Part shown: one piece after another, positions 1-64,000 of the stretch
Layout: each line of letters starts with the position of its first letter
Numbering within the stretch: the stretch's first letter is position 1
Assembly: GCA_018675975.1 (NCBI GenBank)
Contig: JABGXB010000002.1
Coordinates: 62,001-126,000, forward strand
Length of the DNA stretch: 64,000 bases
DNA from: Candidatus Woesearchaeota archaeon
GTDB taxonomy: Archaea > Nanobdellota > Nanobdellia > Woesearchaeales > JABGXB01
Reading direction: 5' to 3'
The notes under the pieces: generated by a model
Databases searched by the model: none
What the model saw: the letters and a program-made list of their open reading frames with translations, nothing else
What the model was told of the DNA's origin: nothing
Program-made: the position numbers and the translations under genes

Positions 1-1
1 A

Positions 2-661
2 GTTAAATGTAATGAAAATGTCGAATATAAACCAGGACAGTTTTTTATGTTATCAATAAGTGGAATTACTTATGATAATAAATTAAAAAAAGATCTATGT
101 ATGCCAATTAAAAGGGCGTATAGTGTAAGTTCAATTAGAAATGAAAAGTATATAGAGTTTTGTGTTAAAAAAGAAAATGAAGGAACTGTAAGTTTAGCAT
201 TAAGTAAATTAAAAATAGGAGACACAATTAATATAACAGGTCCATACGGAAAATTTGTATTAAAAGAAAATAAAAAAGATATAGTTTTACTTGCAATTGG
301 AAGTGGGATTACACCAATAATGTCAATGTTGAGATCTATAGTTAAAAATAAAATTTATTTAAATAAAAAAATTACATTAATATATGGAAATAAAGAAGAA
401 ATTACTTACAAAGATGAAATCATAAAATTATGTAAAGATAAAATTAATTTAATTTTTAGTTTAACAAAAATAAATAAAAAAGTAACAAATTGTCAAACTA
501 TTTTTAATAGAATAACTATTTCAACATTAGAAGATTTAAATATTGATTATACAAATAGTAATATTTACATGTGTGGAAAATTAGAATTCATTAAAAATTT
601 AAAAGATTCATTTAAAGAAAAAGGAATTTCAAAAGAAAATATTAATTTTGAGATCTATTAG
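2..661 (+). CDS. Ferredoxin-NADP reductase-like FAD/NAD-binding oxidoreductase (5' truncated by window edge)
   Basis: Open frame from base 2; RAYSVSS FAD-binding motif, GPYGKF, LLAIGSGITPIMSMLR NAD-binding motif, MCGK near C-terminus. Confidence 0.85.
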   Translation, partial: VKCNENVEYKPGQFFMLSISGITYDNKLKKDLCMPIKRAYSVSSIRNEKYIEFCVKKENEGTVSLALSKLKIGDTINITGPYGKFVLKENKKDIVLLAIGSGITPIMSMLRSIVKNKIYLNKKITLIYGNKEEITYKDEIIKLCKDKINLIFSLTKINKKVTNCQTIFNRITISTLEDLNIDYTNSNIYMCGKLEFIKNLKDSFKEKGISKENINFEIY

Positions 662-1085
662 AACTTAATTCATCCATTTTCTTTTTCAAAGAACAATAAT
701 CTTCATAAGTTTTATCATCAAAAATTTCTCTTGCATATTTATCATCAAATTTATTTGCTATCTCATGAGCTTTATTTAAACTAGTTGAATAATCTCCATC
801 TAAAATATTTAGTAAACTAGCCTCTAAAATTTCATGTAATAAAATTGGCTTATTAAATTTAGGATCCATAAAATTATTTGCAAAATAAATGTCCAAATCT
901 GCAAGATCAGAATTTATATAAAAAAAAGGACAGTCTCCATTTAATCTTTCTTCTTCTGTATACTCACAGGGAAATAATATATATCCTAATCCATTATAAG
1001 AGAAATGTTCATAGTATTCAAATTTAATATTTTCAACTACTTGTTTTAATTCTTGATAATTAATTTCCATTAATAGACCCATCAA
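642..1085 (-). CDS. Hypothetical protein containing an HEILEA motif
   Basis: 147-aa ORF; HE-x-x-E-like sequence (LLHEILEASLL) but no family recognised. Confidence 0.6.
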   Translation of the reverse strand: MMGLLMEINYQELKQVVENIKFEYYEHFSYNGLGYILFPCEYTEEERLNGDCPFFYINSDLADLDIYFANNFMDPKFNKPILLHEILEASLLNILDGDYSTSLNKAHEIANKFDDKYAREIFDDKTYEDYCSLKKKMDELSSNRSQN

Positions 1086-1092
1086 GAGTTAT

Positions 1093-2175
1093 TTAAATAC
1101 CTTTTGTTTTAAATTTTAATAGATTTTTAGCTATTTCTAATTCTTCGTGAGTGTGCATTACAAAAATAGGTTTTGATTTATTATTAGAAATTAAATTAGA
1201 ATCAATCAATTTTTGTTTATTTTTATTATTGTCAATCATAAAACCCAAATGATTTAATTTTTTAATTATCATTTGACGAACTTTATATTCTACCTCTCCA
1301 ATACCACCAGAAAAAATAATTGCATCACAACCTCCTAAACTTGCATAATATGAGCCAATATAATTAACAATATGATTTACAAACATTTCAATTGCTAATT
1401 TTGATTTTTGATTTTTTGAATTAACTAAGACTTCCATTTTTGATGAATTCGCTAAACCCAATAAACCACTTTTATTATTTAATATATCTCGTATTTTATT
1501 TATACCATATTTTAATTTTTTATTCATATAAAAAATAATACCTGGATCAATATCACCAGATCTAGTTGCCATAATTAATCCATCATTAGGAGAAAAACCT
1601 AAACTAGTGTCATATGATTTACCATTTTTAATAGCACAAATACTTGAACCACTTCCCAAATGACAAGTAATTATTTTTGAATATGGCTTTTTAATTTTCT
1701 TTAATAATTTAATACCATAATCAGATAAATATTTATGACTAATTCCGTGAAAGCCATATTTGCGAATATTATATTTTGAAAAAAAAACATAAGGAATACC
1801 ATATAAATAATTTTGTTTTGGAATAGTAGAATGAAAGGCAGTATCAAAAACTGCAATATGTTTTATTTTATTAAATGTTTTTTTTAATATTTTTATTATT
1901 GAAATTGTTTTCGGATTATGTAATGGAGCTAAATCATTAATCGATTCCAAATAAGAAATAACTTTATTATCAATAATAATTGGTTTAGTAAATTTTCCAC
2001 CATGAACTACTCTATAACCACAAGCAATTATATTATATTGTTTCAGCTTACTAAATATAGAATTAATCTTTTTAATTGAACCAGAATATAATGAATTTAA
2101 ATTCATATCAAAAATCTCATATTTAATTGAAGAACTTCCAGAATTAATAATTAAAAAAGAGTCCATTAAAATCAC
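1093..2175 (-). CDS. ackA: Acetate kinase
   Basis: NSGSSSIKY N-terminus, VVHGG, FDTAFH, GFHGISHKY, HLGSGSS, GLIMATRSGDIDPGI motifs; ATGA overlap with xfp. Confidence 0.95.
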   Translation of the reverse strand: MILMDSFLIINSGSSSIKYEIFDMNLNSLYSGSIKKINSIFSKLKQYNIIACGYRVVHGGKFTKPIIIDNKVISYLESINDLAPLHNPKTISIIKILKKTFNKIKHIAVFDTAFHSTIPKQNYLYGIPYVFFSKYNIRKYGFHGISHKYLSDYGIKLLKKIKKPYSKIITCHLGSGSSICAIKNGKSYDTSLGFSPNDGLIMATRSGDIDPGIIFYMNKKLKYGINKIRDILNNKSGLLGLANSSKMEVLVNSKNQKSKLAIEMFVNHIVNYIGSYYASLGGCDAIIFSGGIGEVEYKVRQMIIKKLNHLGFMIDNNKNKQKLIDSNLISNNKSKPIFVMHTHEELEIAKNLLKFKTKGI

Positions 2176-4427
2176 TGATCTAAATTTGGCATATCACAAC
2201 CATATTTAATTATATATTTTTTATGTTCATCTAATACTTTTTTATATTTTAAAATTAATTTAGATTTTTTTGAATTATTTATAGTATTAACTAATTCTAA
2301 AGCTTGAATTGCTATATGATATCTACTAGTTTTATTTCTAACTTGCATATCGAACGGAGTTGTAGTTGTCCCCTCCTCAATATAACCATTAATATTAATT
2401 CTACTTAATATATTATTATCATCAATTAATGCTTTAATTAATTCAGGATAACCATGAAAATTAAAAATAATAGGATTAGTTGAACCAAAATAACTATTTA
2501 ATTTTTTACTTTTTAAAAATTTTAAATCACTTACATTAATATATCTTATTTTTAATTCCTTTATCTCTTTATTTAATAATTTGATTGCAGCAATAACTTC
2601 TTGAGTTGAATAATCTCCTGCCGAAGATAAAACTATATCATAATTTTTACTTGAATATTCATCCCATATTAAAGCACCATTTTTAACTTGTTCTTCAACA
2701 GTATCATCAGATAAAAATTGAATTAAATCTCTTTTTCCAGCAACAATAATATTAACTTTATTTTTGGATTCTAATGATTTTTTTAAATAATAAGCTGTCA
2801 TGCTTGGACAACTAGGAAAATAAACATTTACAAAATCTAAATGTCTTTGTATCATATTTGAAATAAAACTTGGATTCTGATGAGAAAAACCATTATGATC
2901 CTGTCTCCATCCTAAACTTGTTAATAAATAATTTAAACTCGGTATTGGTTTTCTAAATTTAACTTCACTTGATAATTTTAAAAATTTAACAAATTGATCA
3001 GCCATACTACTAACGATTTCAATAAAAGCCTCATATGAACTAAATATTCCATGCCTACCAGTTAAAACATAACCATTAATCCAACCTTGTAGAGTATGTT
3101 CACTTAAAATTTCCATAATACGCCCATCATTTGAAGTATTTTTATTGACTTTTTTATCAATTGGCCAAACAAAAACACGTTTAGTTTTTTTTAAAACATC
3201 CCCGAGTAAATTAGATTCTAATTCATCAGGACAAAATAATCTAAAATTATTTTTATTTTTTTCAAAAATATCTGAAATAAATTTAGCACTTATTTTTAAT
3301 GAACTATATTTATGATTTTTTTTAACTGCAATATGTTTTTTTAAATCAGGTAAAATTAATTTTTTATAACTTGGATTTGCATTTGTATTCATACCCATTC
3401 TATAATTATTTTTTGGAATATAAGTAGAAATATTAGATTGAATTTTATTATTTTTAATTAATTGTTCAATTTTATATGACTTTAACCACAATTTTAATGC
3501 ATTAAATTCTTGAGATGAATTATTTGGATTAATTGGAACACCATGAGACTTATAACTATTTTCAACCGGAATTTTATTTAATTCTTTTATACCACCCCAA
3601 CCCTTTGGAGTTCTTAATAATAATACAGGCCATTTGGGTTTATCACCATCAGAATATGTTTTTTGAATTTGTTTTATTTGAATTAAAGCCGAATTAATTG
3701 CATTAAACAAAGACTCATCTTTTTCTTCAGGTTCAACAATAATCGGATCATAATGTAATCCAGAAAAATAGTTTTTTAACTCATCATTTGACATTGAAGA
3801 AAATAATGTTGGATTAGAAATTTTATATCCATTAATGTGGACTATTGGTAAAACAGCACCATCTTTTTTTGGATTAATAAATTTGATTGATTGCCAAGCA
3901 GCACTCAAGGGTCCAGTTTCAGCTTCACCATCTCCAACTATACACATCGTAATTAATTTAGGATTATCTAAAATTGAACCAAAACTAGTTGATAATGAAT
4001 ATCCTAATTCTCCTCCCTCTAAAATTGCACCTGGTGTTTTAGGATTAACATGCGATGGAAAACGATAAGGCCATGAAAAGTGTTTAATTAAATTCTCAAA
4101 ACCTTTTTTATTAATTTTATAATTATTATCAAATTCACCTAAACTCCCCTCAACAAATAAATTGGCTTGAACTGCTGGATATCCATGACCTGGCCCAATA
4201 ACTGACAATACATTTAAATCATTTTTACAAATTATTGCATTCATACTACCATAAATATAATTAATTCCAGGACAAGTACCCCAATGTCCCACTATTCTGC
4301 TCTTAATATGTGACTTCAATAATGGTTTATTTAGTAAAACATTGTCTTTTAAATAAATTTGAGCAATTGAAATATAATCTGTTAATCTACAATACTCTTT
4401 AATCCAATTAGATATAGATTGTTTCAC
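2172..4427 (-). CDS. xfp: Xylulose-5-phosphate/fructose-6-phosphate phosphoketolase
   Basis: GHWGTCPGINYIYGS, GPGHGYPA, TPGAILEGGELGYSLS, VGDGEAETGPLAAAW-like motif, HQNPSFI, EEGTTTTPFDMQVRN. Confidence 0.95.
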   Translation of the reverse strand: MKQSISNWIKEYCRLTDYISIAQIYLKDNVLLNKPLLKSHIKSRIVGHWGTCPGINYIYGSMNAIICKNDLNVLSVIGPGHGYPAVQANLFVEGSLGEFDNNYKINKKGFENLIKHFSWPYRFPSHVNPKTPGAILEGGELGYSLSTSFGSILDNPKLITMCIVGDGEAETGPLSAAWQSIKFINPKKDGAVLPIVHINGYKISNPTLFSSMSNDELKNYFSGLHYDPIIVEPEEKDESLFNAINSALIQIKQIQKTYSDGDKPKWPVLLLRTPKGWGGIKELNKIPVENSYKSHGVPINPNNSSQEFNALKLWLKSYKIEQLIKNNKIQSNISTYIPKNNYRMGMNTNANPSYKKLILPDLKKHIAVKKNHKYSSLKISAKFISDIFEKNKNNFRLFCPDELESNLLGDVLKKTKRVFVWPIDKKVNKNTSNDGRIMEILSEHTLQGWINGYVLTGRHGIFSSYEAFIEIVSSMADQFVKFLKLSSEVKFRKPIPSLNYLLTSLGWRQDHNGFSHQNPSFISNMIQRHLDFVNVYFPSCPSMTAYYLKKSLESKNKVNIIVAGKRDLIQFLSDDTVEEQVKNGALIWDEYSSKNYDIVLSSAGDYSTQEVIAAIKLLNKEIKELKIRYINVSDLKFLKSKKLNSYFGSTNPIIFNFHGYPELIKALIDDNNILSRININGYIEEGTTTTPFDMQVRNKTSRYHIAIQALELVNTINNSKKSKLILKYKKVLDEHKKYIIKYGCDMPNLDQ

Positions 4428-4516
4428 CTTATTAAAAATATAGAAATTTTGATTTATAATTTTATGTGTTAAATCAAATTAGTAAAATTTATAAAATCCA
4501 AATTTGACGGGGTTCT

Positions 4517-5227
4517 ATGTATGGAAACAGCAATTTAGATGGAGCTCTAAGAATATTATGTGGAGATAATAGCCCTGAACAGTTTTATGAATTCTCATTA
4601 AAATCAATGCAATTACTATTTGATGGATTAGTTGAAAAAAAACCAGAGAATCTTGAAAGACAAAACGAAATATTTGATGGTGTTTTTAATTCATTAAAAA
4701 TTGGAATTAGTCAACATTTTAGATCAGAAAGTATAGATTATGAAAAATGTTTAGAATTTATTTCTGAAAATAAATCAGATATCATTAAATATGGTTCTGA
4801 AAAAATATCTAAAAAAAGACATTTATCAAAATTTAAATTTATAGTTAGAACTTCATTAGATCAAATATTACCAGCATTAAACGATATTGAAATTGACACA
4901 TTAGTTCCAATTGCATCAGGAGGTTTTGAACCTTGTGCAATAATTGCAGATTATTTAGACAGAAATAATAGAACTTATGAGACTTTACCTGTAAGATATT
5001 CAAGATTATCTAAATTAGATAAATATGTTTTAGCTCCACATTTTCTTGGTGATTCAAAAATCAAAGAAAGTATAAGAGATAAAAATGTATTAATCGTTGA
5101 AGATTTATTACATACTGGAGAAAGTGCAGATAAAACACTTGAATTTGTTATGAGATTCAAACCAAAAGATGTTTTTTTATCAACTTGTGTAATATTGAAT
5201 GAAGGTGAACTTAATTTTATACATTAG
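4517..5227 (+). CDS. Phosphoribosyltransferase-domain protein
   Basis: VPIASGGFEPCAIIADYL followed by KNVLIVEDLLHTGES (PRPP-binding loop). Confidence 0.75.
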   Translation: MYGNSNLDGALRILCGDNSPEQFYEFSLKSMQLLFDGLVEKKPENLERQNEIFDGVFNSLKIGISQHFRSESIDYEKCLEFISENKSDIIKYGSEKISKKRHLSKFKFIVRTSLDQILPALNDIEIDTLVPIASGGFEPCAIIADYLDRNNRTYETLPVRYSRLSKLDKYVLAPHFLGDSKIKESIRDKNVLIVEDLLHTGESADKTLEFVMRFKPKDVFLSTCVILNEGELNFIH

Positions 5228-5254
5228 AAAAATATAAAGGTTTAAGATATTTAT

Positions 5255-5578
5255 TTAATTAATTCTAACTGCAGTTCCATAAGCTAACATTTCTGAAGCT
5301 CCTTGCATTATCATTGAAGTTGAAAACCTAACACCAATAATTGCATTAGCACCCATTTCAATAGCTTGATTAACCATTCTATTATAAGCTTCTTCTCTTG
5401 CTGTTGTAGCCATATCAGTATAGGTTTTAACCTCACCACCAACGATATTTTTAAATCCTGCCATTATATCACGACCAATATTTCTAGCTCTTACAGTATT
5501 ACCCTTAACAACACCTAAAATTTGAATTTTTTTTGCACCTGGAATTTCATTTCCAGTAGTTATATATATATTTGCCAT
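5255..5578 (-). CDS. YbjQ/UPF0145 family protein
   Basis: ILGVVKGNTVRARNIGRDIMAGFKNIVGGE...EMGANAIIGVRFSTS pattern. Confidence 0.9.
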   Translation of the reverse strand: MANIYITTGNEIPGAKKIQILGVVKGNTVRARNIGRDIMAGFKNIVGGEVKTYTDMATTAREEAYNRMVNQAIEMGANAIIGVRFSTSMIMQGASEMLAYGTAVRIN

Positions 5579-5579
5579 T

Positions 5580-5771
5580 TTATTTTTTCACCTTTTTATA
5601 ATTTATTTTTTCAATTTCATCTTCTTTAGTATTTGTAAAAATAAAAAAACCTATTAAAAAAATAATTAAACCATAAAGAACTAAAATCCAAACAAAAAAA
5701 CCAATTATTAATAAAAATAAACCAATAATCATAAATATTGAACCAGTAATTGTTCTACTATTAAATTCCAT
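5580..5771 (-). CDS. Small two-TM membrane protein
   Basis: 63 aa, two hydrophobic helices; adjacent to YbjQ gene on same strand. Confidence 0.55.
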   Translation of the reverse strand: MEFNSRTITGSIFMIIGLFLLIIGFFVWILVLYGLIIFLIGFFIFTNTKEDEIEKINYKKVKK

Positions 5772-5831
5772 ATAAATAGTTTATTTGATTATTATATAAA
5801 GTTTTTTAAATAAATAATAATCCTTAAAAAA

Positions 5832-6548
5832 ATGATTCATCATGAAATATTCGATAGATATAAATTAGGCTGGGATTATAGTAAAAAACAAACTAATGGT
5901 AAAAACTTATATTTATTTTGTGAAAGTTCTCACATAAGTGAAGAATTACAAAATAGTTTAAAAAATGAAATATTTCAATGTGTTAACTCACATTTATTTG
6001 ATACATTTTTTGTTGAAGAGCCAACGGAGTATAAAAATAGTCACAGTTTACATTATGCAAGTGAAAAAGAAGCAATAGATGGTATGAAAAATAATATGAA
6101 TTGGCCAAGAAGTAGAATTCAAACTTTTTATAGATTAAGTAAATTAAAAAATATCGATCTTTTGGGTTGTGAAAATTTAGAATTAACAAAGTTGTTTTTT
6201 GATTCAATGAAAAAAATTAATGTTATTTTAGAAAAAATGGGTAATGGTGAAAAATTTGTAGAAACTTATAATGATTTAATTCATCAAAATAAAGAATTTA
6301 GTCAAGCACATTTAGAATTTGAAAGAACCGGTCACTATAGAAGTCTATTTTCATTAAAATATGTTTTAAAAAAAATTAAGGAGAAAAAAATAAGTTCAGC
6401 TGGAATATTAATGGGCTTAGAACACATAGACCATATTAAAATGATTTTAGAAGCAAATAATATTGGACATAGTGTATATTTTCCTGGAGTCGATTCAAAT
6501 GAAGAAACTGCAAAAGCAAATTGGGATTTTTTAATAAACAATAATTAA
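5832..6548 (+). CDS. Hypothetical protein, possibly EreA/ChaN/TraB-like
   Basis: CESSHISEEL...FFVEEPTEY...ILMGLEHIDHIKMILEANNIGHSVYF; weak motif resemblance only. Confidence 0.5.
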   Translation: MIHHEIFDRYKLGWDYSKKQTNGKNLYLFCESSHISEELQNSLKNEIFQCVNSHLFDTFFVEEPTEYKNSHSLHYASEKEAIDGMKNNMNWPRSRIQTFYRLSKLKNIDLLGCENLELTKLFFDSMKKINVILEKMGNGEKFVETYNDLIHQNKEFSQAHLEFERTGHYRSLFSLKYVLKKIKEKKISSAGILMGLEHIDHIKMILEANNIGHSVYFPGVDSNEETAKANWDFLINNN

Positions 6549-6590
6549 TATTATGAAAATAATTATAAATCAAATAATCTAAAAATATAT

Positions 6591-7061
6591 ATGAATGGTG
6601 ACATACAAATTTTTATAGGATCAGACCATGCAGGTTTTGAAGGTAAAAAAAAAGTAATTTCAGTTCTTAAAGATCTACAGAAAAATGATAAAAAATTAAA
6701 TTTTATAGATTTAGGAACTGATTCAAAAATCAAAAAAGTTGATTATCCTAAATATGCTAAATTAGTAGGAAATAAAGTAAATAAAAATAAAAATAATTAT
6801 GGAATATTAATTTGTGGTACTGGAACTGGAATGAATATTGCTGCAAATAAAATTAATGGCATTCGAGCAGCAATGGGTTATGATTTATATTCTGCAAAAA
6901 TGTCAAGAATTGATAATAATGCAAATGTATTATGTTTAAGATCTAGAGATTTTAATTTAAATAGATATACTAATATAATTAAAACATTTTTAAAAACACA
7001 ATTTAGTGGAATTGAAAGACATCAAAAAAGAATTGATTTAATTCATAAATTAGAAAAATGA
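6591..7061 (+). CDS. rpiB: Ribose-5-phosphate isomerase B
   Basis: IGSDHAGFEGKK, GILICGTGTGMNIAANKINGIRA motifs. Confidence 0.93.
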   Translation: MNGDIQIFIGSDHAGFEGKKKVISVLKDLQKNDKKLNFIDLGTDSKIKKVDYPKYAKLVGNKVNKNKNNYGILICGTGTGMNIAANKINGIRAAMGYDLYSAKMSRIDNNANVLCLRSRDFNLNRYTNIIKTFLKTQFSGIERHQKRIDLIHKLEK

Positions 7062-8062
7062 GAATTGCAATAAATGGTTTTGGAAGAATTGGCAGAGTAT
7101 TTTTAAGATCATTACTATCAGATAAAAAAAATAAAAATATTAAAGTAATTGCAATCAATGACAGATCAGAAGCCTCAATTCTTTCACACTTATTCAAATA
7201 CGACAGTATTCATGGAAAATTTAATGGAACTGTTTCACATACAAAAAATTCCATTAAAGTTAATGGTAATAATATTCAAGTATTAAATGAAATGGATCCG
7301 AGTAAATTAAGCTGGAAGAAATTAAATATTGATTATGTAATTGAATGTACAGGAAAATTCTTAACAAAAGAATTAGCTTCTAAACATATTCAAGCAGGTG
7401 CAAAAAAAGTTATTTTGTCTGCACCACCAAAGGATCCTAAAATAAAAGAAGTATGTTATGGAATTAATCATAAAACAATTAAAAAGTCTGATAAAATCAT
7501 ATCAAACGCAAGCTGTACAACTAATTGTATGGCACCAATTGTTAAAATAATAGATGATAAATTAAAAATAAATAAAGCTTATATGTTAACAGTTCATGCA
7601 ATGACTAATACACAAAAAATAATGGATAGTTCTAATAAAGATCCAAGACGTTCAAGATCTGCAGTAAATAATTTAATTCCAACTAGTACTGGATTTACAA
7701 AAGCGATAGTTGAAATATTTCCAAAATTAAAAGGAAAAATAGATGGTATGGCAGTTCGTGCACCAGTAATCGATGGTTCTTTAATTGATTTTGTTGTTAA
7801 TACAAAAAAAAGTACTAATATCGAAGAATTAAATAAATTATTTTTAAATGCATCAAAAAGTTCAATGAAAGAAATATTAGAATATAGTACTGAAGAATTA
7901 GTTTCAACAGATATTATTGGAAATTCAAAGTCATGCGTTTTTGATTCAAAATTAACTAAAGTTAATGGGAATTTTATAAAAGTCACAGCATGGTATGATA
8001 ATGAATGTGGATACTCGAATAGAATTATTGATTTAATTAAATATATTGATAAATTAAAATGA
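7058..8062 (+). CDS. gap: Glyceraldehyde-3-phosphate dehydrogenase, bacterial/eukaryotic class I type
   Basis: INGFGRIGR, SNASCTTNCMAPIVK, RSAVNNLIPTSTGFTKA, WYDNECGYSNRI; ATGA-type overlap with rpiB. Confidence 0.95.
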   Translation: MRIAINGFGRIGRVFLRSLLSDKKNKNIKVIAINDRSEASILSHLFKYDSIHGKFNGTVSHTKNSIKVNGNNIQVLNEMDPSKLSWKKLNIDYVIECTGKFLTKELASKHIQAGAKKVILSAPPKDPKIKEVCYGINHKTIKKSDKIISNASCTTNCMAPIVKIIDDKLKINKAYMLTVHAMTNTQKIMDSSNKDPRRSRSAVNNLIPTSTGFTKAIVEIFPKLKGKIDGMAVRAPVIDGSLIDFVVNTKKSTNIEELNKLFLNASKSSMKEILEYSTEELVSTDIIGNSKSCVFDSKLTKVNGNFIKVTAWYDNECGYSNRIIDLIKYIDKLK

Positions 8063-9096
8063 AATCAATTTTAGATATTGATATTAAAAATAAAATTATT
8101 TTATTAAGGTCGAGCTTAAATGTTTCTATAAAAAATAATAAAATAACTAATGATTTTAAATTAAAAAAATCTATTCCCACTATTAAATATTTAATTAAAA
8201 ATAAATGTAAAATAATAATCTGTGGCCATATTGGAAGACCTGACAAAGATAAAAATAAATATTCTTGTAAAATTATTAAAACTCGATTAGAAAAATTAAT
8301 TGGAAAAAAAATACAATTTTGTAATAATTTTAAAGAAATAAAAACTAAATTAAATAAAGGAAATATTTTATTATTAGAAAATTTGAGATTTAATAAAGGA
8401 GAGATTAATAATAATAAAGATTTTTCAAAAAAGCTTTCACAGTTAGCAGAAATATTTGTTCAAGATAGTTATGAAACAATTCATAGAAAACATGCAAGTA
8501 TAATAGGCATTCCTAAATTTATTCCAACATATGCAGGTTTATTATTAAATGAAGAATATAATATAATTAAAAATAGTTTACAAAAAATAAAAAAACCATA
8601 TACTTTAATTTTAGGTGGAGGAAAATCCGATAAATTAGATATAATAAAATATAATAAAAATAAAATTGATAATATTTTAATTGGTGGCGGTAATGCAAAT
8701 AGATTAATCGATTCCAAGAAAAAAATAAATCATAAAATTATATTACCCGTAGATTTTATTTACGATAAAGAAAATAAAAGACGCGATATTGGTAAAGAAT
8801 CCATTGAATTATTTTGTAAATTATTAAAAAAGTCAAAAACCATAATTTGGTGCGGACCAATGGGAGTATTTGAAAATAAAAAATTTGAAAATGGAACTAA
8901 AAAAATAGCACAATTTATCTCTAAATTAAAATCCATAAAAATAATTGGTGGAGGCGAATCAAGTAATGCTATCATTAAATATAAATTACAAAATAAAATG
9001 ACACATGTCTCAACTGGAGGTGGAGCTACTCTTGAATTATTAAAAAATAAAATACCTCCTGGAATTAATGCAATTATTAAAAGTCAAAAAAATTAA
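8059..9096 (+). CDS. pgk: Phosphoglycerate kinase (short)
   Basis: GHIGRPD, ENLRFNKGE, LGGGKSDKLDII, WCGPMGVFE, GGGESSNAI, THVSTGGGATLELL; overlaps gap by 4 nt. Confidence 0.93.
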   Translation: MKSILDIDIKNKIILLRSSLNVSIKNNKITNDFKLKKSIPTIKYLIKNKCKIIICGHIGRPDKDKNKYSCKIIKTRLEKLIGKKIQFCNNFKEIKTKLNKGNILLLENLRFNKGEINNNKDFSKKLSQLAEIFVQDSYETIHRKHASIIGIPKFIPTYAGLLLNEEYNIIKNSLQKIKKPYTLILGGGKSDKLDIIKYNKNKIDNILIGGGNANRLIDSKKKINHKIILPVDFIYDKENKRRDIGKESIELFCKLLKKSKTIIWCGPMGVFENKKFENGTKKIAQFISKLKSIKIIGGGESSNAIIKYKLQNKMTHVSTGGGATLELLKNKIPPGINAIIKSQKN

Positions 9097-9106
9097 TATT
9101 TTAATA

Positions 9107-9724
9107 TTACTTATCGTTTTTTAATATAATCAATTTAGTATTTTTCATTTTACCAAAAGGAATGATTTTAATAATTTTCCAATTAGAATTCTTAATTAAT
9201 TCTTTAATATAATATTCTTTTCCCCAACCCAATAATATTTTAATTGGTTGAAATAAATATAAAAACAAATTATTTTTAATTAAAAATTGATCCAAAACAA
9301 TTAATTTAGAATTTGGTTTACAAACTCTAGATAATTCTTTTAATATTTTTTTAGGATTTGGAGATACTCTCAAAACATAAGTTGTAATTGCTCTATCAAA
9401 ACTATTTTCCTTAAAATCCATAGAGTTTGCATCCATCTTTTTTAAAATTATTTTTGCATTAGATTTTTTTAATTTAGCTTTGTTTAACATTTCTTTAGAA
9501 AAATCAATACCGTAAACAGTACAATTACTATAGTATGGTAAATTAAGACCAGTTCCAACTCCGACTTCTAAAACTTTTTGTCCTTTTTTTATATCAGCAA
9601 ATTCAATAACTTTTTTTCTATTAAAACTAAATAGTTTATCAATATAATTATCATAAACTTTTGCCCAAATTTTATATATAAAAAGTATATAGTTTTTCAT
9701 TTTATATTTAATTCCCATTATCAA
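9107..9724 (-). CDS. Class I SAM-dependent methyltransferase
   Basis: GQKVLEVGVGTGLNLPYY motif I; RVCKPNSKLIVLD. Confidence 0.85.
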   Translation of the reverse strand: MIMGIKYKMKNYILFIYKIWAKVYDNYIDKLFSFNRKKVIEFADIKKGQKVLEVGVGTGLNLPYYSNCTVYGIDFSKEMLNKAKLKKSNAKIILKKMDANSMDFKENSFDRAITTYVLRVSPNPKKILKELSRVCKPNSKLIVLDQFLIKNNLFLYLFQPIKILLGWGKEYYIKELIKNSNWKIIKIIPFGKMKNTKLIILKNDK

Positions 9725-10403
9725 TTAAATTTATTTTACCTGTTTCAAAATCTCTTTCTAATTCATAATAAAATGAATTATTATGGTCAAATATTTCTTT
9801 TGAAATTAATTTACTCTCTGGAAAGATATTACATTCTTTATCATTAATATCAAACCACTTATGTTCTCTATCAGTTATTGATTTTAATTCACCTTTAAAA
9901 CTATTAGTTTCAAAAATATGTAAAATATGATGATGAATTAAATTATTATTTTTAATAGTTTTAATATTTAAAATACCCCTAAATTTGTAATCATTTACTT
10001 TAATACCAGTTCTTGAAATAATTTTATTTTTTATATCTTTATTACTTTGACCAAATTTAAATTTCGCAAAAAAACTAGCACCCCAAAACTCTTTAAAAGG
10101 TTCTTTTAAAGAACGTGATCTTAATATTTTTTTATTATCATGAATTATTAATAAAAAAACAGAAATTGGTTGTTTAACTAATTGATTATCATCTAAAAAT
10201 AAACATGTATCTTTTCCTTTATCCGTTAATTCATATCTTTTCTCATCTTTTTTAATATAATCTTTATCAAGTAAAAATTTTAAATGATAATTAAATAGAG
10301 AAGATTTTTCATTTCCTAATAGATCAGTAAAAGTTAAATAATTATAATTCATTAATTTTTTTAAAATATTAATTCGAATTGAATTTTGAATAATCTCTTG
10401 CAT
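9708..10403 (-). CDS. N-terminal winged-HTH + degenerate Nudix-fold regulator
   Basis: ArsR-like wHTH (FNYHLKFLLDKDYIKKDEKRYELTDKG) then Nudix-like domain whose REUxEE box reads NKIISR. Confidence 0.65.
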   Translation of the reverse strand: MQEIIQNSIRINILKKLMNYNYLTFTDLLGNEKSSLFNYHLKFLLDKDYIKKDEKRYELTDKGKDTCLFLDDNQLVKQPISVFLLIIHDNKKILRSRSLKEPFKEFWGASFFAKFKFGQSNKDIKNKIISRTGIKVNDYKFRGILNIKTIKNNNLIHHHILHIFETNSFKGELKSITDREHKWFDINDKECNIFPESKLISKEIFDHNNSFYYELERDFETGKINLIDNGN

Positions 10404-10496
10404 ATTAGACTGCCATTATTTCTTTTTATAAGAATTTATATTTTACTAAAATCAAATTGAGAAACTATTTATATAAAAAATAAATGTATTTCAAAT

Positions 10497-10871
10497 ATGA
10501 ACGAGAAAGAAGAACTCTTGTATAAAATGATCATTCCTGCAGCCATTTGCGCTATTATATCTAGCTATGTTATTAATTTTGATAAAACACAATCAGGAAT
10601 GTTTAATTTTGCATTTGATTATCCACAAGAAGCATATGAAAATTTTAATACGACACTAAGAAAAAAAATTGCAATAGAAACTCATGGCGGGTTATTAACT
10701 AAAGAAAAAATAAATCAATATTATAAAAAGTTTTTAACAAGTAATCAAATAACAATTGATGAATCTGGATACATAATATATAATGGAAAAGGTAAAAGAA
10801 TTTATTTTGACCAATTAGAGGAAATATTAAAAACATATAAATCAAATAAAGAGGCTAAAAATGACAGATGA
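10497..10871 (+). CDS. Hypothetical protein with N-terminal TM segment
   Basis: 124 aa; overlaps start of following Nudix gene. Confidence 0.55.
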   Translation: MNEKEELLYKMIIPAAICAIISSYVINFDKTQSGMFNFAFDYPQEAYENFNTTLRKKIAIETHGGLLTKEKINQYYKKFLTSNQITIDESGYIIYNGKGKRIYFDQLEEILKTYKSNKEAKNDR

Positions 10872-11295
10872 CAAAATAAAAAATAATATATCTACACAAA
10901 AACCAAGACTAACAAGTTCTGTTATTGTAAAATACAATAATAAATATTTACTTGGACAAAGAAATAAAGCTAATATGAAAAACAAATGGGTTTTTCCAGG
11001 TGGCGGAGTTGAGTTTGGTGAAACTTTAACAATGGCTGCAATTCGAGAAGTAAAAGAAGAAACTGGAATTGATATATGCAATATTAATTTATTTAAACAT
11101 AAAGAATTAATCAATGTTCCAGGAAATTATCATAGTATAGTATTTTTCTTTACAGCCGAAGCAATAGGAAGTGCAATATATACTAAAGATGATATTAGCG
11201 AAGCAAGTTTCTTTACAATAGATGAAATTAAAAAATTAGATATATTACCAAGTGTAAAAGATATTTTAACAGATAGGGGAGTTTGGCAAGATTAG
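10861..11295 (+). CDS. Nudix hydrolase (intact box)
   Basis: GGGVEFGETLTMAAIREVKEETGI fits Gx5Ex7REUxEExGU. Confidence 0.92.
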   Translation: MTDDKIKNNISTQKPRLTSSVIVKYNNKYLLGQRNKANMKNKWVFPGGGVEFGETLTMAAIREVKEETGIDICNINLFKHKELINVPGNYHSIVFFFTAEAIGSAIYTKDDISEASFFTIDEIKKLDILPSVKDILTDRGVWQD

Positions 11296-11690
11296 TCTTC
11301 AATTAGAGATCTTTTCTCAGCTAACCCTTTGTAAAATCTCATTAATTCAGATGTACTTAAAGGTCTAATAATTTCTATACAACTGTTATCATCTTTTATC
11401 ATTCCAACATCGCTTATCAAACTCAAATCAGTAGGGCGTTTATCTCTTCTCACAAGTTCAACATAACCATTAATATATGTAAATTTAAAATCAAAATATT
11501 CTTTTTTTAAATTACGAAAATAATCAACTAAAGATATTTCATCATCTGATAATGAAAAATTCTTAAATGCACATGAATTAGTTTGACTAAATTCTTTATT
11601 GCTACATAAAAAACTTTTGCCATAGTATTCATATTTACCTTCACTTGACACAGTACTTTGAAACCACAGACTAAAATATGCTTCGTTCAT
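11292..11690 (-). CDS. Hypothetical protein
   Basis: 132-aa ORF filling the gap between neighbours; no motif recognised. Confidence 0.5.
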   Translation of the reverse strand: MNEAYFSLWFQSTVSSEGKYEYYGKSFLCSNKEFSQTNSCAFKNFSLSDDEISLVDYFRNLKKEYFDFKFTYINGYVELVRRDKRPTDLSLISDVGMIKDDNSCIEIIRPLSTSELMRFYKGLAEKRSLIED

Positions 11691-11741
11691 ATCAATTAGC
11701 TAAAATTAGGTTTTATAAAAATTTATATTCTTAAAAAATAA

Positions 11742-12452
11742 TTAATTAATTTTAAAATTATTTATATTTCCATCATTTTCATTCATTTCAAAATCATTAA
11801 TATTTATTTTTTCATTTAACTTATTTTTAATTAACCATAAATCAGATGGAATTATTTCATTTTCATTTAATTCATCTAAATTAAACCATTTTAATTCACC
11901 ATAGCGACTATCAATAAATTCATTAGTGCTAGTTTGCATTTTAGTCATAAATAAGATAAAACTATGTTTTACATTATCATTAAACATAACTTTTTCATTT
12001 GAAATATTATTTACACTTAAAAAATTTCCATTAATATTTGTTTTTTGTTTAATTAATCTAATACTTGCATCTTTATAATTTTCTTCAAATTTAATTTTCC
12101 CACCAATTAATCCCCAATAATTTTTATATGGTCTTATATTTCTTTTTAATAATAATATTTGATTTTCATTATTTAATAAAACAATTAAAACAACAGGCAA
12201 TGGTGTATGTGAATTATTTAGTATATGTCTAAAAATCGGAATATATTTTTCTGAATCAATTGTTAATTGATATTCATTTTCAATTTTAATTAATAAACCA
12301 TCATTTATCATTTGATCTAAATGATAAGCTAAAATATTTGACCTTACTTTTATTTGTTTTTCTATTTCATTAAATCTTAATTTATTTTTATTTACAAATA
12401 AAGAGAAAATTTCATACCGTTCTTTTTTTTGTAAATTTTTAATCATAGTCAA
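11742..12452 (-). CDS. N-terminal winged-HTH + degenerate Nudix-fold regulator (paralogous architecture to 9708-10403)
   Basis: wHTH (RSNILAYHLDQMINDGLLIKIENEYQLT) + WGLIGGKIKFEENYKDASIRLIKQKTNI, where RExxEE is RLxxQK. Confidence 0.7.
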   Translation of the reverse strand: MTMIKNLQKKERYEIFSLFVNKNKLRFNEIEKQIKVRSNILAYHLDQMINDGLLIKIENEYQLTIDSEKYIPIFRHILNNSHTPLPVVLIVLLNNENQILLLKRNIRPYKNYWGLIGGKIKFEENYKDASIRLIKQKTNINGNFLSVNNISNEKVMFNDNVKHSFILFMTKMQTSTNEFIDSRYGELKWFNLDELNENEIIPSDLWLIKNKLNEKININDFEMNENDGNINNFKIN

Positions 12453-12499
12453 ATGAATTTGAGGAATCTTTTAAATATTATTATTATTTTTTATATTTT

Positions 12500-13246
12500 A
12501 TGTACTTTATAGGAATTGATTTGGCATGGTCCCCAAAAAATAATAGTGGTGTTTCAATTATTGATTCAAATCATAGTCTTACAAAATATGGAGTTTGTAA
12601 AAGTGATGATGAAATAATTGATTTTATTTTTTCAACTATTAAAACAGATAATTGTTTAATTGCAATAGATGCTCCTTTAATAGTTCCAAATGAAACTGGA
12701 CGGCGTCCTTGTGAAGCACAAATAAGTAATTTATTTAGAACTTATCATGCAGGTGCACATCCAAGTAATAGAAATAGATTTTTACAATGGTCACCCGTAG
12801 TTCGTGGAGAAGAATTAGTTAAAAAATTAGAATCCATTGGAATTGTTCATGACCCATATATTGAATTATATGAAGAATCTAGAAAATGTTTTGAAGTATT
12901 TCCACATCCATCAATGGTTGTTTTATTTAATTTAGAAAAAATATTAAAATATAAATCAAAACCAGGAAGAGATCATGAATTTCTATGTAATGAATTTCAA
13001 AAATATCAAATGCATTTAAAAAAATTAGAAAAATCAAATCCTGCATTATATTTACCTGAAGAATTAACAAATAAAGATTTGAGTGAATTAAAGGGTAAAA
13101 AATTAAAAGAATATGAGGATATTTTAGATTCAGTTTTTTGTGGATATATTGCCTTGTATGCATGGAATAATCCAAACAAATGTAAAGTGTTTGGCGATAT
13201 GGAAAAGGGATATATTTTGACCCCCATTTCTAATCATATGAGGTAG
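12500..13246 (+). CDS. DUF429 family (predicted RNase H-fold) protein
   Basis: FIGIDLAWSPKNNSG N-terminus, IAIDAPLIVPNETGRRPCEAQ, HAGAHPSN, FEVFPHPS. Confidence 0.85.
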   Translation: MYFIGIDLAWSPKNNSGVSIIDSNHSLTKYGVCKSDDEIIDFIFSTIKTDNCLIAIDAPLIVPNETGRRPCEAQISNLFRTYHAGAHPSNRNRFLQWSPVVRGEELVKKLESIGIVHDPYIELYEESRKCFEVFPHPSMVVLFNLEKILKYKSKPGRDHEFLCNEFQKYQMHLKKLEKSNPALYLPEELTNKDLSELKGKKLKEYEDILDSVFCGYIALYAWNNPNKCKVFGDMEKGYILTPISNHMR

Positions 13247-13349
13247 AAATGTTTATAAAAAGACCTTGATTCTTAGTATTATAGTAGTATGTGTGAGAGA
13301 GCACTAGTAAAAAAATATAGGAAGTTCATATTCAATGACTAAATCCTTA

Positions 13350-13379
13350 GATGATTTCAAATATAGGTGGGAAATGATC
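13350..13379 (+). promoter_or_regulatory. Candidate hairpin in the long leader upstream of the DEAD-box helicase
   Basis: GATGATTTC (13350-13358) pairs with GAAATGATC (13371-13379), 8 of 9 bp; TATA-like TTTATAAAAAG near 13253 predicts a leader >100 nt. Confidence 0.35.
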
Positions 13380-13439
13380 TGTACTTTTCGCTTTTTCTAT
13401 TAAATCATATTATATAGAATATATAATGAGGAATAAAAT

Positions 13440-15089
13440 ATGAGTAATACATTTGAAAGTTTAAATTTAGATAATCAATTAATGGGTGCCATTAATAGAT
13501 TAGGTTTTAAAGAACCAACACAAATACAGAGAGATTCAATCCCTTTAATTTTTAAAAATAAAGACGTGATTGGAGAATCAGCAACAGGTAGTGGTAAAAC
13601 ATTAGCTTTTGGTGCAGGTATAATTAAAAATGCTGAACCTGGAAATGGAATTCAAGCAATAGTTTTAGTTCCAACAAGAGAATTAGCTGAACAAGTTAAA
13701 AATGAAATAACTAAATTAGCATATAAAAAACCAATTAAAGTTTTAGCAATTTATGGTGGAGTTTCAATCAATCCACAAATTGACGGTTTAAAAAAATGCG
13801 AAATTATTGTTGCAACACCAGGTAGATTATTAGATCACATGAGTCAAAGAACTATTGATACAACTAAAGTAAAAACATTAGTATTAGATGAAGCAGATAG
13901 AATGGTTGAAATGGGTTTTATTGAAGATGTTGAAAGAATTATAAGAGCTTGTCCAAAAAATAGACAAACATTATTATTTTCTGCAACTATGTATGGACCT
14001 GCAAAAGAAATTGCAAAAAAACATATGAAAAATCCAGAAACAATTCATGCAACAAAAATGGTTGATCCAAAAAAGTTACAACAAACTTATTATGATACAC
14101 CATCAAATATGAAAAAAGAATTATTGGTTCACTTATTAAAAAAAGAAGAATCTGACTTAGTTATAGTTTTTTGTAATACTCGAAGAGCAACTGATATGGT
14201 AGGAAGAGTATTAAAGTTAAATAAAATTAAATCAGCACCAATCCATGGTGGTTTAACTCAAGTTAAAAGATTAAAAACTATTGAATTATTTCATAAAGGA
14301 AAATTTCAAGTTTTAGTTTGTACTGATGTAGCAGCAAGAGGATTACATATCGAAGGCGTAACACATGTTTACAATTACGATGTACCTAATGATCCTTCAG
14401 ATTATGTTCATAGAATTGGAAGAACTGCAAGAGCGGGTAAAGAAGGTTTAATTATTAATATCATTGCACAAAGAGATTATGATAATTTTTCAAAATTGGT
14501 TTCTACACACAGAGATTATAAAATTAAAAAAGAAGAAAGACCAAATTTAAAAGAAAATTCAGATTTTATTAATGATACTAGTTCTACACCAAGATCAGAT
14601 AATAATAGAGGAAATTACGGAAGAAGTAATGACAGATCAGGTGGTTACGGAAGAAGTAATGACAGATCAGGTGGTTACGGAAGAAGTAATGACAGATCAG
14701 GTGGTTACGGAAGAAGTAATGACAGATCAGGAAGTTATGGAAGAAGTAATGACAGATCAGGAAATTATGGAAGAAGTAATGATAGATCAAGTAGTTATGG
14801 TAGAAGTAATGACAGATCAGGAAGTTATGGAAGAAGTAATGATAGATCAAGTAGTTATGGTAGAAGTAATGACAGATCAGGTGGTTATGAAAGAAGTAAT
14901 GATAGATCAGATAGTTATGAAAGAAGTAATCGAAGACCTAGTAATACTAATAATAATAAAGGATTTAATAAATATTCAAGAAATTCCGGAAGTGAAAAAT
15001 CTTACGGAGATAGAACAGAAAATAAATCCAAAGGTAAAAAAAACTTTAGTAGAAAAAGTAATGACAAAAGTCGACCAAGAAATAAATAA
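13440..15089 (+). CDS. DEAD-box RNA helicase with Arg/Gly/Ser/Tyr repeat tail
   Basis: Q motif, SATGSGKT, PTRELAEQ, VATPGRL, LDEAD, SAT, ARGLHIEGV, HRIGRTARAG; C-terminal tandem (S/G/N)YGRSNDRS(G/S). Confidence 0.95.
   Translation: MSNTFESLNLDNQLMGAINRLGFKEPTQIQRDSIPLIFKNKDVIGESATGSGKTLAFGAGIIKNAEPGNGIQAIVLVPTRELAEQVKNEITKLAYKKPIKVLAIYGGVSINPQIDGLKKCEIIVATPGRLLDHMSQRTIDTTKVKTLVLDEADRMVEMGFIEDVERIIRACPKNRQTLLFSATMYGPAKEIAKKHMKNPETIHATKMVDPKKLQQTYYDTPSNMKKELLVHLLKKEESDLVIVFCNTRRATDMVGRVLKLNKIKSAPIHGGLTQVKRLKTIELFHKGKFQVLVCTDVAARGLHIEGVTHVYNYDVPNDPSDYVHRIGRTARAGKEGLIINIIAQRDYDNFSKLVSTHRDYKIKKEERPNLKENSDFINDTSSTPRSDNNRGNYGRSNDRSGGYGRSNDRSGGYGRSNDRSGGYGRSNDRSGSYGRSNDRSGNYGRSNDRSSSYGRSNDRSGSYGRSNDRSSSYGRSNDRSGGYERSNDRSDSYERSNRRPSNTNNNKGFNKYSRNSGSEKSYGDRTENKSKGKKNFSRKSNDKSRPRNK
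14613..14942 (+). repeat. In-frame 30-bp tandem repeat, about 11 units, encoding YGRSNDRSxx decapeptides
   Basis: Visible period-30 repetition of ggaagaagtaatgacagatcaggtggttac. Confidence 0.95.
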
Positions 15090-15120
15090 TTTTTTATTTT
15101 TTTAATTTATTATTTTTAAT
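15090..15120 (+). terminator. Probable archaeal oligo-T terminator after the helicase gene
   Basis: taattttttatttttttaatttattattttt immediately after the stop codon. Confidence 0.45.
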
Positions 15121-15182
15121 ATATATATTCAATAAAACAATTGAAACAAACATTTATTAAACAAATAATTCTTTTTTTATTT

Positions 15183-16178
15183 ATGATTTCAGATGATTTA
15201 TTAAAAAAGATTGATGAAAAACAAAGCCCATGTGTAGTTGGCTTAGACCCAGACATTTCTAAATTTCCAGAACAATTTTTAAGAAGAACAAGTGATTTTT
15301 CAGAAATTGGAACAGCAATTACGGCTTTTAATTATGGAATAATTGACGCAATACATGACTTAGTTCCAGCAGTAAAGCCACAAATCGCTTTTTATGAACA
15401 ATATGGTGCACCAGGAATTTTAGCATTTGAAAATACAATAGCTTATGCAAAATCAAAAGGATTAATTGTTATTACAGATGCAAAAAGAAATGATATTGGA
15501 AATACATCTAAAACATATGCAAATGGACATTTAGGTAAAGTAGAAACATCACAAGGTATGCAAAAATCATTTGATGCAGATTTTTTAACAGTAAATCCAT
15601 ATATGGGAATGGACAGTTTAGAACCTTTTGTTGATGTATGTAAAGAATATCATAAAGGACTTTTTGTATTAGTAAAAACCTCAAATAAAGGATCAGGAGA
15701 TTTTCAAGATAGACTTGTAGAATTAACAGACGAAGAAGCAATTGTTTTATGCGACTTAGGTTTTCAAAATTCAAATACACTAAATAAAAAAACTGAATTA
15801 TATAATTTAGTTGGAATGAAAGTAAATCAAGTTGCTCAAACATTTATAGGAGAGCGAGGTTATTCATCAATTGGTGCAGTAATCGGTGCAACATATCCAG
15901 AACAAGCTGAAATATTAAGAAAAATTATGCCAAATAATATGTTTTTAGTTCCAGGTTATGGAGCACAAGGAGGAGGCGCAAAAGACGTGATTCCATGTTT
16001 TAATGAAGACGGATATGGGGCTGGTATAAATTCATCAAGAGGTGTTTTATATGCACATTTAAAACATAATAGTCCGAAAAAATTTCAAGAATATTCAAGA
16101 CAAGCTGTACTTGAAATGAATTTAGATATAAAAAGTGCATTAAAAGACGCAAATAAATATCCAAGCACTTGGGATTAA
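15183..16178 (+). CDS. pyrF: Orotidine-5'-phosphate decarboxylase (type 2)
   Basis: VVGLDPDISKFP, AVKPQIAFYEQYG, ITDAKRNDIGNTSKTYA; start moved from 15141 to ATG at 15183. Confidence 0.93.
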   Translation: MISDDLLKKIDEKQSPCVVGLDPDISKFPEQFLRRTSDFSEIGTAITAFNYGIIDAIHDLVPAVKPQIAFYEQYGAPGILAFENTIAYAKSKGLIVITDAKRNDIGNTSKTYANGHLGKVETSQGMQKSFDADFLTVNPYMGMDSLEPFVDVCKEYHKGLFVLVKTSNKGSGDFQDRLVELTDEEAIVLCDLGFQNSNTLNKKTELYNLVGMKVNQVAQTFIGERGYSSIGAVIGATYPEQAEILRKIMPNNMFLVPGYGAQGGGAKDVIPCFNEDGYGAGINSSRGVLYAHLKHNSPKKFQEYSRQAVLEMNLDIKSALKDANKYPSTWD

Positions 16179-16179
16179 A

Positions 16180-16494
16180 ATGACATTAAAAGATATTCAA
16201 AAAGAGGTTGATGATTGGATAAATCAATTTAAAATTGGATATTGGAAACCACATGAAGTTTTAGCTAGATTAACAGAAGAAACTGGAGAATTAGCAAGAG
16301 AAATTAATCATATTTATGGCCCTAAAAAGAAAAAATCTACTGAAGAGACAAAAGAATTATCAAATGAAATGGCAGATATAATTTTTACTCTATGTTGCCT
16401 TGCCAATTCACTGGATTTGGACTTAGATGAAGCTTTTAAAAGGGTAATGGACAAATGCTATGACAGAGATCAGAATCGTTATGAAAAGAAATAA
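16180..16494 (+). CDS. MazG-like nucleotide pyrophosphohydrolase
   Basis: LTEETGELAREI...KELSNEMADIIFTLCCLAN (ExxE ... ExxD). Confidence 0.85.
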   Translation: MTLKDIQKEVDDWINQFKIGYWKPHEVLARLTEETGELAREINHIYGPKKKKSTEETKELSNEMADIIFTLCCLANSLDLDLDEAFKRVMDKCYDRDQNRYEKK

Positions 16495-16615
16495 ATTTTG
16501 CTTATAAGAGCCAAAACCGATTAGTTTTTAAATAATAATATTTTCTTTCAATTATATCAGTAAACTTTAATTATTGCAAAATAGTAAACTGTTTCTGAGT
16601 ACACGAGGTTCGAAA

Positions 16616-16837
16616 ATGGAAGGAACTGTAAAGTTTTTTAATGAAAGAAAAGGATTTGGTTTTATAAAAACTGAAGATGGTAAAGAATACTTTGTTCATC
16701 AAAGTGCACTACAAGAAGGTATGGTTTTAAGCGACAATGATGTTGTTCAATTCGATATTGAAGATGGCGAACGAGGCCCAAAAGCTGTTAATGTTCAAAA
16801 AAGCGAAAGCTCAAACGAAGATAATACAGAAGAATAA
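16616..16837 (+). CDS. Cold-shock domain protein
   Basis: MEGTVKFFNERKGFGFIKTEDGKEYFVHQSAL (RNP1/RNP2); ATG at 16616 preferred over 16574. Confidence 0.93.
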   Translation: MEGTVKFFNERKGFGFIKTEDGKEYFVHQSALQEGMVLSDNDVVQFDIEDGERGPKAVNVQKSESSNEDNTEE

Positions 16838-16896
16838 TTTATTAGTTTTTATTTACTTAAATTCATAATTTATTATAATTAATTTTTATTTTTTTT

Positions 16897-17466
16897 TTAT
16901 TTTTTACATATATATACAAATGCTGGGGGCAGATTTTTCCAAATAATTTTACTTTTTTCTACAGATTTAAATTTTTTTAGCAATAATTGTTTAAATTTCA
17001 TTCCACTAGGAAGATATGATCCTTGAATATAAGCAAATGTTAGAAATACACCATTTTTTGATAAAGAATCATAAATTGAATTTAATAGATTAATTTGCAA
17101 ACTATTATCAAAAGCAGCCCAAGGCAAACCAGAAATAATACAATCACAATATTTTTCATTATGTTTTAATAAATATTTATTAATTTTATCAGCAGATGAA
17201 TTGTAAACAATTATACCTGGACAATTTTTTTTGGTAATAGAAACAAATTCTTTATTTATCTCTAAACAAAAAAAAGTTGATTTTGAATTCTTTTGTTTTA
17301 CAATTTCTTTTGTAAATACACCAGTACCTGAACCCAATTCAATAATACATTTTTTATTTGAAAGATTAGCTAAATCTACAATAAATTTAGACAAATGTTT
17401 TGAAGACGGTGCAATAGCTCCAGTACATTTAATGTGTTTAAAAAATTGTTTTAAAAACTGATTCAT
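16897..17466 (-). CDS. SAM-dependent methyltransferase, phospholipid N-methyltransferase/KsgA-like
   Basis: TGAIAPSSKHLSKFI, CIIELGSGTGVFTKEI, ISGLPWAAF. Confidence 0.8.
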   Translation of the reverse strand: MNQFLKQFFKHIKCTGAIAPSSKHLSKFIVDLANLSNKKCIIELGSGTGVFTKEIVKQKNSKSTFFCLEINKEFVSITKKNCPGIIVYNSSADKINKYLLKHNEKYCDCIISGLPWAAFDNSLQINLLNSIYDSLSKNGVFLTFAYIQGSYLPSGMKFKQLLLKKFKSVEKSKIIWKNLPPAFVYICKK

Positions 17467-17489
17467 AAATTAAGTAAGTCTTTATGTTT

Positions 17490-18560
17490 TTAAATATATT
17501 TTCTTTTATCCCAACCTATTTGTTTTGCCATAGGTTCATAAGGATCATATGGATAATCGCCTCTTCTATCCTTATAATTTACTTTTCTAGTATTTACATC
17601 CAAATTATATAATTTTGCAGGATTTAAAAAAACTAATTTTTCAATTAATTTTTCTGAAAAATTATTAAATCTTAAATATTCTACAATAATAGGCCAAGAA
17701 GCAAGACCAGGAATTCCTGACATAAAAATTCCGCCTTCTCTATTCTTTTCATTTTCTTTATGCGGAGCATGATCTGTTTCAATCATATCAATTTTTTCTG
17801 TTCGCAAATACTCAAACATTCCTTGTTGAGATTCTGGACTTCTCAATGGTGGATTCATTTTAAAATATAAACCATCAGGTTCATTCATACGATTCCAATC
17901 ATAAATCCAATGATGAGGACAAGACCCACAAGTAATATCCATTCCAGCCATTTTAGCATTATATACTAAATCTACTGCAGTAGGTGAAGAAATATGTGCA
18001 ACATGAACTCTACCTTTAAAATTAAATTCAATAACCATACTCAATAAATCTTCAACTGACGCAATTTCACTCTCTTCAGGACGTGCATGACAATGAGAAA
18101 TTGGATTATCCGGAGTCCAAATATGATCATGAATATGATCTTCCTTTTCACAATGTGCAACAAGAAGTCCTCTATAATCTAAATTAGTTAAGGTTTTCAT
18201 TAAAAATCTTTGTTCCTCTTCTAAAGTTATCCCTAATCTTCCAGTAGAATGACCTAAATAAACTTTAATACCGGGAACTTGTTCATATTTATTACATACA
18301 TAAACAGCCTCTTTAATTTGTTCTAAATCTGAAGTAATTCCCATAAAGCATCTATATAAAACTTCTTTAACATCAGCATCTTTTGCTTTTCTAATTTTAT
18401 TTTCAATTTCAACTCTGCTCATTACAGCAGGCTTATTATTAGGCATATCTAAAACTGCAACTAAACCAGAATCTCTTGCAACTTCTAATCCATTTTTAAT
18501 TGTTTCTTTATCTTCTTCTTCAAAATCTCTAAAATGTACATGTCCATCTATAAAATTCAT
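17490..18560 (-). CDS. pyrC: Dihydroorotase
   Basis: MNFIDGHVHFRD, AVLDMPNNKPAV, HISSPTAVDLV, ETDHAPHKENEK. Confidence 0.9.
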   Translation of the reverse strand: MNFIDGHVHFRDFEEEDKETIKNGLEVARDSGLVAVLDMPNNKPAVMSRVEIENKIRKAKDADVKEVLYRCFMGITSDLEQIKEAVYVCNKYEQVPGIKVYLGHSTGRLGITLEEEQRFLMKTLTNLDYRGLLVAHCEKEDHIHDHIWTPDNPISHCHARPEESEIASVEDLLSMVIEFNFKGRVHVAHISSPTAVDLVYNAKMAGMDITCGSCPHHWIYDWNRMNEPDGLYFKMNPPLRSPESQQGMFEYLRTEKIDMIETDHAPHKENEKNREGGIFMSGIPGLASWPIIVEYLRFNNFSEKLIEKLVFLNPAKLYNLDVNTRKVNYKDRRGDYPYDPYEPMAKQIGWDKRKYI

Positions 18561-18656
18561 AAATATATTTAATTAAACCCACTTAAAAAAATTATTGTCA
18601 TAATAAATATACTTGATAATAATATTCTATATAAATTAAATGAAATAATTGAAATT

Positions 18657-19019
18657 ATGGTAAGTGAACAAATAGTGGAAATTTTAAATGATAATGGATG
18701 GTTTATTGACTCAAATAATGATTCATATAGAATTAATAAATTATATTCATTAAAACCCTTAAAGGAACAATCTCATTTGGTTATTCCTTCATTAAAAATT
18801 TCAAACCCTTGTCAAATTAAAACATATGGTTGTCTAAAAAAACTAAATGAATTTAGAATCCTATTTGATGAAATTAAATTTAATCATAATTACACACATA
18901 TAGAATTTAGTTACTCTATTAATGGAAATAAAGAATTTGCACAAATAAATAATACATTTATTATTGAATTATTCAAACAGGGATTTGAAAATATTAATAC
19001 AAGCCCATATCACATATAA
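18657..19019 (+). CDS. Hypothetical protein
   Basis: 120-aa ORF, no motif recognised. Confidence 0.5.
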   Translation: MVSEQIVEILNDNGWFIDSNNDSYRINKLYSLKPLKEQSHLVIPSLKISNPCQIKTYGCLKKLNEFRILFDEIKFNHNYTHIEFSYSINGNKEFAQINNTFIIELFKQGFENINTSPYHI

Positions 19020-19051
19020 ACAATTATAAAAGATTAAATCTAAAAAATAAT

Positions 19052-19714
19052 ATGAGAGTAAAAATAATTCCAACTGTTTTTGCATTAAATAAAAAAGAAT
19101 TTGATACTAAATTTAAAAAATTATATAATATTACAAAAGAATTACAAATCGATTTTATGGATGGTAAATTTGTAAAAAATAAATCCGTTGATATTAAATA
19201 TGTTCCGAACTTAAAATCTTATAATAAAAAATATGGACTTAAATGTGAAGCACATTTAATGATAAAAAATCCAATTAAATTAATATCAAAATTAAATCAA
19301 ATTGGATTTAAAAAAATATTAATACATTTTTCTGCATTCAAAACTGAAGTTGAATTAATTAATTGTTTAAATGAAATAAAAAAATATAAAATGATTCCAG
19401 CATTAGTAATTAATCCAAATATTAAATTGAATCTAATTGAAAAATTAATTCCAAAATTTAAAACCATAATGTTAATGGGAGTTTATCCTGGAGCAGAAGG
19501 ACAGAGTTTTGTAAGTACAAATTATTTAAAAATAAAAAAACTAAGACAAAAATTTCCTAAATTAAATATACAAATTGATGGTGGAGTTAATTTAAAAACA
19601 ATTAAAAAAATTGTGGATTCAGGTGCAAATATATTGAATAGTGGAAGTTTTATATCAAGTAGTGATAATCCTAAAAATTCTTTAAATATATTAAAAAAAT
19701 TAGCTAATTCTTAA
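19052..19714 (+). CDS. rpe: Ribulose-phosphate 3-epimerase
   Basis: LQIDFMDGKFVKN, CEAHLMIKNP, IMLMGVYPGAEGQSFV, IQIDGGVNLKTI. Confidence 0.9.
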   Translation: MRVKIIPTVFALNKKEFDTKFKKLYNITKELQIDFMDGKFVKNKSVDIKYVPNLKSYNKKYGLKCEAHLMIKNPIKLISKLNQIGFKKILIHFSAFKTEVELINCLNEIKKYKMIPALVINPNIKLNLIEKLIPKFKTIMLMGVYPGAEGQSFVSTNYLKIKKLRQKFPKLNIQIDGGVNLKTIKKIVDSGANILNSGSFISSSDNPKNSLNILKKLANS

Positions 19715-19899
19715 GATAAAGTTAATAATCCATTAATTGTAAAAGCAATTCCCATTATAAAAAAACCAAAACCCATAATTCTACTATTTTTAAAACTAGT
19801 AAAATACATAAAAAATCCAACTAACATTAAAAATATTCCAGATACTATTGAATAAATTCCACGCACTGGAATACCGCCACTACCACCATATCTACTCAT
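19711..19899 (-). CDS. Small two-TM membrane protein
   Basis: 62 aa, two hydrophobic segments. Confidence 0.5.
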   Translation of the reverse strand: MSRYGGSGGIPVRGIYSIVSGIFLMLVGFFMYFTSFKNSRIMGFGFFIMGIAFTINGLLTLS

Positions 19900-19904
19900 T
19901 TAAA

Positions 19905-20531
19905 TCACCTCAAACTATTTTTTTTATACCAAGAAACAAATTGTCTAATAAAATTATTTTCAATCTCGTCTGGATTAGCAACTGTTCTATATTCATCCAT
20001 ATCCATTTGAGCAAATGTTTTTTCGAAACTACTTGGAATTAATAATCTACTAAAAGGATATTTATGAAATGGTTTTAATTCACCTTGTGGCTCCATTGCA
20101 ATTTTACCAGTTTGAATATCTGAAAATACAACTGGCTCATGCATTACACCACTAATATAAGCTAAAGAACCTTCTAATCTATATCCTCTATTGTCTTCCG
20201 GAATTAATCTTAAAAATTCTTCATCAGTTAATTCAGATAAAACTTCATGTTTTATACCAGGCCAACTTTCTTTAGAAGTTGGTTTCTTTTTTTTAAAATC
20301 TAAGTATAGTCCAAAACCAATACAAATTGCATTTCTAGAACCATTAAAATCTTTGTGTTTATAAAAATATGATGCATTAGCTTTAACATAATTAGAAACA
20401 CTACTTCCTGCAACATGAATAGGTCCTTCTACTCTCATATGAACTGGATTATTTAAACAATTTAATCTTTTTCTAATCATATGATATAATCCATCATTAT
20501 TAGTAAAAATTTGTAATTCTTCTTTTACCAT
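19905..20531 (-). CDS. HAM1/RdgB (ITPase)-like divergent protein
   Basis: EPVVFSDIQTGKIAMEPQGE...FAQMDMDEYRTVANPD; resembles the ORF at 38656-39243 and the C-terminal half of HAM1. Confidence 0.55.
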   Translation of the reverse strand: MVKEELQIFTNNDGLYHMIRKRLNCLNNPVHMRVEGPIHVAGSSVSNYVKANASYFYKHKDFNGSRNAICIGFGLYLDFKKKKPTSKESWPGIKHEVLSELTDEEFLRLIPEDNRGYRLEGSLAYISGVMHEPVVFSDIQTGKIAMEPQGELKPFHKYPFSRLLIPSSFEKTFAQMDMDEYRTVANPDEIENNFIRQFVSWYKKNSLR

Positions 20532-20575
20532 AAGTGAAAAAATAATTTACCAATTAATAAATATTATTGTGATAA

Positions 20576-21979
20576 TTAATACAAAAATCTCAATAATCCT
20601 TTAATAAAAGGAGTTAATTTTTCAGACATCAAATTTCCGATTATTTTTTTATTCACCCTAGTTGAAGTTGGATATGAATATATTTTATTAAAAAACGCAT
20701 TAATTTTTAATTTATTTGCTTTTGCTAATACTAATTCTTGAAACATTTCACCAGCATTTGGAGCAATTACACTTCCACCAAGTAAATTGTTTTTATTATC
20801 AACATATAAAAGCATTTTCCCATCTTTATAATCATCAACAATTGCTCTATCATCATCTTTAAAATCAAGTGAAAGTTTTTTATATTTTAATTTTCTGTTT
20901 TTAATTTCTTTTTCATTAATTCCAAATGTTGCAATTTCGGGTTGAGTAAAAGTAACCCAATTTAAATTATCATTATTTAATTTTTTCCAAAATAAACCAG
21001 GTTTAAAAAAATTTGATAAAATTACTCCAGCGTGCAATTCAGCTGCATGAGTAAATTGATAACTTCCTGCAATATCACCACATAAAAATACATTAGGATT
21101 AGTTGTTTGTAAATATTCATTTACTTCTATACCTTTTTCATGTGTTTTAATATTAGCTTTATCTAAGTCTAAATTATTATAATTTAAAACTCTGCCAATA
21201 CCAACAAAAACATTATCAAAACTAACTTTAGTTTTTATTCCATTATTATTAATAATACATTCATTTTTTGATGTAAATTCCATTGGATTAGAATTAAATA
21301 AAAATTTAATTCCTTCTTTTTCTAATCTATTTTTTAAAATATTTGAAATTTCAATATTTTCTTTTGGTAAAAATTTATTACCTCTAATAATAACTAAACA
21401 TTCTACACCTAATCGATTAAAGGCTTGAGAAATTTCTAAACTAATTGGACCTCCTCCAATAAATAACATTTTTTGTGGTAATTTTTTCATTGAAAAAACA
21501 TTTTCATTATTAATTACATCAACATTTTCAATACCAGGAACATTTAATTTTCTTGGTTTTGAACCAGTTGCAATTACAATTTTTTTACCCTTAAATGTTT
21601 TACCAGAAACCTCAACTTCATTTTCAGAAACAAATCGAGCTTCACCTAAAGCAACATCAATTCCCTTTTTTCTAAAATAACTTGCATTTTCGTGAACACG
21701 AATATACTCTTTTTTATCATCAATATAATTCATAACTTTTTTTAAATCAATTTTACCAGAAACTTTTAATCCAAAATGCTCTGATTCTTTTGCACCATGA
21801 GCTAATTTTGCACAATGAATTAATGCTTTTGAAGGAACACAACCATGATTTAAACAATCTCCACCAATTGATTTATCAGTTTTATCAATTAAAAGAACCT
21901 TAAATCCAATTCTAATCATAAACATAGCAATATTTAATCCACCTGATCCAGCACCAATAATAATTATATCATATATCAT
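20576..21979 (-). CDS. Pyridine nucleotide-disulfide oxidoreductase (dihydrolipoamide dehydrogenase/MerA-like)
   Basis: IIIGAGSGGLNIA, GGDCLNHGCVPSKALI redox-active Cys pair, VFLCGDIAGSYQFTHAAELHAG. Confidence 0.92.
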   Translation of the reverse strand: MIYDIIIIGAGSGGLNIAMFMIRIGFKVLLIDKTDKSIGGDCLNHGCVPSKALIHCAKLAHGAKESEHFGLKVSGKIDLKKVMNYIDDKKEYIRVHENASYFRKKGIDVALGEARFVSENEVEVSGKTFKGKKIVIATGSKPRKLNVPGIENVDVINNENVFSMKKLPQKMLFIGGGPISLEISQAFNRLGVECLVIIRGNKFLPKENIEISNILKNRLEKEGIKFLFNSNPMEFTSKNECIINNNGIKTKVSFDNVFVGIGRVLNYNNLDLDKANIKTHEKGIEVNEYLQTTNPNVFLCGDIAGSYQFTHAAELHAGVILSNFFKPGLFWKKLNNDNLNWVTFTQPEIATFGINEKEIKNRKLKYKKLSLDFKDDDRAIVDDYKDGKMLLYVDNKNNLLGGSVIAPNAGEMFQELVLAKANKLKINAFFNKIYSYPTSTRVNKKIIGNLMSEKLTPFIKGLLRFLY

Positions 21980-21993
21980 ATTTATTCCTCAAT

Positions 21994-23046
21994 TTATTCA
22001 ATATTATAAAGTTTTGTTTCTGGATTAAACGCATACCACGCAAACCAAAAATCTCTTTCTTTTACTATTTTAGTATTGTCATTTAAATTTATTATATTTG
22101 AAGTTCCATCATCATTCATTTCTATTTTTATATCAACACCAGCAATATTATCAATTATAAAACCAACTTCTTTTACATCAGATTCTTTATATGCTTTTGT
22201 CACTCCATTAATTTCAACACCCCAAATTGGAGTTTTTGGATGAATTCTATCATCTTCATTTTCAACATCGAAGATTAAAAAAGAATCACTATAATAAGAA
22301 CCATACGGATCTACACCATAATTTCTTTGAGCCCCAGTATCTCTAGTTAATACAATAGCATCATCATTATTATTTTTATAATCAAACCAAACAACTGTAT
22401 CAATATTTATTTCTTTTAATTCAAACCCAGTCAATTCTCCAACAATTGCATTACCATCAATTTGCTGCCAATAAGATTTAGTTAATCTATCATACATAAC
22501 TAAATTACTATTAAATAATTTCCCACTAGTACCAAACTCAACTGCATTTCCATCAATTACTCTATGATATGCAATACCCGAGCCACACAATGGACAATAT
22601 GTAATTAAAATAGGATCACCATCAATAAAATCATTTACAATTTCATGCCAAACCAGAATTTGAAGAGGATAAACTTTTTTTTTACCCTTATAATGAATAG
22701 CTAAAACTAATTCATCATCCCCAATCCAATCAACTTCATTAATTTTTTGATATTTCGGATTATCAATTGACGGAATAATATCTTTTACATCCCCAGGTTT
22801 TGCAATACCTTTTTTTATTTTACTTGGATCAATAATATATTTAATTCCATTATAATCAATTTTTATATCATAATTTAAAGAATTATTAATTGCATTAAAA
22901 TCCCAAAATTTATTATTTAATTTAGAATCCCCATTTATTTTATTTTCATTAATTAAATCATTAGAAGAGTTAAAAAATAAATTCAAAATAAAAGATCCAA
23001 ATACTATAATACAAAACAATAAAATAAATTTATTTTTTAATTTCAT
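21994..23046 (-). CDS. DUF3179 domain membrane-anchored protein
   Basis: VYPLQILVWHEIVND, ITYCPLCGSGIAYHR, DRLTKSYWQQIDG; N-terminal hydrophobic anchor. Confidence 0.88.
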   Translation of the reverse strand: MKLKNKFILLFCIIVFGSFILNLFFNSSNDLINENKINGDSKLNNKFWDFNAINNSLNYDIKIDYNGIKYIIDPSKIKKGIAKPGDVKDIIPSIDNPKYQKINEVDWIGDDELVLAIHYKGKKKVYPLQILVWHEIVNDFIDGDPILITYCPLCGSGIAYHRVIDGNAVEFGTSGKLFNSNLVMYDRLTKSYWQQIDGNAIVGELTGFELKEINIDTVVWFDYKNNNDDAIVLTRDTGAQRNYGVDPYGSYYSDSFLIFDVENEDDRIHPKTPIWGVEINGVTKAYKESDVKEVGFIIDNIAGVDIKIEMNDDGTSNIINLNDNTKIVKERDFWFAWYAFNPETKLYNIE

Positions 23047-23739
23047 TTAAAATAACCTCAATATATTAAAAACAAATAATAAATAGTAAATACTTATTAT
23101 CATCATTATTAAACCAGACACTACATTTATTTTATTTTTATATTTAACAAACCCATTAATAACAATTTTACTTTTTAATTGAGGTAAAATACTAAAAATA
23201 ATAATTGGAATAGACATACCTAATCCAAAAAATATAAATTCTATAATATTTAATAAAAAATCCGTAACCAAACTTTGTTTTGCAAACATTAAAGCAATAA
23301 AAAGAGGATTACACGGTAATACTATTATACCAAAAAAAAAACCAAAAAAGAATGCCGATAATTTCGGATTAGAGAAAATTGGACCAGAAAAACTTGGAAT
23401 TAATTTCGAGAAATCAAAATTAAAAACTAATAAGAAGCTTATAATAAATAATATTGTAAACGCAATCGGACTAATTATATTAATAATTTTACTTAAAGAT
23501 AATTCTAAAAACGTAGAAAAAATTAATCCAAATAAACTCATAAATGTAATTATACCTAATGCAACCAGAAAACCCAATTTTGGAATTGCATGTGGAACAA
23601 TCTTTTTTTTACTTAAATTAGTTGCCAAATAAGACAAATATCCTGGATACAATGGCAATACACATACTGCTCCAAAAGGAGTCAACATTCCTAAAATAAA
23701 AGATCCTATAAACTTTAATTGTAAAATTTCACTCAACAT
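23047..23739 (-). CDS. CcdA/DsbD-like transmembrane electron transporter
   Basis: Six or more TM helices, Cys/Pro motifs AVCVLPLYPGYLSYL and VLPCNPLFIALMF. Confidence 0.85.
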   Translation of the reverse strand: MLSEILQLKFIGSFILGMLTPFGAVCVLPLYPGYLSYLATNLSKKKIVPHAIPKLGFLVALGIITFMSLFGLIFSTFLELSLSKIINIISPIAFTILFIISFLLVFNFDFSKLIPSFSGPIFSNPKLSAFFFGFFFGIIVLPCNPLFIALMFAKQSLVTDFLLNIIEFIFFGLGMSIPIIIFSILPQLKSKIVINGFVKYKNKINVVSGLIMMIISIYYLLFVFNILRLF

Positions 23740-24290
23740 TTTTCATTAATTAAATTATTTATTTTTATCATTGATTTGAATCCACCTAAAAGTAAATGTT
23801 CTGATTTATCTGGACAAATTAAAATCAAAGGTGCTAATGCAGTAGACAAAATACTATTACCAAATTTTGCAGTTAATTCTCTAGTCATTTCAATTGGTAC
23901 AATTGAAAATGGCCAATCAAAATTATTTTTTTTAATATGATTCAAAACAATATTATCATCTTCATTAGGATCAGTATTAAGACCAACAGAAATTATATCA
24001 TCTCCTAGTTGATCATGTAATTTTTTTATTTCTTTTTGTTGTTTTGTACAAGTTGGACACCAAGTTGCAAAACTCTCAACTAAAATTGGTTTATTTCCCA
24101 ATTCCAAAATTTTATAATTTTCATTCGTATTTAAATCAATTAATTCATAATTTTGCCATGATGATATTTGTTTGAGAGAATCTGTTTTAGAATCCACTTC
24201 ATTATTTTGACAAGCCACTAAAAAAAGAGAAATAAAAATAATAAATAGAATAAATACTTTTAAATTTAATTTTTGTTTCAATTTCATCAT
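23733..24290 (-). CDS. TlpA-like thioredoxin-fold lipoprotein
   Basis: Lipobox SLFLVAC; VESFATWCPTCTKQQKEIKKL active site; start likely at an internal ATG (ORF extends to 24311). Confidence 0.88.
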   Translation of the reverse strand: MMKLKQKLNLKVFILFIIFISLFLVACQNNEVDSKTDSLKQISSWQNYELIDLNTNENYKILELGNKPILVESFATWCPTCTKQQKEIKKLHDQLGDDIISVGLNTDPNEDDNIVLNHIKKNNFDWPFSIVPIEMTRELTAKFGNSILSTALAPLILICPDKSEHLLLGGFKSMIKINNLINEKC

Positions 24291-24373
24291 ATTTATTTCC
24301 CCATCAATCATTATAATTAAATAATTATAAATATCTTAATACATTTATAGTACTTTAGTGTTACGTTTGATAG

Positions 24374-24389
24374 TCAAAACAAAGTTTGA
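24374..24389. promoter_or_regulatory. Palindrome-like element TCAAAACAAAGTTTGA upstream of the TlpA-CcdA operon
   Basis: Shares TCAAAACAAAGTTT with the reverse complement of 37097-37113; both lie upstream of redox operons. Confidence 0.45.
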
Positions 24390-24422
24390 ACCTCAATTAT
24401 TATTTAAATAATAATAAATTAA

Positions 24423-26069
24423 TTAATAATTACATTTAATATCATTTAATTCATTTGTAAATATCTCAAAGTTTTCACTATAATCAATTTTACAATCAAT
24501 AATTACAGGTTTATTCAATAAAAATGCTTTTTTTAAAGTTGGAATTAATTCAGCAGATGATTTTATTTCAAATCCTTTAGCACCATAACTTTGAGCATAT
24601 TTAACAAAATTAGGATTATTCAAATCTAATGCAAAATCACTAAAACCATGATTTTTTTGTTTCCATTTAATAAATCCATATGCATTGTCATTCAATATTA
24701 AAACTACAATATTAATTTTATATTTAACTGCTGTAGCTAAATCCTGACTATTCATCATGAATCCACCATCCCCACAGACCGCCAATATTTTCTTTTTTGG
24801 ATCAACTAATTTGGCCGCCAATGCACTTGGCATACCCGCACCCATTGTAGCTAAAGTATTATCTAATAATACGGTACCAATATCATATGCAGGATAATGT
24901 CTACTAAACCACATTTTATATATTCCATTATCTAAACAAATAATATCTTTTTTGCCCATCACAGTTCGAATATCTTTTATTAATTTTCTAGGTTTAATTG
25001 GAAAACTATTATCTTTAGTTCCATCCATAAACAAAATTTCATTTAATTTTTTTTTAATTTTCAATTCATAATTTCCATCATGACTATATTTACCTAATTG
25101 TTTAGAAATCATAGAAATGGATTCTGCAATATCTCCTATCACTTCTACAATTGGATCATAATAAGTATCATTTTCAGAAGAAACAAAATCAATATGAATT
25201 ATTTTTTTATTTCTATTTTTATTCCACACACTCGGTGGATGTTCAACAGTATTATATCCCACCATAATTAATAAATCACTCCTATCAACAACACAATTTA
25301 CATAATCTTTTTTATGTATTCCAAAAGTATATAAACTATTTTTATGATCATCACCTAAAACACCTTTTCCTAATTGAGTATGTATGGCATAAATATTTGT
25401 TTTATTACAAAAAGATTTTATGCTATCTCTCACCCTATTTCTTTGAGCTCTACTACTAATAATTATAATCGGATTTTTTGCTTTTTTAATTTCATCTACC
25501 ACAAAATTAATTGATTTTTTTTCAGCAATTGGTCGTCTTATTTGTATTTTTTTTTGTGGTATAAATCCATTAATATTTTCAATAGCTATATCTTCTGGTA
25601 ACTCAATATGCGTTGCACCTTGCCTTTCTGAAGTAGAAAGTTTAAATGCATTTCTAATTTCTTTAGGAATATTTTTTGGGCTTACAATTTGAACAGAATG
25701 TTTTGTTATAGGCTTAAACATATTTACTATATCTAATACTTGAAAATTTGCCTGTAAATTATCTCGTACTCCTTTTTGCCCAGTAATTGACAACATAGGC
25801 ATACCACCTAATTGTCCATGCGCAATACCAGTAATTAAATTAGTTGCACCAGGACCTAAAGTCGCCATACAAACTCCTACTTTTCCAGTAAGTCTTCCAT
25901 ATGTTGCAGCCATAAAAGCTGAGACTTGTTCATGTCTATTAATAATAATTTTAATTTTTGTTTTTCTCAAACTTTCAAGTAAATCTAAATTTTCTTCACC
26001 CGGTACAGAAAAAATATATTCTACCTCTTCATTTACTAAACACTTAACAAATAAATCAGATGCTTTCAT
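24423..26069 (-). CDS. Thiamine-diphosphate enzyme, acetolactate synthase (catabolic AlsS)-like
   Basis: SVPGEENLDLLESL, RHEQVSAFMAATYGRLTGKVGVCMATLGPGATNL, CGDGGFMMNSQDLATAVKY. Confidence 0.9.
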   Translation of the reverse strand: MKASDLFVKCLVNEEVEYIFSVPGEENLDLLESLRKTKIKIIINRHEQVSAFMAATYGRLTGKVGVCMATLGPGATNLITGIAHGQLGGMPMLSITGQKGVRDNLQANFQVLDIVNMFKPITKHSVQIVSPKNIPKEIRNAFKLSTSERQGATHIELPEDIAIENINGFIPQKKIQIRRPIAEKKSINFVVDEIKKAKNPIIIISSRAQRNRVRDSIKSFCNKTNIYAIHTQLGKGVLGDDHKNSLYTFGIHKKDYVNCVVDRSDLLIMVGYNTVEHPPSVWNKNRNKKIIHIDFVSSENDTYYDPIVEVIGDIAESISMISKQLGKYSHDGNYELKIKKKLNEILFMDGTKDNSFPIKPRKLIKDIRTVMGKKDIICLDNGIYKMWFSRHYPAYDIGTVLLDNTLATMGAGMPSALAAKLVDPKKKILAVCGDGGFMMNSQDLATAVKYKINIVVLILNDNAYGFIKWKQKNHGFSDFALDLNNPNFVKYAQSYGAKGFEIKSSAELIPTLKKAFLLNKPVIIDCKIDYSENFEIFTNELNDIKCNY

Positions 26070-26072
26070 ATT

Positions 26073-27509
26073 TTATTTCCTCACATTATTTTGATTTATA
26101 ACCATTATTTTTATTTCAGTCATATCATCAATTGCAAACTTAACTCCTTCTCTACCAAATCCTGAATCCTTAACCCCTCCATAGGGCATATTATCAACTC
26201 TAAATGTTGGAACATCATTTATTACTAAACCACCTACATCCAAATCATCAAAAGCTTTCATAATTAATTCATGTGAATTAGTAAAAATACCAGCTTGCAA
26301 TCCAAATTGAGATGCATTAATTTTTTTAATTGCCACAGTTCCATCTTTAACTTTAAATACATTTACTATCGGGGCAAATGCTTCATTTTTCATAATCAGA
26401 CAATTCGCAGAAGGATTTTCAATTATTGTTGGTAAAATAGTATTATTTTTTTTATCAAATTTACCACCATAAATAATATTTGAACCATTTAATCTAGCAT
26501 CATCAATCCAATTTAATATTCTTTTAGTATTTTTAGAATCAATAATTGAACTAATATCAGTATTTTCTAAAATTGGATTTCCAATAATTAATTTTTTAAC
26601 TTCTTTTACAAATTTTAAAATAAATTCATCATAAATTTTTTCATGAATAAACATTCTTTGAATACTAATACAAACTTGACCACTATATGCAAAAGCACCA
26701 ATAACACATCTTTTAACAGCATAATCCATATCAGCACTTTCATCAATATATACTGCAGCATCACCGCCTAATTCCAGAACAACTTTTTTCTTTCCAGATC
26801 TATTTTTAATATCCCAACCTATTGGAACACTTCCTGTAAAACTAATCATTTTAATTCTTTCATCACTAATAAATTCATCAGCAGTTTTTCTATCACAAGG
26901 AATAATTTGTAACGTTTCTTTAGGTAGTTTTGTTTTATCAAAAATATCAGCTAAAATTAATGCAGTTAAAGGCACTTTAGAAGCTGGTTTAATTATAATT
27001 GGATTTCCACTTGCAATTGCAGGTGCAACTTTATGTGCAACTAAATTTAATGGAAAATTAAATGGACAAATTCCAAAAATAGGCCCAATTGGAAATCTTT
27101 TAATAACTCCAAACCGATTACCAGATGCAGGCGTAATATCAAGCGGCATTACCTCTCCACCTTGTGTATTTATTACTTCAGAAGCCACCTTAAATGTGGA
27201 AGCTGCTCTTGTAACCTCACCAAATGCATACTTAAGCGGTTTCCCACTTTCTTTAGAAAGAGTTTTTGCAATTTCATTTCTTCTTCTATTCAATTCATTA
27301 GAAATAAATAATAAAGCTTCAGATCTTTGATAAGTTAGTAATGATTTTGTTTCTTCAAAAACATTAACAGCAGATTTAATAGCAGTATTAAGAATACTTT
27401 TATCAGCAATATAAACAGAAGATATTTTTTTATTATTATATGGATTTACAATATCAATTGAATTTTTTGTTTTTATCCATTTACCACCAACAAAAATTTT
27501 ATTTATCAT
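26073..27509 (-). CDS. NAD(P)-dependent aldehyde dehydrogenase
   Basis: CPFNFPLNLVAHKVAPAIASGN, KPASKVPLT, VLELGGDAAVYI, GQVCISIQR catalytic Cys. Confidence 0.93.
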   Translation of the reverse strand: MINKIFVGGKWIKTKNSIDIVNPYNNKKISSVYIADKSILNTAIKSAVNVFEETKSLLTYQRSEALLFISNELNRRRNEIAKTLSKESGKPLKYAFGEVTRAASTFKVASEVINTQGGEVMPLDITPASGNRFGVIKRFPIGPIFGICPFNFPLNLVAHKVAPAIASGNPIIIKPASKVPLTALILADIFDKTKLPKETLQIIPCDRKTADEFISDERIKMISFTGSVPIGWDIKNRSGKKKVVLELGGDAAVYIDESADMDYAVKRCVIGAFAYSGQVCISIQRMFIHEKIYDEFILKFVKEVKKLIIGNPILENTDISSIIDSKNTKRILNWIDDARLNGSNIIYGGKFDKKNNTILPTIIENPSANCLIMKNEAFAPIVNVFKVKDGTVAIKKINASQFGLQAGIFTNSHELIMKAFDDLDVGGLVINDVPTFRVDNMPYGGVKDSGFGREGVKFAIDDMTEIKIMVINQNNVRK

Positions 27510-27642
27510 TTCAACCTCTTTATATTAATTATTAAATTATGATTTAATAAAGATTATGATTAATATAAAAATTAATTAGTATTGTCAAAAGATAATTTGA
27601 AATAAAAGAAAATGATTTATACAAATACTCTATATCATGAAA

Positions 27643-28047
27643 CTAAAGTTCTCTTGAACTAAAATAATCTTGAATATGTTGTTTTACATTTGTCAATAAT
27701 TCATAAGTTTCTTCGTATGTTTTCGCACTCATTATATCAATATCTAAATTAAATTTTAAACCATTAAATTGACCATAAGGCACATTCCTTTTTAAATTAA
27801 AATTTAAGAAGTACTCATTAAGACACATAGTTCCTACACATTCACTTGAAACAGAAATACCAATAAAATTACCTTCTTCGCGCACAACGTCCCTATGATA
27901 TGATACACTATACATAATTTCTATCCCTGATTCTTTGCCTATAAACAAGAAAAACTCCTCTAATTTTTCCGTATACAATGGACTTTTAAAATCAGGTTCC
28001 AGTAATTTAACTAAATCCAACAAATTATTTGTTTTATTCACTTCCAT
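27643..28047 (-). CDS. Hypothetical protein
   Basis: 134-aa ORF, no motif recognised. Confidence 0.5.
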   Translation of the reverse strand: MEVNKTNNLLDLVKLLEPDFKSPLYTEKLEEFFLFIGKESGIEIMYSVSYHRDVVREEGNFIGISVSSECVGTMCLNEYFLNFNLKRNVPYGQFNGLKFNLDIDIMSAKTYEETYELLTNVKQHIQDYFSSREL

Positions 28048-28134
28048 AATTAATCTAGCTTAATTAATATTTTTAAATATTCCCATGATTAATAATAAAT
28101 TCTAAAATATACATTAATTAATCATTATTAGAAC

Positions 28135-28166
28135 TAAATTTGTCCACCTAAATATTTAATCTTGAG
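28135..28166. repeat. Imperfect copy of the livF 3' terminus (first 14 nt identical), reverse strand reads LKIKYLGGQI*
   Basis: TAAATTTGTCCACC identical to 29221-29234; compare LivF C-terminus IKTIYLGGQI*. Confidence 0.7.
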
Positions 28167-29180
28167 AATTATCATACCAACCATTTCTTTTTCCAATTTC
28201 TTCAATTATCATGGTATTTCTTTTGAAAGCATCATTTATTTTTTTAAACTCACTATTTTCATATTCTTCATCAAATCTTTTTTTTTTCCCCTTGCTTTTT
28301 GTTCATCAAATTCTGGTTCTTCAACAAATCCTAAATGCTGAATTAAAGGTGTTTGGTCATGATATGAATATTCTTTTCTTTTCACATGGTATTTTAATAT
28401 ATCTCTAGCATATGCTTTAATATTACCCATAGAAGTATTTCCTAAATTAAATTTAACTAAATGTCTTAAAGTTCTATCTAAAGGAAGTTCTGAAGCTAAA
28501 ATAGATACTGTATCTTCATCATCTTTTGATGAAGTTAAAACTAATTCATTTTCACCTTTAGTTATATCAATAAAAATACCAGAATTACAAGCTTCAATAA
28601 AATAAATTTCTCTGTGAGCGTCTATACCTTTTATCATTTTTTTTAAATCTCTGGGTTCTAAAAAATCTCCTCCATATTGTCCTTTATCTTTTAAAAAAAT
28701 ACCTGAAAAGTTTATTTGCTCAAAATTTGCCCCATGCCCAGAAACATAAAATATAAAATTATCATTATCATCAATTTTTTTATTTAATTTATTAAATTCA
28801 GTTTTCATTTCATCTAAAGTTGGTTGAAATAAATAAGTAACTTCATAACCATTATTTTTCAAATTATTTTTAACACCTGAAGGAAAATTAAAGCCTTGTA
28901 TAACTAAAGCATATTTATTTTTTTCTTTTAAATAATCTAAACTATCTAAAAAAAATCCTCTTTCTGACATTAAATTCTCTAAATTATTTGAGCTTTTTTT
29001 ATATTTCTGTATAATTTTTAAAATTGAGTTTTTTTCATTATTAATATAATTAGAAGCTAAATTTAAACTTAATAATCCAGTTGTAAGAAAAAAACCGAAA
29101 GTTAATTTTCTTAAATTTTCTTTTGGAATTAATTGTTTATATTTATTATAACTTTCTTTAATTTTAGATGTTAAATCCAT
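28156..29180 (-). CDS. Caspase-fold (C13/C14-like) peptidase with N-terminal TM; reading frame broken at an A10 tract (ORF as given stops at 28236)
   Basis: FYVSGHGA (His) and IYFIEACNSGIF (Cys) dyad; adding one A at 28278-28287 gives C-terminus KKKRFDEEYENSEFKKINDAFKRNTMIIEEIGKRNGWYDNSQD*. Confidence 0.7.
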
Positions 29181-29219
29181 TAAGGTCAGAATTATTTAAT
29201 ACTTATAAAGTGTTCTCTT

Positions 29220-29936
29220 TTAAATTTGTCCACCAAGGTAAATAGTCTTGATTTTAGGATGATTTAATAGTTTTTTATTTCCTTCTAAAGCAATTTGCCC
29301 ATTTTCAAGCAAATAAGTTCTATCCGCCATCCTTAATGCTTGTTTTGCATTTTGTTCTACAATTAAAATAGATAAACCAGTTTTTGCTAATTTAGTGATT
29401 GTTTCAAAAGTCTCTTTTACTAATTTTGGACTTAATCCTAAACTAGGTTCATCCAATAATAATACTTTTGGATTATCCATTAAAGCTCTACCTAAAGCTA
29501 ACATCTGTTGTTCCCCACCACTAAGAGAATAAGCTAAATGTTTTCTTTTTGTTTTTAATACAGAAAATAAAGAATAAATATAATTTAAATTATCTTTAAC
29601 TTTCTTTTTATCCTTAATTAATTCAGCCCCAATTAATAAATTGTCTTTTACTGTTAATGTAGCAAAGTTAATTCTACCTTGAGGAACATAACTAATTCCT
29701 AAATTAAGTAATTCATAAGTTTGTTTATTAGTAATATCATTTTCTTCAAAAAATATTTTTCCACTTTTAATATCAGAAATATTAAAAATTGATTTTAATA
29801 TTGTAGATTTACCAGCACCATTAGGTCCAATCAATGCAACAATTTCATGTTTATCTAAATACATATTAATATTTTTTAAAACATCAAACTCACCATACCC
29901 AGCATCAATGTTATTTAAATTTAATAAATTACTCAC
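29220..29936 (-). CDS. livF: Branched-chain amino-acid-type ABC transporter ATPase
   Basis: GPNGAGKST, YSLSGGEQQMLALGRALM, LLLDEPSLGLSP, C-terminus YLGGQI. Confidence 0.93.
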   Translation of the reverse strand: MSNLLNLNNIDAGYGEFDVLKNINMYLDKHEIVALIGPNGAGKSTILKSIFNISDIKSGKIFFEENDITNKQTYELLNLGISYVPQGRINFATLTVKDNLLIGAELIKDKKKVKDNLNYIYSLFSVLKTKRKHLAYSLSGGEQQMLALGRALMDNPKVLLLDEPSLGLSPKLVKETFETITKLAKTGLSILIVEQNAKQALRMADRTYLLENGQIALEGNKKLLNHPKIKTIYLGGQI

Positions 29937-30675
29937 CTAAATATGCCTCCAGTACTTTTTTATTGTTTTGAATTTCTTTTGGTTTACCCTCAACTAAATT
30001 TTGACCAGATTCCATTACATAAACATGATCAGCAATATCCATAATAAAATTCATATCATGTTCTATTACAATTATAGTCTCTCCCATTTCTTTTAACTTA
30101 ATTAATATTTCTTTAATTTTTTGTCTTAATTTAGGATTAATACCAGCAACTGGTTCATCTAACATAATTAATTTATGTGGATGTGCAATTGCAATTGCAA
30201 GATCTAATAATTTTCTTTGACCATAACTTAAATCAGAACCCAATGTATTTAATGGTTTTTCTAATCCTACCAAATTTAATATTTCTATTATTTTTTTATC
30301 ATTATTTTTTTTTAATCCAAATAATTTAATAAAAAATGACTTGAAAAATTTTTGATCATCATTAAACATTGCCATCTCAATATGATCTCGAATAGTTAAA
30401 TTTTCAAAAAGTGTTGGATATTGAAATGTTCTAGAAATTCCTAATTCTGATACTAAATAAGGACGTATTTTTGAAATATTATAATTCAAAAAAGTAATAG
30501 TTCCACTCTCTTGATATTCCAATTTATTAATAACATTAAATAATGTGCTCTTACCACAACCATTAGGACCGATAAGTGCTGTAATTTTATTTTTTTCTAT
30601 ATTAAAATTACATCCATTTAATGCCTTTACTCCTCCAAAACTTTTCTTGAGATTATGAATTTTTAATAATGTCAT
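29929..30675 (-). CDS. livG: Branched-chain amino-acid-type ABC transporter ATPase
   Basis: GPNGCGKST, LSYGQRKLLDLAIAIA, MLDEPVAGINP, C-terminus VLEAYLGE. Confidence 0.93.
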   Translation of the reverse strand: MTLLKIHNLKKSFGGVKALNGCNFNIEKNKITALIGPNGCGKSTLFNVINKLEYQESGTITFLNYNISKIRPYLVSELGISRTFQYPTLFENLTIRDHIEMAMFNDDQKFFKSFFIKLFGLKKNNDKKIIEILNLVGLEKPLNTLGSDLSYGQRKLLDLAIAIAHPHKLIMLDEPVAGINPKLRQKIKEILIKLKEMGETIIVIEHDMNFIMDIADHVYVMESGQNLVEGKPKEIQNNKKVLEAYLGE

Positions 30676-31658
30676 TTTAAATCAATCCTCCCAAAAATTC
30701 CTTTAGGTCTATATAATAAAATTAAAATTAAAATCAATGCATAAATTATTTGTCTAGTAGGTCCTAATATTTCTGATGGAATTGGTAGTAATCTTAAGCT
30801 TTCATTTAATATCATAATAATGATCACACCAAAAACAGCACCCCGATTTGATGCCAATCCTCCTACAATTAAAACAGTCAATAAAAAAATTAAATCAACA
30901 ATCCAAAATGAGTTCGGCTCTATGTATTGTGAATAATGCGCAAATAAACTACCAGCCAATCCAGCAAATAATCCACTAATAAACATTGCTTTAAATTTAA
31001 TTAATTCAATATTTTTCCCCAATAATTTCAAACTTATTTCATCATCCCTAACTGCTTGCAACAATCTGCCAAATGAACTTTTAGTAATATTGTATATAAT
31101 TATTATTGAAACTATTGCCATAATTGTAGAAAAAACTAAAAATTGATTAGTACTGTAAATAGTAAAATCAAAAAAAGATATTTTTGGAATATTATTTAAT
31201 CCCAATGGGCCCCTTGTCAATGAGGTCCAACTAATAAAAATTGAATATAATAAAAAACTAAATCCAAATGTAACTAACATTAAATAATCACTTTTCAATT
31301 TTCGTGTTGCAAACATTAACAATACTGCAAATACCCCAGGTAATAACATTGCCAACAATAATGATAATAAATAAGAATACCCATTCATAATCATTAATGC
31401 AGAAGTATAGGCACCAACACCAAAAAGAGCAATATGTGATAAATTAAGTAAGCCAGTAAATCCCATAACTAAATTTAGACTAATAGACAATATTAAATAA
31501 ATATTTATTACAACCAAAACATGAGCAAAATACTCATTTAAAATTCCCTGCAAACAAAGAAAAATAAAAATAATATCTATTACAAATAAAATTAACCAAA
31601 ATGCTTTTTGACTATCTTTTAATGTTTCAATAATATTATTTTTTTGAATAGTCCCCAT
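30672..31658 (-). CDS. livM: Branched-chain amino-acid-type ABC transporter permease
   Basis: LNLVMGFTGLLNLSHIALFGVGAYTSA; 4-nt overlap with livG. Confidence 0.92.
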   Translation of the reverse strand: MGTIQKNNIIETLKDSQKAFWLILFVIDIIFIFLCLQGILNEYFAHVLVVINIYLILSISLNLVMGFTGLLNLSHIALFGVGAYTSALMIMNGYSYLLSLLLAMLLPGVFAVLLMFATRKLKSDYLMLVTFGFSFLLYSIFISWTSLTRGPLGLNNIPKISFFDFTIYSTNQFLVFSTIMAIVSIIIIYNITKSSFGRLLQAVRDDEISLKLLGKNIELIKFKAMFISGLFAGLAGSLFAHYSQYIEPNSFWIVDLIFLLTVLIVGGLASNRGAVFGVIIIMILNESLRLLPIPSEILGPTRQIIYALILILILLYRPKGIFGRIDLK

Positions 31659-31666
31659 ATTTTAAT

Positions 31667-32548
31667 TCACTTCCTACTTGATTTGTCTATTCCAAATAAT
31701 CCATTTGGTTTATAGAGTAAAAATAAAAATAACAAAATAAATGATATTGCCTCTTTAAATTGTGAAGGCAAAAACCAAACCCCAAAATTTTCTGCAAGTC
31801 CAACTATATATGAACCCAAAATTGAAGCTGGAACTGAATTAACTCCTCCAATAATCGCACCAGTAAATCCTTTAATCATATATGTAGTTCCCATATTAAT
31901 TGATAATGTTTGTTCTAATGCAATCAAAACTCCTGCAACTGATGCTAAAACAGATCCTATAATAAATGATAATGCCATATATTTTTTTGATTCAATTCCC
32001 ATTATATTTGCTAAATCATTATTATCTGCAACAGCCCTTAAATTTCGTCCCAACTTTGTTTTAGTCATTAACAAATATATAAAAATAAGACATAATAATG
32101 AGCTTAATACAATTATAAGTTGTGGCTTAGTAATTAAAGCACCAAAAAATTCCATTCCTCTTAGTGGCCCAAAATAATTTATATTTTTAATACCAGATCC
32201 AAAATACAACAATAATCCATTATCAATTAAAAATAAAATACCAAATGATGCAATTAATAAAATTACACTGCTTGATTTTTTTTTCTGCAATGGATAATAA
32301 ATTAGTAAATGCATTAAATAACCTAAAATTGATGATAAAATTAATGTTGCAATAATTGCAATAAGTAATGAATTTGATAAACTAAAAAAATGAAAAGCAA
32401 TATATGCACTAAAAACAACCGCAGAGCCATGTGCAAAGTGCATAAATCTATTTGTTTGAAAGATCAAACTAAATCCAATTGCAACTAATGCATAAATTGA
32501 TCCTGCGACCACTGAATTAAACAGTAATTGCATAAATGGAAAACTCAT
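31667..32548 (-). CDS. livH: Branched-chain amino-acid-type ABC transporter permease
   Basis: GSIYALVAIGFSLIFQTNRFMHFAHG; TM-rich. Confidence 0.92.
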   Translation of the reverse strand: MSFPFMQLLFNSVVAGSIYALVAIGFSLIFQTNRFMHFAHGSAVVFSAYIAFHFFSLSNSLLIAIIATLILSSILGYLMHLLIYYPLQKKKSSSVILLIASFGILFLIDNGLLLYFGSGIKNINYFGPLRGMEFFGALITKPQLIIVLSSLLCLIFIYLLMTKTKLGRNLRAVADNNDLANIMGIESKKYMALSFIIGSVLASVAGVLIALEQTLSINMGTTYMIKGFTGAIIGGVNSVPASILGSYIVGLAENFGVWFLPSQFKEAISFILLFLFLLYKPNGLFGIDKSSRK

Positions 32549-32569
32549 TTTAAAAAAAATTAAAAAAAA

Positions 32570-33799
32570 TTAATTAACTCGAAGTTTAGTTCCAGCAATT
32601 ATTTGACTAATTACAAAGTCACCTGCAACATCTCCATTTTCATCAAATGTAGTTGAAGTAGTCATAATCCCTTGCCAATTCTCTAATGCATCAAATTCTT
32701 TTTTCAAACAATCTGTATCAGAGTCACCACACAATTCTAGCACATCACCAAGTAAGAAAATACCATCATAAGTACTTGCACAATAATATCCTAAATCACA
32801 TTCAGTATCAGCAATAACTTTAGATGAAAATTCATTATTTTCTTTTAAGAATGCCACTTCAGGAGTAAAATATCCTTTCATAAAATCTCCAAATTCATTT
32901 ACCGCTTGATCTAGTCCTACAATCTCATTTGAAAAGAATAATGTATCTGCATCAAAATTAGACTCATATAATTGTTTTGCAAATACACCAGTCATTGGAA
33001 TAGTTTGAGGTAATAGAATTACTGCATCAGGTTCAGCACTTTTCATTTTTAATATTTCAGTTCTTACATCTTTTGCACTAGATAATATTATTTCATCTGC
33101 AACTATTTTAACACCTAATTCAGGTAATTGTTTTAAATAACCAGCTCTCAAAACTTGTGCATAATCCGTATTTTCACTAAGTATAGCAATAGTTTTCACA
33201 CCTTTTGATACAATAAATGGAATCATAGTTGCAACTTGTGCTGTGTCAGATGGATAATTTCTAAATACATAATCCCCTGAATTCGTTATATCAGGACTTG
33301 ATGATAATGGACTAAATAAAAGAACATTATTTTCTTCTGTAAATGGTGCAATACCTAAGGTTTCACCAGAACACATGCCCCCATAAATTATATTTACTCC
33401 TTTTTGATTAACTAAATTTTCTGCAGCAGTTCTTGCTTCTTTTCCATTACATTTACCATCTTCATGATATATTTTTAATTGTAATTTTTTACCGTCTTCT
33501 TTCCATTTAGCATTTAAATCTAAAACTGCTTGATCAATTACTCTTTGAACAGGTAAACCATAAGCAGCACCATCTCCAGTTAAAGGTTGAATTGCACCTA
33601 TTTGAAATATAATTTCTCTATTTAAAGCACCTTGACCTTTATCAGAATTATCACCATCAACTAAACTTGCTCTATCAGCATCAGATAATTCAGATAATTC
33701 AGCTTGATTATTAGAACAACCACTAATAAAAAGTCCAGCTAATAATACAAATGCCATTATTAGTATCAATCTTTTATTGAATATATTGTTTTTTTTCAT
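32570..33799 (-). CDS. livK: Substrate-binding lipoprotein of Liv-type ABC transporter
   Basis: Signal + lipobox LAGLFISGC; IGAIQPLTGDGAAYG; start taken at the internal MKKNNIF (ORF extends to 33841). Confidence 0.9.
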   Translation of the reverse strand: MKKNNIFNKRLILIMAFVLLAGLFISGCSNNQAELSELSDADRASLVDGDNSDKGQGALNREIIFQIGAIQPLTGDGAAYGLPVQRVIDQAVLDLNAKWKEDGKKLQLKIYHEDGKCNGKEARTAAENLVNQKGVNIIYGGMCSGETLGIAPFTEENNVLLFSPLSSSPDITNSGDYVFRNYPSDTAQVATMIPFIVSKGVKTIAILSENTDYAQVLRAGYLKQLPELGVKIVADEIILSSAKDVRTEILKMKSAEPDAVILLPQTIPMTGVFAKQLYESNFDADTLFFSNEIVGLDQAVNEFGDFMKGYFTPEVAFLKENNEFSSKVIADTECDLGYYCASTYDGIFLLGDVLELCGDSDTDCLKKEFDALENWQGIMTTSTTFDENGDVAGDFVISQIIAGTKLRVN

Positions 33800-33847
33800 T
33801 TTAGTCCCCATGTATTTATTATATTTTAAATATTTTATCATTTATTT

Positions 33848-33864
33848 TTATACTTTTGGTATAA
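33848..33864. promoter_or_regulatory. Inverted repeat TTATAC-TTTTG-GTATAA between livK and the AbrB-PhoU gene
   Basis: Perfect 6-bp arms in the divergent intergenic region. Confidence 0.3.
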
Positions 33865-33984
33865 GTAACATCCCAATTGAGTAATAAATGATTTTAATTA
33901 ATAAAATCGAGTATATATTTATATATATATTAATAAAGTATATATTTTAGTAAATTTTATATATAAACAAAAAAAATAGTAAGT

Positions 33985-34911
33985 ATGAAAAGAAAAATTA
34001 TCAAATTGGGTTCTTCAACGCTTGTAGTTAGTTTACCAAATCATTGGGCAAAAAAAAACGAATTAAGACAAGGAGATCAAATTAATATTATTGAAGGTTA
34101 TAATAATGAACTTTTTGTATATAATGAAAAAAATAAAAATGATAAAAATGAATTTATTATTGATTTAAATAAAATAACCAAAAAAAATATCAAAATAATA
34201 TTAACACATATTTATAGATTAAATTATAATAAAATAAAAATTGAAAATATTAAAAATAAAGACATTGAAGAAATTAAAAAAATAACTCAAAATTTGTTAT
34301 TAGGTTTTGAAATTACATCACAAAATAAAAGTTCTTGTACTATTGAAAATATTGCAGAACCTAATAAAGAAAAATATAATATTTTATTTAGAAAAACATT
34401 TTTAATAGTAAAAGAAATACAAAATATTATTTTAGATGATATTGAAAAAAATAAATATAATAATTTACTTACCATTTCCAACTTAAAAGATCAACAAGAT
34501 AAATTTGTATTTTATTGTAAACGTACAATGATAATACAAAGTCATTCAAAAACATTATTTGAATGGGAGTTATTAAAAAATATAATGTTAATTAGCCACT
34601 CATATTATTATTTATATGAATATTTATCAAAAAATAAATTTGAAAATGATAAAAATTTCATTTTACATTTTAAAGAATTAATAAATTATTTTGAATTATT
34701 TTATGAGGCGTATTTCAATAAAAAAATAAATAATATTGATCAAATAAATAAATTAAAAGATGAATTACATCAAAAAAAAACAATTGAATTAATGAATAAA
34801 GGAAAAAATATTGTTTTGTATTCTTATATTCGTGAAACTTTTAGATTAATACAAATTTCAACTAGCCCAATTCAATCAATTTTATTATCTAAAACGGATT
34901 TTGAATATTAG
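33985..34911 (+). CDS. AbrB/SpoVT-domain + PhoU-like regulator
   Basis: MKRKIIKLGSSTLVVSLPNHWAKKNELRQGDQI (swapped-hairpin DNA-binding) followed by an all-helical PhoU-like region. Confidence 0.8.
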   Translation: MKRKIIKLGSSTLVVSLPNHWAKKNELRQGDQINIIEGYNNELFVYNEKNKNDKNEFIIDLNKITKKNIKIILTHIYRLNYNKIKIENIKNKDIEEIKKITQNLLLGFEITSQNKSSCTIENIAEPNKEKYNILFRKTFLIVKEIQNIILDDIEKNKYNNLLTISNLKDQQDKFVFYCKRTMIIQSHSKTLFEWELLKNIMLISHSYYYLYEYLSKNKFENDKNFILHFKELINYFELFYEAYFNKKINNIDQINKLKDELHQKKTIELMNKGKNIVLYSYIRETFRLIQISTSPIQSILLSKTDFEY

Positions 34912-36364
34912 GACTTTGTTCTGATTTTCCCAAACCCCATTTATCATAAACAGTATATTCCATTCCTTTAAAAGTCATAGTTTTTGGCTTGCCTCTTTTT
35001 TCTAACATTTCTTTTAATACTTTTTCTTTTTCATATATTTTTTCAAAATTTTCAATTGATTTTTTTCGCGTCTCTTCAGCCATATACATAATAAAACGAT
35101 CAAAAGCTGGATTTAAATCATATTGAACAAAGAAGTATGTAGATTCTATATGTGTTTCAAAATTTTTTTTATTATCTTCATACTTTTTTGAATTCGTATC
35201 AAGAATAGATCTTGCAACAGTTCTAGGATTAAAATATGCAGTTATTGCCATATGCTTATCCCCTTCAAAGTAATTAGTATATGCTTTAAGCTTAGCAATT
35301 TCTAATCTTTGATTTATATTTTTACCATAATCACCATCAACAAATTCATACACTGTTGACTTTTTTCTTTCAAATTCTTGTTTAGCTTCTACTTTTTTTA
35401 ATTTTAGTTCATAACTACCATTATGAATAAATGTACCGATTGCAAATGATGCAGCTAATCCAATTTTCCCCCATCTTTTTAAAATATTAATTGGCTTTTT
35501 AGATTCATACATTTTATGTGCTTTATTTATTACATCAATTAATTCTTTTGAATCCTTTACACGTTTTTCTTTTTTACACAATAATTTTTTTAATAAAAAA
35601 CTATAATGTGAATTTAAATGTTCAATTTTTTTAAAAATAATATCATCCCAATATTCACTTAAAGAATTAACTTTTATTTTTGCCTCTTCTTCATTAAAAA
35701 ATTCTCCTTCGAATAATTTTCTTCCAGTAATTACATGATATAATGTTGCACCAAAGGAATAAAAATCACATTGTTTTGTTGCCACATTATTTTCATCAAA
35801 AAGTTCTGGAGCTCTATAATGAATATCTCCAATTTGACCAATTGCATTATCTTCTAATTGAGATCCTTCAAAATCAGTTAATTTATATGCGCCCTTTACA
35901 TAACCAATATTTTCAGGTTTTATGTCTGCATGAATCCAACCACTTTTTTCATCACTAGTTACCACATTATTATGCAAATCATTTATTCCATTTGTAATAT
36001 CTTTAATAAAATCAAAAATATCTTCTGTTTTATTTAATTTTAATTGATTAAGAGTACATTCAACTCTTTCTTCTACAATTACAGGAATATTTTCTACTTT
36101 ATCTAAATAATTAAAAACTAAATTTGCAAAAGATCTTCCATGCCCACCAAGCGTTCCTGCATAAATTAAATCAGAATTTGATAAATCCCTATTACCATAT
36201 TGAATTTGGGCAGTATCTTTTCTATTTTGAAACTTTAATACCAATTTACTTCCATCAAATCGTTTAACAGGTTGAATAATTTTCCAATTACCTTGAATAA
36301 ATTCCCCATCTTTTTCAAAACCCAATTTTTCAACAAATGAGTCTAATTTTTGCTCTAAATTCAT
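34889..36364 (-). CDS. Hanks-type protein kinase with C-terminal TM and extra domain
   Basis: WIHADIKPENIGY, YKLTDFEGSQ, YRAPELFDE, CDFYSFGATLYHVITGRKLFEG; TM near KIGLAASFAIGTFI. Confidence 0.88.
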   Translation of the reverse strand: MNLEQKLDSFVEKLGFEKDGEFIQGNWKIIQPVKRFDGSKLVLKFQNRKDTAQIQYGNRDLSNSDLIYAGTLGGHGRSFANLVFNYLDKVENIPVIVEERVECTLNQLKLNKTEDIFDFIKDITNGINDLHNNVVTSDEKSGWIHADIKPENIGYVKGAYKLTDFEGSQLEDNAIGQIGDIHYRAPELFDENNVATKQCDFYSFGATLYHVITGRKLFEGEFFNEEEAKIKVNSLSEYWDDIIFKKIEHLNSHYSFLLKKLLCKKEKRVKDSKELIDVINKAHKMYESKKPINILKRWGKIGLAASFAIGTFIHNGSYELKLKKVEAKQEFERKKSTVYEFVDGDYGKNINQRLEIAKLKAYTNYFEGDKHMAITAYFNPRTVARSILDTNSKKYEDNKKNFETHIESTYFFVQYDLNPAFDRFIMYMAEETRKKSIENFEKIYEKEKVLKEMLEKRGKPKTMTFKGMEYTVYDKWGLGKSEQSPNIQNPF

Positions 36365-36400
36365 CTAGAGTAGAATCATTAATTATTTATAAAGAATTCT

Positions 36401-37051
36401 TTATTTTTTTAATTCACAGGTTCTATTAATATAGCCCTTTAATAATAATCTACCCATATCAGATAATTTTACATATAAATTTTTACTCTCTTCTTTTGTT
36501 TCAACTAATCTAAAATCAATTAAGCCCTTATATTTATAATTTCCATTTATATGATAGGATAATAAAGATATGGATAGTTTAGATAATTTAGATAATTGTT
36601 GAAGAGAAACATAATCTTCATTTTCTAAATACTTTAATAATTTTAATTTATTTTCACTAAGTTCATTATAGTATGATAGTTTCATTATAGGCATTAACAT
36701 AACTTTATTATTCATTATACCAAATGCCTTTAAACCATTTGCATAAGAAGCAGATAGTGCTGCACAGGTACTATACTTATCACCACTTGCAACATTTACA
36801 AGTATATTATCAGAATCATAAGTTGAACAAATTTTTGCAAATACTTTAAATGTCTCTTCCATAATATTTTCAGAAATCGAAATTATTTTTGTTTCAATAG
36901 TTAAATATTCTAATTTTTTTTTAAGACTATGTGCATCTTTATTTCTACTTTTAGGAGTAATTAAAAATACCCGTTCAGTTGGAAATTCTTTTAATCCAAA
37001 AAATAAAGCCTTTAAATTATCTCCCACAGGAGCAATTAATGTATAACCCAT
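36401..37051 (-). CDS. CARF-like (Csa3/DUF6293-like) domain + winged HTH regulator
   Basis: Rossmann-like N-terminus MGYTLIAPVGDN, ILVNVASGDKYSTCAALSASYANGLKAFGI, C-terminal wHTH LSKLSKLSISLLSYHI. Confidence 0.65.
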   Translation of the reverse strand: MGYTLIAPVGDNLKALFFGLKEFPTERVFLITPKSRNKDAHSLKKKLEYLTIETKIISISENIMEETFKVFAKICSTYDSDNILVNVASGDKYSTCAALSASYANGLKAFGIMNNKVMLMPIMKLSYYNELSENKLKLLKYLENEDYVSLQQLSKLSKLSISLLSYHINGNYKYKGLIDFRLVETKEESKNLYVKLSDMGRLLLKGYINRTCELKK

Positions 37052-37096
37052 AATATGTTAAGACATAAATATATATTTAAATCTTTGGCTTAACTA

Positions 37097-37113
37097 TCAA
37101 AACTTTGTTTTGA
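37097..37113. promoter_or_regulatory. Perfect palindrome TCAAAAC-TTT-GTTTTGA in a divergent promoter region
   Basis: 7-bp perfect arms; near-identical element at 24374-24389. Confidence 0.5.
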
Positions 37114-37157
37114 ACATAATTACATATATTTAAATACATAATAAATCGAATATAAAT

Positions 37158-37622
37158 ATGACTAGAATGTATAATATTAAAAAAGCGTTTAAAAATGTTA
37201 ATACATTATTAATTGGAACATTTTCTTCATTAGTAATTGCATTTATAATGTTTTATTTTACTGATTTTGAATTAATAAAAATTAATTTAGGAATTGTTTA
37301 TGCAACCGCTCACATGTCATTAGAGATTTTAATTTCTGTTTTATTTGGATTAAATATAGGATTATTATGGACAAAATTAAAATATATTGGTGGTGTAAGT
37401 AAGACTACTACTGGTTCAACAGTAATTGGAAGTATCATGGGAATTTTAGTTTCTGGTTGTCCTGTATGTAGTATAACATTAGCTTCATATTTAGGTTTAG
37501 CTTCAATAATAGCAACATTTCCACTATTTGGTTTAGAATTAAAAATAATAGGGCTATTATTATTACTCTACAGCACAAATGATCTATCTAAAAATCTTTA
37601 CTCATGTAGTATAAAAAAATAA
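37158..37622 (+). CDS. Membrane protein with conserved-looking SGCPVC motif
   Basis: 4-5 TM helices, GILVSGCPVCSITLASYLG; directly upstream of NDH-2-like gene. Confidence 0.7.
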   Translation: MTRMYNIKKAFKNVNTLLIGTFSSLVIAFIMFYFTDFELIKINLGIVYATAHMSLEILISVLFGLNIGLLWTKLKYIGGVSKTTTGSTVIGSIMGILVSGCPVCSITLASYLGLASIIATFPLFGLELKIIGLLLLLYSTNDLSKNLYSCSIKK

Positions 37623-37623
37623 T

Positions 37624-38655
37624 ATGAAAACAATTATTATTATTGGAGGAGGATTTGCTGGTGCAAAATGTGCAAAAGATTTACAAAATAAATTTAATGT
37701 TATTCTAATTGATAATAAAAATTATTTTGAATTTACACCTAGTGTATTAAGAGTTTTAGTACATCCAGAACATGCAAATAAAATAGAATCTTTACATAAA
37801 AATTATTTAAAAAAAGCAGAAATAATAATTGAAAATGTAAAAGAAATAGATAAGGAATATGTATACTTAAAAAATAAAAAAATAAAATTTGACTATTTAA
37901 TTATTACTTCTGGATCTCAATATAAATTACCATTTAAACAAAAAAATTGTATAATGAATATGCGTTCACATAATTTAAAAAAATATAATTCTAAAATAAA
38001 AGATTCTAAAAAAATATTAATAATTGGAGGAGGGGTAGTCGGAGTTGAAATTGCTAGCGAAATTGTTGAAAAATATAATAATAAAAATATTACAATAGTT
38101 CAAAATAATAATGAACTAATGCCTAGAAATAATAATAAAACAAAAGAAAATATCAAAACATATTTAGAAAAAAATAATATTAAATTAATATTTAATAATA
38201 AAATAATAGATTCAAAAAACAATACATATTATTTTAATGATGGAAAAAAAATAAATACGGATTTAGCATTTTATTGTACTGGAATAAAACCAAATTATGA
38301 TTTTATGAAAAAAACATTTTCAAAATATATAAATAAAAATCATTTTGTAGATGTAAATGAATATTTACAATTAAAAGATCACAAAAATATTTTTATCGGT
38401 GGGGATATTGCTAATATAAATGAAGAAAAATTAGCACAAAATGCTGAAAAACATGCAGAAATTATTTGTAAAAATATTATTAATTTAGAAAAAAATAAAT
38501 TATTAAAAAAATATAAATCTAAAAAAAGAATAATGGTTATTAGCCTTGGTGAAAAAATTGGAATTGCTGAATATAAAAAATATTCTTTAATTGGAAAAAT
38601 TCCAGCAATTATGAAAAAATTTATTGAATATAAAACAATGAAAAATTATAAATAA
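37624..38655 (+). CDS. NDH-2/SQR-like FAD-dependent oxidoreductase
   Basis: IIIIGGGFAGAKCAKDL, ILIIGGGVVGVEIASEI, IFIGGDIANI. Confidence 0.9.
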   Translation: MKTIIIIGGGFAGAKCAKDLQNKFNVILIDNKNYFEFTPSVLRVLVHPEHANKIESLHKNYLKKAEIIIENVKEIDKEYVYLKNKKIKFDYLIITSGSQYKLPFKQKNCIMNMRSHNLKKYNSKIKDSKKILIIGGGVVGVEIASEIVEKYNNKNITIVQNNNELMPRNNNKTKENIKTYLEKNNIKLIFNNKIIDSKNNTYYFNDGKKINTDLAFYCTGIKPNYDFMKKTFSKYINKNHFVDVNEYLQLKDHKNIFIGGDIANINEEKLAQNAEKHAEIICKNIINLEKNKLLKKYKSKKRIMVISLGEKIGIAEYKKYSLIGKIPAIMKKFIEYKTMKNYK

Positions 38656-39243
38656 TTATAATCTGTTTTGAACATACCATTCTTTAAACATTACATGATA
38701 GGGATTATTATCACATCTATTTAAACTATAATATTCATCCCTATCTAATTCTGCTAAAGTCCTATCAGTTTTTATAGGAACAAATAATTTTGCAAGATTA
38801 GACCAAACCCATTCTCTGTCTAAACCTCTTTCTTCTGTAGCAATACGTCCAGATTCTCTATCACAAAAAACAACAGGTTCATCTAATAATTCATCCATAT
38901 AAGAAATTGCATGTTGCCAATAACAAAATCTATTTTGTGGCTTTAATTTTTTCATTCTCTCCAATAACCAAGCATTTCCTTTTTCCATTAAATCTTTTAC
39001 TTTTGAACCAGGATACTTATTTAATGCAGGAATATAGAAACCAGCATCTAAACAAATTACTGGAAGGTCATATTTTCGATATGCTTCAATAACTTTTTGT
39101 TTAGATATTTCTTTAACATGTAATGAATGATCTTCTTCAAAATCAAAATCAATTCTTTCTAATTGAGTTCCATCTATATTTAATCGATTTTGTAAAGAAT
39201 CTACCTTTTGTTGTTTAGAAGTAACATAATAAATTGTTTTCAT
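38656..39243 (-). CDS. HAM1/RdgB (ITPase)-like protein
   Basis: YYVTSKQQKVDSL, DLPVICLDAGFYIPALNKYPGSKVK, EPVVFCDRESGRIA. Confidence 0.7.
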   Translation of the reverse strand: MKTIYYVTSKQQKVDSLQNRLNIDGTQLERIDFDFEEDHSLHVKEISKQKVIEAYRKYDLPVICLDAGFYIPALNKYPGSKVKDLMEKGNAWLLERMKKLKPQNRFCYWQHAISYMDELLDEPVVFCDRESGRIATEERGLDREWVWSNLAKLFVPIKTDRTLAELDRDEYYSLNRCDNNPYHVMFKEWYVQNRL

Positions 39244-39299
39244 AAATTAAGAAACAAATAATTATTAATAAATAAAACTGATTACAATATAGTGACAAA

Positions 39300-39968
39300 T
39301 TATAATACTTTCATTTTTCTTTTTTTATGCCAATTATAAATTGGTACAAGTGACATTAAAATTATTATTAATACTACTACAAATAATATTTTTAATGGAT
39401 CAAAATCTTGTGTTAATAAAGTACCCGAATAAACAAAAATAGTAGTACCAGGAATTATTCCAATTAAAGTTCCTAAAAAATAATCTTTAAATTTTAATTT
39501 TGTTAAACCAAGTCCAAAATTTAATCCATTAAAAGGAAATAAAGGAATGAATCTTAAAAATAATGTAACAATTAAACCCTTATGTTCCATTTGTTCATTA
39601 TAAGACATTAATTTTGTAAATTTATCTTTTAATAAATTATGACAGAAATCATGACCCAACCATTTTGCAATAAAAAAAGCAATTGATGCACCTATTGTTG
39701 CACCGATAACTACCCACAAAGTTCCAAAAAAAGTTCCAAATAATGCACCAGCTAAGATTGTAAAAGGTGTTCCTGGTAACATTAATACCGTTACTAAAAT
39801 ATAAATTGCAATAAAAATTAAAATACCAAAAGAACCAGAATTTTTAATTAATAAATTAACTTTTTCAATTGAAAAATTATCCCCAACTGGAGTATAAATA
39901 CTAATTAAAATTAAACTGATTATTATTATAATCAATAAACCAAACTTTAAATTTTTTTTATTTATCAT
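39300..39968 (-). CDS. TVP38/TMEM64 (SNARE-associated/DedA-like) membrane protein
   Basis: MLPGTPFTILAGALFGTFFGTLWVVIGATIGASIAFFIAKWLG, RFIPLFPFNGLNFGLGLT. Confidence 0.9.
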   Translation of the reverse strand: MINKKNLKFGLLIIIIISLILISIYTPVGDNFSIEKVNLLIKNSGSFGILIFIAIYILVTVLMLPGTPFTILAGALFGTFFGTLWVVIGATIGASIAFFIAKWLGHDFCHNLLKDKFTKLMSYNEQMEHKGLIVTLFLRFIPLFPFNGLNFGLGLTKLKFKDYFLGTLIGIIPGTTIFVYSGTLLTQDFDPLKILFVVVLIIILMSLVPIYNWHKKRKMKVL

Positions 39969-40636
39969 TTTATTAATTTATACAACTTTAATGAAAAATT
40001 TGTAAATCCAATTAAATAAGTTAATACAATAAAAAACATTACAAAATGTGTATATATAATACCATGTTCGTAAAACCTTCGAGACGAGGTTATTATTTTT
40101 TGATCTATTATTTTATTTTTCATCATTTTTTTTAATTTTAAACTTATATTCAAATCTTCAAAGGGCAAATTTTCATTAAATCCACCAACATCATTAAATA
40201 AATTTTTAGTAATAAACATTGCTTGATCACCAAAAACTAAATTTAATATTTTTGCTCTTATATTACTAGTAAACTCTATTATTCTAAAATATAACTTTGA
40301 ACTATCAAAACTTAATTTGAAACAACCCCATGTATTTTTATCCATATTTTTTAATACATCCAAATCAATATTACTAATATCTGAATCAGCATGTAAAAAA
40401 AGAAATATATTTCCCGTCGATAAAAATGCCCCTTTATTTAATTGTTTAGCTCTTCCTTTTTCACCAAATATAGTTTTGATATTTTTATAATCATTTAGTT
40501 TATCAAAATAATCTTTATTTGCACTTTCAACAATCGTTATTTGACAATGAATATTCTTTTCATTTAATTGATTAATTAATTTAATTACATTTTGTCCATC
40601 ATTATAAGATGGTATTATAATACTTAATTCATTCAT
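39965..40636 (-). CDS. Family 2 glycosyltransferase (TIGR04283-like)
   Basis: LSIIIPSYND, GRAKQLNKGAFLSTGNIFLFLHADSDI, GDQAMFITKNLFNDVGGFNE. Confidence 0.88.
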   Translation of the reverse strand: MNELSIIIPSYNDGQNVIKLINQLNEKNIHCQITIVESANKDYFDKLNDYKNIKTIFGEKGRAKQLNKGAFLSTGNIFLFLHADSDISNIDLDVLKNMDKNTWGCFKLSFDSSKLYFRIIEFTSNIRAKILNLVFGDQAMFITKNLFNDVGGFNENLPFEDLNISLKLKKMMKNKIIDQKIITSSRRFYEHGIIYTHFVMFFIVLTYLIGFTNFSLKLYKLIK

Positions 40637-40666
40637 ATTTCTTATTTTGATTTATAATTTAAAAGT

Positions 40667-40743
40667 CTTTTTGAATTTGCAAATTTATACATATTTTAAA
40701 GATACAAAAAATGTATCAATAAAATCTATGCAAATTCAAAAGG
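40667..40743. repeat. Nested inverted repeat (outer 13-bp perfect stem, inner GATACA/TGTATC hairpin)
   Basis: TTTTGAATTTGCA (40669-40681) vs TGCAAATTCAAAA (40729-40741); inner GATACA-AAAAA-TGTATC (40701-40717). Confidence 0.75.
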
Positions 40744-40819
40744 CAAGCATACTATTATATTAATGTTAAAATTAATAATGATTAGTTTATAACTTCAAAA
40801 TAAAATTTTAAAAATAAAA

Positions 40820-41656
40820 TCAATTATTAAAAAAATAATTTAACATACCAAAAATAGAAAATATAATTAAATAATTAAAACCAAACAAATTTATTGTAAA
40901 TTCATTAAATAATAATTGACTAAATAAATATTGATCTTTTACTAAAATAATTAAACCTAATAAATTTCTAAATACTAATAATAAACTAAAAGCCAATCCA
41001 ATATAATAATATGTTAATATTGGTTTAGATTCAAAATAATTTTTTATCCACTTTGCATGCATTAAACAAGGCAATCCTAATAATAAAGATAAAAATAAAT
41101 AAATTTCAAAATTATTAGAAAAAATATTTACAGGATTATATATTAATAATGCAGAATTTAAATTATTAGATGAAAATATATCAAACCACTTCAAAAATAA
41201 AAATTTAATTAAATCAAAAATATAAATTGAGACAAACATACATAAAAATGCATAAACAAATTTCCAATATGTTTTGTATTTGAATAATAAATAATAACCA
41301 GATATAAAAAAACAATTGACTAATAATAAAAAAGGCATAGTAAAATAACTATATACTAAATTCTCTAATGTAAATGGTGAAATTACAGAGAATATGGTCC
41401 AAATTAATGCAAAAAATAATGAAAATGTAAATATATTTTTATTTTTAAAAAATGTATAATATATTAAAACAAATAATATAATCAATAAATTTGATATCAA
41501 AGGAATTATTTCAGATTGAGAATTTAATAAAAGAAATTTAATTAAAAATATATAAGTTATAAAAAATAAAAATACAATTAATACTTCATCTTTTGTTAAA
41601 TTCCAATTATCATAAAAATATTTTCTAGAATCCCTATATAATGTTTTAAGTGTCAT
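40820..41656 (-). CDS. Multi-TM hypothetical membrane protein
   Basis: Seven or more hydrophobic helices. Confidence 0.65.
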   Translation of the reverse strand: MTLKTLYRDSRKYFYDNWNLTKDEVLIVFLFFITYIFLIKFLLLNSQSEIIPLISNLLIILFVLIYYTFFKNKNIFTFSLFFALIWTIFSVISPFTLENLVYSYFTMPFLLLVNCFFISGYYLLFKYKTYWKFVYAFLCMFVSIYIFDLIKFLFLKWFDIFSSNNLNSALLIYNPVNIFSNNFEIYLFLSLLLGLPCLMHAKWIKNYFESKPILTYYYIGLAFSLLLVFRNLLGLIILVKDQYLFSQLLFNEFTINLFGFNYLIIFSIFGMLNYFFNN

Positions 41657-41697
41657 AAGAAAAAAAAAGAAAAATTAGTTTTTAAACATTGCTAAAA

Positions 41698-42279
41698 TTA
41701 AAATAATTTATCTAATCTTCCATTTACAATATCCCAATTAATATTCAGTAAAAATGCATTTAGATAATTAACTTTTTTAGTACCATAATCAATCATAAAA
41801 GCATGTTCCCAACAATCTAATGCCAAAATAATTTCTTGATCCACTGGCAACCCAATATGATGTTCATACATAATATAAGTATGTAATTTATTTGTTTGTT
41901 TATTTAATGTTAATACTACCCAACCAGGTGTACTAACGGCAGAACTCTTTAAATCTAATTCAAAATTTTCCCATGATCCAAAAGAATCATTTATCATTTG
42001 TTTTAATTTTTCACTAGCATTTCCACTTGAACCCAAATTTTCAAAATATTTTTCATGAAGAAAAACTCCATTAAAAGCAATAGCTTCTCTTCTTTTAAGT
42101 TCAGAAAATTCACCAAAACTATAATTTGAAAGAGATTTATCCACATTTTGCAATTTTTCTGTAATTTCATTTAGTTTTTTTACATAACCCGCATATAAAC
42201 CAAAATGAGCTTCTAATTGATTATCGGAAATTCCGTCTACATTACCTAATAAATTATTAAAATTTTTAACTTCAAACAT
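41698..42279 (-). CDS. Fe/Mn superoxide dismutase family protein
   Basis: ISDNQLEAHFGLYAGYVKKLN, AFNGVFLHEKYFENLG, DCWEHAFMIDYGTKKVNYLNAF; start probably MFEV (ORF to 42291). Confidence 0.9.
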   Translation of the reverse strand: MFEVKNFNNLLGNVDGISDNQLEAHFGLYAGYVKKLNEITEKLQNVDKSLSNYSFGEFSELKRREAIAFNGVFLHEKYFENLGSSGNASEKLKQMINDSFGSWENFELDLKSSAVSTPGWVVLTLNKQTNKLHTYIMYEHHIGLPVDQEIILALDCWEHAFMIDYGTKKVNYLNAFLLNINWDIVNGRLDKLF

Positions 42280-42379
42280 AAATATCACCAAATTTAGTTT
42301 TTTTCATTTATTTATAAAATAATTTATTAAAAATGTTTATAAATAAATAAAGTTACTCATATTCCCCCGCAAGTATAAA

Positions 42380-42988
42380 ATGATCGAAAAAAATATATCA
42401 AACAAAGCACTAATGAAATTTTATAAACATTTCATAAAAAAAAGTATTAATCAATTGTATAAAAGTAAAGGTAAAAATACTAGAATTTTTTTTGATACTT
42501 GTGCAATTTTAAAATTATATAATCATTATGGTTCAGATATATTAAAATCTAACAAACCTCACAATATGCCAGAATATATTATTACTAATCAAGTATTAGA
42601 AGAATTAGAAAATCAAAAATTAAGTAGACGTAAAAATGATAAAGGTAGATTACTTTGCCCATATGAATTAATGAATGCAGTTTATTCAAGAATTGGGGAG
42701 GAAAGTTTATTAGTACTTCCGACATTTGTAAAACCCGAACAATTAAATCAAATGAAATCAGTTGCAGATGAATTATCAAATAATAAAAGAATTTCAGAAG
42801 CAGATGCAAGTTTAATTATTGCGACAAGAGATGTTTTTGAAAAAGGAAAAAATCAATTTATTATAAGTTCAGATAGTGATTTATTAACATTGATGTATGA
42901 ACAAAAAAAAAATAGAAATATAATCACTGCAGGTATTATTACACCAGAATTATATAGACTAACGAGCGAAGCAAATGGTTTTTATTAA
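42380..42988 (+). CDS. PIN-domain nuclease
   Basis: IFFDTCAILKLYNH, VLEELENQK, ISEADASLIIATRDV, FIISSDSDLLTLM: acidic tetrad pattern. Confidence 0.75.
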   Translation: MIEKNISNKALMKFYKHFIKKSINQLYKSKGKNTRIFFDTCAILKLYNHYGSDILKSNKPHNMPEYIITNQVLEELENQKLSRRKNDKGRLLCPYELMNAVYSRIGEESLLVLPTFVKPEQLNQMKSVADELSNNKRISEADASLIIATRDVFEKGKNQFIISSDSDLLTLMYEQKKNRNIITAGIITPELYRLTSEANGFY

Positions 42989-43667
42989 ATTTCCAATAAC
43001 ATATCACCTTTCTTTTAGTAAAATTACTGATCGTGAAGATAAAGTTTTACCAGAAAAGGAAACTGAAGAATTTTTAGAACAAAAATTAATAGTTCAAGAA
43101 AAATTTGATGGAACAAATATTGGTATATCATTTCAAAATGGAGATTTAATGGTTCAAAATAGAGGTAGTTATTTATGTCTTGATGATTTAGATAGATTAG
43201 ATGAATATAAAGGTTTTACAAAATGGATTAATCAAAGAAAAGATTCATTAAAAGCGACTTTAACTTCAAGTGAAATATTATTTATTGAATGGATGTATTG
43301 GGAGCACACAGTAAAATATGATAGTTTACCTGATTTGGGTATAGGATTGGATATTTATAAAAAAAAAAATGACAAATTCTTAAACACATCCAGAGTTAAA
43401 AAAATATTATCAGGAAAAGTGTTTACACCAGAAATCCTTTATAAAGGAAAAATCACTCCAGAAATAATTGAAGAATTATTAAATCAAAATAGTTCATATT
43501 CAAATCAACCAAGAGAAGGTTTAATTTTAAGACAAGATTCTAGAAATTATAATATACAAAGAGCAAAAATCGTATCAGATAAATTTCAAATATCAAGCAC
43601 ACATTGGAAAAGTGTACCTAAAACAGCCAATATTTGTAAATATAATATCAATTTCTATGACTTATAA
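42975..43667 (+). CDS. ATP-dependent RNA ligase family protein
   Basis: KxDG motif QEKFDGTNIG, NRGSYL, EWMYW, REGLILR, RAKIVSDKF (motif V); overlaps the PIN gene by 14 nt. Confidence 0.8.
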   Translation: MVFIKFPITYHLSFSKITDREDKVLPEKETEEFLEQKLIVQEKFDGTNIGISFQNGDLMVQNRGSYLCLDDLDRLDEYKGFTKWINQRKDSLKATLTSSEILFIEWMYWEHTVKYDSLPDLGIGLDIYKKKNDKFLNTSRVKKILSGKVFTPEILYKGKITPEIIEELLNQNSSYSNQPREGLILRQDSRNYNIQRAKIVSDKFQISSTHWKSVPKTANICKYNINFYDL

Positions 43668-43737
43668 AGTAAACAATTATTTTGTCACCACTATTCAACA
43701 ATTACTTTTATAAATAAACAATTAGTGAAATATTCAA

Positions 43738-45693
43738 ATGTGGTCTAAAAATATATTAAAAACAGCAATTTTGTCATTTTCATTATTAACGAGTGAAGCA
43801 AAAACATGCTATGATGTAGAATATTTAGGAAAATCTAAATATAAAGTAATTGAATTTGATGAAATTGTACACAGAAATGAAATTAGATCAAAATATGGAT
43901 TTAAATTATACTCATTAAAAAATCAAATTTGTGATAATAGTAATACAGAAACGTATACAAAAAAAAGAAAAAAAAAAATACCATCAGTTTCAAAAAGATC
44001 TTATTCTAAACAAAATACAATAGGAAAAATTAGTGATTCAGTTCATGGAATGAATACTTTTTTAGAATCTATTTTTGGACCACAAGAACAAATACAACCA
44101 ATTCCAAAAAAAGTAATTCGAACTCAACAAAGAAGTCCACCGGTAAGAAAAATTGGAAGTATGGCTACGAGTTCACCAAAAAAAGAAAAACCAATTATTT
44201 ACACACAACAAACTCAAACACAATTACCTCAAACAAATATAGATTCAATTTTATATTCAAATAAATTAAATGAATATAGTCAAACTAAAAAAACTGTATA
44301 TGAAGGCTTACAAAAAAAAATTGAATCTTTAGATCCTCAAAGTAAAACAAAATTAATTAATTTAGTTAAAACAATTAATCAAAGTAATTTAAATGTTTAT
44401 AATGAAAAAATAAATTTAGATGAATTATTAAAAACATATGCATTTTTTAAATTAAATTTAGAATACTTTGGGGAAATAAAAAAAGATAAATTAAATCAAT
44501 TATATAGAGAACACAAGCATATAATTAATGAAAGTTATACTCAAGCTAGTAAAGAACAATTTGAAAAAACTGGATATAAATCAAATACTTTATTATTTGG
44601 TAATTTAATTGAAATCGCAATTAATTCTAATAATTTAATAAGAGAAAATTATCAATTTTTAGAGTCAATTCTAAAACCAGTAATTGATAATTTAAATAAT
44701 AATACACTATCAGAATTATTTGAATTAGATCAAAATCAAATTGAAATAAGTAGTTTATTTAATTTTGCAAATACATATGATAATCCAGAAACATTATTAT
44801 TAAAATCCGATCAAAAAGATAAACAAGAATATAAAAAAAGTTTAGAAGAATTATTAGAAAGTCAAACAGGTCAAAAACCAAATATTAAAATTGAAGAAAC
44901 ACCAATAATAAGAACAAATAGTTTTGATAGTAAAGAAAAAGCAATACAAACATTAGATGAAAAGTTATTAAATCCATTTAGAAGTTTAGTTGAAGGTAAA
45001 GATGAAACTCAAATGCAAATAATAGCATCTCAAACAATAAGCCCAGATAATCCTTATGGGAGAACAATAAAAACATTAATTAAAAATATTGGAAAAACAT
45101 TTTCAAAAAGTTCAGATATAGAAAATATTGAAAATTATTATTTAAATGTATTAACACAAAAATTAGAAGATCCACAATTAAAAAATTATTTAGAACAAAA
45201 ATTAAGAATTAAATTAAATAGTCAAACAATAAAACAAGAATATGAAGTTTTAAAAAATACTTTAACAAAAACATTCAAAACAATAGGTGAAAATACATTA
45301 AAACAAATAACAGATAAATTTGATGGAGATAAATTAAAAAAAAAAGCTAAAGGAAACGGAATTCGAGGATGGTTTTCTACAGCTGAAGCATTTTTTAATG
45401 GTGGAGAAAATTATAAACCATTTATTCAAATAAATCAAATTGACTATAAAGATACAAATAGTGGACAATTATATGGAAGTATGGTAACATTTGAAATTCA
45501 AACTAATAAAGGTGGAAATGAATTTTATTTAAATTGTCCAATTCCATTAAGCCCAGGATTTTCGGATTTTATTTATGCAATTAAAAATATATTAAAAAAA
45601 GGAAAAATTCCACAAATGAAATTTGCAAAATTAGTAAAAAAAACAAAAGAAATAATTAATTTAGATGATACTAAAATTGCTAATAAACAATAA
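43738..45693 (+). CDS. Large secreted or anchored hypothetical protein
   Basis: N-terminal hydrophobic segment then Lys/Gln/Asn-rich 600-aa region; no family recognised. Confidence 0.6.
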   Translation: MWSKNILKTAILSFSLLTSEAKTCYDVEYLGKSKYKVIEFDEIVHRNEIRSKYGFKLYSLKNQICDNSNTETYTKKRKKKIPSVSKRSYSKQNTIGKISDSVHGMNTFLESIFGPQEQIQPIPKKVIRTQQRSPPVRKIGSMATSSPKKEKPIIYTQQTQTQLPQTNIDSILYSNKLNEYSQTKKTVYEGLQKKIESLDPQSKTKLINLVKTINQSNLNVYNEKINLDELLKTYAFFKLNLEYFGEIKKDKLNQLYREHKHIINESYTQASKEQFEKTGYKSNTLLFGNLIEIAINSNNLIRENYQFLESILKPVIDNLNNNTLSELFELDQNQIEISSLFNFANTYDNPETLLLKSDQKDKQEYKKSLEELLESQTGQKPNIKIEETPIIRTNSFDSKEKAIQTLDEKLLNPFRSLVEGKDETQMQIIASQTISPDNPYGRTIKTLIKNIGKTFSKSSDIENIENYYLNVLTQKLEDPQLKNYLEQKLRIKLNSQTIKQEYEVLKNTLTKTFKTIGENTLKQITDKFDGDKLKKKAKGNGIRGWFSTAEAFFNGGENYKPFIQINQIDYKDTNSGQLYGSMVTFEIQTNKGGNEFYLNCPIPLSPGFSDFIYAIKNILKKGKIPQMKFAKLVKKTKEIINLDDTKIANKQ

Positions 45694-45723
45694 TTTCTTA
45701 AATTAAATAAATATCTCTAAAAT

Positions 45724-45945
45724 ATGACTCATAAATTTATTCATGACAGAGAAAATTGTATTAGTTGCGGAGCTTGTGCTGCAATAAATGGAATTAAATG
45801 GAAAATGAATAAAGAAGATGGTAAAGCTGATTTAATAATTGAAAATATAACTAATGATGAATTTGAATTAGATATGGAAACAGCAGAGAGTTGTCCAGTT
45901 AATGTAATTCACATAAATGATGAAAATAAAAAAAAGTTAATTTAA
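45724..45945 (+). CDS. Ferredoxin, single Fe-S cluster
   Basis: CISCGACAAI ... ESCPVNVI. Confidence 0.88.
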   Translation: MTHKFIHDRENCISCGACAAINGIKWKMNKEDGKADLIIENITNDEFELDMETAESCPVNVIHINDENKKKLI

Positions 45946-46203
45946 GTTTTTTGAAATATATGAAAGTTTTAATAATCCATAATCCCAACTTTCAGTTGAA
46001 ACATTAGAACCTTTAAAATCTGACAAATGAAATCTCTCTCCTATTAATGAACTTTTGTTAGAATTTGACAAAATTTTCATTAATGATAAATATTGATCTT
46101 GACCCATAATTACTTCTAATTTATCAATACCCTCTCCTAATTTTAAAATTTTACTTTCTATTCTTTTACCACCATATCCCATACTAGTATGTTTAATATC
46201 CAT
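45937..46203 (-). CDS. Hypothetical protein
   Basis: 88-aa ORF; convergent overlap with ferredoxin gene. Confidence 0.45.
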   Translation of the reverse strand: MDIKHTSMGYGGKRIESKILKLGEGIDKLEVIMGQDQYLSLMKILSNSNKSSLIGERFHLSDFKGSNVSTESWDYGLLKLSYISKNLN

Positions 46204-46288
46204 AACAGTTTTTCATTAATGATGCACTAAGTGGTAAAATTGCATAAACCTCATCAGCCCACGCATTTTGATTTTTTTGTAATTCCAT
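46193..46288 (-). CDS. Candidate 31-aa small ORF overlapping the start of the 45937-46203 ORF
   Basis: Reads MELQKNQNAWADEVYAILPLSASLMKNCYGY*; stop overlaps the downstream ATG. Confidence 0.25.
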   Translation of the reverse strand: MELQKNQNAWADEVYAILPLSASLMKNCYGY

Positions 46289-46394
46289 TTTAAAAGTATA
46301 TTATTAAAATAATTTATAATTATATTGCTTATGTAACATAGAAATTTTTTATATTATAATAAAATTATTAAATCAATTAAAAGTTTCACATAAT

Positions 46395-47021
46395 ATGAAA
46401 GAATTAATACAACAAGTAAATCAATTAAAAAAAACTGAAATTAAAAATATAATTGATAAACGAATGAAAGAATTTTCAGATTTAAATAAAATGTCAAATG
46501 AAGATTGGTTTAGCGAACTTTGTTTTTGTCTAACGACTGCAAATAGTTCTCAAAAAACAGGGGCAAAAATTCAAAATGAATTAGGATTTTCAGGATATTA
46601 TAATCTTTCTTTAAAAGAATTAACAATTAAATTAAAAGAACTAGGACATCGTTTTTACAATGTGAGAAGTCAGTTTATTTTTGAAGCTAGAAAAAATAAA
46701 AATATTAAAGAAATTTTAAGTCAATTTAATGATGATTTTGAAAAAAGAGATTGGCTCGTAAATAATGTAAAAGGATTAGGTATGAAAGAATCAAGTCATT
46801 TTTTAAGAAATACAGGACATAATAATTTAGCAATTTTAGATAGGCATATAATTCGAGCATTACAAGAAAATAAATTAATACCAGAATTTAAAACAATAAC
46901 AAAAAATATATATTTACAATCAGAAAAAGTATTAAATAAAATTTGTGATAAAACTAATTTAAGTCAAGGAGAATTAGATTTATATCTTTGGTATACAAAA
47001 ACTGGAGAAGTATTGAAATAG
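46395..47021 (+). CDS. ogg: Archaeal 8-oxoguanine DNA glycosylase/AP lyase (Ogg2-like)
   Basis: FCLTTANSSQKTGAKI, VKGLGMKESSHFLRNTGHNNLAILDRHII (HhH-GPD with catalytic Lys/Asp). Confidence 0.9.
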   Translation: MKELIQQVNQLKKTEIKNIIDKRMKEFSDLNKMSNEDWFSELCFCLTTANSSQKTGAKIQNELGFSGYYNLSLKELTIKLKELGHRFYNVRSQFIFEARKNKNIKEILSQFNDDFEKRDWLVNNVKGLGMKESSHFLRNTGHNNLAILDRHIIRALQENKLIPEFKTITKNIYLQSEKVLNKICDKTNLSQGELDLYLWYTKTGEVLK

Positions 47022-47055
47022 TTACATTTTTAAAAGGCTATAAAAATCATGGTCT

Positions 47056-47484
47056 ATGGAAACAGGAAGCACTAGTGAGCAATATAAAAAAAAATATAAA
47101 AGTTCACCGCTAATGAATTATTTGTTTTTTTTAAGTTTAGGACTATTTGTTAATTTTGCAATTTATTCAATAAAAATACAAAATGAAATTTCTATTAGCC
47201 ATATTAAAAATGATTCTAAACTTGAACTCTTATTAAAAGAAGTAGAAAAAGAAAAATTTGTAAGTGTTTTAGATAATTCATATCAAATGATAAATAGTCC
47301 ATTGACAAGTACTTCTGATATAAATTTTCAATTAAAAAAAGCTTATTTATTATGTCCAAGAAAAGAAAAAACTCAGTTAAAAGAAATAATTAAGGATTAT
47401 ATGTCAGAGTATGATAGTAAAGAAAACACTAAAAAATTACATTTTTTTATATCTGATCTTAAAAAAAAATATGATTTAAATTAA
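47056..47484 (+). CDS. Hypothetical single-TM protein
   Basis: 142 aa, N-terminal TM (LMNYLFFLSLGLFVNFAIYSI). Confidence 0.55.
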   Translation: METGSTSEQYKKKYKSSPLMNYLFFLSLGLFVNFAIYSIKIQNEISISHIKNDSKLELLLKEVEKEKFVSVLDNSYQMINSPLTSTSDINFQLKKAYLLCPRKEKTQLKEIIKDYMSEYDSKENTKKLHFFISDLKKKYDLN

Positions 47485-48498
47485 TAATGTAAATAATAAA
47501 TATCCTATAAAACAACCTGCAGTAACAAAAGGCATTGCAGGATAAAATTTATCTGGCTTACTATGAATAAATAACATATATAATGCAATTGCTGCACAAG
47601 CAGGAATAATTAAGACTTTTAAAAATAACATTTTTGATGCAATATCAAATGAAACTAATAATTCTCCTGCATTTCTAATAGAAATTAATTCTTGTAAATT
47701 TGCAAATAAAATTGCACCAGTAAACAATAATGAAAAACCAATATCTCCACCACCAAGAATCGCACCCTTACCAATTATTTCTTGATTTTCATCAATACTC
47801 ATTGAACTTTTAATATTATTATCAACCTTAGCATCTAATTTTTTTTCCATCTGAAAATTTTTATAAAAACTAGTTTCATCATTATTATATGGAATCATTA
47901 CACCTGCAAATACACCAGATTCAGTTTGAGAATTTGCTAAATGAACCATATGTTTTGAATGATTTACTGCAATAATATCATAAATTGAAATTATTATCAT
48001 AATTGCAAAAGCAGTCCATAAATTAATCGAACCAATAAAAAATTGAACTAAACCACCATATAAAAAAATTTCAGTTAAATTATGTATTATAAAATTGGGC
48101 CTATAAACTTTCCAAGCACCAGTAAATATACCAAGTATAATTGGCAACCATTGACCAATAAAAATATTTTGACTTTTATATAAAAATGCACCATATGCAA
48201 TTGAAAGACAAAAAGCCACCGCTAAAAAAAACCACAGTTTCCAAAATCCAAACAATTTAAAATAAATTATTACAAAAACCAATAAGGTACCAATAGCAAT
48301 ACCACCTATAATATAATATATAGCTTCATTTTCTTCTAAATCTGCATTTTCCCCAACAGGAGTATTAAATTGTTCAATAGTACCAGTTTCAATTGATTTT
48401 GATATATCAACATAATTATATATTACAATTAAGCCAACTAATTGAGCCAAAAAAAATAATATAATTAAATATGTAGTAATTCTAATTGAATGTTTCAT
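47476..48498 (-). CDS. Presenilin/signal-peptide-peptidase-like intramembrane aspartyl protease
   Basis: Multi-TM; IISIYDIIAVNHSKHM (YD motif) and GKGAILGGGDIGFSLLF (GxGD motif). Confidence 0.9.
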   Translation of the reverse strand: MKHSIRITTYLIILFFLAQLVGLIVIYNYVDISKSIETGTIEQFNTPVGENADLEENEAIYYIIGGIAIGTLLVFVIIYFKLFGFWKLWFFLAVAFCLSIAYGAFLYKSQNIFIGQWLPIILGIFTGAWKVYRPNFIIHNLTEIFLYGGLVQFFIGSINLWTAFAIMIIISIYDIIAVNHSKHMVHLANSQTESGVFAGVMIPYNNDETSFYKNFQMEKKLDAKVDNNIKSSMSIDENQEIIGKGAILGGGDIGFSLLFTGAILFANLQELISIRNAGELLVSFDIASKMLFLKVLIIPACAAIALYMLFIHSKPDKFYPAMPFVTAGCFIGYLLFTLLI

Positions 48499-48536
48499 AC
48501 TAAAAAAAACAAATTAATAGTTTATAATTTTATTTA

Positions 48537-49226
48537 TTAATTAAAATAATTAACTTTTTTAATCGTTTTAATCTTTTCAACCCAAGAATTTTTTAACTTA
48601 ATACATATATCAATCAAATCAGGTTTAAGTAATAACCATTTATCAAATAATTCTTTAACAAATTTTGCATCTTCATCAGAATCATTTAATAATGAAATAT
48701 GAAGTGAATATTTTTCATAATAGCTTAATATTTTAAAAATTTCATTCATTTTTTTAAAATCATTTTCACTAAGTTCTTCAGTTTCACTAGCAATTTGAAT
48801 ACTAGGCTCGCCAGAAATATAACATTCAATTATTTTTTGAAAAAAATCAGTTTTTTCAATTAATCGTCTTCTTACATTTTTTAAAAAAAATTTATTAACT
48901 TCTAAAATTGAAATTTCAAATTCTGAATCTATATTTTCAAAATCAGGTAAAAAATCATATTTTTTTTTTAATTCATCATAAACATTTTTCACACCAGTTT
49001 CTTCATACATCATATTACTTTTAGGCAATTCACCATTTTCTTCAATCACTTTTTTTAAATCGTCAAGCTTTATATTTATTTTAATTTCACCATTATTTGA
49101 AATATTTGCTTGATCTTTTACAATTTTAATTTTTTGTGGATCTTCAAATTTTGGTAATTCATCCATTTCTTTTTTATCTTCTAATATTTTTATATTTTCA
49201 TTATTATTTTCTTGATTATGTTCCAT
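48537..49226 (-). CDS. Hypothetical protein
   Basis: 229-aa acidic/lysine-rich ORF. Confidence 0.55.
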   Translation of the reverse strand: MEHNQENNNENIKILEDKKEMDELPKFEDPQKIKIVKDQANISNNGEIKINIKLDDLKKVIEENGELPKSNMMYEETGVKNVYDELKKKYDFLPDFENIDSEFEISILEVNKFFLKNVRRRLIEKTDFFQKIIECYISGEPSIQIASETEELSENDFKKMNEIFKILSYYEKYSLHISLLNDSDEDAKFVKELFDKWLLLKPDLIDICIKLKNSWVEKIKTIKKVNYFN

Positions 49227-49298
49227 ATATCAAAATTAAAGATTTAATTTAAAAAGATTTCTAAGAAATATTATAAATCAAAATATACAAAAAAATGT

Positions 49299-49850
49299 AT
49301 GAGTAAACAAGAATCAAAATCAGAAGATTTCAAACCACATGAAAAAGATGAAAATGTGGGTGAATTAACAGTTAGAAATAGAGGAAAAGTTGATATGTCT
49401 AAGATATATACAGATTTACATCAATTAATTGTAGATTTAGGATATAAATGCCCATCAGATGGAACTCCATATATCGAAGAAAATTATTTCCAAGAAGACG
49501 CTCAAGATGGAAAATATATTAAATACAAATGGAAAGGAAATAAAAAACACGATGATATTTATACATCATATATTGAATTGAGTGCAGAGGTTCAAAAATT
49601 AGTTGATATAGAAAAAGTTGAAGATAATAAAAAAATCGTTAGTAATCAAGCCGACATAAAAATAAAAATAAAAGCAGGTATTATAGAAAAATTAGATAAA
49701 GAAGAAATAAGTGGTTTTTGGCATAATTTTTTTCCATCATTTAAAAAAAATTATACAGGCGATCAATATGATCTTTTAGAAGAAGAAGTATTTGATGCAT
49801 TAATGAAAATTCATAATTTGGCAAAAAATCTATTAAATTTAAGTGCATAA
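49299..49850 (+). CDS. Hypothetical protein
   Basis: 183-aa ORF. Confidence 0.55.
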   Translation: MSKQESKSEDFKPHEKDENVGELTVRNRGKVDMSKIYTDLHQLIVDLGYKCPSDGTPYIEENYFQEDAQDGKYIKYKWKGNKKHDDIYTSYIELSAEVQKLVDIEKVEDNKKIVSNQADIKIKIKAGIIEKLDKEEISGFWHNFFPSFKKNYTGDQYDLLEEEVFDALMKIHNLAKNLLNLSA

Positions 49851-49880
49851 ACTTAAAAATTAAAAATCATTAAAAATAAT

Positions 49881-51317
49881 ATGAAATTAGCTTTATTAAT
49901 TCTAGACGGATTTGGACTTCCAATTAAATATTCTAAATATATAAAAAAATTATATGAAAATAAATTATCATGTAAATTAGGCGCAGCAGAAAATTTTGTT
50001 GGACTTCCAAAGAAAGTAATGGGTAATAGTGAAATTGGACATTTAAATATAGGTGGCGGAAGAGAATTTCAACACATCTTATTAAAAATAAATGATACAA
50101 TAAAAAAAAAAGAATTTTCTAAAATAAATGAAATTCAAAATATAAAAAAAAGATTAAATCAAAATAAATCAAATTTACACATAATTGGAATGTATAGTGA
50201 ATCAGGAGTTCATTCCCATTTAAATCATCTAAAAGAATTAATTAAAACATTTGAATTATATAATATCAAATTACATATAATTACCGACGGACGTGATACA
50301 GATAAAAAAAGTGCAAAAAAATATATTGATAAAATTAATAATATTATTAAAAATAAAAAAATTGAATTTACAAGTATTTCTGGAAGATTTTATGCAATGG
50401 ACCGAGATAAAAGATGGGAGAGAACAAAAAAGTTCTATAATATTTTATTTAAAAAAGGAAATAAATTAAATACATATAGTCAAATAATAAAAGAATCATA
50501 TAAAAAAAAGTTATTAGATGAATTTTTAATTCCAACTAAACTAACACAAACCAAAATTGAAAAAAATGATGAAATAATATTTTTTAACTTTAGAGAAGAT
50601 AGAATGAGACAAATTGTAAGTTCATTTCAAAATAAATTTAAAGAATTTAAAACAAATAAAATAAAACTCAATATTACTACCATGTATGATTATGAAGATA
50701 AAATAAAATTTAAATCATTATTTAAAAAAATTGAATTAAAAAATACATTATCCCAAATTATATCAAAAAATAAATTAAAACAATTAAAAATTGCTGAAAG
50801 TGAAAAATATGCACATGTTACATATTTTTTTAATGGAGGCCAAGAAAAAAAATTCAAAAATGAAAATAGAATTATAATTGCAAGCCCAAAAGTAAAAACA
50901 TATGATCAATCCCCAAAAATGAGTGCAAAACAAATTACTGATCATATAATAAAAAATGAAAATAAATTTGACATCATTATTGCAAATTTTGCAAATGCAG
51001 ACATGGTCGGACATACTGGAAATATAAATGCCACTAAACAAGCAGTAGAATATTTAGATGTATGTATTAAAAAAATAGTTAAAACACTAAATAAAAAAAC
51101 AAAAATATTAATAACAGCAGATCACGGAAATTGTGAAAATATGAAAGGTAAATGGAATAAATCTCACACACTTAGTAAAGTACCATTTATTTTACTAAAT
51201 ACAAATTATAAAAAAATCAAAAGTGAAAATGCATCATTAAAAAATATAGCACCAACAATATTAAAACTACTAAACATAAAAAAATCAAAAGAAATGAATA
51301 CAAAAAGTCTTATTTAA
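49881..51317 (+). CDS. gpmI: 2,3-bisphosphoglycerate-independent phosphoglycerate mutase (bacterial iPGM type)
   Basis: LLILDGFGL, MGNSEIGHLNIGGGR, ITDGRDTDKKSAKKY, SISGRFYAMDRDKRWER, NFREDRMRQI, ANADMVGHTGN, ITADHGN. Confidence 0.93.
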   Translation: MKLALLILDGFGLPIKYSKYIKKLYENKLSCKLGAAENFVGLPKKVMGNSEIGHLNIGGGREFQHILLKINDTIKKKEFSKINEIQNIKKRLNQNKSNLHIIGMYSESGVHSHLNHLKELIKTFELYNIKLHIITDGRDTDKKSAKKYIDKINNIIKNKKIEFTSISGRFYAMDRDKRWERTKKFYNILFKKGNKLNTYSQIIKESYKKKLLDEFLIPTKLTQTKIEKNDEIIFFNFREDRMRQIVSSFQNKFKEFKTNKIKLNITTMYDYEDKIKFKSLFKKIELKNTLSQIISKNKLKQLKIAESEKYAHVTYFFNGGQEKKFKNENRIIIASPKVKTYDQSPKMSAKQITDHIIKNENKFDIIIANFANADMVGHTGNINATKQAVEYLDVCIKKIVKTLNKKTKILITADHGNCENMKGKWNKSHTLSKVPFILLNTNYKKIKSENASLKNIAPTILKLLNIKKSKEMNTKSLI

Positions 51318-51622
51318 CTACCAATTTCTATATTTTCAGATTTAAAACCCAATTCAATTAAAACCGTTTTCATTTTACTTCTATGGTCACCTTGTAATTC
51401 AATTTTACTACCTTTAAAACAACCACCAGTTGCAAATTTTTGCTTTAATTTTTTAGTTATATCTCTTACATCTAAGCCTTGATCTGCAATACCACCTATA
51501 ATGGTATATTTTTTACCAAATTTTCTTTTAACCATATAAACCTTAACTTTTAGGTTCTCTTTAGAAATCTCTTCAATAATGCCTAACTCTTTGGGTAATC
51601 CTGTTATTGGATCTATTTCCAT
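51314..51622 (-). CDS. Translation initiation factor aIF1 (SUI1)
   Basis: GLPKELGIIEE, KYTIIGGI, LKQKFATGGCFKGSKIELQGDHR. Confidence 0.95.
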   Translation of the reverse strand: MEIDPITGLPKELGIIEEISKENLKVKVYMVKRKFGKKYTIIGGIADQGLDVRDITKKLKQKFATGGCFKGSKIELQGDHRSKMKTVLIELGFKSENIEIGS

Positions 51623-51698
51623 AATAATTTATTCCTCATTATCAATTATCTATCTATATTAACATATAAATGTTTTTATTTCCATATAATTAATATTA

Positions 51699-52148
51699 TT
51701 AGTTTTTTACTTTATCTTTTAAACTTATTGCTTTTTTTATCATAAATGCATATATATTAGCAAAAGCATCACTTCTTGAAGCAGTAAAATTTGAATTAAT
51801 TTGACTTTTTTGAACAAAATTTTCTATTAAATCACGTGTATTATTAATTAAATTACCATAATTTAATCCATTTAGAGCATTAATTAAAATATATATATAT
51901 CCCTTTACAATTTGACTCCCTGAATATCCCTTAAAATAAAATTTACCGTCTATTAAATTCACACAAATATAAACTTGTGAAATACAACCAGGAACTTTAT
52001 TTTCAATAATTATTTTATCATTATCAAATTGTTTTAATTCCTGTCCAAATTCAATTAAAGTTTCAAGTAAAGAATGTCTATCTTCTAATGAATTTAAATC
52101 TTCTATTAATTCATTCAAATAATTATTAACATCATCAATATCTCTCAT
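51699..52148 (-). CDS. SufE-family Fe-S metabolism protein
   Basis: ENKVPGCISQVYICVNLIDGKFYFKGYSGSQIVKG; SRSDAFANIYAFMIKKA C-terminus. Confidence 0.85.
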   Translation of the reverse strand: MRDIDDVNNYLNELIEDLNSLEDRHSLLETLIEFGQELKQFDNDKIIIENKVPGCISQVYICVNLIDGKFYFKGYSGSQIVKGYIYILINALNGLNYGNLINNTRDLIENFVQKSQINSNFTASRSDAFANIYAFMIKKAISLKDKVKN

Positions 52149-52187
52149 ACAACAACAAAATAAAAAATAATTATAAATTTATCTAAT

Positions 52188-53852
52188 TTAATTCAATATT
52201 TTTATTTTAAATATTTTATTATCATCATTATTAAAATTATTAATTTGACTTGACCATAAATAATTATCATCTAAAGCCAAATCAGTTAAACCCTCAGAAA
52301 TCGAATTAATTTTTGAAACATAATAACCATCTGAATCATATTTACAAATACCATCACAATTTATCCAAAAATAATTTCTATCATATACAATTGGTCCATT
52401 AACATCATCCTCTAATTTTAATTTTGAATCAAAAGTTCCATCTTGATTGATCCTATATAAAAAAGGAGAATTATATTCAGACAATATTAAAAATTGCTCA
52501 TCATTAGTAATACCAGTAACTCTTTTTATTTTATTTGTAATATTTATTTTCCCTATTAATTTTCCATTAGTTGTATATTTATATAATTTTTTTTCATGTA
52601 TATCATTAATCCAAATATATAATCCATCATAAGTCATACCTAATGGATCAAAACCAGAATAATTCCAAACATTTATTATTCGTCCATTTTTATTATTTAA
52701 TTCATATAATTTATTATTATCATTAACTGCAAAAATAGTTTGTGTATCATAATTAAAAATAATTCCATTAATAATACCAATATTTTTCCCTATTTTTTTT
52801 TCCACTTTTCGACTTTTATCTTCATCTGGATAAACATAACTATACTTGTCATTTACAATATTACCAGGTATATAATTTAAAAAATAATCATCATTTTTTG
52901 AAAAATTAAAATTTAATGTTTTTATTCCCACGCCCAATTCATTTTTTAAAATTGACTTATTACAATTAGTAATATTATTATTAAAATAATTATTAATTAA
53001 ATTTAATTTCGAATTTTTACAATTAAGATTTAAACCCAAAATAGAATTATTACTTAAATTTGAACTAATATTATTTACCAATATTTGTGAATTAAAATTA
53101 TTTCTTATAAGATTATTATTAATAATAATATTTGAATATTCTAAATTTAAACCATTAGTTGCACATTCACGAATTTCATTATTTTCAATTAAAGAAAATT
53201 TACTTTCTTTTATATGAATACAATCATTTCCATTTTGATAAATCATATTATTTTTAATAATGACATTTGAAAAATCAGATTTAATTCCATCATTATTATT
53301 CCACCTAATTATAGAATTAGAAATATTTGCACTTGAATTAATTAAATTAATCACATTATTTCCAAATTCTAAAATCACATAATTTAATTTATTATTATTT
53401 GAATTTTCAAATTTAATTTGACTCCAATCCCCATTAATTTGAATTTCTGAATTAGATGTAAATTTAATCATATCGCTTTGATTACCATCTGCAATTAAAG
53501 TACCATAAACAATAATACTTTTTTTTAATGAATTATTTTTATACCCCTTATAAGAATGAAATTGAACATTTGTTCCTGGCTTAATATATACATTTATACT
53601 TTTAGGAATAATTAAATCCTCAGTTACAATTATATTCCCACTCCATGTTTGATTTTGATATATTTTCCCCCCAACATTTTGATTTGAAATTTTTTGATTT
53701 GATTCAAAATTATTTCCCAATTCATTAATAATATAAAAAACATCAATAGCTTGACTAAAACTCCCCTCATAATTATTTGAACATCCAGTAAATAAACCAA
53801 AAATTAGAACAATAAATAATAGGTTAATTAATTTTAATCTCCTCATATTCAT
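52188..53852 (-). CDS. Lipoprotein with parallel beta-helix and beta-propeller-like regions
   Basis: Lipobox LFTGC; Asn/Ile ladder (NNLIRNNFNSQILVNNISSNLSNNSI) followed by GMTYDGLYIWINDIHEKKLYKYTTNGKLIG repeats. Confidence 0.75.
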   Translation of the reverse strand: MNMRRLKLINLLFIVLIFGLFTGCSNNYEGSFSQAIDVFYIINELGNNFESNQKISNQNVGGKIYQNQTWSGNIIVTEDLIIPKSINVYIKPGTNVQFHSYKGYKNNSLKKSIIVYGTLIADGNQSDMIKFTSNSEIQINGDWSQIKFENSNNNKLNYVILEFGNNVINLINSSANISNSIIRWNNNDGIKSDFSNVIIKNNMIYQNGNDCIHIKESKFSLIENNEIRECATNGLNLEYSNIIINNNLIRNNFNSQILVNNISSNLSNNSILGLNLNCKNSKLNLINNYFNNNITNCNKSILKNELGVGIKTLNFNFSKNDDYFLNYIPGNIVNDKYSYVYPDEDKSRKVEKKIGKNIGIINGIIFNYDTQTIFAVNDNNKLYELNNKNGRIINVWNYSGFDPLGMTYDGLYIWINDIHEKKLYKYTTNGKLIGKINITNKIKRVTGITNDEQFLILSEYNSPFLYRINQDGTFDSKLKLEDDVNGPIVYDRNYFWINCDGICKYDSDGYYVSKINSISEGLTDLALDDNYLWSSQINNFNNDDNKIFKIKILN

Positions 53853-53979
53853 TTTATAATTTAAAATATTATAAAACTATTTAATAAATATTTAAAAGTA
53901 ATGTTTAGTTAATGAATATTATAATATGTATTAATAAAAACGTTTTCACTTTTAAATAGTCAATAAAATAAGATATATA

Positions 53980-56625
53980 ATGGAATTTGAATATTTATTT
54001 ACCCCGGAAGGCACTAATCGATTTAAGATAAATAAATCATATTTATTTGCTGAATTCATACCAATATATTCAGAATTCGGTAAAGAATTTGATTGGAAAA
54101 AAAGTAAAAAACCAAGATTCGTTTCTGGAAAAACTATTTTTGAACAATTTCCAAAAAGTATTGATTCAATTGATAAAATCATTGAAACTGTATATGAAAA
54201 ATTAGAACTTCAATCAAATTTATTAAAATATTTAAAATCAGAAGAATTATTTAATCAATTTAAAAAACAAAATCTAGTTAATCGAAATGATGGAAATCAA
54301 TTTATTAGTTCCTTAAAAAAATTATTTAGTCGAACTTCTTATGTACAAAATGGATTATATTCAAGAGCATCAGGAATTTTATTATTAAATAGATTACCGG
54401 ATGTAAAAGAAATTGATAATAAAAAAAGAAGTAAAATTGATTTATTATATTTAGTTCCTAAAGAATTACAAGTAAAAGTAATTCAAGGTGAAATTTCAGA
54501 TTTAGAAAGTTTAACTAAACATGGTATAAATAAAAAAGAAATTGAAAATGAAGAAAGAAAATTAAACAAATTCTTAAGTGATAATAGTAATATTGTAAAA
54601 GAATATGTTGACTTTAATCAAGCATATCAAATTCTATTAAAGTCTGGTGCAATTAGAACAGGCCAAAAACAATATACAGTTCTATATGGAATTCAACAAA
54701 TCCTTAAAGATAGTGATTATTTAAAATCTGAAGATGGTAAAGAACAAATTAAAGTACAAGCATTAGTTAAATTATATAAATCAAAAAAAAGTGAAATTGT
54801 TAAAGAAATTAGAAGAATTAAAAAGACAGAAAGAAGAGAATATCAAGAATTAAAATTAAGTGAGAAAAATAAATTAAAAGAACCAGTAATTGAAAAAGTA
54901 AATGTAGAACTGGAATATAAATTAGAAACAGAAGTTGAAAAAGTAAATGTAGAAACAGAAAATAAACCAGAATATCAGGTCGAACCAGAAGTTGAAGAAG
55001 TAAGTTTAGAAACAGAAAATAAACCAGAATATCAAGTAGAAACAGAAGTTGAAGAAGTAAATGTAGAAACAGAAATTAAACCAAAATATCAAGTAGAACA
55101 GGAAGTTGAAGAGGTAAGTTTAGAACAGAAAGTTGAACCTGAATTAATACCTGAAGTTCCTCAGACATTATATTTAGTTGATGCATTATCAATTCTTGAA
55201 AAAAAATATAAACCTAAATTAATTTCATTAGAAAGAAATGTAGAACATTCAATTTATGACATTGGTCAATTATGTGATTTAAGTGAAGAAGAAATTCAAA
55301 ATCGAATTTCTCAAAAAAAAGAAGAATTATCAGAATATGAATTATTATTAGAACATTTTGTATCAATAGACGAAATTAAAAAGATATTAAAAGAACAAAA
55401 AATATGTAATGAAGTTGAAGAACTGTCTGCAATGGTTAATTTAATTCCAATGTTTCTTGATGGAACTAAATATTGTAAACTTAATGGCGGATCAAATTTA
55501 TATAAAGTTTCAGGCCTAGCGAATTTACTAAATGAAAATAAAAAACAATTATTAAATGGAATACAAAATTATCTTGCTAAAAAAGTAGTTAAAAAGAAAG
55601 TAGTTAAGAAAAAATTAAAAGAATCTGATTCAGATGAAGAAGATGTCTATGAATTTGAAGTTGATAAAGAGTTAAATGAAGAATTTGTAAATGCAAATAT
55701 TGAAGCGGGATTTTCTATAGGAGGAATTCGTCATAATTTATTAGATAAAATAAATGGTTTAGAATTAATAATTGAATCCAAATTTGGTGATCCTAAAAAA
55801 GGAGATGAAATTAGAACTCAATTAATTGAATTACATCAAAGATTAGTTTTTAGTGTTGCAAAAAAGTACGACCACAGAGGCCTAGATTTAGAAGATGTAT
55901 TTCAATTTGGTAATATAGGTTTAATAGAAGGTATGGATAAATATAATTTTGAAAAAACATATAAAAAACAAATAGAAAGAGATCAATTAAAACCAGAAAA
56001 TTTAAATTATGATTCATATATGAAAATATTAAAATCATTAAGTGAAGAAGAATTAAAACTAATTCCTAAAATTTCAACATATCTTATTTCATGTATAATA
56101 AATAAAATAAAAAGAGAAATTTTAAATAATAAAAGCACAATTCGAGTCCCAATATACATACAAGAAATCAAAACAAAAATTGATAATATGTGCAATCAAT
56201 TTGAATTCGAATATGGGAGAAAACCAACTGATCCAGAAATTATAGAAGAAACTGGACTAGAACAAACTGATCTAAATAATGTGAAAAAATATTTAGTTGG
56301 AAGCACATCATTAGATGGAGAATCTGAAGATAAAGGTTCATTAATACATTCTCAAGAGCAAAGCTTATTTGTCTTACCAGAAGAAAAAGTTGAATCCGAA
56401 GAATTAAAAAATGAAATTGTAAAGAGTATGGATGTTTTAAGTGATAGAGAAAAATACGTTGTTAGTTTAAGTTTTGGTTTAAATGGAAATGAAAAGTTTA
56501 GTTTACAAAAAATTGGTGATAAATTAGGAGTAACTAGAGAAAGAGCAAGACAAATTGAAGCAAAAGCAATTAAAAGATTATGTTTAGGTGAAGTATCTAA
56601 AAACTTAGAGGAATTCTATAGATAA
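53980..56625 (+). CDS. Sigma-70-like protein with ~600-aa N-terminal extension
   Basis: Region 2: LHQRLVFSVAKKYDHRGLDLEDVFQFGNIGLIEGMDKYNFE...ISTYLISCIINKIKREI..STIRVP; region 3: GRKPTDPEIIEETGL; region 4: LSDREKYVVSLSFGLNGNEKFSLQKIGDKLGVTRERARQIEAKAIKRL. Confidence 0.9.
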   Translation: MEFEYLFTPEGTNRFKINKSYLFAEFIPIYSEFGKEFDWKKSKKPRFVSGKTIFEQFPKSIDSIDKIIETVYEKLELQSNLLKYLKSEELFNQFKKQNLVNRNDGNQFISSLKKLFSRTSYVQNGLYSRASGILLLNRLPDVKEIDNKKRSKIDLLYLVPKELQVKVIQGEISDLESLTKHGINKKEIENEERKLNKFLSDNSNIVKEYVDFNQAYQILLKSGAIRTGQKQYTVLYGIQQILKDSDYLKSEDGKEQIKVQALVKLYKSKKSEIVKEIRRIKKTERREYQELKLSEKNKLKEPVIEKVNVELEYKLETEVEKVNVETENKPEYQVEPEVEEVSLETENKPEYQVETEVEEVNVETEIKPKYQVEQEVEEVSLEQKVEPELIPEVPQTLYLVDALSILEKKYKPKLISLERNVEHSIYDIGQLCDLSEEEIQNRISQKKEELSEYELLLEHFVSIDEIKKILKEQKICNEVEELSAMVNLIPMFLDGTKYCKLNGGSNLYKVSGLANLLNENKKQLLNGIQNYLAKKVVKKKVVKKKLKESDSDEEDVYEFEVDKELNEEFVNANIEAGFSIGGIRHNLLDKINGLELIIESKFGDPKKGDEIRTQLIELHQRLVFSVAKKYDHRGLDLEDVFQFGNIGLIEGMDKYNFEKTYKKQIERDQLKPENLNYDSYMKILKSLSEEELKLIPKISTYLISCIINKIKREILNNKSTIRVPIYIQEIKTKIDNMCNQFEFEYGRKPTDPEIIEETGLEQTDLNNVKKYLVGSTSLDGESEDKGSLIHSQEQSLFVLPEEKVESEELKNEIVKSMDVLSDREKYVVSLSFGLNGNEKFSLQKIGDKLGVTRERARQIEAKAIKRLCLGEVSKNLEEFYR
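54931..55140 (+). repeat. In-frame 57-bp (19-aa) imperfect repeat, about 3.5 units
   Basis: EVE(E/K)V(N/S)(V/L)ETE(N/I)KP(E/K)YQVE units. Confidence 0.85.
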
Positions 56626-56626
56626 A

Positions 56627-56986
56627 ATGGATTTTCATGTGCAAATAAATAATGAAAAATTTAGAGTCATTGAACAAGAATCAAATCAAGGTTATAATTT
56701 AATATTAGCAAAAGATGATTTAATTGTAGGTTCTGCCACATTAGAATATTATCCTAATATAGATTCACTTTATTTTAATAGACTATTTGTCCAAGACGAA
56801 TTTAGAGGTCAAGGTTTAGCAAGTGAAATATTAAAAAGAGTAATAAATTATTCAAAGAAAACTCAAAAAAAAATTCATAATGAATTAAATCCATATGGAG
56901 ATTTAGATTTAGAACAATTAACTAAATTTTATACAGATCATGGTTTTATTGAAATCAAAAAAGGATTATTATATTTTATACCTTAA
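56627..56986 (+). CDS. GNAT acetyltransferase
   Basis: LFVQDEFRGQGLASEILKRVI (acetyl-CoA binding), FYTDHGFIEI. Confidence 0.85.
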   Translation: MDFHVQINNEKFRVIEQESNQGYNLILAKDDLIVGSATLEYYPNIDSLYFNRLFVQDEFRGQGLASEILKRVINYSKKTQKKIHNELNPYGDLDLEQLTKFYTDHGFIEIKKGLLYFIP

Positions 56987-57098
56987 AATAAATTATATTT
57001 AACATAAGAATTTAACGAAGTACAACATTCGGCGAAGTCGATAGAATGACAAGCATTAATTGCTATAAACTTATAAATTATTTTTAGTTCCCTGATTC

Positions 57099-57431
57099 AT
57101 GGAAGTTAATGAATTTCAAGAGAAAATAGTTACATTCTGTAAAGAATGGGAAAAATATCGAAATATAAAACATACAGATCAAAATACTTTCAATCACTTA
57201 GTTGAAGAAGTTGGCGAATTAGCTAGTCAGTTTGTTAATAGAGATAAGGGAAGAAAAGAATTTAATGCAAATAAATTTGACAATGCTATAGCTGACATAT
57301 TTATTCATTTAGTCTGTCTAGCTGATTTAAGAAATTTAAATATTGAAAAATTATTAAATGAAACAATAGAAAAAGATTCTAAAAGATTATCAATTCCTGA
57401 AACTCAAGCTAGAAATAAAATGTCTAAGTAA
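57099..57431 (+). CDS. MazG-like nucleotide pyrophosphohydrolase
   Basis: LVEEVGELASQFV...FDNAIADIFIHLVCLADLRN. Confidence 0.8.
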   Translation: MEVNEFQEKIVTFCKEWEKYRNIKHTDQNTFNHLVEEVGELASQFVNRDKGRKEFNANKFDNAIADIFIHLVCLADLRNLNIEKLLNETIEKDSKRLSIPETQARNKMSK

Positions 57432-57445
57432 TATTGCAACCAAAA

Positions 57446-58186
57446 TCAAAGAAGTTTAATAATATCATCATGAATTACTTTATTAGAAGCAACTATATCT
57501 TTAGATTCGACAGTCCATTCTGAACCATCAGAATCAGTTACTCTTCCACCTGCTTCTTTCACAATAATTACACCGGCTGCAACATCATGCAAAACATTAT
57601 CAAGAATATAGAGTTCAGCATCTCCCATTGCTATTTGTGCAAATTCATAAGAAGACGCATCAATAATTTTTACTATACCTACTTTATCACCTATACTTTT
57701 TTCCAATTGAAATTTGCCTTTATGGTATCCCCCTGAATAATATAGTGATTCTTTTAGTTGTCTGTTAGATACACTTATTTTTTCACCATTTGCAAAAGCC
57801 CCTTTCCCTTTTTCGGCCTTTACTAATAAATTTAAAGCAGGAAAATATAATACTCCTAAAATTGATTGGTTACCTTTAACTAATCCAATCGAAATTCCAA
57901 ATAAAGGAATGTTCCTTGAAAAATTAGAAGTACCATCAAGTGGATCAATATACCATGTATATTCAGAGCCCTTATTTTCTTGAATTTCTTCTTCTGAGAA
58001 AATATTATGACTAGGAAAATTCTTTCTTAATATTTCAACAATTTTCTTTTCTGAATCAATATCTGCTTGAGTTAAAATACTCGCTGCATCAAAATATTCT
58101 CCTTTGAATTCTATTTGAATTTTCCCATAATGCTTCATTAAAATTTTTCCAGCTTCTTTTGCAGCCTCTATTGTAATGTCTAACAT
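57446..58186 (-). CDS. Inositol monophosphatase/FBPase family phosphatase
   Basis: FSEEEI, YIDPLDGTSNFSRNIPLFGISIGLV, DVAAGVIIVKEAGGRVTDSDG. Confidence 0.93.
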   Translation of the reverse strand: MLDITIEAAKEAGKILMKHYGKIQIEFKGEYFDAASILTQADIDSEKKIVEILRKNFPSHNIFSEEEIQENKGSEYTWYIDPLDGTSNFSRNIPLFGISIGLVKGNQSILGVLYFPALNLLVKAEKGKGAFANGEKISVSNRQLKESLYYSGGYHKGKFQLEKSIGDKVGIVKIIDASSYEFAQIAMGDAELYILDNVLHDVAAGVIIVKEAGGRVTDSDGSEWTVESKDIVASNKVIHDDIIKLL

Positions 58187-58275
58187 AATAATCCGGTATT
58201 AGTAATAGTTTATTAAACTTTATGTGCAATTTAACAACGAGAATAACATTTGAAAAAAAGCGTATTTTATTCGAC

Positions 58276-58323
58276 TATGTCTGCAACATGGTCAACCAAA
58301 AGGAGAAGTCCTCAACAGACATA
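58276..58323 (+). promoter_or_regulatory. Hairpin in the 5' region of a Nudix gene
   Basis: TATGTCTG (58276-58283) / CAGACATA (58316-58323) perfect 8 bp, with inner AGGA-GAAG-TCCT. Confidence 0.45.
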
Positions 58324-58355
58324 AATTTAAATATAATATTTAAATTCTTGATTTT

Positions 58356-58856
58356 ATGGGAGAAGATACCAAAAATTCAGCAGTTTTAGTAATTCCACAA
58401 GAAGAAAATTCAGATTATTTTTTAACATACCTGACACCTAATCATAAAATTTTTGCTGGAAGATTTCGTTTGCCAGGAGGAAAACTTCAATCAGGAGAAA
58501 ATTATGAATCAACTCTTAAGCGAGAACTCCAAGAAGAGTATGGAATCTTTCTAGCTAATGTTGTTCTGCATTATCAAAAACCAAACGTTTTGGGAGGAAC
58601 CATATATCTTTGTTCAGCACAAAAACATGGAAATCCTATCCCAAAAGAATCTGGTGTGGGGCCTGTTCTATGGATGAATGCTAAACAAATATTCGAATCC
58701 AATATGGTACCAAATTGTAAAATTGCAGTTTGTGCATATTTACTTGATAAAAATCCAAACTCATTGAAGAAATTAATTCCAACTATATTTGAGGATAAAG
58801 AATTCTTAAAGATTATTACATCTGAAGCCAAAAGCTTATACGAAAAAATTAACTAA
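58356..58856 (+). CDS. Nudix hydrolase
   Basis: LPGGKLQSGENYESTLKRELQEEYGI fits the Nudix box. Confidence 0.92.
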   Translation: MGEDTKNSAVLVIPQEENSDYFLTYLTPNHKIFAGRFRLPGGKLQSGENYESTLKRELQEEYGIFLANVVLHYQKPNVLGGTIYLCSAQKHGNPIPKESGVGPVLWMNAKQIFESNMVPNCKIAVCAYLLDKNPNSLKKLIPTIFEDKEFLKIITSEAKSLYEKIN

Positions 58857-58972
58857 TCTATTGAGGATTGAATATAACATCACGATTAAATAAAGTTCGA
58901 ATGAAGTGAGGATTTGGGTAAAACCATATTAAAGGGAAACGTTCTTGTAATTTCAAATTATTTTATTTCATA

Positions 58973-59917
58973 TTAAAATATTTTTTGCATAAATTCTTCT
59001 TTGGTTATCTTTTGTAAATTATTTAAAGTTTTAATTGGTTTTATATTGTCATTCCAATTTTCCTCATCCCATAACCAATAAGTAAAATGCATTAGCATAA
59101 ATAACTTGCTTTGATCATATAAATATTTTTTTTCTTTCTCTGTAAGTTTTCTTTTACTTTCATATGCTTGAATAAAACATTTACATTTATCAAAATCAAT
59201 TTCTTTATCAATACACCACATGCCAATAAATAATGCAACGTCAGAGAGTAAATTGCCATAGAAACAATCATCAAAATCTATTATTCCACTCACTTTATTT
59301 CCCATAAACATAATATTATCTTCCTGGAAATCCCCATGATTTAATCCTTGAACTAATTTTGGGATGGAAATGTTTTCTAATATATTCGAAACAAATTTTT
59401 CATACTTGTTTGGTAATTCAGGCATATCTTTTTTTATACTAACTAGTGCATTCAGAATCCATTTGTTATCGTAATCATATATATTTTTTAATTCTATGTT
59501 CTTTGGTTTAAAATTCATTGTATTCTTATGAATTATTCCTAAATTTTCCCCCAAGCTTTTAATTTGTTTTAAATTCGCAGATTCATTTTTAATATGTTTC
59601 CCATCCAGAAAAGTAAACATTGCAATTCCTTTTTGATAGAGATATAACAAATAATCATTTGAAACTGTTTTAACAATTTTAGGTACTGGAATGTTAGCCT
59701 TTGACAATTTTTCTAGAAGTTGTATTTCAACCATAATTTTCTCAATATTACATTCTTCATAGATTTTTAATATAAATTTTCCTTGGTTAGTTAATATGAC
59801 ATAAGTTGAATTACGCTCACCTTTTTCTATTAATGAAAAAGATGTGATTTCACCAACATTGTATTTTTCTAAAATTTGGGACACAGAACTTTTAGTTAAT
59901 TTCATCTTTTGTATCAT
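58973..59917 (-). CDS. APH/ThrB-II-like small-molecule phosphotransferase
   Basis: KGERNSTYVILTNQGKFILKIY, LNHGDFQEDNIMFMGNKVSGIIDFDDCFYGNLLSDVA. Confidence 0.88.
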   Translation of the reverse strand: MIQKMKLTKSSVSQILEKYNVGEITSFSLIEKGERNSTYVILTNQGKFILKIYEECNIEKIMVEIQLLEKLSKANIPVPKIVKTVSNDYLLYLYQKGIAMFTFLDGKHIKNESANLKQIKSLGENLGIIHKNTMNFKPKNIELKNIYDYDNKWILNALVSIKKDMPELPNKYEKFVSNILENISIPKLVQGLNHGDFQEDNIMFMGNKVSGIIDFDDCFYGNLLSDVALFIGMWCIDKEIDFDKCKCFIQAYESKRKLTEKEKKYLYDQSKLFMLMHFTYWLWDEENWNDNIKPIKTLNNLQKITKEEFMQKIF

Positions 59918-59979
59918 ATTTTTATATAAACCAATTTATTTAATAAATTTTGTATTAAAAAAAACAATTTCAACTTTTC

Positions 59980-60165
59980 AAGCTCCTTGCTTTATCTGAG
60001 CAATTGAAACATTGTGTGTAACATTGGAATTTAGAAATGTTTCGAGTCCTCCAAAATCTGTGATTTCGAGAGCGAGGAAAAATATGGACGGAGACTGCAA
60101 GTCGGAGTTTCTAAATTCCTGTTATTTGGGAAGCCTGCAAAGCGACCGACCAAAAGTATAATTTG
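59980..60165 (+). ncRNA. Candidate structured non-coding RNA (multi-helix); strand and ends uncertain
   Basis: GGAATTTAGAAA (60026-60037) / TTTCTAAATTCC (60108-60119), extended by AACA/TGTT past a 2-nt bulge; inner GACT-GCA-AGTC (60093-60103) and GTCC/GGAC; upstream TTGCT/AGCAA hairpin; GC well above surroundings; no ORF. Confidence 0.5.
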
Positions 60166-60217
60166 GATTTTGGTTTATTCGGTTAAATTTATATTAGGCC
60201 AGTTCTTTCCAATTTAC

Positions 60218-60814
60218 ATGATCAATACAATCATATTTGATTTTGCAGGAGTTATAGCAAAAACCAAATATTTTCCTCAATTAGCATTAAATTTAGGGAA
60301 ACAATTCAACATCGATCCAAAAGTTATAGAGAAACAATTATATGGAAATGAAAGTGAATATTTAATTGGAAAAGAAAGTACAGAAAACTTTTGGAAAAAT
60401 TCATGTTCAAAATTGGGAATCCCTTTAGATGATTTCATACATGCATTTAAAACTTGGTATAAATTAGATTTAGAATTACTCAATTTTATTAAAGAACTTA
60501 AAAAACATTACCAAATTATTCTCCACTCAGATAATTTTGAAGTAGTTTCTTCAAATTTAAGAGAAAATCAAAAATTAAAAGAAGTTTTTGAACAAATGTT
60601 TTTTTCAGATGAAATTCACATGAACAAAAGAAATGTAGAAGCCTTTAAACACGTAATTTGTAAGATTGATAAATCTCCCTCAGACTGTATTTTTACAGAT
60701 GATAAGGAAGCTAACCTTGTAGCCCCAGCACAAATAGGAATAAAAACAATCAAATATGAAAATTTAGAACAATTCAAAAAAGAACTGGCATCTTATTCTA
60801 TAAAGTTTAATTAA
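60218..60814 (+). CDS. HAD-like hydrolase
   Basis: INTIIFDFAGVIAK, IILHSDNFE, CIFTDDKEANLVAPAQIGI; ATG at 60218 preferred over 60170. Confidence 0.85.
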   Translation: MINTIIFDFAGVIAKTKYFPQLALNLGKQFNIDPKVIEKQLYGNESEYLIGKESTENFWKNSCSKLGIPLDDFIHAFKTWYKLDLELLNFIKELKKHYQIILHSDNFEVVSSNLRENQKLKEVFEQMFFSDEIHMNKRNVEAFKHVICKIDKSPSDCIFTDDKEANLVAPAQIGIKTIKYENLEQFKKELASYSIKFN

Positions 60815-60849
60815 GCCTAAATCCAAATAACAACTATTAAATAAACTTT

Positions 60850-61578
60850 TTAATTAATATTTTTTAAATCTTGAATATTAATTAACTCTTGACTATCATA
60901 ATAATAATTATATAAAAAAGAAAATAATTTTACAAATGGTTTATCTCTTATAATCAATGTCATATTAGATTTAATTAAAGTTATCCACATTCTATTTTCA
61001 TCAACTATTTCTAATGCAATTCCATCATTAGGAATTTGTTTCATTTTATCTTTTAACTTAATCCATCCTTTTATATTACTTTTATTTTCTTCTGTAATTT
61101 GTCCCATACATTTAGATTTTATTTTTTCTTTTCTAATTCTCATCGCACCCTGAATAATTTTTGGATCTAATGAAAAATGATATTTTATACAATAGTCACT
61201 TTTAGTTGCTTTTTCAACTGAACTTATTATTGTATTCCATCCTTTTTTTCCATGATGTATTGTTACTGGTTCTCTTTCTTGAGTATCATAAATTGTTTTT
61301 AATCTATCAATTTCTTTTTCAATTGAATCAATTTTTTCTTTTTTTTCATCTATTATTTTTTTAAGTCTATCAGGATTATTGATTACATAACTTTTGGATT
61401 TTCCTGGAATAACTTTTACAAATCCTTTATGTTCTAAACTTGCAAGAACTGTATATATTTTCCCATAAGGAACACCAGATTCTGCCGCTATTTTAGAAGC
61501 GGAGCTCTTTCCAAGTTCTGTTAAACGCGTAAAAACCCTAGATTCATTATAAGATAGGCCTAATTCTTCAAAATCCAT
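60850..61578 (-). CDS. TrmB-family transcriptional regulator
   Basis: LGLSYNESRVFTRLTELGKSSASKIAAESGVPYGKIYTVLASLEHKGFVKVIPGKSKSY. Confidence 0.92.
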   Translation of the reverse strand: MDFEELGLSYNESRVFTRLTELGKSSASKIAAESGVPYGKIYTVLASLEHKGFVKVIPGKSKSYVINNPDRLKKIIDEKKEKIDSIEKEIDRLKTIYDTQEREPVTIHHGKKGWNTIISSVEKATKSDYCIKYHFSLDPKIIQGAMRIRKEKIKSKCMGQITEENKSNIKGWIKLKDKMKQIPNDGIALEIVDENRMWITLIKSNMTLIIRDKPFVKLFSFLYNYYYDSQELINIQDLKNIN

Positions 61579-61673
61579 GATATTATAAGTGTTTTATCAC
61601 TTATAAACATGTGTTTTAAAAACAACTAACGTGGTTGCAAATCATTATATACAAACAAAACATTCACTACTGT

Positions 61674-62345
61674 ATGGCTACAACAGAAGAAACAATATAC
61701 ATATTGGATATGGATGGAACTATTATTGATTCAGCCGAAGCATTAATACATGCACAATCTGAAGGTCTTGAAAGATTAGCAAATCAATCTAAAAGAAAAG
61801 ATGAATTTTTGGATGAATTAAAATCGGGTAAATCATTAAAAAATATAGTTACAGATTTAACTCCAAATAATGTTGACAGTCCAATTAATAACTTTTTTAA
61901 TAATTTTTATCAAACACCAAATGTAGAATTAGCATTTCAAAATGGTCAATATAAATTATTTGAAGATTTTGATGAATGGAATAAACAAACATCTGGTAAA
62001 AAAATATTAATATCAAATTCTACAAAAACAGCCACTCAAGCAAAAGCAAATTTATACGATTTAAACTTTGATGGGGTTCACGGAGAATTTGAAGAGGGTA
62101 AATCTAAGCCTTCAATATATATGGGAATAAAAGCCTTGGCTGAATTAACTAAAAAATATCCTTCTTTACAATTAAGTAAGCTTAAAATTATAAATATTGG
62201 GGATAATGAAACAGATATGGAATTTGGATCTAATATTAGAGAGTTTTTTACAAATTATGAAATTGAAAATATTTTAGTTAATAGAAAAGGAAATACAAAT
62301 TCAAAGTATGCAGATAGAATTATAGAAAGTTTTGAGGAATTATAA
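61674..62345 (+). CDS. HAD-superfamily hydrolase
   Basis: IYILDMDGTIIDSAEALIHA, ILISNSTKTATQAKA, IINIGDNETDMEFG; ATG at 61674 preferred over 61635. Confidence 0.88.
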   Translation: MATTEETIYILDMDGTIIDSAEALIHAQSEGLERLANQSKRKDEFLDELKSGKSLKNIVTDLTPNNVDSPINNFFNNFYQTPNVELAFQNGQYKLFEDFDEWNKQTSGKKILISNSTKTATQAKANLYDLNFDGVHGEFEEGKSKPSIYMGIKALAELTKKYPSLQLSKLKIINIGDNETDMEFGSNIREFFTNYEIENILVNRKGNTNSKYADRIIESFEEL

Positions 62346-63358
62346 TGGAAGAATTAAAATTAATTATTGAGAATAAATATGATATTAAAGTAAATAGCAT
62401 AGAACAATTAAATATAAAGACATATAATAAATGTTATAAAATAAAATCTTTAGATAAAGAATATTTTTTTAAACATTTATTTAATAATGAAACAAAAAAT
62501 TTTAAAGCAAAATTAATTGATCAATTAAAAATAATGAACTTTTTTAAAAACAAAGATATTGAAATAATGCTTCCAATAGAAAATAATAAAAATGAATTAT
62601 TAACAGAACACAATTCTGAATTTTATTTATTATATGAATTTCAAAAAATTGATAATAAAAATCCAGATAACTGGGGAGAAATTGCTGCAAAAAAATTAGC
62701 AGAATTTCATAAGATTGGATTTGAATTTAATGAAGAAGTAAATACTGGAACTTATCAATTAAATAAATCAATTCCAGATATAACTAATTTATTTCACCCT
62801 AACAAAGATAAGCGTCCTTCAGTAATCTCAAGATTAAATGATTCTGAATTTTCAAAAAGATTAGAAAAAGATTTACCGTATTTAAAAGAATTAATTATAG
62901 AAATATCTCATTATAATCATAAAGCTGAATTAGGGAAAAAATCAATATTACATTATGATTTAAATGAATCTAATATTTTATTTTCACAAGGTGAATTTTT
63001 TTCAATTACTGATTTTGATTTTTCACATGTTGGACATATTGAAACTGATTTAATTAAATTTGCAAGGTATGCATCATATTGTAAAAAAACAAATACAATA
63101 AATTTAAACAAATTTATTAATTATATAAATATATATAGACAAAGAGCAAAAGAATTAAATTTTGAAGTTATAATTGATAATAGAACTTTTTTTACATATT
63201 TATTGTTCATACCGTTAAGAAGATTAGTTTATGCAGCTGAACAAATATTAAAAGGAACTGAATTAGAATTTTTATATGATATAGATATAGAATTTTTAAA
63301 AAATATGAAATCTATTGAAAATGAATTTATGCAAATAGATTTTAATAAAAAAAATTGA
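62345..63358 (+). CDS. APH/choline-kinase-like phosphotransferase
   Basis: ILHYDLNESNILFSQGEFFSITDFDFSHVGHIETDL. Confidence 0.8.
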   Translation: MEELKLIIENKYDIKVNSIEQLNIKTYNKCYKIKSLDKEYFFKHLFNNETKNFKAKLIDQLKIMNFFKNKDIEIMLPIENNKNELLTEHNSEFYLLYEFQKIDNKNPDNWGEIAAKKLAEFHKIGFEFNEEVNTGTYQLNKSIPDITNLFHPNKDKRPSVISRLNDSEFSKRLEKDLPYLKELIIEISHYNHKAELGKKSILHYDLNESNILFSQGEFFSITDFDFSHVGHIETDLIKFARYASYCKKTNTINLNKFINYINIYRQRAKELNFEVIIDNRTFFTYLLFIPLRRLVYAAEQILKGTELEFLYDIDIEFLKNMKSIENEFMQIDFNKKN

Positions 63359-63384
63359 TTAGTAAAATTATACACATAAAAAAA

Positions 63385-64000
63385 ATGAAACAAACTAAAA
63401 AAGCCTTTTATCAAGTAAATGAATATTTAAGTTTATGGAAAAAAGCATTAGATGATAATGTTTTAAATGAAAATTTGAAACAAAAAGTCAAAAATGCAAG
63501 TCCATACACAAAAATATTAGATTTAGGTACTGGCTCTGGAACACAAATAAGAAGAAATATTGATGAGAATCTTATTGCAAACAATGGATTAATTATTGGT
63601 GTTGATGTAAATTATGATGGCTTATTAAGTTCTAAACATGATTATGAATTGTGGGCAAAAGAAAATGATTATGAACTAATATTTACAAAATGTGATTCTG
63701 CAGTTTTAAATTTTAAAGTTTCAAAAAATGATTTTAGTTGTTTAATTAAATTGTATAATGTTTCTGTTTATGATTTAAAGAGTTACCGATCAATAGGACA
63801 AAATTTTGATTTAGTGAATGCTTTATCTTTATTTGAACATACAGATATAGAAAAATCAATTAAAGTAGTAAAAAATTTAATGAATGATGGTGCATACTTA
63901 TATGCTCCAATAAATTATAATGGTATTACTCAAGTTCGACCTTTAGCTGATGACTTATCTGAGCAACAAGATAATAATTTAATGGAATTATTTAATGAAA
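63385..64000 (+). CDS. SAM-dependent methyltransferase (3' truncated by window edge)
   Basis: Open frame from ATG 63385 to window end; ILDLGTGSGTQIRRN motif I, IIGVDVNYDGLL. Confidence 0.75.
   Translation, partial: MKQTKKAFYQVNEYLSLWKKALDDNVLNENLKQKVKNASPYTKILDLGTGSGTQIRRNIDENLIANNGLIIGVDVNYDGLLSSKHDYELWAKENDYELIFTKCDSAVLNFKVSKNDFSCLIKLYNVSVYDLKSYRSIGQNFDLVNALSLFEHTDIEKSIKVVKNLMNDGAYLYAPINYNGITQVRPLADDLSEQQDNNLMELFNE

Follow-up and report, generated by a model that had tools for sequence, protein, structure and literature searches.

Introduction

A PIN nuclease linked to an ATP-dependent RNA ligase has been described in both archaea and bacteria under the name HARP-Rnl3 (PMC12153264). In that source HARP is listed as PF09745; PIN_5 in Pfam is PF08745, and the number given there is probably a slip. 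Another candidate system, HEC-03, is defined by the joint presence of HEC-03A and HEC-03B, with HEC standing for Hma-embedded candidates (PMC12988326). In Pnkp-Rnl-Hen1 and T4 Pnkp/Rnl, an ATP-dependent RNA ligase works with an RNA-end enzyme (PMC4411300). Furthermore, PIN nucleases occur in the two-gene units of VapBC. PrrC, RloC and PARIS combine an ABC-type ATPase with a nuclease that targets tRNA; the coupling of such an ATPase to a nuclease is shared by the bacterial cassette presented below, and we know of no ligase of their own in these three systems. Defence nucleases acting on tRNA are mostly presented as irreversible, any repair being the work of the phage. Against PrrC, phage T4 provides a kinase and a ligase (PMC12409363). 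Here, an overlapping pair of predicted PIN nuclease and RNA ligase genes was studied in an archaeal stretch of 64,000 nt, referred to as the window. No description of such a PIN-ligase pair, or of a ligase belonging to HEC-03, was found in the literature searched, and an earlier notice is possible.

The PIN and RNA ligase genes of the window

The features of the locus are as follows.

41698-42291: superoxide dismutase, divergent neighbour of the pair
42336-42345, plus strand: TATA-box-like sequence TTTATAAATA, 35-44 nt 5′ of the PIN start, by direct reading of the letters
42380-42988, plus strand: predicted PIN-domain nuclease (alpha subgroup), 202 aa, from the ORF and homologue comparison
42494-42496, 42602-42604, 42803-42805 and 42872-42874, plus strand: PIN acids D39, E75, D142 and D165, respectively
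42975-42988, plus strand: 14 nt shared by the PIN stop region and the ligase start region, ATGGTTTTTATTAA
42975-43667, plus strand: predicted RNA ligase of 230 aa, limited to the PF09414 nucleotidyltransferase core
43101-43103, plus strand: ligase catalytic Lys43 of KFDG
from 43515, plus strand: ligase motif IV, EGLILR
43566-43568, plus strand: ligase motif V, Lys198
43738-45693, plus strand: orphan of 651 aa with no Pfam match, directly 3′ of the ligase

The sequence-only reading had described two same-strand ORFs overlapping by 14 nt beside which VapB was absent, and the coordinates above agree with it on both counts. In particular, neither a VapB-like gene nor a small antitoxin ORF was found adjoining the pair, which is flanked by the superoxide dismutase gene and the orphan, the latter with a signal-peptide-like N-terminus. 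The ligase start within the PIN gene is supported because the conserved N-terminal block of the ligase (FxRFPxTPHL in relatives, FIKFPITYHL in the window) starts 2-4 residues after this ATG in the homologue comparison, with no alternative Met in between. Moreover, the TATA-like box is a possible promoter, by inference, and the pair may have a promoter of its own. Unlike Pnkp-Rnl-Hen1 and T4 Pnkp/Rnl, the pair comes without a kinase, phosphatase or methyltransferase; the kinase/phosphatase partner gene by which Pnkp-type repair is recognised is absent, as the neighbours show.

Family assignment of the two proteins

Taken alone, the window PIN remained below the cut-off of PF13638 (E 0.14, 12.9 bits against 21.9). 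However, homologues passed the PIN_4 cut-off in two loci (22.7 bits in L124 and 24.4 bits in L005), and the four conserved acids of the PIN superfamily (D-E-D-D) are present in the window protein, with D39, E75 and D142 kept in all 12 aligned PIN proteins and D165 in 11 of them. The product of 42380-42988 is thus predicted to be a PIN protein through its relatives, an assignment supported by homologues that pass the cut-off and by the nearly invariant acid set. The relatives fall into an alpha and a beta subgroup, which are homologous to each other (hhalign probability 95%, E 1.7e−8). The window PIN had no match to PF01850, the VapC-type PIN. VapBC resembles the locus in having a PIN nuclease within a two-gene unit and differs from it in the enzymatic partner, the absence of VapB and the unmatched PIN family. 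Neither of the two window proteins was recognised by PADLOC as a system component, and the AlphaFold model of the window PIN alone had a pLDDT of 39.

On the ligase side, the match to PF09414 was clear (E 4.8e−24, with a score of 85.8 bits where 27 is the cut-off), motifs I, III, IV and V were all present, and KFDG, EGLILR and K198 were invariant or nearly so in the alignment of relatives, in line with the ligase signature noticed earlier. The protein consists of the catalytic core and a short conserved tail (HW...N). Membership of PF09414 argues for a substrate of RNA rather than DNA. The best BLAST relatives were plasmid-borne proteins annotated as ‘RNA ligase family’ with 30-34% identity, while phage records yielded distant ligases only.

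The window pair differs from HARP-Rnl3 in both members. No match of the PIN to PF08745/PIN_5 was obtained at E up to 1, nor was this family found anywhere across the window's genome, while the 230-aa ligase scored far under the TIGR01209 (Rnl3) cut-off (24.7 against 136.9 bits) and lacked the C-terminal PF18330 of Rnl3, with PF09414 as the only Pfam family returned. In addition, the window genes are colinear and overlapping, whereas those of HARP and Rnl3 are typically bidirectional. The two pairs may nevertheless share a working principle, and the parallel with the linkage reported in 2025, formed by different subfamilies, suggests that PIN nuclease and RNA ligase pairing arose more than once. 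A HARP/RNase P function as the main role was rejected, given the absence of a PF08745 match and the presence of an RNase P RNA elsewhere in the window's genome (82.9 bits, just below the gathering score of 84).

Recurrence of the pair in archaea

The PF09414 and ligase profiles were used to scan 292 genomes of the same order and 380 of the same phylum, two samples that share genomes. The ligase family was present in only 13 of the 380 same-phylum genomes, a patchy spread that suits an accessory role. A pair unique to the window's genome had been considered after single-sequence searches of 60 same-order genomes, which returned only the query itself, and this was overturned by the profiles. A PIN gene was found as neighbour at 12 of the 16 ligase-family loci (the window, L004, L005, L008, L016, L124, L126, L129, L130, L131, L132 and L133) and at none of 24 other PF09414 loci, many of which encode DNA ligases (Fisher P-value of 3e−7). 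The four ligase-family loci without it were L125, L127, L128 and the frame-broken L015, and the PIN call of L133 is based on motifs and on a profile containing L133 itself. Because this first PIN profile contained the neighbours themselves, the count was repeated with a profile from four seed loci only, which detected a PIN neighbour at 6 of 12 loci outside the seeds and at none of the 24 comparison loci (P-value of 5e−4). The adjacency spans different archaeal families and two PIN subfamilies. Thus, the gene pair, whose conservation across related genomes the sequence-only reading had put forward as the check on its proposal and whose restriction to this genome it had taken as grounds for abandoning it, is conserved within the phylum and recurs, with a third PIN-like family, in bacteria.

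The junction between both genes was variable, with overlaps of 4 nt in L008, L129, L130 and L131, 14 nt in the window and 20 nt in L133. The PIN and ligase genes are convergent in L005, so that they do not always form one transcript, and in L016 they are separated by a 142-aa gene. The latter (L016:470-898, minus strand) has no Pfam match and shares 14 nt with the beginning of the ligase gene, an overlap as long as the one in the window. Furthermore, in L126 and L130, which represent two genomes of one family, the gene 3′ of the ligase resembles GatB, a subunit of Glu-tRNA amidotransferase.

The reverse search was also performed, with the alpha and beta PIN profiles each run against 360 genomes. 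Strong matches to the alpha type, that of the window, appeared in four genomes, three of them adjoining a ligase, while all six strong matches to the beta type adjoined one. Past these, E-values jumped to 9e−7 or worse, the next beta match being at 9e−7. Close homologues of these predicted PINs were thus found almost only beside the ligase; since the seeds were drawn from ligase loci, the informative part of this result is the absence of intermediate solo PIN homologues. One alpha-type PIN (L138/L155, G091:C43:16586-17056) is embedded in one uninterrupted open frame of 7979 aa, in a genome from the same order, and no ligase was seen in its vicinity.

Bacterial relatives and the HEC-03 operons

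More than 500 relatives of the ligase were found in the scan of genome contigs, and the following counts come from the best 80 of them, which according to record titles include Desulfovibrio, several Proteobacteria, Planctomycetota, Verrucomicrobia, Nitrospira, Synergistaceae, Myxococcota, Chlorobiaceae and Spirochaetia, among others. As around the plasmid-borne BLAST relatives, the gene order was an AAA_15/DUF3696 ATPase, then a protein of around 175 aa and then the ligase, with the complete triplet at 74 of these 80 loci and a 4-nt overlap between the PIN-like and ligase genes at 56 of 77. The ~175-aa protein was identified by PADLOC as HEC-03A in all 41 members and the ATPase as HEC-03B (E 3e−132), while the ligase matched none of the PADLOC HEC models; the HEC-03 models contain no ligase. 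In these bacterial loci (L034-L037 and L041-L120), which span many phyla, the HEC-03 operon almost always has an RNA ligase as its third gene. An ATPase-ligase fusion in L118 was rejected as a chance read-through in GC-rich DNA, with the ATPase split over two frames.

HEC-03A keeps D10, D117, D120 and D141, as well as E61 in at least 90% of members. Its best match to Pfam PIN_3 had an E of 0.017 and was present in 3 of 41 members. The AlphaFold model reached a pLDDT of 95, and its Foldseek matches all had E above 0.5, with VapC, SMG6 and an archaeal hypothetical protein, which we take for a PIN, among the top four. The conserved acids together with these weak Pfam and Foldseek matches are suggestive of a PIN-like protein. 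No alignment between the archaeal PINs and bacterial HEC-03A was obtained.

The ligase phylogeny, also proposed by the sequence-only reading, placed the ligases of the window, L004 and L124 as sister to 35 ligases of HEC-03 type (support 98/88), while most of the ligases paired with a beta PIN formed a separate clade (100/96). From this topology, three kinds of PIN partner are distributed across at least two ligase lineages, with the deep joins being tentative because several branches are long. The window pair thus resembles HEC-03 in its ligase and in having a PIN-like gene immediately 5′ of it, frequently with a 4-nt overlap. However, it falls outside the HEC-03 definition: the HEC-03B ATPase was found neither beside the pair nor elsewhere in the genome, and the window PIN belongs to a different, non-alignable family.

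Two plasmid loci, from Sphaerospermopsis and Pseudomonas aeruginosa (L038 and L039), carry an HD and P-loop kinase (AAA_33) gene after the ligase and no PIN gene before it. Their ligases fall outside the group of HEC-03 and the window, together with L005, and no HD-kinase gene was found among the 80 bacterial loci. Overall, the ligase was seen with either a PIN partner or an HD and AAA_33 kinase partner, never both.

Proposed function and alternatives

Given the recurrent adjacency, the PIN protein and the ligase probably cooperate in cutting and mending RNA. A more specific reading, that the two genes are a conserved accessory module whose candidate activities would cut and reseal RNA reversibly under stress or virus attack, has in our estimate about an even chance of being right. 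PIN enzymes are metal-dependent, and the window protein would be such an endoribonuclease that breaks or trims a specific RNA, for which a tRNA or another translation RNA is the likeliest candidate. The cut would leave a 5′-phosphate and a 3′-hydroxyl, as expected for two-metal-ion nucleases (PMC12409363), and these are the ends required by the ligase class of the window protein (PMC7824862). The ligase would adenylate the 5′-phosphate and reseal the ends cut by the PIN, so that an end-healing kinase or phosphatase would be unnecessary because the ends match the ligase requirement. The predicted activities of PIN cutting and ligase resealing of RNA are chemically consistent with each other.

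In such a reversible stress or anti-virus response, the ligase would switch the nuclease off or counter it as an antidote, and a conserved operon with a cutter and a sealer, if true, would amount to a reversible shutdown. The patchy spread and the relationship to HEC-03 suggest defence, but no recognisable defence island surrounds the pair in the window. The bacterial version would place the same pairing under an ABC/OLD-type ATPase, and the pair in the archaeal window would represent the stand-alone version with two genes. It is a tentative and on balance doubtful extension that HEC-03, with the ligase as its overlooked third component, and the window pair are the three-gene bacterial and two-gene archaeal forms of a widespread class of self-undoing immune or stress modules, in which the PIN would break tRNA or translation RNA and its own ligase would mend it. 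The HEC-03 candidate system also gains a probable third gene, and the PIN and ligase proteins are small enough for direct assay.

The earlier proposal of an RNA cleavage-repair pair is partly supported. The functional pairing has strong support from the recurrent adjacency, but tRNA-intron processing is unlikely as the main role, since the splicing endonuclease EndA and RtcB are both encoded elsewhere in the genome; with the RNase P RNA also present, the pair would be dispensable for basic tRNA processing. RNA maturation, in which the PIN would trim a precursor such as a C/D-box sRNA for the ligase to circularise, as proposed for HARP and Rnl3, is unlikely: despite the precedent for such pairing (PMC12153264) and an ordinary chromosomal neighbourhood, neither of the window proteins is a member of HARP or Rnl3, the spread among relatives is very patchy and the bacterial sister form has an ATPase typical of defence systems.

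Quite unlikely, in turn, is a toxin with an enzymatic antidote, where a VapC-like PIN would be countered by a ligase replacing VapB through repair or PIN binding. PIN proteins are classic toxins, and the genes overlap with no VapB gene present; nevertheless, the nuclease gene comes first, opposite to the usual vapBC order, the ligase keeps catalytic residues that binding alone would not need, and the alpha PIN within the giant protein has no ligase seen nearby. Finally, a dedicated repair function, with the PIN trimming damaged or wrongly ended RNA from foreign cuts for rejoining in place of a Pnkp-type kinase/phosphatase, would fit the kinase or PIN partners of related ligases (L038 and L039 for the kinase) and is very unlikely, as trimming shortens the RNA and no base-restoring nucleotidyltransferase was seen beside the window pair.

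Returning to the cut-and-reseal module, the kinase-paired relatives of the ligase would handle cuts leaving a 5′-OH, and the kinase found in L038 and L039 in place of a PIN is a possible partner swap matching the chemistry of the RNA ends.
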